A stretch of DNA of 64,000 nucleotides. Origin: Eublepharis macularius (lineage: Eukaryota; Chordata; Lepidosauria; Squamata; Eublepharidae). Made by a program: the position numbers and the translations under genes. The stretch covers positions 93,341,001-93,405,000 of the forward strand of contig NC_072800.1 in NCBI RefSeq assembly GCF_028583425.1, written 5' to 3'. Shown here one piece after another: positions 1 to 64,000 of the stretch. The notes beneath the pieces were generated by a model. The model saw only the letters and a list, made by a program, of their open reading frames with translations. It did no database searches and was not told the origin of the DNA. Each line of letters begins with the position of its first letter. Position 1 is the first letter of the stretch.

Positions 1-95
1 TGGAGCTCAGAATGCCATAGAGGCCACCCTCCATAGCAGCCATTTTCTCCAGGGCAACTGATCTCTGTATGCTGGAAGTTGGCAACCCCCCTAGT
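1..95. mobile_element. hAT-type MITE fragment (TAGGGTTGCC family)
   Basis: Matches the internal and terminal part of the family seen whole at 63708-63926. Cut by the window edge. Confidence 0.6.
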
Positions 96-567
96 TACAA
101 TGCTGAGGTGGGGGGGGGGCTGTGTTCAAGCTGCATGTGGAAGGCCGTGGCAAATCACACTTCAAGAAATTTTCAGGAAACACTACAAATTTAAAACCCA
201 CCCTGCAAGCAAAGAAGGTGAGTAGCTCCTTTCTCCTTGCGGCGATGTTTTTCGGTTTGCATGGAGTTTTGTATGCAAAGGAACCTTCAAAGCCGGAATC
301 CGCCGCCTTCAGTCTAAAGTGGTGTGGTCCATTCTTACAATTTCATTCTACTGAATCCGTGAATCAGGTCTTGGACTCTTCATGGCCTGGACTACAATTA
401 AATGCCTCATTTGGTAGCCTTGATATGGCATTTGGAAGCCTGAATATAGAGCTACTGCAGGCTACGCATCTGTTTATGTGCTCTTTACTTGCGTGCGCCT
501 GTGGTTAAACAGAGCTTGGGGATGAGGTTAATTTTGAAGATGGGGGAGAAATATTCTAGATTTGAAT
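96..567. other. Unique-looking sequence, no feature recognised
   Basis: Contains an open frame of 128 codons without homology I recognise, GTG-initiated, with no splice or promoter support. Regarded as non-coding. Confidence 0.4.
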
Positions 568-867
568 TCAGGAATCTAGAAGCAACCTTGAAATAGACTT
601 GGGTGGGGGAGATTTATGTCTCTGTCCGGGAGATGGCACTGTGAGTCATACATCCTGTCCTGGCCAAGAAACTGCTGAGATTTGGTGTGGACAATACAGG
701 CCTGAAATGCAGGAATTAAGCAGAGGCGAGAGTACCTCTGAGCATGTGCAGAGTGCACTTCCCTGCCCATTGGGTCCACCCATGCCACAAAACAAGACGA
801 CAACTTTGGGATTTTAATGTTCCTCTGCACTAAAAGAAAAACCTCCAGGCAAACAGAAAAGTAGCAC

Positions 868-1777
868 CAGAGCATTTTTTTCTGGGAAAAGAGGTGGTGG
901 AACTCAGTGGGTTGCCCTCGGAGAAAATGGTCACATGGCTGGTGGCCCCGCCCCCTGATCTCCAGACAGAGGGGAGTGTACACTCAGCGGCAGGGAGGGC
1001 AATCTAAACTCCCCTCTGCCTGGAGATCGGGGGGCGGGGTCACACCAGCCATGTGACCATTTTCAAGAGGTTCCAGAACTCTGGCCGTCGTCACACGGGC
1101 TTTTATTTAGCGCTAAAATGGCGCTATTTCCCAGCAAACACCCACCTTATTCCAACACTGTAGCGATTTTCTCTCTTCTGCTTTGTGCTTGATAGTCGCG
1201 CTATTTTGTGCCTCAGTGTGAATGCCTCACATCGATGTATTTCACCTCGCAACGTCCTATGCCCTCCCTTCAATCCCAGAATCCATTTCTTCCTGCGACT
1301 CCCCTTTTTTTAATTTTATTATGTCTTTATAACGCCATAACGACATAACACAATGCAAACTTTCTGCTGAAGTAAAAATGACTCAGTCGCCATGGCAGAG
1401 TCTTCAGCGATGGGGATCACGTCAGACAGGAAGTTTTCTGCGGGCAAAGGGCTATTTATATAATTTCGAAGTTGGAAAAACAAAAGGGTCGTAATGTTTT
1501 GCTCTAACGGAATGTTTATATGCTGTTATTCCGTTATAGCGGAATTAAATGCCAGAATAATAAAAAAAGGGGGAGGAGCTGCTTCTGCGTGGTTAGAGAG
1601 AACAGAACAGAGTGCTTCGGTGTGGACAGCTGGTGCCGTGAAGAGCCCTTAGGTGGCCCAAAGAAACGTTACTGTGCCGATAACAGGTAGGACGCTATAT
1701 GCTGTAAATTTAACGGAAGAGATGCCCGTGTGACGACGGCCTCTGTTCCACCGCGTTCCTACTGAATAAAAGCCCTG
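868..1777. mobile_element. Fold-back hAT MITE, split by a second element
   Basis: Starts CAGAGCATTTTTTTC and ends AAAAGCCCTG, with exact 8-bp duplications AGTAGCAC at 860-867 and 1778-1785. The two halves are inverted copies of each other. A 659-bp element lies inside it. Confidence 0.85.
1083..1741. mobile_element. 659-bp TIR element nested in the hAT MITE
   Basis: Perfect 18-bp terminal inverted repeats GGCCGTCGTCACACGGGC with TCT duplicated on both sides. No coding capacity seen. The 3-bp duplication and GGCCG end link it to the CpG-rich palindromes elsewhere in the window. Confidence 0.8.
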
Positions 1778-2004
1778 AGTAGCACAGTAGAGAGGCTGTG
1801 CTTCCCCCACCCTTTGCTTGCAGTGCTGGTTTTCTGATTATAGGGAGTTTTGAATGCAGCAGAGCACTCTAAAATGCCGTCCACCACTGGCTGTTCAGTG
1901 CAGCCAGTTCTGCCATCTCAATTCTCTGCCATCTCCTCCTTCCCTGTGCGCCTCCACGGCAGCTTCGCTCTTCTGAACAGGGTCTCCTGCAGGTGCCACC
2001 CTGC

Positions 2005-2600
2005 ACGTGGGCGAAAACAACAGCAGCCCAGACACGGACTTTCTCTGTGGTGGCCCCCACGCTGTGGAATGGCCTGCCTGAGGAGGTCAGGAGAGCCCCC
2101 ACTCTCCTAGCCTTCCGTAAATGATGCAAAACCAAATTATTCCAAAAGTCTTTTTACTCAGATGGTGGTGGAGAGTGCCCTCAAGTCACAGCTGACTTAT
2201 GGCAACCCCTGGTGGTGTTTGCATGGCAAGAGACTATCAGAGGTGATTTGCCATTGCCTGCCTCTGCAACCCTGGTCTTCCTTGGAGGTCTCCCATCCAA
2301 GTACTAACCAAGGCTGACCCTGCTTAGCTTCTGAGATCTGACGAGATCGGGCTCACCTAGATAGGAGGGCTGTATTGTAAGGAGGGGATCTCAGATGATC
2401 TGCTAATGAGTTAGGAACCAGAGACCTCACTACTACGTTGTATCGGTTTCTTGCTAATGCTGTGTCTTTGTGAACGTGTATCTATTTACCCTATGGCATT
2501 GCTTATGGAAGTGTCGATATTACCTGTATTAATCTCACACTGTGTAATCCGCAGTGAGAAAGGCAGACTGTAAATGACATAAATAGATAAATAAATGATA
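2005..2600 (+). mobile_element. L2/CR1-like LINE 3' region, interrupted by a SINE
   Basis: Contains the degenerate ORF2 end (GTGGAATGGCCTGCC context) and a 3' tail ending in AAATAAATAAATGA. The 5S-derived SINE at 2160-2375 interrupts it. Confidence 0.6.
2160..2375 (-). mobile_element. 5S-rRNA-derived SINE
   Basis: The minus strand carries the 5S internal promoter region, with AGCTAAGCAGGGTC and GGATGGGAGACC, followed by a CAGGCAATGGCAAA-type tail. A second copy is at 42527-42755. Confidence 0.8.
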
Positions 2601-3205
2601 CTACCTCACTCTGCTGCACGTGTGAACCAGGTCTTAGTAACAACAGAATCCCAGAGATTCAATTCACCAGAGATTAATGGGCAAGGAATGCTGGATCATA
2701 GACACGTATTTCCTCACACTGGAGCTCCCCTCTCCTCCCCCAAATTAAACACTGAACAAAGGTTGTTAACTTTTCTGTTCTTTCCCAATTTTAGCAGGGA
2801 AACGGCTCCAGCAGCACAAAGCACAAATCCTCCTCTAATCCCAAGGTGATGCCAGCCATGCCCAGAATATATGTGGAACATTACATGCCATCTGCCTATT
2901 CAACTGCAGCTCAGATGGCAATGGAAGGCGAGTGAGGGCAACGTGACGGACGAGCCACTGAAAGGACCTCTCAGAACCTGAGGCTTCATCTGCCTGGTCA
3001 GATTAGCACAGGATCTTTGCGCAAAAGGCCCTTGGGGTCATGGATACTTAGCACCTACTCAACTGCACGTATCTGCCTAGTAGAACATTACTTTGCACTC
3101 CTTGTACCCACTTATCTTTCATATTCTGGCACGGGCGTTAGTGCTTTGCTGTGCTTTGCTTTCTCTGGAATCCTTTGGGAGAGAGTTTTTGCACGCTCCT
3201 AAAGT
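2601..3205. other. No feature recognised
   Basis: Short open frames only; no repeat family or exon recognised. Confidence 0.4.
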
Positions 3206-3340
3206 GTAGATGACTGGGAAAGGCAATGGCAAACCATCCCGTAAAAAAGTCTGCCTAGAAAATGTCATGATGCAACGTCCCCCATGGATCAGTAATGACT
3301 CGGTGCTTGCACAGGGGACTACCTTTACCTTTACCTTTTA
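3206..3340 (+). mobile_element. Sauria SINE 3' part
   Basis: GGCAATGGCAAACC, then GTAATGACTCGGTGCTTGCA and the terminal (CCTTTA)n, the Bov-B-like 3' end of Sauria SINEs. The tRNA-like head is missing. Confidence 0.8.
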
Positions 3341-4139
3341 AATGTAATATAGTGCATTTTTTCAAAAATCATGTGAACATTTTGCTATATTTGCTTGCTA
3401 TGTGCTTTTCATGTTGGAGGGCATGCAAACTGCGAGATGTGGCTTGCCGCATTGGCTGTTTAGTTTCTGCTTTGTTTATGAGGTCACTGCCTTGGTTTAC
3501 AGATTAAAAGTTGCAGCCGTCGGCTTATCACCTTTTTGTTAGGCCAGTTGCTGGTTAACTGTCCAGGGTGACTGGTCACTCAGCCCTTGGAGTGAGTGGT
3601 AAATAAAGCAAGCGTTCTGAAGTATCTATACAGTTCTACTGTGTGTGTCTTTTTTTTAAATTCAAAAGCAATTAAACCTGATAGGACTGCCTCTGGAATT
3701 CCTTGCTAGTTGAGGAAGTAGGGGACACATAACTAAATCTAATTCCGTGCAATAAATGTTGTAATGTTCCAGAGGGTCAGGTCTTTAAAAAACAAACAGA
3801 AGCTCTGCTTTAACCACAAAGCTCATTAGTTAAAAGCAATACCTTCTCTTCCCCGTTTCTGCACACTGAAGAAGGATACAAATTCCAATTAATCGAGGAC
3901 AATCAATTGCATGTATATAGTTTATTGGAAGGTGGCTGTGTGTTTGTATTCAGGTATGTAGAAAAGAGGATATTTTGAAGTGTTTAATTTCAGAACAGAA
4001 CACATTTGTGACAGATTTCCTGGTGCAAGTCACTGGCCACCACCCCACCTAGGGGTTTTCCTTCTCCCATTGCAGTTTCCCAAAAAGAATTTTAAAATGA
4101 GACTGAAACTTGATTCACAGGGGAGAGGATCTGGACCTG
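3341..4139. other. No feature recognised
   Basis: AT-rich sequence; nothing supported. Confidence 0.4.
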
Positions 4140-4560
4140 AGGTAGGGCTCCCAGCTTTAGCTCTGGAAATTCCTGGAGATTAGGAGGTGCTGCCTGGGGA
4201 GTTAGGAATTTGGGGAAGGATGGAATCTCAGCCGGGATGTGATGTCAGCCTAGGACTTCCATTTCTCTTCCAGTCTATGGTATACCTAGAGTTGCCAGGT
4301 CCCCATACCCTCCCATGATATTCACCAGCATAGAGCTCATAGTGCACGCACAAAGTGTGTGCGTGCTCCCAGTGCCAATACAATGACGTCACTTGCAGAC
4401 GTGACATCATTGTGTTTTCTACAAGAACGTTGCTGCGCTTTGTGCAGGGGCAGTTCTTTCAGAATTGGCCCATTTGGGTCCAAAATCAGACCCCCACAAT
4501 GTCTGAGAGCAGCCCTGTGCGAAGCGCGATGACGTCACTTCAGGGGTGGGGATTTGGAGA
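4140..4560. mobile_element. Fragments of two hAT-type MITE families
   Basis: 4140-4270 resembles the TAGGGTTGCC family. 4284-4560 resembles the GGTTGCCAGGTCC family seen whole at 16752-17063, including TGACGTCACTT motifs. Confidence 0.45.
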
Positions 4561-4849
4561 ATCCAGCAAATTATTCTCTGTCTCCTTACGGAACCATAAT
4601 CGCCTATGAATTTGTGCCAGTGGAAGTGGTGAGGTTCCTGTCTGGATATACTGCATGGAATGGCCCAGCCTGTACAGAACATAAGGAGTTACCCTGCTGG
4701 CTCATACCAGTGATACATGTAGTCCATTCCAACAGGCCAGTCAGATGCCACATGACTGCAGATTACAGCCCTTCCCTGTGGACTGATCTTCAGCGTCTTA
4801 CAGCCAGAGGTAGTCTGCCTCTGGACCCTGAAGCCTCATTCAGCTGTTG

Positions 4850-5035
4850 TGGCTAATGGCCAACAATAAACCTCCAGCTCCACAAATCTGTCCAACCCCT
4901 TGTAAAATCCAGCTGAGTAGCTATCACCACATCTTGTGGCAGAGAGTTCCACAAGTTAGCTACCATTTCTGTCAAGCGCTACTTCCTATTGCTTGTCTTA
5001 TCCCGTTAGGAATGAGATGGTTTTCTCCAGCCAAA
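4850..5035 (-). mobile_element. CR1-like LINE 3' fragment
   Basis: Carries the CR1-type stretch around CATCTTGTGGCAGAGAGTTC. It ends just below the poly(A) site of cathelicidin A. A further short CR1-like piece (TCATCTAGTCCAACATCC) is at 5517-5600. Confidence 0.6.
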
Positions 5036-5090
5036 AACTAATACCAGTACTAATAAATCCAAGACAGTCTTGATTTAAAGAGCACAATAA

Positions 5091-5096
5091 TTTATT
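5091..5096 (-). terminator. Polyadenylation signal of cathelicidin A
   Basis: AATAAA on the minus strand, about 200 bp after the stop codon. First such signal downstream. Confidence 0.6.
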
Positions 5097-5296
5097 ATAA
5101 AAAGAATGCAAAACAGAAGGAAACTGATAAAGAGTTTTTGCGAGAACTGCACGGTATTAAGTCATTGCTTGGAAGGCCTTCTTTGCAAGCTGCGCCCAAT
5201 GCTGGGAAATGGAAACTCTGCCGGGATCCTCTCTGCCAGCTCCCGGACTGGCCCCGGCGTTGAATCAGCCCTCTCGGCACTACCCATTTAGGCTCT

Positions 5297-5437
5297 TCAT
5301 GCATAGTGCGTCTTGCTACCACCAGGTCCTTGTGCAATGCTGGAGCCTCCTCCCGGAAGAACTTTCTTGATCCCCTTCTTAATCTTGTTCTTGATTTTCT
5401 TTACTATTTTCCCAAGGCCCCGCCTGACACGGATGTG
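5297..5437 (-). CDS. CATH: Cathelicidin A exon 4: mature antimicrobial peptide
   Basis: 46 codons plus TGA after acceptor TTTCTAG. Begins HIRVRRG, then a Lys/Ile amphipathic helix with cationic residues every three to four positions, then a neutral Gly/Ser tail. About +13 net charge and no Asp or Glu. Confidence 0.93.
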   Translation of the reverse strand, partial: HIRVRRGLGKIVKKIKNKIKKGIKKVLPGGGSSIAQGPGGSKTHYA

Positions 5438-8400
5438 CTAGAAAGAGAGAGAGAATCGGATGAAAAGCGGCCCCTGTTTCCTGGGATCCCACTCACAAGT
5501 ATGAAAACATAGGAGAAGCTCTGGTCGTTCAGGTCAAAGGTCATCTAGTCCAACATCCTGGTCCCAGAAGTTCCAGCCAGATGTTTCCAAGAAGCTTACT
5601 TAAACTACAGGGATGCCGGCCTCTTTGCCCCTGTGGGTGAGACTGCAGTTCTGGGGAAGAGGATGGCACCACGGGGAAAAGGTGCAAGAGCAAATGTTTT
5701 TTTTTTTTAAACCCTCAGTTGGCATCATCCCCCAGGCCTGCTTTTAAAAACCACGGTGGATCTGCTCAGGGATCTCCTGCTTGTTTAGACCCAAGATGGA
5801 ATTTTGGCTGGTGCAGCTTATCATGTAGGGGAGAGAAAAGCCAAACTTTCCATGCACATTAAAGACGCCTGTTTCTGCGCTGCATCTGGCCACCGTTAGT
5901 CAGCCATGGTATTGGAGAGGCCCGTGTTTCCCTTGAACTCTGATGTGGATGAAATGAACTCCATGCCTGCTTGTTCCTGCCCAGTTTTATAGCTACCCTC
6001 CAACCTGAGCTCCTTCACCAGGAAACGCCAAGGGTGGCTGAGCAGAAGAGCGATACTGACCAAGACAACTCAATAGAACCTCCATGTTTGGAGGCAGCAT
6101 ATCTCTGCACACCTGCTGCTTGGAAAAAGCCACTGGAAAGGAAGCCTTGTGAATTTCCCAGAGTTAATTTGGTGAGCGACAAGGTGATGAACCAGATGGA
6201 CCTTTTAGCCCAGAGATCCCTAGCCATTTGAGCCTTTGTCATTCGGATACAGGGTGGTAGGCCCAGCAATAAAACGGATGCCACAGGAGGTGGAGCCGAA
6301 GCTACAAGTGACGCCTGACACAGGTTGGACACTTGTCAGCTTCCCTCAATTTTTGATGGGGAATGTAGGCGTCCTGGTCTTGCAGCTTGGCTCTCCATTT
6401 AATTGAAGTTTACAGAGCAGTAGTCTATAAGAGGGAGAACATGCGGGCAGGAGGGGAGTGCGGGCATTGGACTCTCACCGGGCAACCCCCTTCCCCTCCA
6501 CTGAGTGTGTGGGGGAGGGGTCTGTAAACTTCAATTAAATGGAGAGCCAAGCTGTAAGACCAGGACGCTTGGCTCTGGGACTTGGGTTAGGTATAACTCT
6601 GATAGTAAATCTTCCGCACTTCAGGCTGAAGCTTTGCTCAATAGAACACCTTTTTAAATGAACATATTGTTTTAAAGTATCTTCTTGCTTACACACAGCT
6701 CCCAGAAAGGGGGGGCGGGCAGGACAACAACAAAAAGCAACCAAGACAAACAAACGGAGTAACCAAAAAAGGGTGAGTAAGCAAGCTCCAAAAATGTGCA
6801 ACTGGAGAAACCAAAGTTAAAAGTACACTTTTATAATAAGAATGACATATTCAACAGTAAGCAACACAACACCCTAAAATTGTTTCCCCAATGCTAAATA
6901 GCCAATAACCAAATATGTGGTCCTAGCAATATAGCAAGTATTTTCCACTTAGGTAGTTCATCGAGAACAACTGACATGGGCTTGTCACATAGGGAGGAAA
7001 TAGACAATACGTGTTCCACGAGGTCATCCAAGTGAACAGAATTTTACAGCTTGGCTCTCCCACAACTGCAAGACCAGGACGCCTACATGTCCCATCAAAA
7101 CTTGAGGGAAGCTGACAAGTGTCCAACCTGTGTCAGGCGTCACTTGTAGCTTGGCTTTGATAAGATGTGCACTTGCTCCTGCAGTCAGGCTTGTATCATG
7201 CCTGTTCACGAACCTCCTCCAGTTTGACTGCCAGTTCTCCTCCTCCTTTTTTTTAAAAAAAATATTGCATCCTATCAGCCTCTCTCTGTCCCTCCTCCCG
7301 TACTGTTGTGCAAATCAATCAGTTCAATTTCTCTCTTTTGTTTCCTTTCTTTCATTTAAAGTTTGTTTGGGGCGAGGTACTTCTCTCGTTTTTTTTGTTT
7401 CTTCATTTGGGCTTTTGTTTTAAACGATAATCAAAAACATTTTCACAAGTCAGGGATCTCTGTTTAAAGATTACATGGGCGGGAGGGAAGAAGGAGGTTT
7501 TTAAAAAGCCCCAAAGCAATGCTGTTAAAAAAAATACTCACAGTGCCTTGCTTGGTTCTGTAATTCCCCCCTTCTTCTGTCCCTTTTGCATTTAAATCCT
7601 TCCCCATCTCGTGTGCAAAGATGAATCTCTCTTTTTTAAAAAAAAGACTGGCAATAATTTTGAAGGATGCTTTTTTCTCCTTTTGCTGGCAGTGTGGGGC
7701 AGGCAGCCCCCTCTTAATATCTCCCCTTTCCTCCCCATACCTGCCCCCCACTTCCTTTTTGGCTCTTTACAAGTTCAGTCTGTCAATGCTTTTATGATCT
7801 GAATGGCATTAAAAAAAAAAGGACGCCTTCTTCAGTGGTGTAAATATATTCCATATCACAAGTCACAACTTAAGCTAAACATTCAGATTCAGTGCAAATG
7901 TCATCAGGCATGTGCTATGAACAATATATCTGCAGCTACGTTGCAAACTTGCAAGCAGGCTGGAAATTAGATGGACTCTTTGAGTTTATACTTACAAGTT
8001 AGACTTTGGAAGGCTTCTTGAAGCCTTCTATGTACATAGGAGATATCACGCAAACAGCCAAATCAGAGTCAATAGATCAATATTTGTATGTAGCATCAAA
8101 CAGTGTCCTTGACAGACTGTGTGTGTTATGTGCCATCAAGTCGTCTCCGACCTATGGCGACCCTATGAATGAAAGACCTTCAAAACGTCCTATCATTAAC
8201 AGACTTGCTCAGATCCTGCAAACTGGAGGACGTGGCTTCTTTTATTGAGTCCAGCCATCTCGTTTTAGGTCTTCCTCCATTCCTACTGCCTTTCACTTTT
8301 CCTAACATTATTGACTTTTCCAGAGAATCTTGTCTTCTTGTGATGTGACCAAAGTACGGTAGCCTAAGGGCCAAGCTACAAGTGACGAATGACACTTGAA

Positions 8401-11400
8401 CAGCAAGTGAACAGACTCACGTGTATTTCTCCCTGTTCACTTGTGCTCCACTTGATCACTACATGATCACCCGCTCCACTTGATCACCCACGTAGTGATC
8501 AAGTGGAGGGCAAGTGGAGGGCAAGTGAACAGGGAGGAATACACGTGAGGCTGTTCACTTGCCGTTCAAGTGTCATTCGTCACTTGTAGCTTGGCTCTCA
8601 GAGCCAAAACACACGAGAAGAAATACCTAGGTTCAGCACGTGATCTCTTACCTCAAGGTTTGCCGGGATCTGTAGGCGTCCTGGAAGCTTAAAGTTTAGC
8701 ATTTACAGAGCAGCAGGGAGGGAAATACAGACGCCTGCATTTCCCTTCCCCTTCCTGCTGCTCTGTAAATGCTAAACTTGTTCTCTTACCTCAAGGTTTG
8801 TTGGGAAGTGTAGGTGTCTTGGCAGCTTAAAGTTTAGCATTTACAGAGCAGCAGGAAGGGGAAGGGAAATACAGGCGCCTGTATTTCCCTTCCTGCTGCT
8901 CTGTAAATGCTAAACTTTAAGCTTCCAGGACGCCTACAGATCCCGACAAACCTTGAGGTAAGAGAACACGTGCTGAACCTAGGTATTTCTTAACGTGTGT
9001 TTTGGCTCTCAGTCTTTTCATTTTAGCTTCTAAGGAGAATTCAGGCTTGGCTATATATCTCTAGTTTGTCCAGGATATTATTTTATGCCACATAATGAAA
9101 ATAAAGAAAGCTACCATGTCTCTTTCATTGTATCATAAGTGGCACCTCACTGTTCCTCATATTCTTTAATAAAGTAAACCTACCCCCTGGTCTGCAGTTT
9201 CACAAAGATACTGGATAACAGGCGCCCCTTGCTCGGTGAAGATGGTTCCGTGACACTCCTTCACCACCTGCAAGAGAGGAGAATAAAATGGCTGCTCAGC
9301 TGGAGGACGGCCCCTCATGAAATAAGCAACCCAAGGAGAATGAAGAGCTGGAAGAAGCCAAAGAACCCGTAGTCCCGATTCCCTCTCCAAGGCACCGCTG
9401 TTGGGCCACTCCTGCACAGCGGATCTTATCTTTCTGCAAGCACTGTAGTGAGAATCTTAGAAACTGCATTTTATCTTTTAAATTTAAGATAGATTGGATA
9501 AGTGATAACACGTTTGCTTTCAAGTTCTGCTTCCGTGGACATATGCTAGTGATTTTTTTGGATCTCTGTGATTCTTTGGTATTTAATGCTGATCATCTGC
9601 AAGAGATTGATTATGAGAGAGGGCAGCCATCTCAATAGAGCCTGTGTTTTAGTGGCTCATGGGTTGCTTTACGAACAGACCATGAGATTCTTGGTTTCCA
9701 TGTTCATAGATCCAGAGGAGTTAGCCGTGTTAGTCTGTAGTAGCAAAATCAAAAAGAGTCCAGTAGCACCTTTAAGACTAACCAATTTTATTATAGCATA
9801 AGCTTTCGAGAATCAAGTTCTCTTCATCAGATGCCTGATCAAAACTGGGTGTTTTGAAGGTAATGCGTCCCCTCCACAGGAGGGATAACTCCACATCAAA
9901 GGAATGTTGACCCAATTTGGAATAAGCACTGTGAGAACCAGTTCTGACAGAATTGGAGCAGGCCGTTTCATGACCTTAGAGGAAAACTCCCGCGGGCACT
10001 CCTCAGCCCCTTCGTGGGCAGTGCCCGTGGGTCAGAGCTGTTCTGCTGTCCTTAATGGTGCTCAAACTATGCCACTTAAAGCAAATGTCTTAGCTTTGCA
10101 CCATGGCAGGGCAGTTTCTGGCCCAAAGCCCAGGACCAGGGGTTGGGCAGAAAGAGAGGGGACTCACCCCGTCGTCCTTAAAGTCGCATTCATCCAGATT
10201 CAGCTGCTTGGCGGGTGGGCACGTGGTCTCTTGCACTGTGAATTCCAGCTCCTGGAGTGACTGGCCCGAGGGGTCCTGGCAAGAGAGATGCCAAGAGATA
10301 CCAAGTGAACGCCCAGCGCTGCATTTTCCCAGTCATTGGCAGAGGTTAGCTCAAGGGCCCCCCAGTGCCTGATCTCCCACCCATTTTCAGAGCTAGATCT
10401 GAGCCACAGCTAAGCGGGGCAGGATTGAATTTCCCAGCCAAGTTTCAGCCCCCAAATTCTGCCGTTGCATTCAAGGCAGTTTAGGGTTTGAAATAATGGG
10501 ATGGTTTCCTTCCGCCACCACCAGCACTTTCCTCTGACACAAGGATCTTTCTTCGGACACAAGAGACTCTTGCCACATCAGGGCAACTGGGCACAGCAGT
10601 GGCCGCCAAGCAACTGGTCTCGATCTGGCCCTGCTTGACAGCCAACATACAACATACAACATACATACAACCAGGGTGGTGGGACTCAGTGGGTTGCCAG
10701 CAGAGGGGGCAACTCTTGGCGGGAGGTGGTGCCCCTGGTACCACATGTGCACACGCAAAGTGCGTGCACGCTCCCAGGACCACACAATGATGTCACTTTG
10801 GGTCAGCTGGAACATGGAGGGAGTTTTAAAAAGTTTAAATTGCCCTTGGTGAAAATGGTCACATGGCCGGTGGCCCCGCCCCCTGATCTCCAGACAGAGG
10901 GGAGTTGAGATTGCCCTCCGCGCTGATCTAAACTCCTCTCTGTCTGGAGATCAGGGGGCGGGGCCACCAGCCATGTGACCATTTTCAGGAGGTTCCAGAA
11001 CTCCGTTTCACTGCGTTCCAGCTGAAAAAAAGCCCTGAGAGCTGCCCTCCCATAGGCATACTTGGGCATAGAACGGAATATGTATCAATCCAGCCAGAAA
11101 ACAAAGGGGTCTCTTGAGCAGATGAGGAGTGCAATTCTGTTATTACTTTTGTAGTTGATCACAGGAATAGGCTGGAACGGCACGGAGGGCGATCTCAACT
11201 CCCCTCTGTCTGGAGATCAGGGGGCGGGGCCACCGGCCATGTGACCATTTTCAAGAGGTGCTGGAACTCCTTTCCATCCACCATGTTCCAGCTGAAAAAA
11301 AAGGCCTGCCTACAACCTCCAATATGACAACTGCCAGCTCTAGGGTTCCCAGGCTGAACCTGGAAAGGACATCATGCCACCCTAGGATTCGGGGATGAAC

Positions 11401-13299
11401 CCTAGAGGAACATGGGCATTTCTTCCAGGTCGAGCCTGAAAACAGTATCATGATGGTGCTGCAATGGCACTCCTTTGTCCCTGCCACGCACCATCTACAG
11501 CCGTGGCTTGCAACCCTATCCTGCATTATTTGCAAGAATCCCAGCCAGGGCTGCTTTTCAAGGCCAAGCCACACACTGGGGCTGCAGAATCAGGAAGTGG
11601 CCAGCGCACCACAGGGACTCAGCTGGGACCAGGCAAGCAGTGCCCAGCAGGCTGTGGGCCTCACCAGCTGCCAGCAGCACTTCCTCTGCACCCACTCTGA
11701 GCCTGCAGTGTGGCACAGAAGGAGGCAAGGTGTGTGTGTTGCTGGCGGCCATGAAATACCTAGAACCAGCCCCAATTCTAGCCACAAGCAGGCACAGAAG
11801 GGTCCCCCGGGAATTGGCCTCTGATCCTCCTTGGGCCAATCATTCAGAGTCTCTCTGCACGAGACACCTTGGCATGTGTTCGTCTAGTGTAGGGAGATGC
11901 AACATTGGCCAGGAAGCGTAGTTTAAAAAGACAGCGCCGGTGGAGATCACTCCTCAGAGGTTTTGTTAATTTCATCTTCGCCACCTGAAGGCGCTGTCAA
12001 TTTTACCTCTCCAGTCTAAAACTGTGTAGGATGGCAACCAGAGGGCAGCGAGGAATAGAAATGGGCTGGAGCTGCCTTCCAGAGCCGGGCTTGGACCTGG
12101 AGAGGTAATAATGGGCAGAAGTTTCCCTTCTGGCATTTCACAGCCCCTTCACACAGCTCTAGTGCATAGCAAAGCCTTTGCCCTGCTGCCGGCTCTGTCT
12201 TTTTAAACTACCCTTCCCGGCTAACGTTGCATCTTCCCCATTGCATCTCATGTAAAGAGGTTCTGTCAGTTGTTCTATTTCTTGTACCTTGTCAAAAAGA
12301 ATGTCAAAAGCCTTTGGGGAGTGCAAATACACGCCGTCAGCCAGATTTCCCTTATTCCCATGCTGGTTAACCTCCTCAAAGAACTCCAAAATGTTAGCGA
12401 GGCAGGACTTGCTTTGACAGAAGCCATGGGGATTTCCCCTCAGCAGTCTTTGTTCCCCAGAGTGCTTAATAATTCTTTCTTTGATTACAATTCCTGGAAC
12501 TGTTGTTTGGCTAACTGAATTCCATCCAGGCTTGGAGAATTATTCGTTTTCAGTTTGCCTCCTAGAACTTCATCTCTGGTCAACTTAATTTCACTCAGTT
12601 CTTCAGACACCCTTCCCCAAAACATCAACTCCAACATGGGTATGTGCCCCACATTTTCCATGGAGAGTGTGGCTCTCTCATCTGGGCTCTTTGTATCTTT
12701 TGTGGTTCTCCGGTTGACCTTATTTCTACAGCTCTTGAAAGCACATGGTTGCCAACCTCCAGGTGGTAGCTGGAGAGCTCCTGGATTTACAACTGATCTC
12801 CAGGACACACAAATAATTTCTCCTGGAGAAAACAGCTGCTTTGGAGGGTGGACTCTATGGCATTATACCCTGCTGAGGACCCTCCCCTCCCCAAACCCCA
12901 CCCTCTCCAGGCTCCACCCCCCAAATCTCCAGGAATTTCTCAACCTGGTGATGCCAACCCTATGAAAGCACTCATTTCACAGAAGAAAACTGAGGCTCAG
13001 GGACAGTGACATATTCCAGGCCACCCAACATGGGCTGCACTGAAACGTGGCCCCAAGTTCAAATCTCACACTAGCCACTGATTACACAATATGATCTATT
13101 GCTGTTGTTGCCAAACACTCACCCACTCCGGCTGGGGCTTGGCTTCCAGGAGTCGGAAGGCCAGCTCCACCCCTGGCTCTTGGTTGTAGAGATCCACAAC
13201 CGAGGAAACGGCCTCCTCGTAGCTGAGCTCCTCTTGCGGAGGTGGCAATGCCACGGCTGCCACGGCGAGGCCAAGCAAGAGCAGGATCCAGCTCTCCAT
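5297..13299 (-). CDS. CATH: Cathelicidin A, complete 4-exon gene (169 aa)
   Basis: Secreted antimicrobial/host-defence peptide precursor. Coding exons are 13123-13299, 10168-10275, 9184-9267 and 5297-5437 (177, 108, 84 and 141 bp), all joined in phase 0 at GT/AG sites. Residues 1 to about 17 form a hydrophobic signal peptide starting MESWILLLLG. The cathelin domain follows, with its four disulfide cysteines at C78, C89, C100 and C117, the usual family pattern. The last exon gives HIRVRRG and then a Lys-rich amphipathic segment (LGKIVKKIKNKIKKGIKKVL), with no acidic residue. The peptide ends in an unusual Gly/Ser-rich tail (PGGGSSIAQGPGGSKTHYA) of no obvious function. Elastase-type cleavage after Val in HIRV is inferred from bird and snake cathelicidins. 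Start chosen because it gives the signal peptide directly and lies about 50 bp below a TATA-like box. Closest relative in the window is gene B. Confidence 0.95.
5940..6240. repeat. Dispersed repeat, also at 22470-22640
   Basis: Both copies share GTTCCTGCC, ACTGACCAAGA-like and GGAGCCTCCATGTT segments. Family not identified. Confidence 0.4.
6293..7157. mobile_element. Composite of Harbinger-like palindromes with unrelated insert
   Basis: Outer ends read GAGCCGAAGCTACAAGTGACG and its inverse. An inner palindrome (ATTTAATTGAAGTTTACAG and its reverse complement) spans 6395-6545, and 6600-7040 is foreign AT-rich sequence. Confidence 0.55.
7230..7800. other. T-rich stretch in cathelicidin A intron 3
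   Basis: Runs of T and A and pyrimidine tracts. No family identified. Confidence 0.35.
8368..8597. mobile_element. Palindromic Harbinger-like MITE (GGGCCAAGC)
   Basis: Near-perfect inverted halves beginning GGGCCAAGCTACAAGTGACG. Flanked by TAA and TCA. Confidence 0.75.
8601..9008. mobile_element. Palindromic MITE (GAGCCAAAACACAC) next to the previous one
   Basis: Ends GAGCCAAAACACACG and its inverse, with TCA duplicated at 8598-8600 and 9009-9011. Contains a second nested palindrome around TTTAGCATTTACAGAGCAGC. Confidence 0.75.
9184..9267 (-). CDS. CATH: Cathelicidin A exon 3: C-terminal cathelin domain
   Basis: 28 codons (VVKECHGTIF to CETADQG) with cysteines 100 and 117. Acceptor TTGCAG, donor GTAGGT. 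Only about 79 percent identical to the equivalent exon of gene B at the base level. Confidence 0.95.
9712..9840 (-). mobile_element. Penelope-like retroelement fragment
   Basis: Contains GAGTTAGCCGTGTTAGTCTG, TCCAGTAGCACCTTTAAGAC and GCATAAGCTTTCGAGAATCA, the right half of the family at 56108-56335. Confidence 0.6.
10168..10275 (-). CDS. CATH: Cathelicidin A exon 2: central cathelin domain
   Basis: 36 codons (DPSGQSLQELEF to CDFKDDG) with cysteines 78 and 89. Acceptor TTGCCAG, donor GTGAGT. Differs from exon 2 of gene B at a single, silent base. Confidence 0.95.
10676..11034. mobile_element. Fold-back hAT MITE in intron 1 of cathelicidin A
   Basis: Right end GAAAAAAAGCCCTG followed by AGAGCTGC, the same target duplication as the intact copy at 26226-26612 in gene B. 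The left end is lost. Confidence 0.8.
10676..11172. repeat. Segmental duplicate of 26243-26750
   Basis: About 495 bp with roughly 11 differences from the gene B copy. The 142 bp right of the hAT element show no difference. Repeat and flanking unique sequence are both shared. Confidence 0.9.
11172..11316. mobile_element. Half copy of the fold-back hAT MITE
   Basis: Only the right half (CTGTCTGGAGATCAGGGGGC to AAAAAAAAGGCCTG). Confidence 0.65.
11846..12264. mobile_element. TIR element, AGAGTCTCTCTGCACGAG family
   Basis: Long inverted termini including GTAGTTTAAAAAGACAG and its inverse. Other copies are at 37705-38235 and 62167-62580. Non-autonomous. Confidence 0.6.
12265..12735 (-). mobile_element. 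Degenerate CR1-type LINE reverse transcriptase fragment
   Basis: The minus strand shows LEFFEEVNQHGNKGNLADGV then SPKAFDILFDKV, and upstream SPSLDGI, matching the CR1 RT motifs around GPDGI and FSKAFD. No long intact frame. Confidence 0.7.
12744..12962. mobile_element. hAT-type MITE (TAGGGTTGCC family)
   Basis: CATGGTTGCC to CCAACCCTA with exact 8-bp duplication TGAAAGCA (12736-12743 and 12963-12970). Confidence 0.8.
13123..13299 (-). CDS. CATH: Cathelicidin A exon 1: signal peptide and cathelin N-terminus
   Basis: 59 codons from MESW to PQPEW, then donor GTGAGT. Includes the family-typical LSYEEAV and YNQEPG stretch. Confidence 0.95.
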
Positions 13300-13346
13300 C
13301 TTCCGTGGATGACTGCGGGGGCAATGCTTTTGCCTCAAGCAAGCCC

Positions 13347-13354
13347 CTTTTTAT
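13347..13354 (-). promoter_or_regulatory. TATA-like box of cathelicidin A
   Basis: ATAAAAAG on the minus strand, about 50 bp upstream of the start codon, predicting a very short 5' UTR. Genes B and C have the same arrangement. Confidence 0.6.
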
Positions 13355-13391
13355 TCTGCGTGGCCCTGATTTCCCAAACCAGGTGGGTCCG

Positions 13392-13423
13392 TGACTCACA
13401 AGAGTGGCCTCACGGGGACTTTT
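13392..13423 (-). promoter_or_regulatory. AP-1-like and kB-like sites upstream of cathelicidin A
   Basis: TGACTCA (13392-13398) and GGGGACTTTT (13414-13423). Both lie at matching positions upstream of gene B (TGACTCA and GGACTTTCCC). Conservation between paralogues suggests inducible immune regulation; binding is inferred. Confidence 0.4.
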
Positions 13424-13757
13424 TGAAAGGGCTCCCCCCGCTCTGTAGATTTCAAGAAAATAATGCTCATTGGCCAACAAAGGAGAACAAGCAGAGCACG
13501 AGAAGGGGGAGGAGAGATTTCCCAAGGACCCCCTGTCCTCTGGAGAAAAGGAAATTGCAATAATTTAGGGCTGGGGTGGGGAGGTATTTATGGAAAAGGG
13601 CAATTCAGAAGTGAAGCAACCCATTTCTTCATGTTAAAACTTCTGCACTGATCACATGGGACTCAGCTGGTTGCTTCATTGCTGAACGACATTTACATTC
13701 CCAAGTCAATCTCTGTTTTTTTTTAACATTTGCAATGACAGGCTGTTGGCCTGCGAG

Positions 13758-13986
13758 TAGGGTTGCCAGCTCCAAGCTGGGAAATTCCTGGAGATCTAGG
13801 GGGTGAAACCTGGAGAAACCTGGAGAAAGTGGGGTTTGGGGAGGGAAAGGACCTTGGCATGGCATAATTCCATAGAGTCCATCCCCCAAAGTAGCCATTT
13901 TCTCCAGAGGAACTGACCTCACTGGCATGGAGTCCAGTTGTAATTCCAGGAGATCTCCAGCCACTACCTGGAGGCTGGCAACCCTG
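13758..13986. mobile_element. hAT-type MITE (TAGGGTTGCC family)
   Basis: Flanked by CCTGCGAG and CCCGCGAG. A further, more diverged copy follows at 14012-14223. Confidence 0.75.
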
Positions 13987-14011
13987 CCCGCGAGGGTTGG
14001 ACTGTCACCTA

Positions 14012-14223
14012 GAGTTGCCAGCTCTGAGTTGGGAAATTCCTAGAAATTTGGAGGGTGGAGCCTGGAAAGAGCAAAGTTTGGGGAGGGGAGGGGCCTCCGC
14101 TGGACATTATACCATAGAGTCCACCTTCCAAGGCAGCCATTTTCTCCAGCGAAGAAAAGCTCTGTTGCCTGGAGATCAGTTGTAATTCTGGGAGATTCCC
14201 AGCCACCACCTGGAGGTTGACAA
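14012..14223. mobile_element. hAT-type MITE, older copy
   Basis: TAGAGTTGCCAGC to GGTTGACAACA; target duplication not recognisable. Confidence 0.65.
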
Positions 14224-14393
14224 CACGATAATGTTCCTCTCTCCAGACTGTTTGCAAGGGGGTGCTGGGTTTGGATCATGTTCAGCACCAACCGTTAGTT
14301 GCTGTTTTATTTTTACCAGTCTTCTTTTTTGCCTTTAGTACAATATTTTAAAAAGAAAGGATAGGATTTTAAAAATCAATTAAATGATTTAAA

Positions 14394-14667
14394 AGAGAGT
14401 CAGTTTGGTGTAGTGGTTAAGAGCGCGGGACTCTAATCTGGAGAGCCAGGTTTGATTCCCCACTCCTCCGCTTGAAGCCGGCTGGGTGACCTTGGGTCAG
14501 TCACAGCTCTCTCAGAGCTCTCTCAGCCCCACCCACCTCACAGGGTGTTTTGTTGTGGGGATAATAATAATAATAACATACTTTGTAAACCGCTCTGAGT
14601 GGGTGTTAAGTCATCCTGAAGGGCAGTATATAAATCGAATGTTGTTGTTGTTATTTTTATTATTATT
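14394..14667 (+). mobile_element. tRNA-derived SINE
   Basis: A box TGGTGTAGTGGTTAAGAGCG, B box GGTTTGATTCC, then a conserved body and (GTT)n/(ATT)n tail. Same family at 42118-42365 (+), 43712-43965 (-), 30830-30980 (-) and 44995-45100 (+, tail only). Confidence 0.8.
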
Positions 14668-15037
14668 AAGTTGCTCCTTGCTTGCTTTGAAACTTTGGAC
14701 GGGCCCTTCTTAGGATCGTACTGCACAGCATTTGAAGATACAGCTTTTAGAGATCAGCCCTTCTGCCTCACAGGGTTTTTTGTAGCCATCATACCCTTTT
14801 CTTTCCAAGGCAGCCCCACTGCCATCAAAACGTAACTCTCCGTCAAAGCAGATTTCCAGTATTTGTGTTTGCTCTGCAGTCCATTCAGCAAATGGATTGC
14901 CTCCTCCTTTCTGGTCTGCACATTCCATTGGTATGAATTCCTTTCCTCTTCGCCGTTGGCAGACGGAGTTGCTGAACGTGGAGTCATCACCAGCCGATAA
15001 GCACTGAGAAGTGTCCCCCCACCAACAAGGAATCCTG

Positions 15038-15167
15038 GGCCGATTCCAGACGGCCCTCCCCATGCCGAAACGTCACGCGTCGTCGTGCGGAAAACGCGAA
15101 ATATTTTGCGTTTTCCACGCAACGACGCGCGACGTTTCGGCATGGGGAGGGCCGTCTGGAATCGGCC
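15038..15167. mobile_element. CpG-rich palindromic MITE (GGCCGATTCC)
   Basis: 130 bp, nearly perfect palindrome rich in CGACGCG, flanked by CTG on both sides. Confidence 0.8.
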
Positions 15168-15503
15168 CTGATAACTTCAGTGGTTCAAATTAAATCCCCT
15201 GAGCTATGGGAAGAGTCAATTTGCCAGAGAAACACTGCGCTTGCTAGTGAATCCAACAGTGTGGAAGGGTGCAGTTTGTCATTTACAGCTTTAAAAAAAA
15301 CCCCAAAACTTAGGTGTAACATTAGGGAAAACCTTAGCCAAATCTGCACTGGTCAATCAATTTCTCTGGTTCAGTTCCCATACTGCAGGTTTTTTTCCGT
15401 GACCATTTGCGCTAATTTGCTACCATGAGTAGTTATTCCAATCACTATGCAGCTTTTCTCCATCCTGAGCCTGTCTGACAGGGGAGGGCGGTCTAGAAGT
15501 GCA

Positions 15504-15506
15504 ATA

Positions 15507-15537
<31 letters not shown>

Positions 15538-15540
15538 AAA
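15504..15540. repeat. (AAAT)n microsatellite
   Basis: AAATAAATAAAT run. The following 400 bp are T-rich without a recognised family. Confidence 0.8.
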
Positions 15541-16443
15541 GCTTAGACCCCCATCTTTTTTAAAAAAATCCGCTTTGCAGTAGGGTGTTTCCCCATGCAT
15601 ACTCTTTATTCCGTTTTTGGTGTCCCCCGCTCTTCCCTCCTCTCCCACCCCTGCCAGCCCGCTGCATTGTGATTGGCTACTCTCATCTAGCCAGCCTCTC
15701 CCCCTCCCCTCCTTGCTGTTCTTCCCCACTCCTCTCTTTCCTCTTTTTTTTAAAAAAATATATTTTTTTAAAGTCCAGCACAGGATCGATGAATCACTGG
15801 TTTGAAAGCACACAGTGCGGGGAGTTCCCTTTTTATTTTTTTGCTTTGGCACGAGTGGGAATATTGTAGGGGGGGGGCTAAATATCCAGGTATCAAAAAT
15901 AAAGATTTTAATATTGAGTTTTAGAGCGGTGCAAATGGCCACATACAAGTCGATTCCGTGCCTTTCAGCTTGATTTCAGAGAAAGTGAGGCGTTATGTCC
16001 TTGGTGCAGAAGGGGCTCTCTTGATGGGGAGAGAAGTTTGGTAGTGGAAAGAGATACCTGGATGGATAGGAGCCCCACCTTCGCTAGAGGCCTTCGGGCC
16101 CAGGATGGACAGCCACTTGATGGGAATTCTTTAGCTCTGGAGTTTCAATGTGGAGTAGAAGGTCAGCCTAGAAGACCTCTAAGGCTCTCCTTCCAGCTCT
16201 ATGAACACACTTGTGTCAATTATATGAGAAGACTTTTGAAAACTATCTGCCTGCCTGGTTACTTTCCAGCTTAGGAAAATATAACATTGGTGCAAGGTGC
16301 AGGGGGAAAGAGAGGTCACAAATGAGCATTCAGTTTAGGGTTTCTATTAAGTACTGTGACTAACAGCTCATATCAGTAACTTTATTGAAGACTGGAAACA
16401 GACTGACTGAAACCAGGCTCAACAGGAGCCCGTTTATACTTAA

Positions 16444-16532
16444 TAGATCCGATGAAGAGAACTTGATTCTCGAAATCTTATGCTACAATAAAATAAAATT
16501 GGTTAGTCTTAAAGGTGCTACTGGACTCTTCT
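16444..16532 (+). mobile_element. Truncated Penelope-like copy with 13-bp duplication
   Basis: CGTTTATACTTAA occurs at 16431-16443 and 16533-16545. The insert has GATGAAGAGAACTTGATTCT, CGAAA and the CTACTGGACTCTT end. Confidence 0.75.
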
Positions 16533-16751
16533 CGTTTATACTTAAGAAAACCACACCCCTTTTTAGCAACAACCAGTACAAAGCAAGTAGTTAGAATCCT
16601 TCGTTTGCATGAACTATATACAAAGGTAACTATTTACAGCACAGCGATTGGATTATAAGGAACAGTTATGATTGGCTGTTACCAGGGCAAAAACACCCAA
16701 TAGCCATGTAGGCCTCAGGATCCTCCATTCAGACTCAAGCTCCAGCAATAC

Positions 16752-17063
16752 TATGGTTGCCAGGTCCCTTGAGTCCCCTGGCGGGGGACTGGGAACCTGG
16801 CATTCATCCTCCATGCTCTTTGGCGTCCAGCGTGTGTGATGACGTCACTTCCAGGAAGTCACGTCATCACGTGGGTCAAAGGGCAGCCCGGTGTGCACTC
16901 CCACGCTCACCAAAGGGCTGAATTCTCTCCCCCCCCACCCCCGCAGGCCCAATTCGGCCTGAAACGGGTCCATTCCAGGGTGCATAATCCGGGTAAGTAG
17001 GATTGGGGGGAGGAGATGGGAACAGGGGATCCCCCCGTCCCGAGCGGGGGTTTGGCAGCCCTA
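16752..17063. mobile_element. hAT-type MITE (GGTTGCCAGGTCC family)
   Basis: TATGGTTGCC to GGCAGCCCTA with exact duplication AGCAATAC at 16744-16751 and 17064-17071. Interior has TGACGTCACTT and its inverse. Confidence 0.8.
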
Positions 17064-17084
17064 AGCAATACACAACAGTTTCTG

Positions 17085-17281
17085 TCTCTGGGTTGAGAAA
17101 TTCCTGGATGTTTGAGGGTAGCCCTTGAGGAAAGCAGGGATTGGGGAGCAGAGAGACCTCAGTGGGGTGCAATTTCATGGAGTCCATCCTCCAAAGTAGC
17201 CATTTGCTCCAGGGGAGCTGATAGAGATCATTTGTAATTCTGAGAGATCCCCAGGTCCTATCTGGAGGTTTGGCAACCCTA
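17085..17281. mobile_element. hAT-type MITE (TAGGGTTGCC family), diverged
   Basis: GGTTGAGAAATTCCTGG to GGTTTGGCAACCCTA. Confidence 0.6.
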
Positions 17282-17444
17282 ATTCAGTTCCCAAGGCTTC
17301 TCAGACTCTTAAAAGTTTTTTTTTTTGCAAAGAAAAATTCTTGGGCTCCAATCCATATAAATTCATTGTGACAAGTTACTTCAACTAATTCCTTTTAATA
17401 AATTTACAAAAGAAGAAGGTGAATTCATTAAACCAGCTTGGACA

Positions 17445-17542
17445 TCGTGCAAATCTTGCGTGAGAAAATGCGATCTTCCGCGTTTTTTTGTGCCATGTTC
17501 CGGGTCGTTCCGAGGGAAGGTAAGCAGTGTGGAAACGGCCCT
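17445..17542. mobile_element. Half of a GGCCGTTTCCACAC palindromic MITE
   Basis: Ends GTGTGGAAACGGCC; interior GAGAAAATGCGATCTTCCGC as in 37840-38043. Confidence 0.65.
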
Positions 17543-18009
17543 GGCTTCATCTACCTCCTCTTATGTAACTGTCAATATTTCTTGTTTTAAGCACTCAAGT
17601 GGTTCCAGTAAAAAAAACCCCCAAAACTAAATGCTGTTCCTAAAGTGGCAGATGACTCGCTTTTGGCTTTGCCTTATGTTCCTACCGCAGCGTCTATTTT
17701 ATTGTGAGAACAACATAACAAAAATCAAGACCTTTCTGTGCTTAACTAGGAAAGGTTTGTTTGCAAAATCTTTCTAGAACATCTAAAGGAAATCCTGGAT
17801 TGCAAACAAACTACAAAGCATCTATTTTCAGCTTGTCCTTTTGGGGTCTCCTGTGACCTTTAAAAGAAAATAGCAACTGGTTACTGATGCTAAAGCAGTG
17901 CGTCTCTCGCTGCTGAAGCTGTCATAAAGCACACTGTTGAAGAATGCATTAAAACCTTTTCCCCCAATTGCTTTTTAAAGAAATGTTGTTATATCCTGCC
18001 TTAGTACTC

Positions 18010-18175
18010 CAGATGGTGGAGAATAAGATCAGTCCCCCTGGGGAAAACGGCTGCGGTGGAGGGTGGACTCTATGGCATTATACCCTGCTGAGGTCCCTTC
18101 CTTCCCCAACCCTTCCATTCCAGACTCCACCCCCCAAATCTCCAGGAATTTCCCAAACTGAAGCAAACCCTAGTT
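18010..18175. mobile_element. hAT-type MITE (TAGGGTTGCC family), partial
   Basis: Interior and one end (GGGTGGACTCTATGGCATTA to AAACCCTA). Confidence 0.65.
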
Positions 18176-18207
18176 TCAGCAAGATGGCTGCGCTGTGCCT
18201 TCAGAGC

Positions 18208-18671
18208 AAGGGTCCCCAAACTGTTTGTGCCTGCATGTGTCGTGTATGGTCCCTACATATCTGCCATGAATGTCTATGAGTTCTGCCTCTGGCTTCTGGG
18301 AGTGTGGAAAGTTCTTTATTGCTCCATGCCAAAGGGTTATCTTACAAATGCTTAAGTTCACTTTCTCGCTCCGCTGAGCAAGTGTCCTTGATAGCCAGTC
18401 GAAGCTGGCTCGTGGTGTGCTTCTCCTGAGAACCTAAGATAAGTTCATCTTTCTCACTGTCTGTTCTAAAACAATGTCTCCCTGCAACCCCTCCCCTTAA
18501 TGGTCCTCTGTCCTAAGGCGGGAAGATTCCCTATAACTAACATTGCTAGCCCCACATACATCACTTCTGCCAATTTCAACTGTCGATGCACCTTGTACTG
18601 AATGGCTCTCTAATAAAGTTACTTCAACTGGACCACCTGTGTGTGTTAACTGTGGAGAACTTGGGGACCCA
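18208..18671. mobile_element. Possible hAT element (AGGGTCCCCAA ends)
   Basis: Inverted ends AGGGTCCCCAA and TTGGGGACCC are hAT-like, but no matching 8-bp duplication is seen. Confidence 0.35.
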
Positions 18672-18899
18672 ACTGCCAGGGACTGACAGCATGCCTCTTT
18701 GGAATTCTGACACAACATGGTGATCAGCGCAACCACAAAATGGCTGCTGCAGAAGGCAGAGCTAGTCTTACAATTGTTATGGTGTGAGGTCAAGCACTGC
18801 TCCAACAGTAACTCTTCAACACACAGCCTTCCTCCAGTCATGCAGTATAGATCCCTGTGCTGTGGTGGCAGTGGCTGCCAAAGCAACATTTTAAAACAT

Positions 18900-19900
18900 C
18901 TGTGTCAGGGCTTGCTGCAGGCACCACTGGGCGGGGCGCTGGCGTGCCTGGCCCTGACCTCAAAGGGGTGTCTGGGATACTGCAGGAGCCTGCTCGGTGG
19001 AAGGAGGGGCGGTATACCTCACCCAGACTCCCTCTCAGTCTGCTCACTGGCCTGCTCAACTTGACCCAGCCCTCCCCCTTGGTCTCCTCCGTCTCCGTCT
19101 CCGTCTCCTTCATCCACCTTCCACCCTCCTCCCTCCTCCCTCCTTGCCTCTGCTCCCCTCCAACTCTCCTCCATCACTCCTACTCAACCCACCCCACCCT
19201 GTGGGAGGGCTTCTCTTTTATTCCCTCAGCCTTGCCATGCTCCACCTGCCAACCATGCCCTCCTGCTGCCTTCTAACCATGGCCCTAGCTGGCCTAGGCA
19301 GCTGCACCCGTGCTCCTTTGGCTAGAAGCACTGGGCTGGGCCACCTGAGCCTCCTTGGCTGACTGCCCATCTTCTCCTCCAGATTGCCTCAGGCAACTCC
19401 ACCTGGTGTTGCTTCGCTCCTGGCATCCCCTGGGCTAGGTTATTGCTTTCAAGCTGGGCTGCAGGCTGGGGCATGGCTCTGGGTTGCTGAGGCTGCTTCT
19501 CTTCCCTGGCTGGTAAGGCTTCAGTTTGCCTGGCTGCTGGTTGCCTATTCCCCGCTGAGTTGCTGAGGCCGCTTCTCCTCCCTGGCTGGTAAGGTTTCTG
19601 TTTGGTCAGCTGCTGTCTGTCCCCACTGCCTTTGCCCTCTCCCTCTGCTCTGGCACCCTCTGGGCTGACCCCGCTCTCCCTGCCTGGGCTCCTAGACTCC
19701 CACTGGAGGGTGAGACTAGCTGGCCTCCACTTGCCCCTTCTAACCCTCTGAGGCTTGGGTGCTTCTTTCCCTCCCTCCTGTTTGGGTAGGTTCTGGCCCT
19801 GGGAGCCTGCTGGGGCAACTGGGTGGCTGTCTCCAGTGGCCAATCAATAGCCCTGCTGAGCAAAAGTCCTATCTGGCCCCGCCCACTTTCTAAAAACACT
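18900..19900. other. C-rich region between cathelicidins A and B
   Basis: Pyrimidine-rich with a short (TCTCCG)n run near 19086. A 173-codon Pro/Gln/Arg-rich open frame on the minus strand is judged compositional. The rest of 19900-20800 is unrecognised. Confidence 0.35.
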
Positions 19901-20815
19901 TGGCAGGTGCCAGGAATGGAGTCAACAGATGCCCAAGGACACTGCACTGGGCACCATATCCTAGGTCAGACCCAGGTAAATTATAGGGTAAGATATTAAT
20001 CACAACAGCTTTCCAGGTGTGCGCTCCAAATAGGTTTGACATCTTTATTTATATTTGATTGCACCTCCGAGACTCCTACATGTGGAGCTAGATGGCCCAT
20101 GCATAGTTCTGAGCCTGGTACCAAAACACAATGTCTTCCAAAGTTTGCTCTCAAAATTAAAGAGATTCCTGAATGAGAATGGACCGATCCTTGGATGCCC
20201 CAGGGATCCATCTTGTCCCCCGTGCTTTTCAACATCGACGCAGTGTGCCCATGGATGCTATGCCCATGGGGTTGACCCCTGGGTAGCTAGAAACACCCTC
20301 CAGGAGTGTGCTTTCTTTCTGGTCCTCTGTGGATGTTTTAGGGAGCTGCCACACAGAGTGGGAAGTTGCAGCACTAGTCCTGGGGGGTGCCTGTTTCTGG
20401 GCTCCATGCGGAGCATGCAAATAAGGATGCCCATGATAGCTGGCCACCCTCTCCCTCCAATGCACCAAAGCGGGAAGCTGCAGCACAGAGAAAAAACTGC
20501 GTGGTCTTGGAGGCTGCACTGAAGAAGAGGAACTGGGTTGGCAGAGCTTCTGTGCCCACGGAAAGCAGCCCAGTTCTGCATTTAGGGGGGAAATTTTCAA
20601 ACACACAAGTTGAGGATGTAGGAGAACTGCCTTGGCAGTAGCACATACAAAAAGGACCTTGGGGTTGCAGTCGATCACAAGGTGAACAGGAGTTGGCATA
20701 GCGTGATGCAGTGGGGCTGTATTAACAGAACTTTAAAACTCTAGGAGACGAGACTCACTGGCTGAAATTTAAACAAGCAATCACAGGAAACTCTGGAGTG
20801 CCACCACACGAAAAG

Positions 20816-20821
20816 TTTATT
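20816..20821 (-). terminator. Polyadenylation signal of cathelicidin B
   Basis: AATAAA on the minus strand, about 140 bp after the stop codon. Confidence 0.6.
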
Positions 20822-20961
20822 ACAGAGCCACAAGCCGGAAGAAATGACACAGAGAGAAACACGCACCCTGCCCCAGCTCTGCACTAAGAGGGGAAAGTGC
20901 TCCAAATGCAACCAAAAAATACACAGCACTTTCGCCACTCGCCTGGGTGCCGCCTTGCTTA

Positions 20962-21054
20962 TCAACCTCTTCTTAGAGGACGGGTGGCTTTCTTAAAGGC
21001 CTTCTTGACTTTCTTGACAAACTTGCGAAAGCCGCCTCTCCGGACACGGATGTG
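20962..21054 (-). CDS. CATH: Cathelicidin B exon 4: mature antimicrobial peptide
   Basis: 30 codons plus TGA after acceptor CCTCTAG. HIRVRRGGFRKFVKKVKK begins the peptide; it ends LRRG. Confidence 0.93.
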   Translation of the reverse strand, partial: HIRVRRGGFRKFVKKVKKAFKKATRPLRRG

Positions 21055-24000
21055 CTAGAGGGAGGGAGAAAAGAGGTCAGGATTTCCTTTGTTTGTTTGT
21101 TTGTAATTTCAATTTATAAACTGCCCTATCCCTGAGTACCCACAGCTCAGGGCAGAGAACAACAAAACGATAAAAAACATTCATAAATAACAAACAGTAT
21201 TGAATCAAATAAATAATAATCAGCAAAAATTATAAATAAACCATAATTTAAAACAGTCTCAGATGACGTAAATAGAATTGTTGCTGCCCAGAGCAATATA
21301 AGAAGCATGGCCTCAGGGCTATAGTCCACCTTTCTCAGGAGCAAAATAGTAAAGAGTCCAGTAGCATCTTAAGACTAACCAACTTTATTGTAGCATAAGC
21401 TTTTGAGAACCACAGCTCTCTTCGTCAGATGCATCTGACGAAGAGAGCTGTGATTCTCAAAAGCTTATGCTACAATAAAGTTGGTTAGTCTTAAAGGTAC
21501 TATTGGACTCTACTATTTTGCGACTACAGACTAACACGACTAATTCCTCTGGATCTTTCTCAGGAGGTGAAGCTGCCACATTCCCAAGTGGGCAGAGAAA
21601 TGAATGGAAGAACCACCATCTTCTGCATCTTCAACAGGGGTTACTCTAGGCAGAATATGTATTTATAGGGCTTTGTTTCAGCTGGGAGATGAGCGCTGTG
21701 GAGTGAGGGAGGTGTTTTTCACACAAGGATGGGCTTGCCAATAGAGCATAGCAGGTTTCCCTTCATTTTCTCTACTTCAGTGTCCTCCACCCACCCCCGA
21801 TTATTTTTCTGTGCTTTTTAAAAATCTGCAATTGATATAACATTACAGCTTCAAAGATTATAACAATCTGCCTATCAGAGTCTGAATTCTCAGCTTTCAT
21901 TTTTTTAAAAAGTTAGTCTGTAGAACCTTTCATTGCAGGGATATAAGGGGAAAGGCATCTCTCTGCAAGAAAAGGAGGGTAGAGACTTATTTTTTAAATG
22001 AATGCCGAGACTTCACAGGAAGTAGTTGATTATGACAATTCTATAACAATGTGCCAGTTTCAGATTTTTAAAAAAGCCCTATTGTGGCAGGGGAAAATGC
22101 CCGTAGTGAGGGGGGGGGGGCTGGGGCCAGGGACATGGCACTGGTATGGCTGGGACCAGGAAGATTTGGACTTTCCTGTCCATGTGGGTGGCACCCACCC
22201 TGCCTTTGTTGTGTTCTTTCCCAAACCATCACAGGAAAACAGATTGAAAGATGCGGAAAACCCATATTTAGGTGCATGGTAGCACCACTATGCTATGGGG
22301 AAAAGGGGGGGGGGCGTTCTCCAATAGCATCCAAGCTAGGGCCAGCAAGCCATGTGCAAGTGGTCAAAGGTGCTGGTTCCCATTTCCAACACTGCCTCCC
22401 TTTTCATCAGTGATGCTGGAGACTGACATTTTTCTAGAATGAAACACTGGATGAAACTAACCCCATCGCTGCCTGTTCCTGCCAGCTTTCCCTGCTGTCT
22501 TCCAGCCCTTCTACCTGAGCACCTTCTATCAGTGATACCAGCAGAGACTGACATTAGGAGGCGTAAGCCTGCTAACCAAGATAACTTATGGAGCCTCCAT
22601 GTTCCGGGGCAGTATATCTCTGAGTACCAGATTCTAAGAGAGATGGTGGAGGGCAATCTAAACTCCCCTCTGTCTGGAGATCAGGGGGCGGGGCCACCAG
22701 CCATGTGACCATTTTTAAGAGGTTCTGGAACTCTGTTCCACCATGTTCCAGCTGAAAAAAAGCCCTGGTCTCCACAAACTGCTTGGGAGTGAAACTAGGA
22801 GTTGGAGCTGTGCCACTTTCCAAGGTGATCACACGATACAGCTGCACACACCCTCTCTGCTTTTCTTTCTCCTTCCTGGACACCGTCTTTCACACCAGCT
22901 GTGCCACCTGCCTGCCAAATCCCAGCATGCTTCAAGTTCTGGAATTCACCTGGGGCAGTTTAAGAACAGACTTTTGCAGCACAACAGAGATCTATGAATA
23001 ATGCAAAGCCAGAGATCGATTTGGCTGGCTTCTTTTGGAGATTTTCCATCAGGGGCGGCCCTTTCCTCTGCAAAAAGTGTCTTGTGTTGGGGGGGGGGAT
23101 TCTCCTGCTGGCAAGTGGAATTGATCTGCACGCTCCAGCCCATTTTGTGGACTGAATTTCTGACCTCACACAGGGGGCTACCCCACCCCCCAAATACCCC
23201 TCTTCCCACGCTCCTTTGTGGGGTAAACTTACCCCCTGGCCTGCAGTTTCACAATTGAGTTGGAGGACGGGAGCCCCTTGCTCAGAAAAGATGGTTCCAA
23301 AACATTCCTTCACCACCTGTGAGAGAAGAAGAAGACAAAACAAGCGCTCTTTTATTTGAATTATGTGGCCTAAAGCTAACAAGAAATCCTCAAAATACTT
23401 GTTTGTGTTCAGGACAAGGGTTTAGAAGGGAAATATGGAAACATAGAGCTGGAAATAGATGCAGAGGAGTTAGCTGTGTTAGTTCGTGGTAGCAAAATCA
23501 AAACGAGTCCAGTAGCACCTTTAAGACTAACCAATTTTATTGTAGCATAAGCTTTCGAGAATCAAGTTCTCTTCGTCAGATGCATGGTACAGATGCATTG
23601 ACCAGTTTCTGTACCATGCATCTGACGAACAGAACTTGATTCTCGAAAGCTTATTGGTTAGTCTTAAAGGTGCTACTGGACTCTTTTTGATAGAGCTGGA
23701 AAGTACCCCAAGGGTCATCTAATCCAACCCCTGCAGAATGCAGGAAGTCAGAGCAACCTCCAGCCCTCATCCTCCCCCAGGGACCCCTGCTCTCTGCCCA
23801 GAGGAAGGCAAAAACCCTCCAGGCTCCCTGGCCAAGCTAGCCTGGAGGAAAATTCCTTTCTGACCCCAAAGTGGAAATTGGCCTTACCCTGGGCATATAG
23901 GCAAGGGCCATGATGAGAGCCTATAGTTGCCCTCCCTTGGTCAGTATTCTTTGGCCTCAGCTCCCCTGATGCCTATGAAGGCTTGAAGCTGGGGCCAGGG

Positions 24001-27000
24001 GTCAGCTGAGCTGCGAGACACGGCATGTAGTTGGAGGCCAGGCTTCGCCCATTCAGTTATTGCCATAAGTCCACTGACTAGTCCAGAGCTGGAGAAGAGA
24101 ACATGTTAGGGCTGCGATCTCCTGCTTTTGGGCCCTCCGCTCCCACCCAGCCTCACCTCTTGGGCTGGTGGGAGTGATACTGAGATGTATTTTATTGCTT
24201 TTATTTATTGTAATTGATTTATGATTGTTGTAACCCGCCCTGAGCCTGCTTGTGGGGAGGGAGGGCTTAAAATCGAATAAATCAATCACTCAATAGTGGG
24301 GAGTGGGGTGGAAATGACATGGGGCTACGTGCCTGGACGTGATGACAGGTCAGAAGATCGACTTTTTAGAGCGTCAGCCAACGATGTGGTGATGTCACAT
24401 CTGAGTCTTTGCCTTGACATGACACATCAGCCCAGCCCAAAGGCATTTCTGTCCTTTGACACACCCTGAGGCTCCCAGAAATACCAGGCCACCCCCTGGC
24501 ACCAGGCCACCCCCAGGCCACCTAGAACCTGTTGCCCAGCGCACAAAGGGAACAGAAAAGGACAAGAGGGCCACTGGCCTTAAGACTGGCAGGGGAAGAA
24601 CTTTGTTTCCCTTCTGCTACAGGTACTCAAAGCCTGGGCATGCCCAGAGGGGTGAGCCAAAGGACTCTTCTTCTTTGGCTGGATAAAGATCTGCTAGCAG
24701 GCAGAGAGGAAGATCTGCAGAAGGACTCTGGTCAACTCTCTCGCCTCTGGTCTTTAGAATCCTTACAGGTGATAATCCATCAGTTTCTCATATACTCTAT
24801 AGAATATTTCTTCCGTAGAAGAAATGGAAGTCCGAGAACATCCGCCCTCTGTAGTAACTCTAGGACTTCAATTGCTCCTGTACTCTATTGTATACCAGAG
24901 AATCTACCCTCCAAAGCGGTCATTTCCTCCAGATTTCTGTAGTCTGCAAATCCTTGTAATTTCAGAAGAACTCCAGGCCCCACCTTGAAGTTGGTAACCC
25001 TACACATTCACAGGAGATCAGGGTGCTCTCCATGCCCTGAATCTTTCCCCTAAATAGGAGAAACTCGCAGTGCTTCCTCTACTCTGCATGCACAGGGTCC
25101 CTGGTTCAATTCCTGGCATCTCCAGCTAAAAGAATTGGGCAGTAAGTGATGCAAAAGGCCTCTGCCTGAGACCCCAAAGAGCAGCTGCCCGACATAGCCT
25201 CAAGGCAAGACAACCGATGGCCCTAACAGGGAAGCGTGAGCCCCTGAGGAACGGAAGAGAGAGATGGAACTCACCCCGTCGTCCTTAAAGTCGCATTCGT
25301 CCAGATTCAGCTGCTTGGCGGGTGGGCACGTGGTCTCTTGCACTGTGAATTCCAGCTCCTGGAGTGACTGGCCCGAGGGGTCCTAACAAGAGAGATGCCA
25401 AGAGATACCGAATGAACACCCAGCTCTGTTTTTCCAGTCATTGGCCAGGGTAGGCTCAGGGTCATCACTGCACATTCTTTGCACCAAGGGATCACCATCA
25501 AATTTACGGCACCCTTTCAGAAGCGGATTTTTGCCAATTGCTAGCCTAAATTTGGGAAGGAAGCAGACATCCGCTGGGACTGCAAGTGCTAACTGGTAGA
25601 CGAATGAGCTCAGGGCCAAGCTAGAAGTGACAAGTTACACTTGGCCATTCAGGTGTAACTCGTCGTCACTTCTAGCTTGGCCCTCGGAGCCAAGCTACAA
25701 GAGACGCCTGACAGAGGTTGGACACTTGTCAGCTTCCCTCAAGTTCTGATGGGAAATGTAGGCGCCCTGGTTTTACAGCTTGGCTCTCCATTACAGCTGC
25801 AAGACCAGGATGCCTACATTTCCCATCAAAACTTGAGGGAAGCTGACAAGTGTCCAACCCGTGTCAGGCATCACTTGTAGCTTAGCTCTCACAGTCTCTA
25901 GTGGCTTATTCAGTAAGAACTAATTTGCAGCAATGAGAAGTTAACTTTTAATTCATGGAGTTGAGGATTAAGAGCAGATGTGTTGATCTTTTCAGGCCAG
26001 CTACTTTTGTTGCGCAAGGGCACCGGGTGTTGACAAAGATGTTCTTTCTAGCAAGCAGCTTTACTTCATCAAATTATACATTCTCTTGCACTCCCCTCAG
26101 CATCCCCACAAACACCGAGTGGTTTCGGTAATGCTATTAAATGGATTAAATTTCAAGGTTTGCAATCCGTTAAAAAAGCAGGTGATTAACCTATCACAAA
26201 CGTTTTGATTAATTAATAGAGCTGCCAGGGCTTTTTTTCTGGGAAAAGAGGTGGTGGAACTCAGTGGGTTGCCAGCGCAGGGGGCAACTCTTGGCAGGAG
26301 GTGGTGCCCCTGGTACCACATGTGCACACGCAAAGTGCGTGCACGCTCCCAGGACCACACAATGACGTCACTTTGGGTCAGCTGGAACATGGAGGGAGTT
26401 TTAAAAAGTTTAAACTGCCCTTGGTGAAAATGGTCACATGGCCGGTGGCCCCGCCCCCTGATCTCCAGACAGAGGGGAGTTGAGATTGCCCTCCGCGCTG
26501 ATCTAAACTCCCCTCTGTCTGGAGATCAGGGGGCAGGGCCACCAGCCATGTGACCATTTTCAGGAGGTTCCAGAACTCCGTTCCCCCGCGTTCCAGCTGA
26601 AAAAAAGCCCTGAGAGCTGCCCTCCCATAGGCATACTTGGGCATAGAACGGAATATGTATCAATCCAGCCAGAAAACAAAGGGGTCTCTTGAGCAGATGA
26701 GGAGTGCAATTCTGTTATTACTTTTGTAGTTGATCACAGGAATAGGCTGATCCATCTTACGTGGTCTACTTTTTTACTCACTGTGGGGATGTCTTTGCAG
26801 TTAAAAGGCAGCTTTAGACTGTGCACACTTGCTTTAGGATTCCAGAAGTATTGCAAATGCCCATCTGTTTTTGCAGGACTCCGAGCGATCAGCACTAGAA
26901 ACACGCCAGGTTCGAATTGTGCTTTGTGCCGTTTTATCTGAGTACTGATTGTCTTTTTCCATAGAAGGGCAACCCATTATTCCAAACAGCAACAATAACA

Positions 27001-27701
27001 ATTCATAACAGCTCTCAGTACAAAGTCCGTGCTAAAGAAGTTCAACTAACAACCAAAACGAAGGACTTGGAAGAGGATCCAATGTTATTTTTAAAAAGAC
27101 AATTTTAACACACAGCATTCAAAAACACAGCCTCCAGCCTGCAATGGGCAATGCCAGAAGCTGCAGGAGAGGCCTTCATTTGGCCAGGGCCCTGGGAGAC
27201 TCAGAGCCTAGTCCTTCTTTACGGAGACCTTCATGGAAGGATAGGCAAAGAGGCAACAGGACAGGGGTGGGACAAGGAATGCAGGAACGGCAGTTAAGAA
27301 AACTTGGAGGGGGCTGCCATATTTATTTGCACTGTTCGTGTCATGCAGACTCCTGCGATTCTCCAGCTGGCCTCACTTCTCCAGGTCTTAAAAGCACCCA
27401 TTTCACAGAAGACTGAGGCCCACAGACAGTGACTTGCCGTACTGAAATATGGACCCAGATTCAAAACTCACACTAGCCACTGATTATACAATAGGAGCTG
27501 CTGCCATTACTACCAAACACTCACCCACTCTGGCTGGGGCTTGGCTTCTTGGAGTCGGAAGGCCAGCTCCAACCCTGGCTCTTGGTTGTAGCGGTCCACA
27601 GCCAAGGAAATGGCCTCCTCGTAGCTGAGCCCCTCTTGCGGAGGACTCAGCGCTGTGGCTGCCACGGCAAGGCTGAGTATCAGCAGGATCCAGTTCTCCA
27701 T
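20962..27701 (-). CDS. CATH: Cathelicidin B, complete 4-exon gene (153 aa)
   Basis: Secreted host-defence peptide precursor. Coding exons are 27525-27701, 25275-25382, 23233-23316 and 20962-21054 (177, 108, 84 and 93 bp), all phase 0 with GT/AG borders. Signal peptide starts MENWILLILS. The cathelin domain has C78, C89, C100 and C117. The final exon reads HIRVRRGG, then a short Lys/Phe/Val amphipathic peptide (FRKFVKKVKKAFKK) ending TRPLRRG. It carries about +13 charge without acidic residues. The terminal Gly could be an amidation donor (inference from family). It lacks the Gly/Ser tail of gene A. Exon 2 encodes exactly the same 36 residues as gene A, while exon 1 differs at 12 of 59 and exon 3 at 6 of 28 residues. 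The start lies about 60 bp below a TATATA box. Confidence 0.95.
21342..21554. mobile_element. Inverted Penelope-like copy with 12-bp duplication
   Basis: CTTTCTCAGGAG at 21330-21341 and 21555-21566. Two inverted halves meet at GATGCATC. The hammerhead-like core is at 21431-21470. Lies in cathelicidin B intron 3. Confidence 0.75.
22647..22767. mobile_element. Half copy of the fold-back hAT MITE
   Basis: Right half only, ending GCTGAAAAAAAGCCCTG. Confidence 0.7.
23233..23316 (-). CDS. CATH: Cathelicidin B exon 3: C-terminal cathelin domain
   Basis: 28 codons (VVKECFGTIF to CETAGQG) with cysteines 100 and 117. Acceptor TCACAG, donor GTAAGT. Confidence 0.95.
23456..23689. mobile_element. Inverted Penelope-like copy inserted in CR1
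   Basis: 13-bp duplication ATAGAGCTGGAAA at 23443-23455 and 23690-23702. The flanks belong to a CR1-like repeat. Confidence 0.75.
23690..23970 (-). mobile_element. CR1-like LINE 3' fragment
   Basis: GGTCATCTAATCCAACCCC is the hallmark of the CR1 3' end read in reverse. Confidence 0.65.
24050..24295 (+). mobile_element. L2-like LINE 3' tail
   Basis: GTAACCCGCCCTGAGCCTGC and a terminal AATAAATCAATCA. Confidence 0.55.
24890..25000. mobile_element. hAT-type MITE fragment (TAGGGTTGCC family)
   Basis: ACCCTCCAAAGCGGTCATTT to GGTAACCCTA. Confidence 0.55.
25275..25382 (-). CDS. CATH: Cathelicidin B exon 2: central cathelin domain
   Basis: 36 codons with cysteines 78 and 89. Acceptor TTGTTAG, donor GTGAGT. 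107 of 108 bases match gene A. Confidence 0.95.
25613..25683. mobile_element. Short GGGCCAAGC palindrome
   Basis: 71-bp palindrome, TCA on the left and TCG on the right. Confidence 0.65.
25687..25888. mobile_element. Palindromic Harbinger-like MITE (GAGCCAAGC)
   Basis: 202 bp, halves read GAGCCAAGCTACAAGAGACG and its inverse, with TCG/TCA borders. Placed next to the previous palindrome exactly as at 8368-9008. Confidence 0.75.
26226..26612. mobile_element. Fold-back hAT MITE in intron 1 of cathelicidin B
   Basis: CAGGGCTTTTTTTC to GAAAAAAAGCCCTG with exact duplication AGAGCTGC at 26218-26225 and 26613-26620. Carries an extra segment with ACACGCAAAGTGCGTGCACG. Confidence 0.9.
26243..26750. 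repeat. Segmental duplicate of 10676-11172
   Basis: See the gene A copy; about 98 percent identical and including non-repeat flank. Confidence 0.9.
27525..27701 (-). CDS. CATH: Cathelicidin B exon 1: signal peptide and cathelin N-terminus
   Basis: 59 codons, MENW to PQPEW, donor GTGAGT. Same length and phase as genes A and C. Confidence 0.95.
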
Positions 27702-27758
27702 CTTCCGTGCTCCTGTGGGTGACTGAGTGGGCAACGTGTTTTATGCCAAGGCAGCTTC

Positions 27759-27764
27759 TATATA
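27759..27764 (-). promoter_or_regulatory. TATA box of cathelicidin B
   Basis: TATATA about 60 bp upstream of the start codon. TGACTCA at 27803-27809 and GGACTTTCCC at 27827-27836 lie further upstream, as in gene A. Confidence 0.6.
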
Positions 27765-28309
27765 TTCTGCCCTTCTGTGATTTCCTGGACCAGGTGGGTC
27801 CATGACTCACAAGACTGGCATTAAGCGGACTTTCCCAAAGAGCTTCCCTCCCTTTATTGCAAGATTATTACAAGAAAAAAAAAAGCCCATTTGCCAATAC
27901 AGCAGAACAATATTGTGGGGGGAGGATTTCCTAAGGCCGCCGTTTCCTCTGGTGAAAAGGAAATCACAATAAATGAGGGCTGGAAGGGGCCTGTTGTGTG
28001 GCAATTCAATGGTGAAGCAACCTATTTCTTCATATTTAAAAGTCTGCAGGAACCCCATCGGACTGGTTGCTTCCCTGCCGAGTGTTGTTTACATTCCTGA
28101 ACTTAAGAGGGGACAGAGAATATACAAAGAACAATGTTTGCCTTTTGTTCTTTTAAGGACTCGGCCATTCTGCAAAGACACCAGCCTGACCGTGCCACGT
28201 GCCACGATTTTTCAAGTGCAAAGAAGGAAGAAGCCACAACCCACAAGATGCCCCTTAAACTCTTCAGTGGTGGGATGCTGTCCTCACATCATGCTCAGCT
28301 GTGTATCAT

Positions 28310-28425
28310 ACGTAGCTCCCCAGCTGTATTGTGGGGAGAATAACACTGACTTTGTTCACCGCTCTTAACGGGGCACCAATCTGTCCAGAAGAGCGTTATA
28401 TAAGCGCAGTTATTATCATCATGTT
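28310..28425 (+). mobile_element. tRNA-derived SINE tail fragment (CCCCAGCTGT family)
   Basis: CCCCAGCTGTATTGTGGGGA to GCGTTATATAAG. Fuller copies are at 52595-52800 and 60872-61082. Confidence 0.6.
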
Positions 28426-28605
28426 ATCATTATCCTCATCCAAGAGTCATGTTCCCTCTAAGCTGTGCAGTGTTGTGAGCCAAAAATCATGAGCTGAAAC
28501 AATAACTTGCATTAAAGTTGTGCGCTCGCCTCCTTTTTTAAAAATGCATTTCAGTCTACAAACATACGAACAAACTACAAACTAATTTGTATTGTTTCTC
28601 ACTTA

Positions 28606-28863
28606 GGGCCAAGCTACAAGTGACGAATGACACTAGAACGGCAAGTGTATTTCTCCCTGTTCACTTGCCCTCCACTCAATCCTCTTGCCATTCAAGTGTC
28701 ATTCGTCACTTGTAGCTTGGCCCTCCCATGTATTCCTCCCTGTTCACTTGCGCTCCACAGTGATCGAGTGGAGCGCAAGTGGAGCACAAGTGAACAGGGA
28801 GGAATACGTGTGAGTCTGTCCACTTGCCATTCAAGTGTAATTCATCACTCCTAGCTTGGCCCT
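28606..28863. mobile_element. Palindromic Harbinger-like MITE with TTA duplication
   Basis: GGGCCAAGCTACAAGTGACG to AGCTTGGCCC, flanked by TTA at 28603-28605 and 28864-28866. Contains an extra internal inverted unit. Confidence 0.8.
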
Positions 28864-28891
28864 TAGAAACAAGTGTACTCAGTCTCCCTAA

Positions 28892-29273
28892 TAGAGATGG
28901 GCACAAACCGGAAAAAGACCGAACCATGCGGTTCATGGTTCGTCAAATTTCACGAACCACGAACTTTCACAAACCTTCCCCTGGTTTGCGAACCGGTTCG
29001 TTTGGTTCATGAAAACGTCACATTCAGGTCAGAAAATAATCACTTCTGGGCCAGCAGAAGGTCTGCAGGAAGTCTGTCCCCTGTTGCCTAGGAAACTGAT
29101 TGATTGGCACCAGGCTGTCTGCAGTCGCGAACCAGAAAACGAACCAAATGAACCAGCCTAAAGTTCGTGGTGGTTCATCAGAAATGGGATCTGACGAACC
29201 ACGGTTTGCGAACCATGAACCGGCCTGGTTTGTGCTTAATTTTGGTTCTTATTTCGGTTCATGCTCATCTCTA
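28892..29273. mobile_element. hAT-type element with many GAACC motifs
   Basis: Inverted ends TAGAGATGGGCAC and GCTCATCTCTA. The interior repeats CGAACCATGAACC-like words. The 8-bp flanks are only partly alike. Confidence 0.6.
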
Positions 29274-29279
29274 CTCTCT

Positions 29280-30550
29280 CACAGAGAATGTGTGTGTGTT
29301 CACAATAGGAGAAAAAGTATAAGATCTTTCACTTGAGTGTCCCTGTGTCGCTGCCTTTAATAGCCAGCTGTTTCCAAGGGTCAGCTCTCACAGTGAAGAG
29401 ATCAGGATCTTCCAGGGAGTAGGGAGATGCTAACTGGGATCTATGCCACCTAAAGCATCAGTCAACCCATCTGTCACACTTCCACCACATCTTCAACACA
29501 GTCACCAGGATTTGGCTCAGACTGTCCTTTTAACTTACCTGGAAGGTTGCCAGGCCAACAGTCATGAAAACAGGGATTGCCTTACCTGCTGCCTCCTCCT
29601 GTACCACCTCTTGCTGGGTCTGAACCGAGCAGCCATGCCAGCCGCCGCCCAGGATGGGCAATGCAGCAGTCATTGGCACTGGCCAGGTCACAGCCAAGTG
29701 GCTTCTGGAACTGCTCCTAGTGCCTCTGTGGCTCCTGAACTTGGCTTCTCCTTGGGCAGTTGTAACTTCCCAGTCTGCCCTGCTCAGAATCTACATGGGC
29801 ATTCTGGAGTCTTTCCAGATCCACAACACACTGGGGGCAAACTCTCTGAATGGATTGCCCCGTCCTTGCAAGAGGGAGCAGCCCCAACGCACCGTGCCCT
29901 GAGCAGAAAATGACCAGCTTGGTACCAAACATCTCATGCAGGGGGTCCCATAATAAACTGGGCTAACCCCACAGTTTCCATGGTGGCAGTGAGATCCTGA
30001 CCGTGTCCCCATAAGACCACCTCAGCATAAAAGCTGAAATCTCTGGCATCTTAGCGCCAGATCTGGGCCACCTCTGCCGGGACACTTGGTGATAAGCTCA
30101 GTACATGGTAAACCAGCAGTACAACCGTTTTCTGTGTACCCAGCGCAAGGTACATACAAGCCAAACTGACTATTGGCTGTAGGACCCTGTGAAAGGAGAC
30201 AATCTCATGGGGAATTTTGGGGCACTGCGGGAATTTCCTTTGCTTTTGCTGCTTTGGCTTGAGGCCAAGCATAGACTTATCCTGCACGAATGTGTCTCCT
30301 TCTTTCTCAAAGCGTCTGACACAAGCGGCCCTTTCACTTTCAGACCGTGAAATACAACTGATTTCTCCCCTTTCCCATTTCCAGGAAACAGGGCTTCTCG
30401 AACAGAGGTATTAACATTAATTTTCTTTAATCTCAGATCGGTTCTGGCACAGCGGAACAGCCTTGCTCAACCTGGCAGAGTGGTGCTGTTTCAAGGCTGC
30501 CCACTTAACCATTTTTTTGCCTGACCTGTTCTTCTTATTATTAATGTTAT
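29280..30550. other. No feature recognised
   Basis: A 156-codon open frame at 29443-29913 has no motif, homology or splice support that I can see. Left unannotated. Confidence 0.4.
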
Positions 30551-30557
30551 TATTCCT

Positions 30558-30756
30558 AAAGATTTCCAATGAGGGGGGCTCTCCTCACTTCTTCAGGGAG
30601 CCCGTTCCAGAATGAGGGAGCCGCGATGGAAAAGGCCTGGGCTTAGGGTGGCCCACCCCGTATCACCCAAAGCCCAGGCCTTTTACATCGCGGCTCCCTC
30701 ATTCTGGAACGGGCTCCCTGAAGAAGTGAGGAGAGCCCCCCTCATTGGAAATATTT
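30558..30756. repeat. Near-perfect palindrome made of LINE sequence
   Basis: Two arms of about 87 bp (30558-30644 and 30670-30756) differ at about two bases. The arm sequence (GAGGGGGGCTCTCCTCACTT) resembles an L2/CR1-like ORF2 end. Confidence 0.8.
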
Positions 30757-30829
30757 AGGGAAGAGCACACAGATGGCAGCCTTATAACCACAGTCACCGC
30801 TTTGAAACATATGGGAGGAGATGGTAATA

Positions 30830-30980
30830 ACATTAATAACGTTTGATTTGTATACCGCCCTTCAGGACAACTTAATACCACACTCAGAGCGGTTTACAAG
30901 TGTGTTATTATTCTCCTCACGACAATCACCCTGTGAGGTGGGTGGGGCTGAGAGAGCTCTGAGGGAGCGGTGACTGACCC
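30830..30980 (-). mobile_element. tRNA-derived SINE, partial
   Basis: ACCGCCCTTCAGGACAACTT to CTGAGAGAGCTCTGAG, tail and body without the tRNA head. Confidence 0.7.
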
Positions 30981-31351
30981 ATGGGCCTTCAGATGTGTGT
31001 GCCCCAGGCTATGAAGAGCTTCAAAGGTTATAACCAGCACCAACCAGACTTCTTCCCTGGAGACACGGAGGAGAACTACATGAGACAAGATACCTGAGTT
31101 TGAGCAAGTGAGCAAATCTGTGTGTGATACCATAACCCAGAATCTTGGCAACCAGCCAGGCCAGGAGATCTCCCAGAATTATAACTCGTCTCCAGATTAT
31201 ATCAAAATCAGCTTCCCTGAAATAAAGGGCTGTTTTTGAGGACGGTGGGCTCTATGGTATTATAACCTGCTGAAAACCAATCGAAAGGTCATTTGTGTTG
31301 GAAAAAAACCACCTCTTTTTCATCCCTCCCCCCCGCCCGGTGTGGCACCGG

Positions 31352-31556
31352 GGTTGCCAGCTCCAGGTTGGAAAATCCCAGGGGATTTGGGGGCGGAGGC
31401 AGAGGAGAGGGGAGAGACTTCAGTGGAGTGTAATGCCATAGAGTTCACTCTCCCTACAAAGCAGGCATTTTCTCCAGAATAACTGACCTCTGCAATCTGG
31501 AGTTTGGTTGGAATTCGGGGAGATCTCCAGGCCTCACCTGGAGGTTGGCAACCCTA
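31352..31556. mobile_element. hAT-type MITE (TAGGGTTGCC family)
   Basis: GGGGTTGCCAGCTCCAGG to GGTTGGCAACCCTA. Another fragment is at 31150-31265. Confidence 0.7.
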
Positions 31557-31903
31557 GTGGCCATCTTGCCTACTGGTCCCATCCATGTGGAATGCTGGGA
31601 CTTGGGACTGGAGAGGGGAGAAACTGGGCTAAGTATCAAACCAGAAGGAAGCCATTTAAGGGTTAAGCCTTGTGAAGTCCAGCCAAAGAAAATAACTCAC
31701 ATAGGCCCACAGGAGCTTGTCTGGGACACTTTCCAGCCCACAGAGATCTAACTAAACTAAATCTTGCATCAGACGACCTCACCCCATGGGTTGAGAACAT
31801 AGTTTGTCCCCCTAGATGATCCCGAGGGACGAGCTGTGGGAGGGACCGAGGCAGGAATTCTGCAAGCTCTAGTCAATACCTGCTCTTTTCCAACTTCCAA
31901 AGG

Positions 31904-31911
31904 TTATATAA
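31904..31911 (+). promoter_or_regulatory. Possible TATA box of the CYP2 gene
   Basis: TTATATAA about 120 bp upstream of the start codon. A CTTGCAG at 32000-32006 could alternatively end a 5' non-coding intron. Confidence 0.4.
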
Positions 31912-32027
31912 CGATCATTAACCTGGCACTAAGCTCCCCTCCCTCGCTCTTGCAGACGCTGGTGTGGCTCTCACAAGTTGCATAAACACCCGACTCTCCC
32001 TTGCAGCAGAGAGGAGCCTGCGTGCGG

Positions 32028-32204
32028 ATGGATCTCCTGGGGACCACGGCCTTCCTACTGATCAGCCTCTGCTGCCTGTTCCTCCTGGCGGCATGGAGGA
32101 AGGGGACCCAGAGGAAGAACCTTCCCCCTGGCCCGACACCCCTGCCGATCATTGGGAACCTGCTTCAGCTGAAGGCCACCAACATTGCCGCCTCCCTGAA
32201 GAAA
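32028..32204 (+). CDS. CYP2: CYP2 exon 1: membrane anchor and proline hinge
   Basis: 59 codons, [10 protein letters not shown] to IAASLKK, donor GTAAGG. Hydrophobic anchor, basic stop-transfer (RKGTQRK), then [12 protein letters not shown]. Confidence 0.95.
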
Positions 32205-35200
32205 GTAAGGCTCGTCCATTCACACACTCCTGAGCCTGCGGGTCCCTTGGGCACTCTATTTATGCCAGCTCTAGCCCCAGAACTCTGCAAATGAGTCAAG
32301 GTGAACTGAGAAGTTAAAACAACCCGGGAATGAGATGAGACGAGTAGGACGCTGTTGGCTGGCAGTGCTGTGGGGGTCGCTCGGCCTGGACTGGAGGAGT
32401 GGTGGTGTCGAGGCGCTTGGGCTGTCCTGCTGCCGCTTCCTAGAACTGTCCTTGCTGTGGCCGGGTAGGCTTGAGCTGGTCCGAGCAGTGGCGTGCACCC
32501 CTGCAGCACAGTGCATGCCACAAGGGTTTCTCAGCTCAATTTATGCCTGGTCCTTGCCAGCCCACCAGAGCAGGTGTAGTATAATGGTCAGAGGGCCACA
32601 CTAGAATCTAAGTGACCTTCAAACGATGTTCATACTACTATGAAACAAGTTGGGTGGCCTTGTTGTGAGGATTAGCGATGAAAAATTTGCAGAAATTTTG
32701 TCCGCAAGGTTCCCGCTCTCTTGTCTTTCCACAAACTGCAAAACGGAGTTATTCAGGAAGGCTTTTTACTCAGGTAATAGGGCTGTGAGATGCCCTGAGA
32801 AGGGATACGGACTGTAGACTATAATATGGGGCACTGTTTGTCAGTGCAGATATGCTCCTACTGGGAATTTCCGCATCGTTTAATATGTTGTGTCAAACCT
32901 TTATGTTTTGTTTATTTATGTTTTGTTTCAGCAGTGTTTCACATCTACATTCGAACTTATGCTTGCTTTCAAATTTATGCAACCTGTAGCCGATTGTATG
33001 GTTTATTGAAAGTCCTGGCTGTTGATTGTATTCACTTAGGCTGTGTAACCTGCCTTGAGGCTCAGTGAGAAAGGTAGACTATGAACGAACAAATGAATGA
33101 ATAAATAAATGAATGTTTGTTTGTTTGCAGTCTGCCTTTCTTACTGAAACTCAAAGTAGATTACACAGCGCAAGTCAAATAAATAAATGAGGGTGAAAGA
33201 ACTGCTACCCCATCCACCAATACTATCTTAGCACACACACCTTAGCTTTTGCCTTGCAAGAGATAGGAAAAAAATGCAAGCTGAAAGTAAGAAACACATT
33301 TTTTAGCAAAGAAAAGAAAATGTGTTATTTGGATAGAAACAGCCTCATCATCTTCATCGGTCTAATTCTGAACTGGGCCCCAGAGTGTGGATCAATAGAT
33401 CTGCAGAATGGAGCTAGGGAGAGATAGAGACGGATTAATAAAACTCCATTAAATAATAGCAACAAGACCTGTAGTTTTAAGAAAAGAACATTTGCTGAGT
33501 TCTAGGCAACCAAAACAACATTGTCAAGCCCCCCCCCTCCAAGCCTTGGTTTCTGTAAAGCAATGCCATGTGAGGAAGCCAAAGCAGCCCTGGAGAAGAT
33601 ATCAAACCTCCTCCGCTTGATGGAAGAGGATTCGTTGGTCTTGGTGTCACTGCATGACTTCTGCAATTTGGCAAGGATTTCCCTTAGGAGATGCAGCCAC
33701 AGCGAGGCAAGGAGGGAAAGCTGAAGACTGGTGAGGGGCAGCAAAAAGTATGTTGGTGGGTGGGTGAGAAGGAGAGAAGGAAGCAGCAAAAGGGGAAAGA
33801 CCACAGGTGCTGCCAGGGAAGAGGAATCGTAGGGGAGGGGATAAAGGGGGAAATTAGATGCTTCCTGCAAGTTCTCATGAGACCCCTACTTAGACAATCA
33901 TCATAAGGTATGTAGATGTAAAAACAGCAATTAAAACAAGGAGTTTTAGGGCCAAGCTACAAGTGACGAATGACACTTGCCTGGCAAGTGAACGGACTCA
34001 AGTGAATTCCTCCCTGTTCACTTGCGCTCCGCTTGCTCTCCACTTGATCAAGTGGAGTGCAAGTGAACGGCAAGTGAACAGGGAGGAATACACTTGAGTC
34101 CGTTCACTTGCCAGGTAAGTGTCATTCGTCACTTGTAGCTTGGCCCTTAGTAAGGGGATGCGAGATGAAACAAAAGTGTCTTCACCCACTGGTGGAAGAC
34201 AATGGACAAGAGGGACAACCTCCCTGGAGAGGAAATGTCACAATTTTGGTACCACATTTTGGTACCCTTTTCCGGGTTCCCACATTTCTAGCTTCAAACA
34301 AAACAGGGCCCAAAGATGACGGTAGCAGTCCAGGTAGGTTCTTAGTATCCAGTTCTTAGCCGTATAGTTCTTTAAAGGTCAAATACCAGCACCTTGAATT
34401 GGGCCAAGAATTGAATTTGAAGCCAGTGCAGATGGAACAAGACTGGAGTGATACATGGGTCCCTGTGACCCACTCCAGCTGGCTTTCTCCCTGCAGTGTC
34501 TGTACTGGTTGCAGTTTCTGGACACTCTTCAAGGGCGACCCTAAATATAGCACATCTCAGCAATCTAGATGTCACCAGGGCATATACCACAGTAGCAAGA
34601 TCACTGTTCCTCCGGAAAGACGACAGCAGGCTCACCAGCCGACGCTGGTGAAAGGTGCCCCTGGCTATCACTGCTACTTATTTAATCCAACAGGAAGCTC
34701 AGATTCAGCCATGCCCCCAGCCATGCCCCCACCCATGAACCTGCAAATGGGTAGGGTGCCATGGAAAGTACCTGCAGCAGTGGAACGATTCTGCGGGATG
34801 CAACCCAATGCCAAAGAGAATAATTTCTGCTGTATCGGAACAAATACATTTTGGCTAGAGTGGAAGCATTTGTGTAGGTAGTTATCATACCAGAAAAATC
34901 ACCCATAGCGGCCATCATTTCAATTCTTTTCATTATTATTATTATTATTCTGCCCATGCCCTGCAGATGAGTGAAAAATACGGGCCAGTGTTCACGGTGT
35001 ATTTCGGCTCAGACCAAGCAGTCATCCTCTACGGCTATGATGTCGTGAAAGAAGTTCTGGTCGATCGTGGCGAGGAGTTCACTTACCGAGGCAGCGTCCC
35101 GTCAGCTGATAAGACCAACAGAGGACTCGGTATGGGCTCGGCCTGTGTGATATTTTCAGTTTGCCCAGTTCCAGTCCATGGTGGAATTAGCTGAAGCAGA

Positions 35201-38200
35201 GACTCAGCTGCTCCTGTGACTCATCCGCTAAACTTTGAATACGTGAATACGTAGAAAAATTCCAAATCAATGGTTGTGCAATCCTTTTTTAAAAAAATCA
35301 AGCCCAGCCTAATTGCTATCTTACAAGACCACCACATATGATAAAATGATCCTACACATTGAGCGCATTTCCAACATATGTTCGATACGCTTGTATACAT
35401 TCAAGCCAATTTCTCAGGAGTCGTATACCATCAATATATCATCTTATAAAAATTCCCCTTAAGACTGGAACTTAATGTAAATCTCAACCGTTTTAACCAC
35501 ATATTTTCCCATTGTTCCATTAATATATCACACCCAAAGTTTTTGGCCCATTTAATCATACGTTCTTTGACTTGCTCTTCTTCTTTCTCAAGTTTCAACA
35601 CAAGTTTATACATTTTAGCGATAACACATTCATCATTTGTACATAATTCTGTTCTCAAATTCAGTCTTAAATTCATCAAAATCATATTGCTTCTTGTCTG
35701 CTTTAAACTTTTCCACCATTTACATAACGTAAACCAGGGTTTTTTTTCTGGGAAAAGAGGTGGTGGTGGAACCCAGTGGGTTGCCCTCGGAGAAAATGGT
35801 CACATGGCTGATGGCCCTGCCCCTGATCTCCAGACAGAGGGGAGTTCAGATTGCCCTCCATGCCGCTAAGTGGCGCGGAGGGCAATCTAAACTCCCCCCT
35901 GTCTGGAGATCAGGGGGCGGGGCCACCAACCATGTGACCATTTTCAAGAGGTGCCGGAACTCTGTTCCACTGCATTCCAGCTGAAAAAAAGCCCTAAACC
36001 ATTAGCAAGTGTCTCCCTCGATAAAAGATCCTCTCTTGATTTTATTTTAACGTCACCCTTTGAGAATATTAGCATGTCTTGGTAAGTTAATCAATTTGAG
36101 GGGCTTACCATCTCCCTTCTAAAATGCGCTTCTTGTGGCTATTGCCACATAGGTATTTTTGACCAAGCAACAAGCTCTCAGAGCACCTTGACCAACTAAT
36201 ATCACTGAAAAAAAGAATAAAAAAATAAACACAGTCTCATATCTTCATTGAATACAATTCAATAACCACATACTAGGTTAGCTGCCAACAAGCATTGCAC
36301 ATGTTTTGCTGCTCTAGGCAAGGTCACTTTAAATATTACTAGAGTTTTTGTATAACGGTTATTCATTGCCATTTATTAGCTTCTGCATTGTGCACTTTAT
36401 GGTGGATATAAGGATTTATTTGCTTGTTGACCATTTGTGCCCTGGAGTGCTTGTTGGCAGCTAACCTAGTATTTGGTTATTGAATTGTATTCATTGAAGA
36501 TATAAGACTGTGTTTATTTTTTTGATTCTTTTTTTCAGTGATATTAGTCAGTTGGTCACGGTGCTCTGAGAGCTTCTTGCTTGGTTGTTTTTTCCGTGAT
36601 TCTCTCCTAGTACTGCCTTGTTACATAGGTATTTTTGGATAAAACCTAGGTTCATATTTGTTCCAAATTCTCAACAAAGCACGCCTAACATAATGGTTAT
36701 TGAATTCTGCATTAACCTTGGCTTTATCATACCACAAATAGCCATGCCATCCAAATCTTAAGTCGTGCCCTTCTAAATCCGGTAATCTTCTGTTTTTCAA
36801 CAAAATCTATTATTTCATCCAAGCAAAACAATTTGCAGCAAAATATGACTTCAGGTTAGGCAAGCACAACCCGCCTCTTTCCTTATTATCCTTCAAAATC
36901 TTAAATTTAACCTTTAGTTTTTTCCCTTGCCGTATAAATCTAGATATATCTTTCTACCATTGTTTAAATAGTGCCTCTGTTGTCAAAACCGGAATTGTCT
37001 GAAATAGAAAATAACATTGTGGGTAAAACATTCATTTTAATCGTAGCTTTCTTCCCAAGAGTGACAACTGGATTTTCTCCCATCTTGCTAAATCTCTTTT
37101 AATTTCATTGTTCATATTTGTTGAGACAATACCCAAATACTTTACTTTTTTCCTCATTTTTATAACCCGTTTGGTTTTCCAATTTCAACCAATCTTGGAT
37201 TGCCAAAATTTTGTTAACATTTTAGTCTTCTGTTTGTTAATCTTAAAACCTGCAGTAGATATCTTGAAGAGTAAAGGCGAGAGTGGGAGGCAGAGTTGCT
37301 CCCCCCGCTACTTGCTGACAGCCATTCCAGTCCACAGGTACGGCTTTCTGCAGCTATGTCGGCTTTGTGTCCTGTGAGAATGACCCATGTCTTATTCCTC
37401 CACTGGTCTTCTCCAGGAGTGCTCATGTCCAATGGCAAGCGCTGGGTTGAGCTACGCCGTTTCTCCATCACAACCTTGAGGAACTTTGGGATGGGGAAGA
37501 AGAGCACAGAGGAACATATACAAGAAGAGGCAGAGCACCTGATGAAGGAACTCCAGGCCAAAAAAGGTTGGTGAGAAACTCTGAAGAAAGCAGACAGGTG
37601 CCTGTTGAGTGTTGCCAATCTCATTAGCAGAGAATGGAGCCCAGCATGGGGGCTCTTCATCTCCTTGTGCCTGACTGGAAGGAGAACCGATTCTGCTCAC
37701 ATTCTTAGAATCTCTACACAAGATGCCTGAGCGTGTGTAGGGACCAGTACACCAACTGGCTCTGTGTGGGATCGCAACCAGAGGGCAGAAAGGAATGGAA
37801 ATGGAATAGAGCTGCCTTCCAGAGCCAGACTTGGACCAGGGCCATTTCCACACGGCTCCCTGCTGCTCGTAACAACCCGGAAGATCACGCAAAAAACGCG
37901 GAAGATCGCATTTTCTTGCACGAGATTTGCGCAACGTCACGTGTGACGTCGTGCAAATCTCACGTGAGAAAATGCGATCTTCCACGTTTTTTGTGCGATC
38001 TTCCGGGTTGTTACGAGCAGCGGGGAGCAGTGTGGAAACAGCCCTGGAGAGGTTCTAAAGGGCTGAAGTTTCCCTTCTGGCATTTCACAGCCCCTTCACG
38101 CAGCTCCAGTATATAGCAAAGCCTTTGCCCTGCCACCGGCTCTGTCTTTTTAAACTACCCTTCCCAGCTACCATTGCATCTCCCGACACGAGTTCTTCAC

Positions 38201-38428
38201 ATGTCAGATGTCTCATGTAGAGAAACTCTATATGTATGCCTGATTTGGATTGGGGACATGAAATTTGGGGTGTTTTAAGCCTCTCTCACCATTTCCCAAC
38301 CTCATATAGTCTTTGGAAGAACACCATAGCTATCAGTACATATTCAGTTTCCCCAGTGAGGCAAATATTGACACATTGGGGCTGTTCCAGGTGGAGTATG
38401 TGTCAGTAGAGTTGCATAGTGTGAAGGG

Positions 38429-38469
<41 letters not shown>

Positions 38470-41400
38470 CCTGTGTTGTTGAGTGTGTGCATGGAGAGAA
38501 AAAAAATGTATACTCAGAGCCTTGTTTAAGCTTTAGAAAAGAAATATGAGTCCTCTTATTGTTGGAACTCCATTTTGGCTATGATAGAGAGAGGATCTTT
38601 TCTAGCTATCTAGTCTAAGATGCTGGTAGATGCAAGATGGCATGCCCTACACCCACGGGAGCAAAATGGAGAAGAAGGACAAAGAGAGGAAGATGTGTTA
38701 CAATAAGGAGGAAATCCCTGCGAATATCATCTGCATTTCAAAAGTCTCAAAGATTGGCCGTTTCCACACGGCTCCCCGCTGCTCGTAACAACCCGGAAGA
38801 TCGCACAAAAAACGCAGAAGATAGCGTTTTCTCACGCGAGATTTGCGCAACGTCGTGACGTCGCGCAAATCTCATGAGAGAAAACGCGATCTTCTGCATT
38901 TTTTGCGCAGTCTTCTGGGTTGTTACGAGCAGCAGGGATCCATGTGGAAACGGCCATTGTCTCAGGACAGCAGAAAGCAAGGATGGGCAGACCTTTGACC
39001 GCTCTATTTCTCGGACTCTTTGATCGTCACCTTCTGAAACCTTAGAAAGGGACAGCATAACAATCCTCCTCTTCTAACAGTTTGCATGATACGCCTCTCC
39101 TGCAGTCTCTCCATTAGCTACTGATCAATTCCTAGCTTCCATTCAAGATTACAGTTATCTCTCGTTGTGGACTTGGCCCCTCATACCTGCGGCACTGTTG
39201 TATTTACTGCCACAACAAGCTTTGCTCAATTGAACAAAGTCTGTTAAATGTGCCACCCGGCAAATGGGCAACATTGATAGCCATCAGCGACAGTGTGACA
39301 CCACTTCCAGAAACCCAGAAATGGTACCATGCTTTTCTAGAAATCACTAGGAATGCTATGGTAAAACTATAGACTTTCCACTGATTCCTAGAGAGGACTG
39401 ATCACTTACGGGTTTTTCTATAAGTGGCCAATAGCAATTTTGAAAGATTATTTTTCTCTTGCCAACTGCAATAACAGCAGTGGGAAACAAGAGCTGTGCC
39501 AGGGATTCCTACCCCCTTTGTGGAGGCTTGACAGCCCAACAGGAAACAGATTAGGAACTAATGTAGGTGGTCCAAACCTGGAGTGATATGGTTTCTATGA
39601 CCTACACCAGTCAACATCCTGGCCACAACATTCTGCACCAGTTTAAGTTTCCAAACACTTTTCAAGAGCAGAGTGCACTGCAGTGAACTAATCTATATTA
39701 CGGCAAAATCGTGCAAAACTCCCAGATAACAGCGTCTTCCTGGTGCAATTTCGTGCGAGAAGACAGTGTCTTCCGGGTCTTTTGCGCGATGTTCCACAGG
39801 CAGGTAAGACGTATGGAAATGGCTGTAATCAGGGCATGCACAACAATGCGGTAGCGTAATGTTTTCTGCCCAGGAAAGGCTGCAGCTGGCTAAACAGTCA
39901 AAGCTATTAAAAGGTACCCCTGGCCATAGCTGCCACCTGCTTATCAGCAATAGGCCCGGGCCCAAGAGCACCCCACACTACAGGCCTGTTCCTTCCAGGG
40001 GAGTGCCATCCCATCCAGAACTGTAATAGAATGGAACAGCTCAGGGGATCATTTTTATAAGGCAAAAGGATTGTAATCTACTGGAATGCTTATTGTATGT
40101 ATTCTCTTGGTTATGCCGCCTTGACTTCTGCCTTCTCATTGGAGTTCTTAGAATGCGTTGATGATTGTAATCGGCCTTGAGTCTCAGCCAGAAAGGTGGG
40201 CTACAAATGAGGTTAAGAAATATATAAAATGGCATGGACACGAGCGGGGAAGAGTGGATTCCTTTCTCCAAATACGATCCATACATAGCAGGAAATTCAG
40301 TTCCCAGTAGGGAATACCCAGCACACATCAGACCAAAAGTCCTCACGGCGGCCTCTAGTGTTTTGTAATGTGTGAATCTGCTCCCAGTAGAGAGAGAGAG
40401 AGTGATCCCCCTTGACACGTGTCCCCTTTCTTTGGCAGGGCAGCCCTTCAACCCAGCCCTCCTTTTCAGCTGTGCTACCGGCAACGTGATCAGCCGCATC
40501 CTCCTTGGAGAAAGGTTTGATTATCAGGATCCAAAGTATCTCCAGATCCTCCGCTTCCTGATCCAGGCCTTCCGGCTTGAGAGCTCTGTCAATGGGCAGG
40601 TGAGAACTTCAGAAAACAGGAAGTCAGTGAAGGAAAAACAGCGATGGGCTGATGGAGGAGAAGGCGCAGTTATGAAAGGGGGGCAGAAGGTAGAAAGACT
40701 GAGCACAAGAATCTTTTCCGGATGAGGAGCGGACAGATGAGAAGGACTTGCAATCTTACCTTTCCAGTATGCAAAATAGCCCTTTCTCTCCAGGTCAGCT
40801 CATTGCCTGGCAATATTGTACCCAGGGCTTTTTTTCAGCGGGAATGCAGTGGAATGGAGTTTCGGCTCCTCTTGAAAATGGTCACATGGCTGGTGGCCCC
40901 GCCCCCTGATCTCCAGACAGAGGGGAGTTGAGATTGCCCTCTGCGCCGCATGCAATCTCAACTCCCCTCTGTCTGGAGATCAGGGGGCGGGGCCACCAGC
41001 CATGTGACCATTTTCTCCGAGGGCAACCCACTGCGTTCCACCACCTCTTTTCCCAGAAAAAAAGCCCTGATTGTACCTATTTATTTATATTTGATTTATA
41101 TTCCGCCCTCCCCACATCAGCGGGCTCAGGGCGGATTACATCAGATACATTATAAAAAAATGTTAACATTTCAGCTTTAAAACCAATAGTCAATAATATA
41201 TAATTTAAAATCTAAAATACACAGTACAAAAAGCAGCAACACAGAAACAATTCATATAATTCATCATCCAACCGCCCCTAAAAGAATATCACAAAGGGTC
41301 AGGTGGTAGCTATTTCCTGATCGGGAGGGACGATCCCCTCTATTCAGCCAGTGGGGGGCCCTGCCCAGCGTCAACCATACGCCTGGCGGAACAGCTCTGT

Positions 41401-44400
41401 CTTATAGGCCCGGCGAAAGGATAGCAAGTCCTGCCAGGCCCTGGTCTCATCAGACAGAGTGTTTCAGTCCCGGTTGAAGCCGGGACTGAAAAGGCCCTGG
41501 CTCTGGTCGACACTAGGCGGGCCTCCCTGGGACCAGGGATGACTAAAAGCTGTTTTTCACTGGAACGAAGCATCCTCTGGGGCTCATATAGGGAGAGGTG
41601 GTCCCGCAGAAACGCTGTTCCCAGTCCGCGTAGGGCTTTATAGGTTAAAACCAAAAGCTTGAATCTGATTCGGTACGCCACCGGTAACCAATGCAGCTGG
41701 TGCAATACTGGTGTTATTGCAGGATACTGCAGGATACTGACCCGTTCAGAAAGCCCAGACTGGTCATTCTTCTCCCCTGGCCCAGGCAGTCCTGTGTTTG
41801 CTGTTTCTGTGTGGAAGTTTGGCTCCAGTTTTGTCTCTAAAACGGAGCGGGGGTTTTTTTTGGAGCATCCCCAAGATGTCTTCCCCTAATCATGTACTTC
41901 CTTTGTTTTCCCCCACTCTGCTTTGGTCTTTCCCAAACCTGTTCAGGTATGATCTCTTAGAAAAGACTAACGTCAGTCTTTCCTAAGAGAGTAGTTCAGG
42001 AGTAGACTGAAGTAATTCAGTAATAATACTAATAATAATAAGTAATAAGTAATTCAGTAATACTAATACTGATAATAATGAGTAATACTACTAATAATAA
42101 GTAATAATACAGTAGTGAGCCACTTTGGTGTAGTGGTTAAGAGCATGGGACTTTAATCTGGAGAACCAGGTTTGATTCCCCGCTCCTCCGCTTGAAGCCA
42201 GCTGGGTGACCTTGGGTCAGTCACAGCTCTCTCAGAGCTCTCTCAACCCCACCCACCTCACAGGGTGATTGTTGTGGGGATAATAATGACATACTTTGTA
42301 AACCACTCTGAGTGAATGTTAAGTTGTCCTGAAGGGCAATATATAAATTGAATGTTATTATGTTAGGTTATTATTAGTAGACTGAAGGTAAGGGAAAAGG
42401 TAATTTTGGTATTGAAAGGAATTTTGACTTCTAAAACTTCAGAGCACCTTCTGTGAGTGAGAGACCAGGGGAGCGAGAAACAATGAATTGGGAGAGATGG
42501 TTGGATAGTGACAGGTGGCTGTTTGCTGTGGTGGTGATGGAGAGTGCCCTCAAGTCATAGCTGACATATAGCGAACCCTGGTGGGGTTTTCATAGCAAGA
42601 GACTAACAGAGGTGGTTTGTCATTGCCTGTCTCTGCAACCCTGGTCTTCATTGGAGGTCTCCTATCCAAGTACTAACCAAGACCAGCCCTGCTTATCTTC
42701 TGAGATCTCATGAGACCAGAGTCCCTTGGGCTATCCAGATCAGAGCGGCTATTTGCTGTATGGGCAGTAAATAGAATTCTGGATGGTGCCAGCTGGCCGG
42801 AGCCATCTGAAGCCCGTGCCTTGCCAGAGTCCTGAAGAATACATCACCACATCTATTGAAAGCACTTAGGGAAAAAAACTGAGGTGGGCGTCATGACAGA
42901 GTTTTCTAAGATTATAGATCATGTGGAGGTAGTGGGGGGAAAGAGCCCTTCCCCTTTCCCCTAATACTTGAAATGGCAGTGTGTGAGGGGAAGGTGGCCA
43001 GTGCAGCTGTTGGACAGTCGATTCAGGACAGATGAAAGGGAGTACACAACCCATTCATAACTTCTGGAACTCACTGCCACAGGATGTAGCGATGGCCACA
43101 GCCTTGGATAGCTTAAAAAGTGGATTAGACACATTCCTAGGCTGGTCCTTGGTGGGTAGATGGAACTTCTAGTGTACCTCTGAGAGCCACTTGCTGGGGG
43201 GGGGCAATGCCAGAGGGCATTTTGGCAGGGGGCCTTCTGGGGTATCGTGTTGGCCGCAGTGAGAAAGAGAGTGCTGGACTAGACGGAGCTTTCCTGCTGT
43301 TCTCACGCTCTTCTGTTCTGTCAGCTCTACAACTTCTTCCCCAGGATCATGGACTATTTGCCGGGCCCTCACCAAACCTTTTTCAAAAGTCTGTCAAGCA
43401 TTCAAGAGTTTATTTCCCAGAAGATTAAAGAGCACGAGAAGAGCCTGGACATCAACGCCCCCCGGGACTTCATAGACTCCTTCCTCATCAAAATGGAGCA
43501 GGTAAAACAGGGAGGAGCTCCAGTCAGTGAAGGCCTCGGACCCCTCCCTGACTAGGGGGTGGGCCAGGCCCCAGCGTGGCAAGCTGGCAGCAGGCCCAGG
43601 TCTTAAAAACAGACGGGCCGTCAGACTCAGTGAGCAGGGGATGGCATTGCCAACCTCCTGGGATTACAGCTGATCCCCAAATGACAAAGATCAATTCCCC
43701 TGAGAGCTAATCCTATAATTATAATAATAGCATTGATTTATATATCGCCCTTCAGGACCACTTAATGTCCACTCAGAATTGTTTACAAAGTGTGTTATTA
43801 TTCCCACAACAATCACCCTGTGAGGTGGGTGGGGCTGAGAGAGCTCTGAGAGAGCTGTGACTGACCCAAGGTCACCCAGCTGGCTTCAAGCGGAGGAGTG
43901 GGGAATCAAACCAGTTCTCCAGATTAGAGTCTTGCCACTCTTAACCACTACACAAATCTGCCTCTATTGGTTTGCATACCCCTACTATGCTCCCCGCACC
44001 CTTCCCAGGCTCCACCCTCAAATCTCCAGGAATCTTTCTGCCTGGTGTTGGCAAACCCTAGTACATGTGCATGATAAAACACGCAGCATAGCCTGGAGGG
44101 GAAAGCTAAATTCTCCTTGTAACCACTGCACTCCAGATGTTTTTGGAGGGGGGGTATTTGTTTGAGTCTGGTGCGGCAGGTTGGGGGCAAAAAAGTGTGC
44201 TTGGGAGGAAAGTTCACCCCACCTCCCCAAGTGGCACTTCTGATGCCTTTATCCCATTAAGATAGATTTGGCAAGTTTGGAAAGGATTCTACCATGGCTT
44301 CTTGGACCTCATCGGTGGGACTTAGTGAGAGGGGATGAGAGATGTCACTCCTTCTGGATCCAGAGGAGTTAGCCGTGTTAGTCTGTAGTAGCAAAATAGA

Positions 44401-47400
44401 AAAGAGTCCAACAGCACCTTTAAGACTAACCACCTTTATTGAGGCATAAGCTTTCGAGAACCACAGCTCTTTTTGTCAGATGATACAGTAAAGTTGGTTA
44501 GTCTTAAAGGTGCTACTGGACTCTTTTCTGTTTTACTCCTCCTGGGATAATGCCCACAGCACCTATAGGGTCAGAGCCAAACATTTTCAGACAGTTATGT
44601 CATTCTGAGCAGTTGTGTTGGGATTTTAGCAAGTGTCCTACATTCAGTCATGAAAGAGTTAAATTGTTATTCTGTTTGTTTAGTCAGATAGCTAGTTAGC
44701 ATAGGACCACTTAGGCCTCCAGTAAAAGTTCCCACCATAAAAAGGGGGGTCTTAATGAAGGCATCCAGGATTGTCTATTGGATGAGCCAGTTTATTGGGG
44801 GGCAATTAACTAGCAACATATATTAAGGTTTTATTAGCTCTTTGTTCACTTTCAGTTCTGTTTGTGTGTTCAATATTTAGTCTCTAAGTTTCTCTCTCTA
44901 AGCTCCTAGTCTAGCCATCAAGATGTAGTTAATTAGCTATTCTTTACTTTCTTACCAAACGTACCCACACCTCACAGGACATCCCACCTCACAGGGTGTT
45001 TTGTTGTGGGGATAATAATAACAGACTTTGTAAACTGCTCTGAGTGGGCATGAAGTTGTCCTGAAGGGCTGTATATAAATCGAATGTTGTTGTTGTTATT
45101 ATTCCCCTTGTTATGTGGTGAAGAATTTTTATAGAGCTAAAACCACAGAAGTCGTACTTATTTCCAATGTGCTAATATCAAACTCTGCTACCTTACTTAT
45201 CTATCTTTTTAATCTCTACCCGCCAACAAGTTGCCGTCACAGATTCTTCACTGGTGATGTGAACTCGGCTTCCCAATCTAGCTTTGCTCACCTGAAAAAT
45301 TGCAGAGCTGATCTTTTTTCACGGATTGTCCAGGATAGAAAAAAGAGTGCATGTTTTCAGAGCATCAATAGTGCCTGCAAACCGCATCTGGCACTCTTAA
45401 AATGTTGCCTCTGCTTTTGCCCTTCAGTTACAGCCCCCCCCCCCAAATCCCTGTAGCAGAACCAAGATCTTGTCGTAGGAAATGTAGGCGTCCTGGTTTT
45501 ACAGCTTGGCTCTCCATTACAGCTGCAAGACCAGGATGCCTACATTTCCCATCAGAACTTGAGGGAAGCTGACAAGTGCCCAATCTGTGACAGGCGTCAC
45601 TTGTAGCTCGGCTCTGAGACCTTGCGACTGAAGTGTCAGGCCAGCCCAGTTCACCACTCTCCCTGCTATTTCCAGGAGAAGCACAACTCCAAGACAGAGT
45701 TTACGCGAGAGAACTTGATGATGACGGGCTACGACATTTTCATTGCTGGGACAGAAACCACCAGTACCACCCTGAGATCCATACTCATGATTCTGGTTGA
45801 ACACCCAGCAGTGCAAGGTGAGCTAACAACTGAACCTGTTGCCTTTAGACAGGAGATGGTTGTTTTTAAAAGAGGGAGCTTTAGCCACTGCTGCCGGCCC
45901 ATCATTTGCCAACTTCTAGCAGAAGACATTCGTGCAGCTTACCAAACAAGCAGAGGGTTGGAGCTGAGCTTTGTGGTGGCTGCTTCCTCCCTCACAAGGA
46001 GCCTCCTACCTCCTGAGAAAAGAACTGTGATGGGCTAAACTGAGAGAGGTGGAGGTTTTCCTGAGAGTTTTATGACCGCTCTTGTATGGGGAACGGGGCC
46101 TTCTGCACCTACTCTCTCCATTCTACTGTCTCAGAGTGATGCAGTCAAAGCCATCCAATGGACCAGGAAGCCAAAATGACGGATCTTTGCCTTCCAGTGG
46201 CATTGATTGCAAAAACAGTTGTGATTTGCAAAGGTTCCTGCTCCTTGGATGAATTAGAGCCAAACTACAAGCGGCGCCTGACACAGGTTGGACACTTGTC
46301 AGCTTCCCTCAAGTGTTGATGGGAAATGTAGGCGTCCTGGTTTTAGAGCTTGGTCCTCCATTGCAGCTGCAAGACCAGGATGCCTACGTTTCCCATCAAA
46401 ACTTGAGGGAAGCTGACAAGTGTCCAACCTGAGTCAGGCGCCGCTTGTAGCTTGGCTCTTATAGAGTCCATGCACACTCAGAGCCAAACTACAAGTGACG
46501 TCTTACACAGGTTGGACACTAGTCGGCTTCCCTCAAGTTTTGATGGGAAATGTAGGCATCCTGGTCTTGCAGCTGTAATGGAGAGCCAAGCTGTAAAACC
46601 AGGGCGCCTACATTTCCCATCAAAACTTGAGGGAAGCTGACAAGTGTCCAACCTGTGTAAGGCGTCACTTGTAGTTTGGCTCAGACTGGGAAACTTTTTG
46701 ACGCCTGGGTTTATCCAGAACATGGTCAGTCATAATATATAAGCTTTTCCAAAACCACTTTGGCATAACCCAAATCTCCCCGGAAGCTGTTTGCCTGATA
46801 AAAATATAAGAAAGGAAGGAAGATTTTTCTTCTAACTGTCCCATTTACTCATCCATTCGCAGCAAAGATCCACAAGGAGATAGACCAAGTGATAGGCCGG
46901 GAACGAGCTCCCTCCATGAAGGACCGGACTGGGATGCCTTATACGGAAGCTGCTATCCACGAGGCCCAGAGATTCATGGATCTCATTCCCTTGGGATTCA
47001 CCCGGATGGTGAAACAGGACTTTGAAATCCGAGGCTTTACCATCCCCAAGGTAAGAATGTAAGAAGAGCCCTGCTGGGTCAGACCAAAGGCCCCATCCAG
47101 TCTAGCACTCTGTTCACACAGTGGCCGGCCAACTGCCTCTAAAAGCCCATGAGCAGGATGACTGCAACCACGTCCTCCCACCCGTGCTCCCCAGCAACAG
47201 AGATAAGGAGGCATACTGTCTCTGGTATTAGAGGGAATAGATATCCATCATGGCTAGTAGCTCCATACTCCATGAGTTCGTCCACTCCCCTTTTAAAGCC
47301 TTCCATGTTGGTGGCCATCACCACATCCTGTAGCAGTGAGTTCCACCAGTTAACTTAGTGCTGTGTGAAGAAGTGCTTCCTTTCCTCTGTCCTGAATCTC

Positions 47401-50400
47401 CTGCCCTTCAGCTTCAGTAGATGACCTGGATTCTAGTATGATATGAGAGGGAGGAGAGCTTCTCCTTGTCCACTCTCTCTACACCATACATAATTTTATA
47501 GACTTCTTATCATGCCTCCCCTTACTCACTGTTTTTCTACGCTGAGCAGCCCTAAGAGTTTTAACCAATCATTTTAGGGTAGTGGCTTTAGCCCCCTGAT
47601 CATTTTGGTCTCTCTTTTCTGCACCTTTTCAAGCTCTACAATCTCCTTTTTCAGGTGTGGTGACCGCAAATCCTCCCCTCCTGAACTTATCTATTCAGGA
47701 ACAGGTACCTGCCATGTATCTTCAGTAGACAAGATTTTATTTGGCTTCCCAGCAATTTCCACATCCTCCTTTACTGCTCCTTTAATTCTATTGACATCCA
47801 ATATCCAACCACTTCCCTATCCAGTCACCTGCTCCTGAAGTGTTTATGTTTAATGTTCTTTATATTTTAGTGATAAAGGTCAAGGTGCAAGCACCGAGTC
47901 ATTACTGACCAATGGGGGGACGTCGCATCACGACATTTTCTTGGCAGACTTTTTACGGGGTGGTTTGCCATTGCCTTCCCCAGTCTTTACCCCCACTTTA
48001 CCCCCCAGGAAACTGGGGACTCGTTTTACTGACCTCAGAAGGATGGAAGGCTGAGTCAACCTTGAGCCATCTACCTGAACCTGGCTTCTGTCGGGATCGA
48101 ACTCAGGTCATGAGCAGAGCTTGGGCTGCAGTACTGCAGCTTACCACTTTGCGCCAGGGGGCTCTTATATTTTAGTACAGGGGTGGGCAAATTGCAGCCC
48201 GCAGGCCACATGCGGTCCGAGTTTTTTGTGGCCCGCCAAGACAGTCAGAAAAATCCGCCTTGAACCGAGATTAAACTGATTCTAAAATTAAATGTGCTTG
48301 CAGCTATAGATGATATGAAATTAGCACAATAAATAAATTGAATAAAACTACCACTATTTTATTTAATTTATATTTATTGATTTTTATGATACAATTTATA
48401 CCTTTTCTGAAATGCAAAGTTAACTAATGAATGCAATCATTTTAAAAGGTGCGGCCCTCCGCTAACCTCCGCTCCCACAAAGTGGCCCCCGAGCCAAAAC
48501 AATTGCCCACCCCTGTTTTAGTGATATGTTCTTCAAAATCCATTTTTGCATCCTGAATTGTCTGCTTGCATTTCTTTTGTGTGAGTCCGTGTTTCTTTTC
48601 ATTTGCCTCTAGGGCAAAGCTTCCAGTTTCTGAAGGAAGCCTTTTCCTGTCTAGGAGCTTCCTTCACCCTGCTGGTTAGCCATGCTGGTGACCTCTTGGA
48701 CTTTACCTTTCCTGGCCTGTGGTATACCTTCTAACTGAGCCTCTAGTGTTGAGATTTGGGGTAACCCCCCAAGCCTTTTCGTAAGATTTTGCCCTCTTGA
48801 CTGTTCTCTTCAACTTCCTTTTTACCAGATTCCTCATTTTAAAGATGTTTCCTCTTTTGACCCTCTTGGAGTTTCCTGACACTTTCCCACATACATATAA
48901 ATTAAATTTGATGCCATTGTGGTCACTATTACCGGTATGCTCAACCACATCCTCATCTTGCAACCAAGGACAGATATACGCAGCGTAAATATATACGGTC
49001 TAGTTCCAGATTACACTTCTAAATAAGTCGTGGACTCTGTTCTAATGGGAGGATTCTTTGATCTGGGGTGGGATTCCACATGTGGAGGGCAGGGTTCCCC
49101 AGGAAAGGCTTAGAGTCCTTAACATGTTATTCTGGGTTACGCTGGATCATCACAGCAAATGGGTCTCCTAAACAAATGGAGAGTTCTCTGCTCTCAAAAA
49201 CTGTACACTCCATTTCAGAAATGGGGGAGGGGGAGACAGCAGTGGCAAGGGAGAGGTGGACCTTTGGAACATAACATGGACATGAAGTGCAGTCCACTGT
49301 GATTAGCCATCAAAAGCACACCGCAGGTGGCTCCATCCGTGCGCTTCCACCACAAACATTTCCCTCACTGCATTTCATTCATTACGGTATGCAAAAAAAA
49401 TTTGGTATGAAAAAATGTCAGGTACGAAATGTCCTTATAGATAAGCCAGGAAAAGTTCCCTTACCTGTTGAACTTTGAATATTTTCGTGTTCCGTACCAT
49501 GTTCTGTGGTATGAAAAAGTTTTGCCCAAAATGTTTTTACATTTTTTGCTAAATAAGTGAATCTTCAGCCAATCCCTGATTCAGATTTGAATGCATTACA
49601 GTAACATTTCTAATGGCTTAATGCAAAATTCACTTGGATCGTTTGTTCCCAGTTTCTCTGAAGCCAGCTTTTATTTTAACAGCGGCCCTGCTTCCTGCGG
49701 ACATCTAGCCTTAAGACATCTCCCCCTTTTTGTTTATTAACATTCAGCCTGATGAAGAGTTCTGGAGATCCTGAAAGCTTGCACAGTTTTCTGTTGTTCT
49801 GGTTCTTTCCTTTCTTAAGTATCACATGGCTCTTGTCTTTTGGATTTTGCAACAGGGAGCCACTCTGTACCCCATCCTGAGTTCTGCGTTACATGACCCT
49901 AAACAATACAAGAATCCGTATCAGTTTGACCCGGAACACTTCCTGGATGAAAGGGGAGCCTTTAAGAAGAATGGAGCCGACATCCCTTTTTCAGCAGGTA
50001 AGGAGGAAATGTCACCTGGCAAAGGAAACGGAAGTCATCTGAGCACGCAACGATCTTTGTGTAGCAAGAGTTGCTTTTTTTAATGGAATTTTTCTTCATT
50101 GAGACTATAAACAATAACATAAAGCTATAGACAACAAACGTAGAAGATAAGAAAAACAACATTCTAAAAAGAAGTCACACTAACAATACATAAACAAGTG
50201 AAAAAAGAAAAAAAGAGGTGGGAAAAACCCTAAATCTAAACTACAGATTGAGTTCCGATTTTCTCCACCACAAATATGGATCATATTCACTTATTCTAAG
50301 TTAAACATAAGAGCCCTCTTTTTTTATTGTTCATCATGATTCTTAATCCATAAATCCAGATGTCATCAAGTCCTTATTATCCATTTCATATAAAAAGTGT

Positions 50401-51083
50401 ATAAACGGTTTCCATTCAGTCAAAAATGTAACTAATGTCTTTTCCCTAATCAGTGAAATAAGTGTTGCCGTCGATGCAAGCTCCAACACTTTTATCCACC
50501 ATTCCTCCACTGTAGGCAATGTTGGCGTTTTCCACTTTTGTGCATAGAGTCCTCTTGCCGCTGTAATCAAATATAAAAACAAAGTTCCAAAGCTTCTTTC
50601 CAACAGGCTGCCCGTTATTCCCAACAAAAAAGTCTCTGGTTTCAACTGGATTTTAATCTTAAAAATCTTCTAAATCGATGATTGTATCTGCAACCAGAAA
50701 CTCTTTGCTTTCTTACATGTCCACCATGTATGATAAAATGTCCCTTCTTGTTTAGCACATTTCCAACATATATTTGAAGCATCCTTATACATTCTAGCCA
50801 GTTTTTCAGGAGTCATATACCAACTATACATCATCTTGTAGACATTTTCTTTGATACTAGATTTGCTTCTTGAAGGAATTTTCTGTTTCTCTCTGCTATA
50901 GGAAAGAGGAACTGTCTCGGTGAAGGACTGGCCCGAATGCAGCTCTTCCTATATGTCACCACTATCCTTCAAAGCTTCTGGCTCAAGCGCCCGCCTGGAG
51001 TTACAAAAATTGACCTAACGCCAGAAGTCAGCGGCTTAGGAAACATTCCACATCAGATCCCATTTTGCTTCTCTCCACGCTGA
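32028..51083 (+). CDS. CYP2: Cytochrome P450 family 2, complete 9-exon gene (493 aa)
   Basis: Heme-thiolate monooxygenase anchored in the endoplasmic reticulum. Exons are 32028-32204, 34967-35129, 37417-37566, 40439-40599, 43325-43501, 45676-45817, 46863-47050, 49856-49997 and 50902-51083. Sizes 177/163/150/161/177/142/188/142/182 and phases 0,1,1,0,0,1,0,1 are the CYP2 pattern. Visible motifs: N-terminal membrane helix (residues 3-22), proline hinge LPPGP, C-helix W123/R127, I-helix AGTETT (300-305), K-helix E357-A-Q-R360, PEHF, and the heme loop FSAGKRNCLG (431-440) with ligand Cys438. No frameshift or stop is seen. The end, [11 protein letters not shown], resembles CYP2K/2W members more than CYP2C, but the subfamily and substrate cannot be settled without a tree. 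It lies on the opposite strand to the cathelicidins, and its introns are full of transposons. Confidence 0.95.
32660..33190. mobile_element. Two L2-like LINE tails, tail to tail
   Basis: A plus-strand tail ends at about 33115 (CTTGAGGCTCAGTGAGAAAG, then AAATAAATGAATG). A minus-strand tail begins directly after it (GTCTGCCTTTCTTACTGAAA). Confidence 0.55.
33949..34146. mobile_element. Palindromic Harbinger-like MITE with TTA duplication
   Basis: 198 bp, almost perfect palindrome, GGGCCAAGC ends, TTA at 33946-33948 and 34147-34149. Confidence 0.85.
34370..34680 (-). mobile_element. L2-like LINE fragment
   Basis: CAGCACCTTGAATTGGGCC and the following block match the reptile L2-like ORF2 C-terminal region, as at 39530-39985 and 41640-41740. 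Confidence 0.55.
34967..35129 (+). CDS. CYP2: CYP2 exon 2
   Basis: 163 bp from [14 protein letters not shown] to KTNRGLG, acceptor CTGCAG, donor GTATGG, ends in phase 1. Confidence 0.95.
35735..35995. mobile_element. Fold-back hAT MITE inside the L1
   Basis: CAGGGTTTTTTTTC to GAAAAAAAGCCCT; TAAACC-like flanks. Confidence 0.75.
36162..36622. mobile_element. Inverted-repeat insertion with 15-bp duplication
   Basis: ACATAGGTATTTTTG at 36147-36161 and 36623-36637. Arms of about 130 bp (from 36165 and from 36448) are inverted copies. Family unknown. Confidence 0.7.
37417..37566 (+). CDS. CYP2: CYP2 exon 3: C-helix
   Basis: 150 bp, [20 protein letters not shown] onward. Contains the WxxxR heme-propionate motif. 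Donor GTTGGT is weak, but its position fits the family size exactly. Confidence 0.93.
37705..38235. mobile_element. TIR element (AGAGTCTCTCTGCACGAG family) with nested palindrome
   Basis: Same interior as 11846-12264 (CAACCAGAGGGCAG, CTTCTGGCATTTCACAGCCC). Interrupted by the palindrome at 37840-38043. Confidence 0.6.
37840..38043. mobile_element. Palindromic MITE (GGCCATTTCCACAC)
   Basis: 204 bp, flanked by CAG and CTG; the empty site seen at 12080 and 62350 reads GGACCTGGAGAGG, which shows CTG was the target. Confidence 0.8.
38431..38466. repeat. (GT)n microsatellite
   Basis: About 18 GT units. Confidence 0.95.
38490..38690. repeat. Dispersed repeat shared with 54460-54640
   Basis: Common words AGAAAAGAAATA, GGAACTCCAT and CTATCTAGTCTAAG. 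Possibly an old LTR fragment; not certain. Confidence 0.4.
38756..38955. mobile_element. Palindromic MITE (GGCCGTTTCCACAC)
   Basis: 200 bp, ATT at 38753-38755 and 38956-38958. A related half copy is at 39700-39830. Confidence 0.8.
39530..39985 (-). mobile_element. L2-like LINE fragment with half palindrome inserted
   Basis: TTTCCAAACACTTTTCAAG and GCATGCACAACAATGCGG are family-typical. The insertion at about 39700-39830 resembles the GGCCGTTTCC palindromes. Confidence 0.5.
40070..40240 (+). mobile_element. L2-like LINE 3' tail
   Basis: ATCGGCCTTGAGTCTCAGCC then GGTGGGCTACAAATGAGG. Confidence 0.55.
40439..40599 (+). CDS. CYP2: CYP2 exon 4
   Basis: 161 bp, [20 protein letters not shown] to SSVNGQ. 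Acceptor TTGGCAG, donor GTGAGA. Confidence 0.95.
40823..41069. mobile_element. Fold-back hAT MITE, intact ends
   Basis: 247 bp, CAGGGCTTTTTTTC to GAAAAAAAGCCCTG, exact duplication ATTGTACC at 40815-40822 and 41070-41077. Confidence 0.9.
41080..41740 (-). mobile_element. L2-clade LINE 3' end with ORF2 C-terminus
   Basis: The minus strand encodes [20 protein letters not shown] and then [14 protein letters not shown], the conserved ORF2 C-terminal block. The 3' tail CCCTGAGCCCGCTGATGTGG lies near 41110. Confidence 0.8.
42118..42365 (+). mobile_element. tRNA-derived SINE
   Basis: TTGGTGTAGTGGTTAAGAGC, GGTTTGATTCC and the (ATT) tail; preceded by a (TAATAA)-rich tract at 42020-42115. Confidence 0.8.
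42527..42755 (-). mobile_element. 5S-rRNA-derived SINE, second copy
   Basis: Carries the same inverted 5S block (TACTAACCAAG, CTTCTGAGATCTCATGAGA) as 2160-2375. Confidence 0.75.
43050..43310 (+). mobile_element. CR1-like LINE 3' fragment ending at CYP2 exon 5
   Basis: GGAACTCACTGCCACAGGAT, GGATTAGACACATTC and GCTGGACTAGACGGAGC. It runs up to the polypyrimidine tract of the exon 5 acceptor. Confidence 0.7.
43325..43501 (+). CDS. CYP2: CYP2 exon 5
   Basis: 177 bp, [15 protein letters not shown] to [10 protein letters not shown]. Acceptor CTGTCAG lies directly after a CR1-like fragment; donor GTAAAA. Confidence 0.95.
43712..43965 (-). mobile_element. tRNA-derived SINE
   Basis: Reverse of the 14394-14667 family. 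A short hAT-type MITE piece follows at 43975-44060. Confidence 0.8.
44357..44535. mobile_element. Penelope-like inverted copy
   Basis: GAGTTAGCCGTGTTAGTCTG then the inverse AGTCTTAAAGGTGCTACTGG. Confidence 0.65.
45478..45614. mobile_element. Partial GAGCCAAGC palindrome
   Basis: GGCGTCCTGGTTTTACAGC to CACTTGTAGCTCGGCTC, about 60 bp before CYP2 exon 6. Confidence 0.65.
45676..45817 (+). CDS. CYP2: CYP2 exon 6: I-helix
   Basis: 142 bp with [11 protein letters not shown], the oxygen-activation helix. Acceptor TTCCAG, donor GTGAGC. Confidence 0.95.
46257..46458. mobile_element. Palindromic Harbinger-like MITE with TTA duplication
   Basis: 202 bp; TTA at 46254-46256 and 46459-46461. Confidence 0.85.
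46481..46682. mobile_element. Second GAGCCAAAC palindrome, 22 bp from the first
   Basis: 202 bp with the same architecture; target duplication ambiguous. Confidence 0.75.
46863..47050 (+). CDS. CYP2: CYP2 exon 7: K-helix
   Basis: 188 bp, [15 protein letters not shown] to RGFTIPK, with the invariant ExxR as EAQR. Donor GTAAGA sits at the edge of a CR1 LINE. Confidence 0.95.
47872..48166 (-). mobile_element. Full-length Sauria SINE
   Basis: On the minus strand: tRNA-like head at about 48166, GGATCGAACTC-type B box, GGCAATGGCAAACC and GTAATGACTCGGTGCTTGC. Flanked by TTATATTTTAGT on both sides. Confidence 0.85.
48178..48515. mobile_element. hAT MITE (CAGGGGTGGGCAA)
   Basis: CAGGGGTGGGCAA to TTGCCCACCCCTG, duplications TTTTAGTA/TTTTAGTG at 48170-48177 and 48516-48523. 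Confidence 0.85.
49021..49855. other. Intron 7 end, no feature recognised
   Basis: AT-rich sequence with no recognised family. Confidence 0.4.
49856..49997 (+). CDS. CYP2: CYP2 exon 8: PERF-like region
   Basis: 142 bp, [15 protein letters not shown] to IPFSAG, including FDPEHF. Acceptor CAACAG, donor GTAAGG. Confidence 0.95.
50085..50890 (-). mobile_element. L1 LINE ORF2 3' end
   Basis: The minus strand encodes [20 protein letters not shown] and [18 protein letters not shown], the L1 ORF2 C-terminus; the 3' end is near 50085. Lies in CYP2 intron 8, immediately before exon 9. Confidence 0.8.
50902..51083 (+). CDS. CYP2: CYP2 exon 9: heme-binding loop and C-terminus
   Basis: 182 bp with [13 protein letters not shown] (Cys438 binds heme iron), ending CFSPR and TGA. 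No clear AATAAA follows within 500 bp. Confidence 0.95.
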
Positions 51084-51628
51084 TCAGCTGCATTATCCAG
51101 TCCAACACTCTGTGTTCTTATGTTCTTATCTAATAGGGTCACAAGGGCCTTGGCCTTCTCTTGCTGATTCGCACTATTGCTAGGAGAGAAATTTTCGCTT
51201 AATTTTTAAGGCATGTCTATACTACCCTATCTTAATTACGGATCAATTTATCTGGCATGACTTGTCCTAAGGAATCTTGGGAATTGCAGTTTTGTGTGGG
51301 TGAAGGCTTCTCTGCTGAAATCTGCACTCTAGATTTCCGGAGTGGTTTTCATGCTGCAACTGTCTCTTACTACAGCGGTGACAGACGCTCATAGGAGAAA
51401 GTATAGAAACTGAGGCCTTTATTATTTTTTTTATGATTTGGCAGCAACTTTCTCACCCCTGCCCCACCGCCGGCACTCGCAATAGGAGCAAATGCAGAAG
51501 TTCATGCTCTTTCAAAATCAGGTCTTGTATGGGAAAAAATGATGCTTGTCTTGAAAAAATGATGCTTGTTTTGAAAACATTAAAAATCACCCTACAAACG
51601 TTTTCTGTAAGGGGAACAGGCAATGAAC

Positions 51629-51875
51629 CAGGGCTTTTTTTCAGTGGCGACCCAGCGGAACGGAGTTCTGGCACCTCTTGAAAATGGTCACATGGCTGGT
51701 GGCCCCGCCCCCTGATCTCCAGACTGAGGGGAGTTTAGATTGCCCTCTGCTGAGGGCAATTTAAACTTTAAAAAAACTTCCCCCTTATTCCAGCTGACCC
51801 AAAGTGAAGTCATTGTGCGGTCCTGAGTTCCACCACTGAGTTTTGCCACCTCTTTTCCCGGGAAAAAAAGCCCTG
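51629..51875. mobile_element. Fold-back hAT MITE, intact ends
   Basis: 247 bp with exact duplication CAATGAAC at 51621-51628 and 51876-51883. Confidence 0.9.
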
Positions 51876-52286
51876 CAATGAACTATCCAGAAAGATCCAG
51901 AAAGATCCAGGAGGGAGGTAGTTGAGAGATCGCCTAATCATATTCCTCTGTCAAAGACAATGATTATATGTGTCCTCCTAAGGAAGAACAGCATTTACTG
52001 ACTTTTGCAACAACAACAAAAATGAAATACGCAGGTTCACTCTTCACTGACCTTAAAGAATTTCTGAATGGATTAGACTTCACCTGAATTTAAACAAGCA
52101 GACATGGTCTGACTATACATTCTAGGGATTGCAACATCAGGGAAACAGGTGCGTGGGAAATTAAAGCATGACAAATGGCCAGGAATGGAACATTTTACAG
52201 GTGAATATTATGAGACATTTTCTTACCGATTACTGACTCCATTGAGTAAAGAGAGCTGAAGATTCTGGATTACTGCAGCATGCCTG

Positions 52287-52465
52287 GGCCGATTCCAGAC
52301 GGCCCTCTGCCTCCCGAAACGTTGCGCGTCGTCGCGCGTCGTCGCGCTGAAAACGCGACCTCGCGCAAAACTCGCGCGAGAAAACGTGATATTTCGCGTT
52401 TTCCGCGCGACGACGTGCGACGACGCGCAACGTTTCGGGAGGCAGAGGGCCGTCTGGAATTGGCC
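52287..52465. mobile_element. CpG-rich palindromic MITE (GGCCGATTCC)
   Basis: 179 bp, CTG at 52284-52286 and 52466-52468. Arms contain GTCGCGCGTCGTCGCG-type words. Confidence 0.8.
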
Positions 52466-52594
52466 CTGATTTGGGGAAGGAAGTGAAAACTGGATCAATT
52501 GGAAGAGGAAGATGCGTACAAACTAGATGGAGTATTCACTTTGAATCAGCACCATCTGTCCTAACCAACCAATTGCAAAATAGTATTGCTGCTG

Positions 52595-52800
52595 TAGCAG
52601 AGTGGTTAAGTGGTTGGGCTGCGAATCAGCACTCTGCTGGTTTGACTCCCACTCCTGCCATGAGCTCTGCAGGTGGCCTTGGGTCAGCCACTCCCCTCAG
52701 CCCAGTTCCCCAGCTGTTTTGTGGGGATAATAGGACACTAACCTTGTTCACCGCTTGAGTGGGGCACTACTCTTTCTAGAAGAGCTGTATATAAGTGGAC
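52595..52800 (+). mobile_element. tRNA-derived SINE (second family)
   Basis: GCAGAGTGGTTAAGTGGTTG head, GGTTTGACTCC B box and CCCCAGCTGTTTTGTGGGGA body. Confidence 0.75.
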
Positions 52801-52802
52801 AA

Positions 52803-53400
52803 GAGCAAGAGTCCAGTAGCACCTATAAGACTAACAAAATTAGTGGTAGGGTATGAGCTTTTGTGAGTCACAGCTTACTTTGGTTGTTGTGGATTTTCTG
52901 GGCTGTATCGCCATGGTCTTGGCATTGTAGTTCCGGACGTTTCACCAGCAGCTGTGACTGGCATCTTCAGAGGTGTAGCACCAAAAGACAGAGATCTCTC
53001 AGTGTCACAGTGTGGAAAAGATGTTGGCAGGTAATTTATATCTACTCAGGAAGTAGATATAGCTACTTACAGCTTACTTTACTTCTTCAGATACAGCTAG
53101 AATTTGAGTCCTTATATTTTGGAGAGTGGAAGGATTGCAGAAGCTGAGTGATAACAGCCAGTGAATGACAAAGGCAGGTGTGATTGAATAGGGTGGGATA
53201 TGCAGAGGGGTAGAGGGTGTGAAGAAATTAGCATTGGTAATGAGACAGGAAGTCTAGATCTTGATTCAGTCCAGGTGGATGCATTGTCTTGAGCTTCGTT
53301 ATCAGTTGCAATTCTGCAATCTCTCTTTCTAATCTCCCTTTGAAATTCCTCTACAGGAGGTATATAAGTGTCATTATCAATCATCATCAAAGGAGTGTGT
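52803..53400 (-). mobile_element. Penelope-like retroelement 3' region
   Basis: Contains the CAGTAGCACCTATAAGACTA end, the GGACGTTTCACCAGCAGCTG block and a degenerate coding-like stretch. All are known companions of the hammerhead-like repeats in reptiles; the family name is my inference. Confidence 0.5.
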
Positions 53401-53789
53401 ATCAGTCCTTGGGCCTTGGATTTTTAGCCATAGCTTTTATAACTCAGATGAAGTGAATGCCTTCTCTTAGCCTGGTACAAAAATACTATTTGAATGACAT
53501 TCTTTCTGATAGAATTGAGTTATCTAGAGGCCCAAGGCAAGGATGTCTGCTTCCCGTTTCTTCATTTGTAGTGCTTATGCCAAAATTTGAAAGGGAGTGC
53601 ATCACAAATGCCTTTTCCCCAAAACCTGTTTCCACTGTGATGAAATTCCAATGAAGATTAGGCCCATTCATAAAAAACTTCTCTGGCAATGTCAACTCCC
53701 TGGCACTACAGTGGCATAAAGGTCTCTTGGAAAGGCCCCTGCTCTTCCTCCCCCAGTGCTAGAACCCTGGAAGGCTCACAACCCTCACA

Positions 53790-53990
53790 CAACCAGAGGA
53801 GTTAGCCTTGTTCGTCCATAGTCGCAAAATAGTAAAGAGTCCTGTAGCACCTTAAGGACTAACCAACTTTATTGTAGCATAAGCTTTCAACAATCACAGC
53901 TCTATTCATCAGATGCCTCTGATGCTCTGGTTCTCGAAAGCTTATGCTACAATAAAGGTGGTTAATCTTTAAGGTGCTACTGGACTCTTA
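53790..53990. mobile_element. Penelope-like inverted copy
   Basis: GAGTTAGCCTTGTTCGTCC to GGTGCTACTGGACTCTT, halves inverted. Confidence 0.65.
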
Positions 53991-54065
53991 GCCCACATAC
54001 AAGGATCACTGGGACATATTTTCTGCAAGGATACCTGATATCTATGGCTGTGAACTCCGGGACCC

Positions 54066-54260
54066 TGGAGTCAGTATGGCGTAGAGATTAGAATAGGAGA
54101 CTCAAGTTCAAATCCTCACTCCGCCATGGAAGCTCACGGGGTGACCTTGGGCCAGTCAGGCATCCCTAGCCTACCCTACCTCACAGGATAGTTGTGAGGA
54201 TAAAATAGAAGAGAGGGGGATGATGTAAGCCACTTTTGAGTCCACACAGGGGAGTTATGC
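54066..54260 (+). mobile_element. tRNA-derived SINE, diverged
   Basis: GAGTCAGTATGGCGTAGAG head and CCTACCTCACAGGATAGTTG body. Confidence 0.65.
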
Positions 54261-54267
54261 AGGCTAT

Positions 54268-54322
54268 GGGAAGGAAGGAAGGAAGGAAGGAAGGAAGGAA
54301 GGAAGGAAGGAAGGAAGGAAGG
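54268..54322. repeat. (GGAA)n microsatellite
   Basis: About 13 GGAA units. Confidence 0.95.
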
Positions 54323-55019
54323 ATAAATAAATCATTATGTTGGCCCCAGAAGCCTAATTAAAGGATTCCATGTTTGGGCCGTTAGCAGAATCTATCGTTA
54401 TGCATAGGAAGCATGATTATAGGTGGTTGTGAGCTGGTTCTGCTGGCTGGTGTGTGTGCAGGAGTGAAAATAATAAAAACATACACTTGGTTTATATTTA
54501 GAAAAGAAATAAGAGTTCTTTATTGCAGGAACTCCATACTCTGATAGGAAATGAGGAGAGCTAGATCCTAACTACCTATCTAGTCTAAGGATAGACATGG
54601 GTGGCAGGGCAAGGCCTGCATCCATGCTGCCAAGATGGAAGGAGGAGAAGGAGCAGGCTTGCCATTCCCTTGCCTGGGGTGGCTTGGACAAAAGCGAGCT
54701 ATTTCCCCATTTCCCCCCCCATTTTAAAGAAATAATTTGCCAGCCTTGTTTCCAAATCACGCCTAGGGGAATTTGCTACTGGTTGCTGTGTCAGCCCTAC
54801 GTAGCAGGCGTTTTCGAGGCAGAAAAGCTGGAGTCCAGCCCAAAGAGGCTTCAGACTGGTCAGTTGTCCAGTGCATGAATTGCCCAGAGGGCAGAACTGC
54901 TGGGCCACGTCCACCCACACATGATCCCAAGGCAACACCCAACCCATTGCCAGATGCAGAATATTTAGTCGTTCTCCCTTTCGGGCCGGGGAGAATTGGC
55001 TCTGCTTGAGCTCAGGCTT

Positions 55020-55175
55020 TCTTGGTGGTGGAACCTGGGAAGGGTGGGGTTTTGGGAAGGGAGGCACAGTGCCACAAAATTCACCCTCCAAAGCCGCCAT
55101 TTCATCCAGGGGAACTGATCCCTGTAGTCTTCTTGCGAGCAGATGCAGTTCCAGGAGATTTCCAGGCCCTTGAAG
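55020..55175. mobile_element. hAT-type MITE fragment (TAGGGTTGCC family)
   Basis: AATTCACCCTCCAAAGCCGC and GGAGATTTCCAGGCC. 55300-56090 beyond it is unrecognised. Confidence 0.55.
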
Positions 55176-56107
55176 AAATAAGTCAGGAACAGGGCAAGCC
55201 TGTGTGGAGTTACTCCAGAGAGATTTGTACAGATCGAGCTTCGACAGGAAGCTGATCGAATAGCACAGTCGAATCATGAGATATTATTTCTAAAAGGCTG
55301 CAGAAGATTTTAATAGGTGGACTGAGCTCAGTGTTTTTACGACTGGGGGAATAACTGCCATCAAGACAAATCCGCTGTCCTCCCAAAATGTAGATTCTAT
55401 TCTTGAACAGCTCCACTAAGCCTATTAAACAAATCCTACTGCAGTGGCAAAACTGAATAATAAAATTTTATTGCACAAGGTAGGCGTGCTTATTTAATGG
55501 CTAAAACGATGCAGAAGCCACTTTGTACGGGAAGAGAAAGCCTTCCTAATATTAAAATATGCAACTGAGCAGCAGAACTGGAATTGGGAGGGGATCGGTA
55601 TGCAGAGTAAACCAGTAACTCTTGAAAGAGATGAACTCTGTACCATTACAGAGTGCAAATGCAGCAGCGCCAGAAAAAGGATTTGTCCACAATCAATTCC
55701 AGCATGTGTGCTGAGACAATATTCTGTGGTCTAGAACGCAACAGCTGATGCAGCAGAACCACTCAAAGTCTCATGTGTGAATCCTGCCTCTGCCACATAC
55801 TGACTCAGTGGCCTTAGGCAAGACTCTCCTTCTCAGCCCTCTGGCATGAAAACAATATTTTACAGGGTTGTTGTAAGGACTGAGATAATGGATCATACCC
55901 GTCTGCTCTGCTAGCAGTGCCTTTTTCTGCAGTTGCTGCTGGTGGCTGATTAGAGTGGCAGGATCCAACCCAATGTAGATGAAGCACATTGAAAACTGGA
56001 GAGGGGCATATAATGCTAATTACTGATGTTGGTTTGCAAGGTTATTCCAAACGTAGCTTATTCCAGACCTGTCTCTGCCAAATGCATTCTGCTATAGTTA
56101 GCTGATG

Positions 56108-56335
56108 CAGAGGAGTTAGCCGTGTTAGTCTGTAGTAGCAAAATCAAAAAGAGTCCAGTAGCACCTTTAAGACTAACCAATTTTATTTTATTGTAGCATA
56201 AGTTTTCGAGAATCAAGTTCTCTTCGTCAGTCTCTGTATCAGGCATCTGACGAAGAGAACTTGATTCTCGAAAGCTTATGCTACAATAAAATAAAATTGG
56301 TTAGTCTTAAAGGTGCTACTGGACTCTTTTTGATT
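56108..56335. mobile_element. Inverted Penelope-like copy with 13-bp duplication
   Basis: TAGTTAGCTGATG at 56095-56107 and 56336-56348. The hammerhead-like core at 56243-56281 has CTGACGA, a GAGAA/TTCTC stem and GAAAGCTTATGC. Confidence 0.8.
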
Positions 56336-56379
56336 TAGTTAGCTGATGAAATCTCTTTCCTGGCACATTTTTATTCCGC

Positions 56380-56790
56380 CTTTCCCCTCCTTTCCATTCA
56401 CGTCTTTCTTCACATTATCCTCACAAGAGCCCTGTCAGGTAGGTAAGGTTGAGAGAAAGGGACTCATCTCCCATAGCCTAGACTAATGTCCTACTCCTAA
56501 CCACTGTCTAAAGAAAATGGAGAAGGGGCACGAGAAGGGGGGGAAATATTCATTTGAGCACTGAGGAGCACAGAAGGGAGAGGCTGCGAAATCCTTTGTG
56601 GAGGTCATTGGCCCCAAAGGGGAAGACGTGATGCTTTTTCAACATTTTGCAAGATTTTCCAACGCAAGATGCACCTAATTCCATCACTGAATTGCATTTA
56701 CCCAAAGCCAGTGTGGTGTAGTGGTTAGAGTGTTGGACCAAGACTGGAAGACCGAGGTTCAAGTCCCGCATCTGTCATGGAAGCTCACTT
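56380..56790. mobile_element. Two SINE fragments
   Basis: A minus-strand tail at 56380-56500 and a plus-strand tRNA-like head at 56703-56790 (GTGTGGTGTAGTGGTTAGAG, GAGGTTCAAGTCCC). Confidence 0.6.
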
Positions 56791-56889
56791 GGGCCCCTCC
56801 TCTATCTTAGCCTTGGTCTACATCTCACAGGGATTTTACTTTGAGGACAAATGGGGAAGGATCCTGCTGACTGTACCTGAGCTCCTTGA

Positions 56890-57091
56890 GAGCCAAGCTA
56901 CAAGTGACGCCTCACACAGGTTGGACACTTGGCAGCTTCCCTCAAGTTTTGATGGGAAATGTAGTCATCCTGGTCTTGCAGCTGTAATGGAGAGCCAAGC
57001 TGTAAAACTAGGATGCCTACATTTCCCATCAAAACTTGAGGGAAGCTGACAAATGTCCAACCTGTGTGAGGCGTCACTTGTAGCTTGGCTC
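56890..57091. mobile_element. Palindromic Harbinger-like MITE with TGA duplication
   Basis: 202 bp, TGA at 56887-56889 and 57092-57094, GAGCCAAGCTACAAGTGACG ends. Confidence 0.85.
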
Positions 57092-57268
57092 TGAGTCTCT
57101 TGCCATGAAAACCCCACTAGGGGCTGCAACAAGTCAACTAAGGCTTAAGGGAAGGATCTTTCAGTTTGGCAACAAGCTGGTCTTGGTGGTGGATTGATGT
57201 CCCCAAAACAACATGGCGCATGAATCTAAAACAAAGTTCTTGCAAATTACAATCACAATGGTACAAAT

Positions 57269-57274
57269 TTTATT
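57269..57274 (-). terminator. Polyadenylation signal of cathelicidin C
   Basis: AATAAA on the minus strand, about 180 bp after the stop codon. Confidence 0.55.
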
Positions 57275-57452
57275 ATGGACTGAAGTCTTACGGCATGCAT
57301 CAGGAAAAGGGAAAAGAAAGGAGCTGTGTGAGAAGCAACATGGGGCTTTCAAAGACTGCAGGCACAACTCCCGAGGTATCTTTTCCATGCAACAGTGGCA
57401 GTGCGTCTCGAAGGACTGCAACCAGCTGTAGATTGGTTTTCTCCAGCCCTCG

Positions 57453-57563
57453 TTATCCAGGAAATCGCAGAGCTGCCAGACCAATGCTGACACCATGTTT
57501 CTTTACAAATTTCTTGGTTTTCCTCCAGAATTTTCTCCAGCGGCTACGGGTGATACGGTTCAG
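57453..57563 (-). CDS. CATH: Cathelicidin C exon 4: mature antimicrobial peptide
   Basis: 36 codons plus TAA after acceptor CTCTAG. Starts LNRITRSRWRKFWRK and ends ALRFPG. Confidence 0.93.
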   Translation of the reverse strand: MNRITRSRWRKFWRKTKKFVKKHGVSIGLAALRFPG

Positions 57564-60500
57564 CTAGAGCAAGGAAAGGAGAGATAGGGGTCAAGAGCTA
57601 TAACAGAGCCAATGTCTGCACATTGTAGCAAGCCAGCATGACTTTGGCCGATTCCAGATGACTAACCTTAAGGCGCTTCATGCCGCCCTCTTCCGGATCG
57701 CGACGGGGAAAATGCGAAATATCGTGTTTCCTCGCACGAGTTTTGCGCGACGATGCGCAAAACTCACGCGAGGAAACACGATATTTCGCATTTTCCCCGT
57801 CGCGATCCAGAAGAGGGCGGCATGAAGCGCCTTAAGGTTAGTCATCTGGAATCGGCCATAGGCCTGCTGGGGGCAAAACTGCCAAGTGGCCAGAATTTCA
57901 CCCTCCTCTTCTCCAGTCTCTGGGACATAAAAATCCATTTGAAAACCACAACCTGATTCCCTTCCCTCACTCAACATAAACTCAAAGATCCAAAGAAGTT
58001 AGCCATGTTAGTCCATAGTTGCAAAATAGTACAGTCCAGTAGCACCTTTAAGACGAACCAACTTTATTTTAGCATAAGCTTTTGAGAACCACAGCTCTTT
58101 GTCCGATGACAAAGCCAGGTATGATTGTCAAAAGCTTATGCTACAATAAAGTTGCATCTGACCAAGAGATCTGTGGCTCTCGAAAGCCTATGCTACAATA
58201 AAGTTGTATCTGATGAAGAGAGCTGTGGTTCTCGAAAGCTTATGCTACAATAAAGTTGCATGTGACAAAGAGAGCTGTGGCTCTCGAAAGCCTATGCTAC
58301 AATAAAGTTGCATCTGACAAAGAGAGCTGTGGTTCTTGAAAGCTTATGCTACAATAAAGTTGGTTAGTCTTTAAGGTGCTACTGTACTCTTTACTGTTTT
58401 ACTATTTTATAAACTCAAAAGGTCTTAAACATAAAGTGTGAAAATTTTGGAAGACAAAAGCTGGTGATCCAATATCCATGTGTGTGTGTGGACTCCTCCA
58501 AATTGAAAAGGATGGATTCAGGAAGCCACTGCTTTTTGTTTCTACAAGATGGGCTGAAAAGAGTATACTCTTTGGGAAGAACCTTTCATATGCTCAGAGG
58601 CAGTCTTTCCTTACATTAGAAAAGAGGAAAAGTCCAGTACCACCTATAAGACTAATAAAATTTGTGGTAGGGTAGGAGCTTTCATGAGCCACAGCTCACA
58701 TCTTTGGAGAAGTTCTCTGAAAAAGTTCTCTGAAGAAATGAGCTGTGACTCACGAAAGCTCATACTCTACCACAATTGTTAGTCTTGTAGGTGCTACTGG
58801 AGTCTTGCTCTTTTCTACTGCTACAGACAGACTAACACGGCTACCCATCTTGATCTATTTCAATATACTGATTGTTTGGGGTTTTTTAAACCATCCATCA
58901 GATGTGTACTTTGCATGTGCTCAGGAGCACGGTGTCTTTGGGGAAGACACCAAAAGGGAACATCCTCAAACACATACTTTTGGAAATCAAAGCTGCAACC
59001 TGTCAGATCTCTGCATGCATCTGTACAGACTTTGGAATAACTTTTGGAAGTCCTCTTGGCTCTCCTATGAGATATCTGCAAAGACAGACTCAGAAGCCGG
59101 CCCTTGAGGGGATCTCCCCCCCTCCCCCCCTCACGCACACACATTTTGGCAGCACCCCAGCCCTAAATGCAAAAGAAGAAACAGAGTTGGCCAAAAAAAT
59201 ACCTCCTGCTCCATATCTTCACACTGGACGATGATCAGTGGTGGATCCTGCTCAGCAGAATAGAAGCCAGAGCAGTCCCTGTCAACCTGCCCAAGCAAAG
59301 GAGGAGAGAAATCAGCCCCAAGCAAGCTACGAGTTCAGGAGCTGCTCAACCCCATGCACTGCACACACTCATCCTTGCACCAGGGTGAGCAGGACAAGCC
59401 AGTACGGTCCAGCCCAGGGCATTTCCAGCCCGCATGAATTCTGCCCCCCCACCCCCTCAGTATACTCCAAATTTCTCCCAGAAAAAAGGCCCTTTTGACT
59501 CAGTATCTTTCCTGCATATCCCCTCAGGGATGGGGGGAGGGGGGGACTCAATAGCCCAGCATAGCCCCAAGCCCACTGCAAAATGGACCCTCTGTTGAAG
59601 ACTTGGAGGGGATCAGCACTCCCTGCTTAAATGGCACTCGGCATCCTCTAGAGTTGCCACATCTGGGTTGGGAAATTCCTGGAGGTTTGGGGTGTGAGCC
59701 TGGGGAAAGTGGCATTTGGGGCGGGAAGAAGCTCAGCAGGGTACAGCGCCAGAAAGCCCACCCTCCAGAGCAGCCATTTTCTCCAGGGGGAAACGATCTC
59801 TGTAATTTTGGGAGGTCTCCAGGCCCCTCGTGGAGGTTGGCAAGCCTAGCACCATCAAATCCCATTACGTCTGCAACACATCAGCTGTTCTATTTTGGGG
59901 CTTTGGCTGCAGGCTTGGGTCTTCGCTGGCAGGCCCAAAAAAGCCCCGCCCTCAATTTGTTTTTTGGACTGAACCAATTTCCGGTCTGATGAAGAGTTCT
60001 GCAGAGCTCCGAAGCCTGCACCCTCTTTGGTGATATTTGAGTTGGTCCTAATAAAAAGGTATGAAAAATCTTTTGCTTTGAGGATTTTTCTGAAATGCGG
60101 CACCGTTACCTTCGCTCTTTGTTTAGTTCAGGAATACACAAATGAGTGTTAGGAAGACAGCAGGCAAACCCCACCCCGCCGTATCAGGCAGAGCATCACC
60201 TGCGTTCTTACTGCAGGCCTGCCGTTCAGGCATGGAAGCTGTGCAGTAAGAACTGGGCCCTCTTCTCTCCCCTACGAAGGATCTCCTTACCCCATCGTCT
60301 TTGTAGTCACACTGGCTCACGTCCAGGTTCTCGGCTGTGGAGCAAACCGTCTCTTTGATGGAGAATTTCAGAGATTGGATGGTTTTGGCAGAAGGGTCCT
60401 GCAAAGACATTTGGCCCAGAGATCAGTCATGTCTGCAGTGGGGGCCTGAAGGCAGCTGCCCTGCCTTGCATGAGCTGGACTCCTGTCTGGAGAAGCTGGG

Positions 60501-61602
60501 AGCCGCCAGTCCTTGATCTGGCCAAGTGCTGCTGAAAGCTGCACAGCAGCAGGGCAGGGAGAAATTCAGCTATGCACATGCACGGGGAACGGGGAGCTCC
60601 ACCTGGTGGATTTCTGCCTGTTGTGATGCTGTAAAAGGTACATTGGCCTTGTTGGGAATCCAGGAATCAGGGGAGGTCCAGAAACACAATGGACAGGTTG
60701 CCCCCTGCAGCCAGCCAGGAATGGCAGATGGCTGGTTTACCCCTGCCTGTATTAAGAACTATTCTGAGGGTGGAACAGACCTGAAGAAAACGTCCGGACC
60801 TTTTAGCAGAGGCTTAATGTGTGGAAATGGGCCATTACACATTTCATGACTTGGGGGTAAGTAAAAATAATAACTACACTCTTCTGGACAGATCAGTGCC
60901 CCACTCAGATCAGTGAACGAAGTCACTGTTGTTAATATCCCCATAATACAGCTGGGGAGCTGGGCTGGGGGGGAGCGGTTGACTGGAGGCCACCTGCTGC
61001 TCTCATGGCAGGAGTGGGAGTTGGACTGGCAGAGTGCTGATTTGCAGCCCAACCACTTGACCACTATGCCACAGCAGCACACCTGGTAAATTAAAAGTGA
61101 CCGGACACTATTTCTCCTGGTCTATTGGCAACCCTGTGGCAAAAGAGGAGGAGGAGGAGGAGGAGGAGGAGGAGGGATTCAGATTCTCCTTTCTATGCTC
61201 AGCCCTCGATGGGCCCAATGGATAGTCAAACAGCGGGCCACGGCTTTAGGAATGCTTGGATTCAGCCATGCTTTTCAAAAAACAGTCAGATTTTTCAGAC
61301 GCCAGTGCCTGGAGGCTGAAAGGATTTCTCTCCCCCTGAATGAAGGGAGCAGAGAGGAAAGAGGTGCTGGTGGAGCAGCGTCCTCTGTGCTCACGGAGAC
61401 AGGCCCCGGTCAAGGAGCGACTCACCCAATCTGGCAGGGGCTCGGCTTCCAGCAGGCGGAAGGCGTTCTCCTGGCCCAGCTCCTGGTTGTAGGTGGAAAC
61501 CGCAGACGCCAGAACCTGCTCATAGCTGAGAGGGGTAGACCGTGTGGGGGCTGCTGAGGCCACCCCCACAAGCAGCATCACCAGTGCCCAGCAGCTCTGC
61601 AT
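57453..61602 (-). CDS. CATH: Cathelicidin C, complete 4-exon gene (159 aa)
   Basis: Secreted host-defence peptide precursor, divergent from A and B. Coding exons are 61426-61602, 60291-60398, 59203-59286 and 57453-57563 (177, 108, 84 and 111 bp), phase 0 with GT/AG borders. Signal peptide starts MQSCWALVML. The cathelin cysteines are at C78, C89, C100 and C117. The last exon gives LNRITRSRWRKFWRKTKKFV, continuing KKHGVSIGLAALRFPG. It is Trp/Lys/Arg-rich with a hydrophobic end, about +12 charge and no acidic residue. The GVSI stretch recalls snake cathelicidins (family knowledge). No Val precedes the basic segment, so processing may differ from A and B. The terminal Gly could allow amidation. 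An in-frame ATG 30 bp further upstream lies inside or above the expected transcription start and was not used. Confidence 0.95.
57646..57857. mobile_element. CpG-rich palindromic MITE (GGCCGATTCC)
   Basis: 212 bp in cathelicidin C intron 3; no clear target duplication. Confidence 0.75.
57990..58405. mobile_element. Penelope-like copy with 52-bp tandem array
   Basis: The conserved GAAAGC box or its variant recurs at 58130, 58182, 58234, 58286 and 58338, a period of exactly 52 bp. The third unit (58206-58245) has CTGATGA, a GAGAG/TTCTC stem and GAAAGCTTATGC. Confidence 0.8.
58615..58850. mobile_element. Penelope-like inverted copy, second subfamily
   Basis: TGAGCTGTGACTCACGAAAG: stem TGAG/CTCA replaces GAGA/TCTC of the main family. 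Confidence 0.65.
59203..59286 (-). CDS. CATH: Cathelicidin C exon 3: C-terminal cathelin domain
   Basis: 28 codons, VDRDCSGFYSAEQ to CEDMEQE, cysteines 100 and 117. Acceptor GGGCAG. Donor GTATTT is weak, but the exon length matches A and B exactly. Confidence 0.92.
59650..59850. mobile_element. hAT-type MITE (TAGGGTTGCC family)
   Basis: TAGAGTTGCCACATCTGGG to GGTTGGCAAGCCTA, in cathelicidin C intron 2. Confidence 0.7.
60291..60398 (-). CDS. CATH: Cathelicidin C exon 2: central cathelin domain
   Basis: 36 codons, DPSAKTIQSLKF to CDYKDDG, cysteines 78 and 89. Acceptor TTGCAG, donor GTAAGG. Confidence 0.95.
60872..61082 (-). mobile_element. tRNA-derived SINE (second family)
   Basis: Reverse orientation: TCAGTGCCCCACTCAGATC tail and CAACCACTTGACCACTATGC head. 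Confidence 0.75.
61145..61175. repeat. (GGA)n microsatellite
   Basis: About 10 GGA units. Confidence 0.9.
61426..61602 (-). CDS. CATH: Cathelicidin C exon 1: signal peptide and cathelin N-terminus
   Basis: 59 codons, MQSCWALVML to PLPDW, donor GTGAGT. Confidence 0.94.
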
Positions 61603-61649
61603 CCCGGCTTCAGGGGGTGCCCAAGGTGCCACTCCAGCCTGCCTGCTCC

Positions 61650-61659
61650 TTTTTTATAT
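61650..61659 (-). promoter_or_regulatory. TATA box of cathelicidin C
   Basis: ATATAAAAAA about 50 bp upstream of the chosen start codon. Confidence 0.65.
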
Positions 61660-62166
61660 CCTTCCCCCGGTGGGCCTGGTGGGCTAACATCCTGTCGGCT
61701 GGGGATGGAGTGGCTTTCTCTCCCCTCGGCAGGAAATGCCCGTTGTTGGCCAATTTGCCAAAGTGGGATAGCAGTTGGATCTGCAGAGAGGAACTGCTGA
61801 AATCCTTGGCTCTGCTTGCACAACGGCCCAGGTGGGGAGGCTGGGAGGGAGGGGGCTTTGTGTTAGGAAAGGCTGGTGCAAGTGGGAAGTCCATCTTCTG
61901 CTGGATCAGGGACTCAATTGAACTGGCCCATCTCCCAAGCTATAGATCCACTGTGAGAGACCCTTGAAGTGAGTGGGGGCTGTGCACAAGTTCTCACCTA
62001 TTTGGATCTGGAGCACACGGATATGCCTGATACCAAAGCAGGCAGCGTATATCGACTGGTAGCAGCTCTCCGGGGTCTCAGGCAGAGGCCTGGTCCTCTT
62101 TAACTAGAAATGCTGGGGGATTGAACCTGGGCCCTTCTGCTCGCCGAGAAAATGCTGTATCACTGA

Positions 62167-62580
62167 CAGCCTCTCTGCACGAGACGTTGGACATAAAGAA
62201 TACATGTTGGGAGATGCAATGTTAGCTAGGAAGGGTAGTTTAAAAAGACAGAGCTGGCGGCAGAGCAAAGGCTTTGCTATACACTGGAGCTGCGTGAAGA
62301 GGCTGTGAAACGCCAGAAGGGGAACTTCAGCCCATCAGAACCTCTCCAGGTCCAAGCCCGGCTTTGGAAGGCAGCTCCAGCCCGTTTCCATTCCTGGCTG
62401 CTCTCTGGTTGCCATCCCACACAGTTTGAGATTGGAGAGGAGAAATTGACAGAGCCTTCTGGAGTCAAAGATGAGTGATCTCCGCCGGCTCTGTCTTTTT
62501 AAACTATGCTTCCCAGCTAACATTATGTCTCCCTACATTTGATGAACACACACCAAGTCAGCTGATGTAGAGAGACTCTA
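62167..62580. mobile_element. TIR element (AGAGTCTCTCTGCACGAG family)
   Basis: CCTCTCTGCACGAGAC start, TGTAGAGAGACTCT end, with inner inverted GTAGTTTAAAAAGACAGAGC. Confidence 0.65.
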
Positions 62581-63141
62581 AGCCATGGCCTCTGTTGCAG
62601 TGGAGCTAATGCAAGAGAATTTCCAGTTGGTCTGAATCCCAAGACTCCACACTTGGAGACTTCGCATGCTCTTGAAAGGCCGAAGTCAGTTGGATGCAGA
62701 GGCCTGCTAGAATTTGTGCACATGCACAAACCCCCCCTTGTAGTACGCGGGACTCGTGTGCTATTTATTTATTTAGGAAATGTGTGTGCCTCCTCTCCAG
62801 ACCTTCTCAGTGGGATCTCTCATCTCGTTGCCAGATTATTTTATTCCGTCATTTTTGTGCTGTCATTTATCCGCCAGTCCAGCTCCCTCTCTGCTGGATG
62901 TCCTTCCATATTTTTCCCCAGTGAAGTCACATCTGCATTTTGAAGCACTTTTAATTAGCACTGAGGAATCCCTCCCCCCATTGCAGTTAATGCAGCAGGG
63001 AGGGAAAGACTGGGAGGAATATCCTGGCCAGGTGTAAAATTTTGCTAAGCATGAGCTATCCCCTTCTTGTTGCAGGTATGAGGCTCAGGCATACCCAGAG
63101 CCATCAGCCTAAGGGCACGAGCCAAAGGGCTCTTCGCTTGT

Positions 63142-63196
63142 AGAATCATAGAGTTGAAAGGGACCTCCAGGGTCATCTAGTCCAACCCCCCACACT
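63142..63196 (-). mobile_element. CR1 LINE 3' terminus
   Basis: TAGAATCATAGAGTTGAAAG then GGTCATCTAGTCCAACCC, the reversed CR1 3' end. Confidence 0.7.
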
Positions 63197-63707
63197 GTCA
63201 GGCTATGGATGGCAGGATACGGCAGACAGATCCCTGTACCATTGCAGCAAGACGCAGGTCCTTGGTTAAATGGTTTTATTCAGAAATCAAATCATTTTCA
63301 TATATGTGTCCATAGAACTACTCAGAAGCAAGGTAAGCATCTAAGCATCAAGAGTAAAAATTGACAGGAATGACGACATGTGAGGAAGTCCTTTCTTTTA
63401 ACATTCGAGTTTGCTCCTTTCCCCCTCCCAACAATAAACAAGAGTTCGGTGCTCTCCTTGTGTGAGAACGGTTTACATATTCATACTATCAAGATGAGTC
63501 ACTGAAAACCAAGACATAGCGAAGCCCAAGAGGGAGTAGCATACAAGGTCAGAAATACTGGAAACTTTTGCAGTTCATTAGATAAACACATGTGAAAGCC
63601 TGTGAAAGAAATCGTTATGGCATTGGTAATATGACATCGAGTTACAGCAGGATACATTGGTTCAGAACAAAAGGATCATTAAAATTGGCATGGATGGGGC
63701 TCAGACA

Positions 63708-63926
63708 TAGGGTTGCCAGCTCCAAGTTGGGAAATTCCTGGAGATCTAGGGGGTGAAACCTGGAGAAAGTGGGGTTTGGGGAGGGAAAGGACCTTGGCAT
63801 GGCATAATTCCATACAGCCCGCCCCCCAAAGTAGCCTTTTTTTCCAGGTGAACTGATCTCTGTGGCCGGGAGACCAGTTGTAATTCCGGGAGATCTCCAG
63901 CCACTACCTGGAGGCTGGCAATGCTA
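63708..63926. mobile_element. hAT-type MITE (TAGGGTTGCC family), intact ends
   Basis: 219 bp, exact duplication CTCAGACA at 63700-63707 and 63927-63934. Confidence 0.85.
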
Positions 63927-64000
63927 CTCAGACATGACATTCTGCCCCCCCCCAAAGATGGCCCCTTTCCTCAAGGGCCAGGTTTGTCAGGAAGTTTGAA

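Follow-up and report, generated by a model that had tools for sequence, protein, structure and literature searches.

How did a run of hammerhead-like units, spaced at exactly 52 bp, arise in the genome of Eublepharis macularius, and did the ribozyme build it? The window, the whole 64,000-nt stretch analysed here, contained a tandem array at positions 58131–58362 with a period of 52 bp, 4.5 copies, 90% matches, and no indels (Tandem Repeats Finder). The ungapped spacing of its units was 52, 52, and 52, and the 52-bp tandem array of the original prediction was thus borne out. In the phase GCATC, the units started at 58102 (chimeric), 58154, 58206, 58258, and 58310. Five units had been claimed; four of them were full, whereas the supposed fifth was a chimera without the core. 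The array and the insertion that holds it were composed of the following features.

57976–57986 (+), left target-site duplication ATAAACTCAAA, 11 bp, with an identical copy at 58409–58419
57987–58101 (−), inverted (left) arm, with the long tail, a AATAAAGTT spacer, and a decayed hammerhead unit (inverted repeat I1)
58102–58153 (+), unit 0, chimeric where it meets the inverted arm; no hammerhead core; AAAAGCTTATGCTACAATAAAGTT kept; B-like end
58154–58205 (+), unit 1, type A, core lost (CTGACCA), GAAAGCCT (unit table)
58206–58257 (+), unit 2, type B, the only unit of the array in which the minimal hammerhead is intact, motif at 58206–58245 (descriptor match and unit table)
58258–58309 (+), unit 3, type A, core lost (GTGACAA), GAAAGCCT (unit table)
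58310–58361 (+), unit 4, type B, core lost (CTGACAA), cut site GAAAGCTTATGC kept (unit table)
58362–58408 (+), right (short) tail of the sense arm, from reading of the sequence
58409–58419 (+), right target-site duplication ATAAACTCAAA, by its match to the left copy

The two arms were arranged head to head and were related by inverted repeat I1 (58033–58098 and 58323–58388, 66 nt, 91% complementary), and the array lay innermost in the right arm. One pair of ATAAACTCAAA flanked the array together with both arms, which indicates a single insertion of 422 bp (57987–58408). The Penelope-like repeat of the original prediction was real as an array, but the larger palindromic insertion around it had been left undelimited.

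The units of the array alternated in the order BABAB. The B units (2 and 4) carried GGTTC and GAAAGCTT, and the A units (1 and 3) carried GGCTC and GAAAGCCT. At the cut-site segment, units 1 and 3 showed GAAAGCCTATGC rather than GAAAGCTT, and CCU replaced CUU, hence the triplet was not NUH. Of the four full units, only unit 2 held the whole order GCAT-CTGAYGA-stem-GAAAGCTT-ATGC, which had been ascribed to all units, and there GTAT took the place of GCAT. In hammerhead numbering, G8 was lost in three of the four full units, and C3 was additionally lost in unit 3. In the family core CTGACGA, G8 lies within a CpG, as does G12 in CTCGAAA. The CTGACAA and CTTGAAA of unit 4 and position 8 of the GTGACAA of unit 3 fit CpG decay, and the CTGACCA of unit 1 does not. 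With G8 lost in three of four full units and CCU in units 1 and 3, regular cleavage at intervals of 52 nt, as had been anticipated, would not be expected today. At most, the core of unit 2 could presently cut the site of unit 2 or of unit 4. The window array is a fossil and mostly dead, and both its ribozyme and its element are of known kinds.

The identity of the motif was examined with a descriptor, devised after the motif had been seen, of CTGANGA, zero or one extra base, a stem II of at least 4 bp, GAAA, NUH, and a 4-bp stem I. It matched the window at four places, all of them in Penelope ends and all with the extra A; these gave nine rows because alternative stems were listed separately. 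Nine rows were also the whole yield of 200 simulated windows, and the motif is therefore more than chance. A looser pattern search of the window gave 15 matches against 17.6 expected and had no power. A complete core with an NUH site was found in unit 2 and in three other window copies, and was absent from units 1, 3, and 4. The three other copies were as follows.

56243–56281 (+), intact minimal hammerhead in the palindromic insertion 56117–56329, stem II GAGAA/TTCTC (descriptor)
23545–23583 (−), intact minimal hammerhead in the palindromic insertion 23471–23685 (descriptor)
9796–9834 (−), intact minimal hammerhead in a one-armed insertion (descriptor)

In an alignment of 50 copies, with 49 distinct rows and a one-base offset in one row, stems I and II were paired in 93.3% of pair cells, compared with 17.2–49.1% in slid versions. 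Double changes were found between subfamilies in the same alignment, from C-G to U-A in stem I (three rows) and from A-U to U-A in stem II (two rows). Five cells were changed on both sides, against 1.2 in shuffles, where 3 of 500 reached five. The number of pairs with double changes was not above the shuffles (2 versus 1.1; 142 of 500), and one slid version had three; the case for a hammerhead is therefore carried by the paired fraction, the descriptor test, and the known family.

When monomers were folded, stems I and II were the best structure for unit 2 of the window, for a unit of another locus (L009), and for the window copy at 56243, and were not the best structure for unit 1 of the window. 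The dimer fold with AGCU/AGCU and an exchanged stem I was possible, with an energy of −17.5 kcal/mol, but its stability was below that of the extended duplex (−28.2) and of two monomers (2 × −10.4). The geometry agreed with the earlier proposal of a dimer type with AGCU as stem III and a CUU triplet. A motif of this kind would be expected to cut chiefly as a dimer, with the AGCU of two units paired as stem III and the GCAT/ATGC strands of stem I swapped.

The Rfam hammerhead models, a search that the original prediction had asked for, did not match the array at gathering scores or at E up to 10. They were equally without a match on intact copies (window 56080–56370 and loci L049, L050, and L009, the loci at E up to 10), so the Rfam check does not discriminate. 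Matches to microRNA families (E down to 2e-18) were under the gathering scores and were rejected as a product of the palindromic arms.

It might be argued that there is no ribozyme and that the repeat, or its palindromic arms, resemble a hammerhead by chance. The unmatched Rfam models (E up to 10), the missing core in most window array units, and the number of double-change pairs, not above shuffles, would be in keeping with this. However, the descriptor matches exceeded the simulation, the paired fraction was far above that of the slid controls, and hammerheads have been published at the same place in Penelope elements, one of which was cut in vitro and needed the Penelope protein (PMC11167929). 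This explanation is considered highly improbable.

The extra A after CTGAYGA, which had been remarked upon as a departure from the canonical motif, was seen in every descriptor match. It recurs across the family, as judged from the alignment, the descriptor search of the window, and the sequences read. An extra A is also found in the plus-strand hammerhead of Chrysanthemum chlorotic mottle viroid, as given in the available part of PMC3705267, which provides a precedent. Minimal type I hammerheads in the pseudo-LTRs (pLTRs) of Penelope-like elements (PLEs) were described by Cervera and de la Pena (2014) and Lunse et al. (2017), both as cited in the accessible portion of PMC7761336. On that account, these share with the copies here the order CUGANGA, stem II, GAAA, NUH, and a short stem I, with hardly any stem III; they are tandem, are thought to be cut as dimers, and lie in the pLTR of GIY-YIG Penelope elements. 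Tandem minimal Penelope hammerheads are thus already published, to the extent of that citing paper, and the copies here may differ from those by the extra A, by arrays of up to 28 units, and by four periods.

The tie to a Penelope element was provided by one locus (L076, C1:57167050–57170700), in which a frame-broken ORF lay between two direct copies of the hammerhead and tail, with an inverted copy adjacent. One piece of the ORF matched GIY-YIG (PF01541) with 24.8 bits (cut-off 22.6, E 2.8e-5), another matched RVT_1 with 21.8 bits, below the cut-off of 29.6 (E 1.7e-4), and the remaining two pieces had no match. This locus belonged to the subfamily with stem II GAGAA/TTCTC, and the subfamily of the array was tied to it through the shared tail and motif only. 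From these similarities, the array insertion is taken as a Penelope-like (Penelope/Poseidon-type) end, its pLTR being linked to an RT/GIY-YIG element. As stems I and II held as pairs and the pLTR segment flanked such an ORF, the minimal Penelope-associated hammerhead that had been claimed stood, and the unit can be described as a probable descendant of a minimal type I hammerhead, stem-III-less, with an extra A, and located in the pLTR.

Seventeen other GIY-YIG loci (L059–L075) had no tail like that of the array with up to nine substitutions allowed. By eye, most of these ended like another Penelope type, and L061 looked like a cellular gene. Fourteen of their 17 flanks gave no match to the Rfam hammerhead models (E up to 1). 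The 3′ flanks of the ORFs at L067, L074, and similar loci seemed by eye to belong to the other Penelope type and to hold a motif that resembles a hammerhead and has a real stem III, for example CTGATGAAG...CACGAAACGGGT...ACCCGTAGC at L074; Rfam gave no match to it at the same threshold. In the window itself, 10 of the 103 frames of at least 100 amino acids were searched and had no Pfam match.

PLEs have direct and inverted pLTR copies, a target-site duplication of 8–10 bp, and a tail on one inverted pLTR, according to the available part of PMC3846280. The array insertion likewise had inverted pLTRs, a short target-site duplication (11 bp), and a one-sided tail. When the insertion and its neighbour were compared with the window by blast, related ends were found at 9722, 16447, 21341, 23471, 44370, 52785, 53803, 56117, and 58614. 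Six of these (21341, 23471, 44370, 53803, 56117, and 58614) were palindromic, and five had flanking direct repeats of ~10–12 bp by eye, exact at 16447, 21341, 23471, and 56117 and imperfect at 44370. One of the palindromic insertions belonged to another subfamily.

58614–58833 (strand not assigned), second palindromic insertion, with CTGAAGA, a stem II near GTGAGC/GCTCAC, and GCTCATAC (inverted repeats I2 and I4)

The tails were scanned at 31 loci (the window array, L009–L028, and L049–L058), and both were recognised in 17, which together with the six palindromic window copies gave 23 two-armed insertions. The long tail (...ACTAACACGGCTAACTCCTCTGGATC) was on one arm and the short tail (...GGACTCTTT...) on the other in 22 of the 23, the exception being L057, which was without the long tail. 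Two long tails on one insertion were found in none of the 23 (for example, window 21341–21542, 23471–23685, and 56117–56329). The available part of PMC3846280 already reports for PLEs that one pLTR of the inverted pair bears a tail.

One of the closest systems for comparison was Poseidon PAc of the green anole, which also has a hammerhead in the pLTR, two RT starts with an optional tail, and a target of which both strands are cut and extended (PMC11167929). The tail was explained there by two internal RT start sites. The PAc RT starts are 111–118 nt into the ORF and the cut site is at +26, that is, the starts are 85–92 nt past the cut (PMC11167929), and the long tail here ended ~91 nt past the cut by hand count. 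The PAc ORF starts at stem II (PMC11167929), whereas the corresponding frame here closed after 16 codons by eye. The PAc RNA was cut only when protein was added, and the main text describes no 52-bp array (PMC11167929). The rule of one long and one short tail may tell how two RT start sites are divided between the strands.

Across the source genome (2.24 Gb; reversed-pattern controls gave 0 each), exact strings of stem II with GAAAGC numbered 12,506, those of the core with the CTTATG site, a pattern that itself includes the extra A, numbered 5,179, and joints of unit and tail numbered 20,864. Exact array joints were of the 52-bp type in 2,760 cases and of the 41-bp type in 1,448. In 20 random 10-kb blocks, 13 tail clusters were found. 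Thirty loci were then taken from the match lists, a non-random sample in which many were picked for multiple matches; they contained arrays with periods of 41, 47, 52, and 56 bp and some single-unit insertions, and the longest array had 28 units (L049). Units typically started at (G/A)CATC in all periods while the opposite boundary was variable, and the two arms of one locus (L011) differed in period, 56 bp against 41 bp. The unit had no match in viral contigs, and four strings of 20–24 letters from the unit and tail had none in the literature searched. Among the matches listed for Penelope and hammerheads, the available text of the papers included no report of such arrays in reptiles. The arrays of this one genome are unusual in their scale and in how varied they are.

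The recurrence of the same odd joints (41 and 52 bp) at many loci points to joints inherited through RNA and argues against fresh local slippage each time. One possible but unlikely explanation is that retrotransposition makes the arrays: the telomerase-related Penelope RT, on arriving at a 5′ template end that is fixed (GCATCUGA...), would jump back repeatedly and copy the hammerhead segment anew, and the array would be inserted ready-made. The typical (G/A)CATC start at periods of 41, 47, 52, and 56 with a varying second boundary, the different periods of the two arms of L011, and the recurrence of identical joints would be consistent with this mechanism. The head-to-head centres also agreed in part, being 22, 34, or 46 nt in 17 of 31 distinct centres (10, 5, and 2, respectively) in steps of 12 nt, but the other 14 were off this series. 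The centres were of 22 nt at L006, L016, L049, and L053, of 34 nt at L020–L022, L052, and L054, and of 46 nt at L019 and L051, and the 12-nt steps corresponded to GCATCTGACGAT-like repeats. Later turnover is suggested instead by singletons that were lower in units than in tails and by near-identical units that lay apart with different ones between them (L051 and L053). Furthermore, the central part of C1 had no array joint among the matches listed, whereas other pLTR copies were present there. The more specific proposal, that the Penelope RT itself builds arrays by re-copying the 5′ end of its RNA, with a locus-specific period and on either arm, and so yields multi-hammerhead, dimer-competent transcripts, is regarded as doubtful.

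Turnover was examined by the mean non-CpG difference between units as a function of lag, with few comparisons per locus. A 3-unit pattern was suggested at L051 (3.8% at lag 3 versus 6.1% at lag 1), a 4-unit pattern at L053 (4.5% at lag 4 versus 8.3% at lag 1), and a 2-unit pattern in the second run of L058 (1.0% at lag 2 versus 5.1% at lag 1). A 2-unit pattern was also suggested for the window array (9.9% versus 13.6%, with the chimeric unit counted). In the same test, L049, L050, L052, and others had little or no multi-unit pattern. A two-template 'ping-pong' source of the BABAB order was set aside because of the 3- and 4-unit patterns of other arrays. Non-CpG singletons amounted to 69 of 4,449 (1.6%) in 17 runs of at least four units, the last and chimeric units being dropped. 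Mismatches in 21 arm tails amounted to 40 of 651 (6.1%), or 29 of 589 (4.9%) when two seemingly misplaced or truncated tails, which hold 11 of the 40, are left out. Although the two rates were measured differently, the rarer singletons of the units are as expected with turnover of units after insertion, and unequal exchange after insertion would fit these sequences.

The 2-, 3-, and 4-unit patterns, specific to some loci, could also be read as a trace of RNA processing. Multimers cut by the hammerhead (k × 52 nt) would be circularised and reverse transcribed by rolling circle to give k-unit patterns, in a retrozyme-like manner; the cuttable tandem units present in 52- and 47-bp arrays would suit this, and metazoan retrozymes with circular RNAs have been published (available part of PMC7229834). 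If the RNA were processed in this way, reads would begin at AUGCUACAAU or be joined as circles of k × 52 nt. However, 41-bp arrays were numerous despite a GCTG site, that is, CUG and not NUH, and hammerhead mutants of the anole PLE were unchanged in insertion, with no reads bounded by the cut site (PMC11167929). This route is judged very unlikely. The array was also considered as a retrozyme proper and rejected, since retrozymes have repeats of 150–450 bp, canonical type I hammerheads, and circRNA according to the available part of PMC7229834, and the array has a 52-bp unit and a stem-III-less motif. The original prediction had tied the repeat to the ribozyme, but the abundance of 41-bp arrays with a CUG site indicates that the ribozyme is not needed for arrays.

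The distribution along chromosomes was compared within 32 Mb of the ends, a limit set after the data had been seen. The 52-bp joints were within this distance at 15 of 15 loci on C1 and 30 of 31 on C2, as were the 41-bp joints at all 72 C1 loci among the matches listed. The distance of the window from the end of C11 is 2.5 Mb. A control joint taken from the pLTR immediately before the first unit, with subfamilies mixed, showed no strong distal bias, being in the first 32 Mb of C1 at 22 of 91 loci, with 16.7 expected (among the matches listed, 174 Mb). An exact 68-mer control of the same subfamily, some loci of which may be the last units of arrays, was distal at 40 of 48 loci on C1 and C2, and the distal excess of array joints over it was modest (Fisher P 0.03 and 0.014). 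In a TE-derived subtelomeric minisatellite, distal copies alone would be expanded in tandem and single copies would be widespread. The array joints were distal, but well-preserved copies of the same subfamily, whether or not in arrays, were mostly distal too, and location therefore supports a recombination reading only weakly.

The preferred reading, to which we give a probability of roughly 0.6, is that the array is a small, mostly decayed minisatellite within a single Penelope-like insertion, grown from the hammerhead segment and not built by the ribozyme. A segment of the pLTR would have been duplicated in tandem first, during reverse transcription or through DNA slippage. Unequal exchange would then have altered the copy number and left the BABAB order here and, at some of the loci elsewhere, patterns of 2 to 4 units. 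The ribozyme would serve, or would have served, the RNA of the parent element, and the array would not be its product. Comparable growth is described in the available parts of two reports on satellites. In the tail of a frog SINE/tRNA-V, a 52-bp piece was expanded only in subtelomeric copies and was attributed to recombination (PMC10794172), and squamate SINE-derived satellites have distal tandem expansion with di- and trimeric patterns like the arrays here (PMC10702118). Those units are SINE-derived and, in the available text, are given with no mention of a ribozyme (PMC10794172 and PMC10702118), whereas the unit here is a Penelope hammerhead.

Several other features of the window were observed. 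A segment at 59986–60016 (CTGATGAAGAGTTCTGCAGAGCTCCGAAGCCTGCACC) may be the end of a further family in which the order resembles that of a hammerhead, and a long near-perfect inverted repeat just upstream of the array insertion (57664–57846) had the look of a small transposon. A 5S rRNA-like sequence at 2261–2377 (−), with 54 bits, is possibly a 5S-derived SINE. The window also contained a pair of 500-bp repeats (10675–11174 and 26250–26749, 97.8% identical) and a ~205-bp repeat family with direct and inverted copies (25683, 46256–46682, and 56887–57096).

The locus joins the Penelope hammerheads with retroelement-derived minisatellites. The genome holds thousands of natural variants, which differ in whether the core is intact or dead and the site cuttable or not, in the number of units (1 to 28), and in which of the four periods they have. 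These variants could allow comparative and simple in vitro tests of the role of the Penelope hammerhead and of the origin of its tandem copies.
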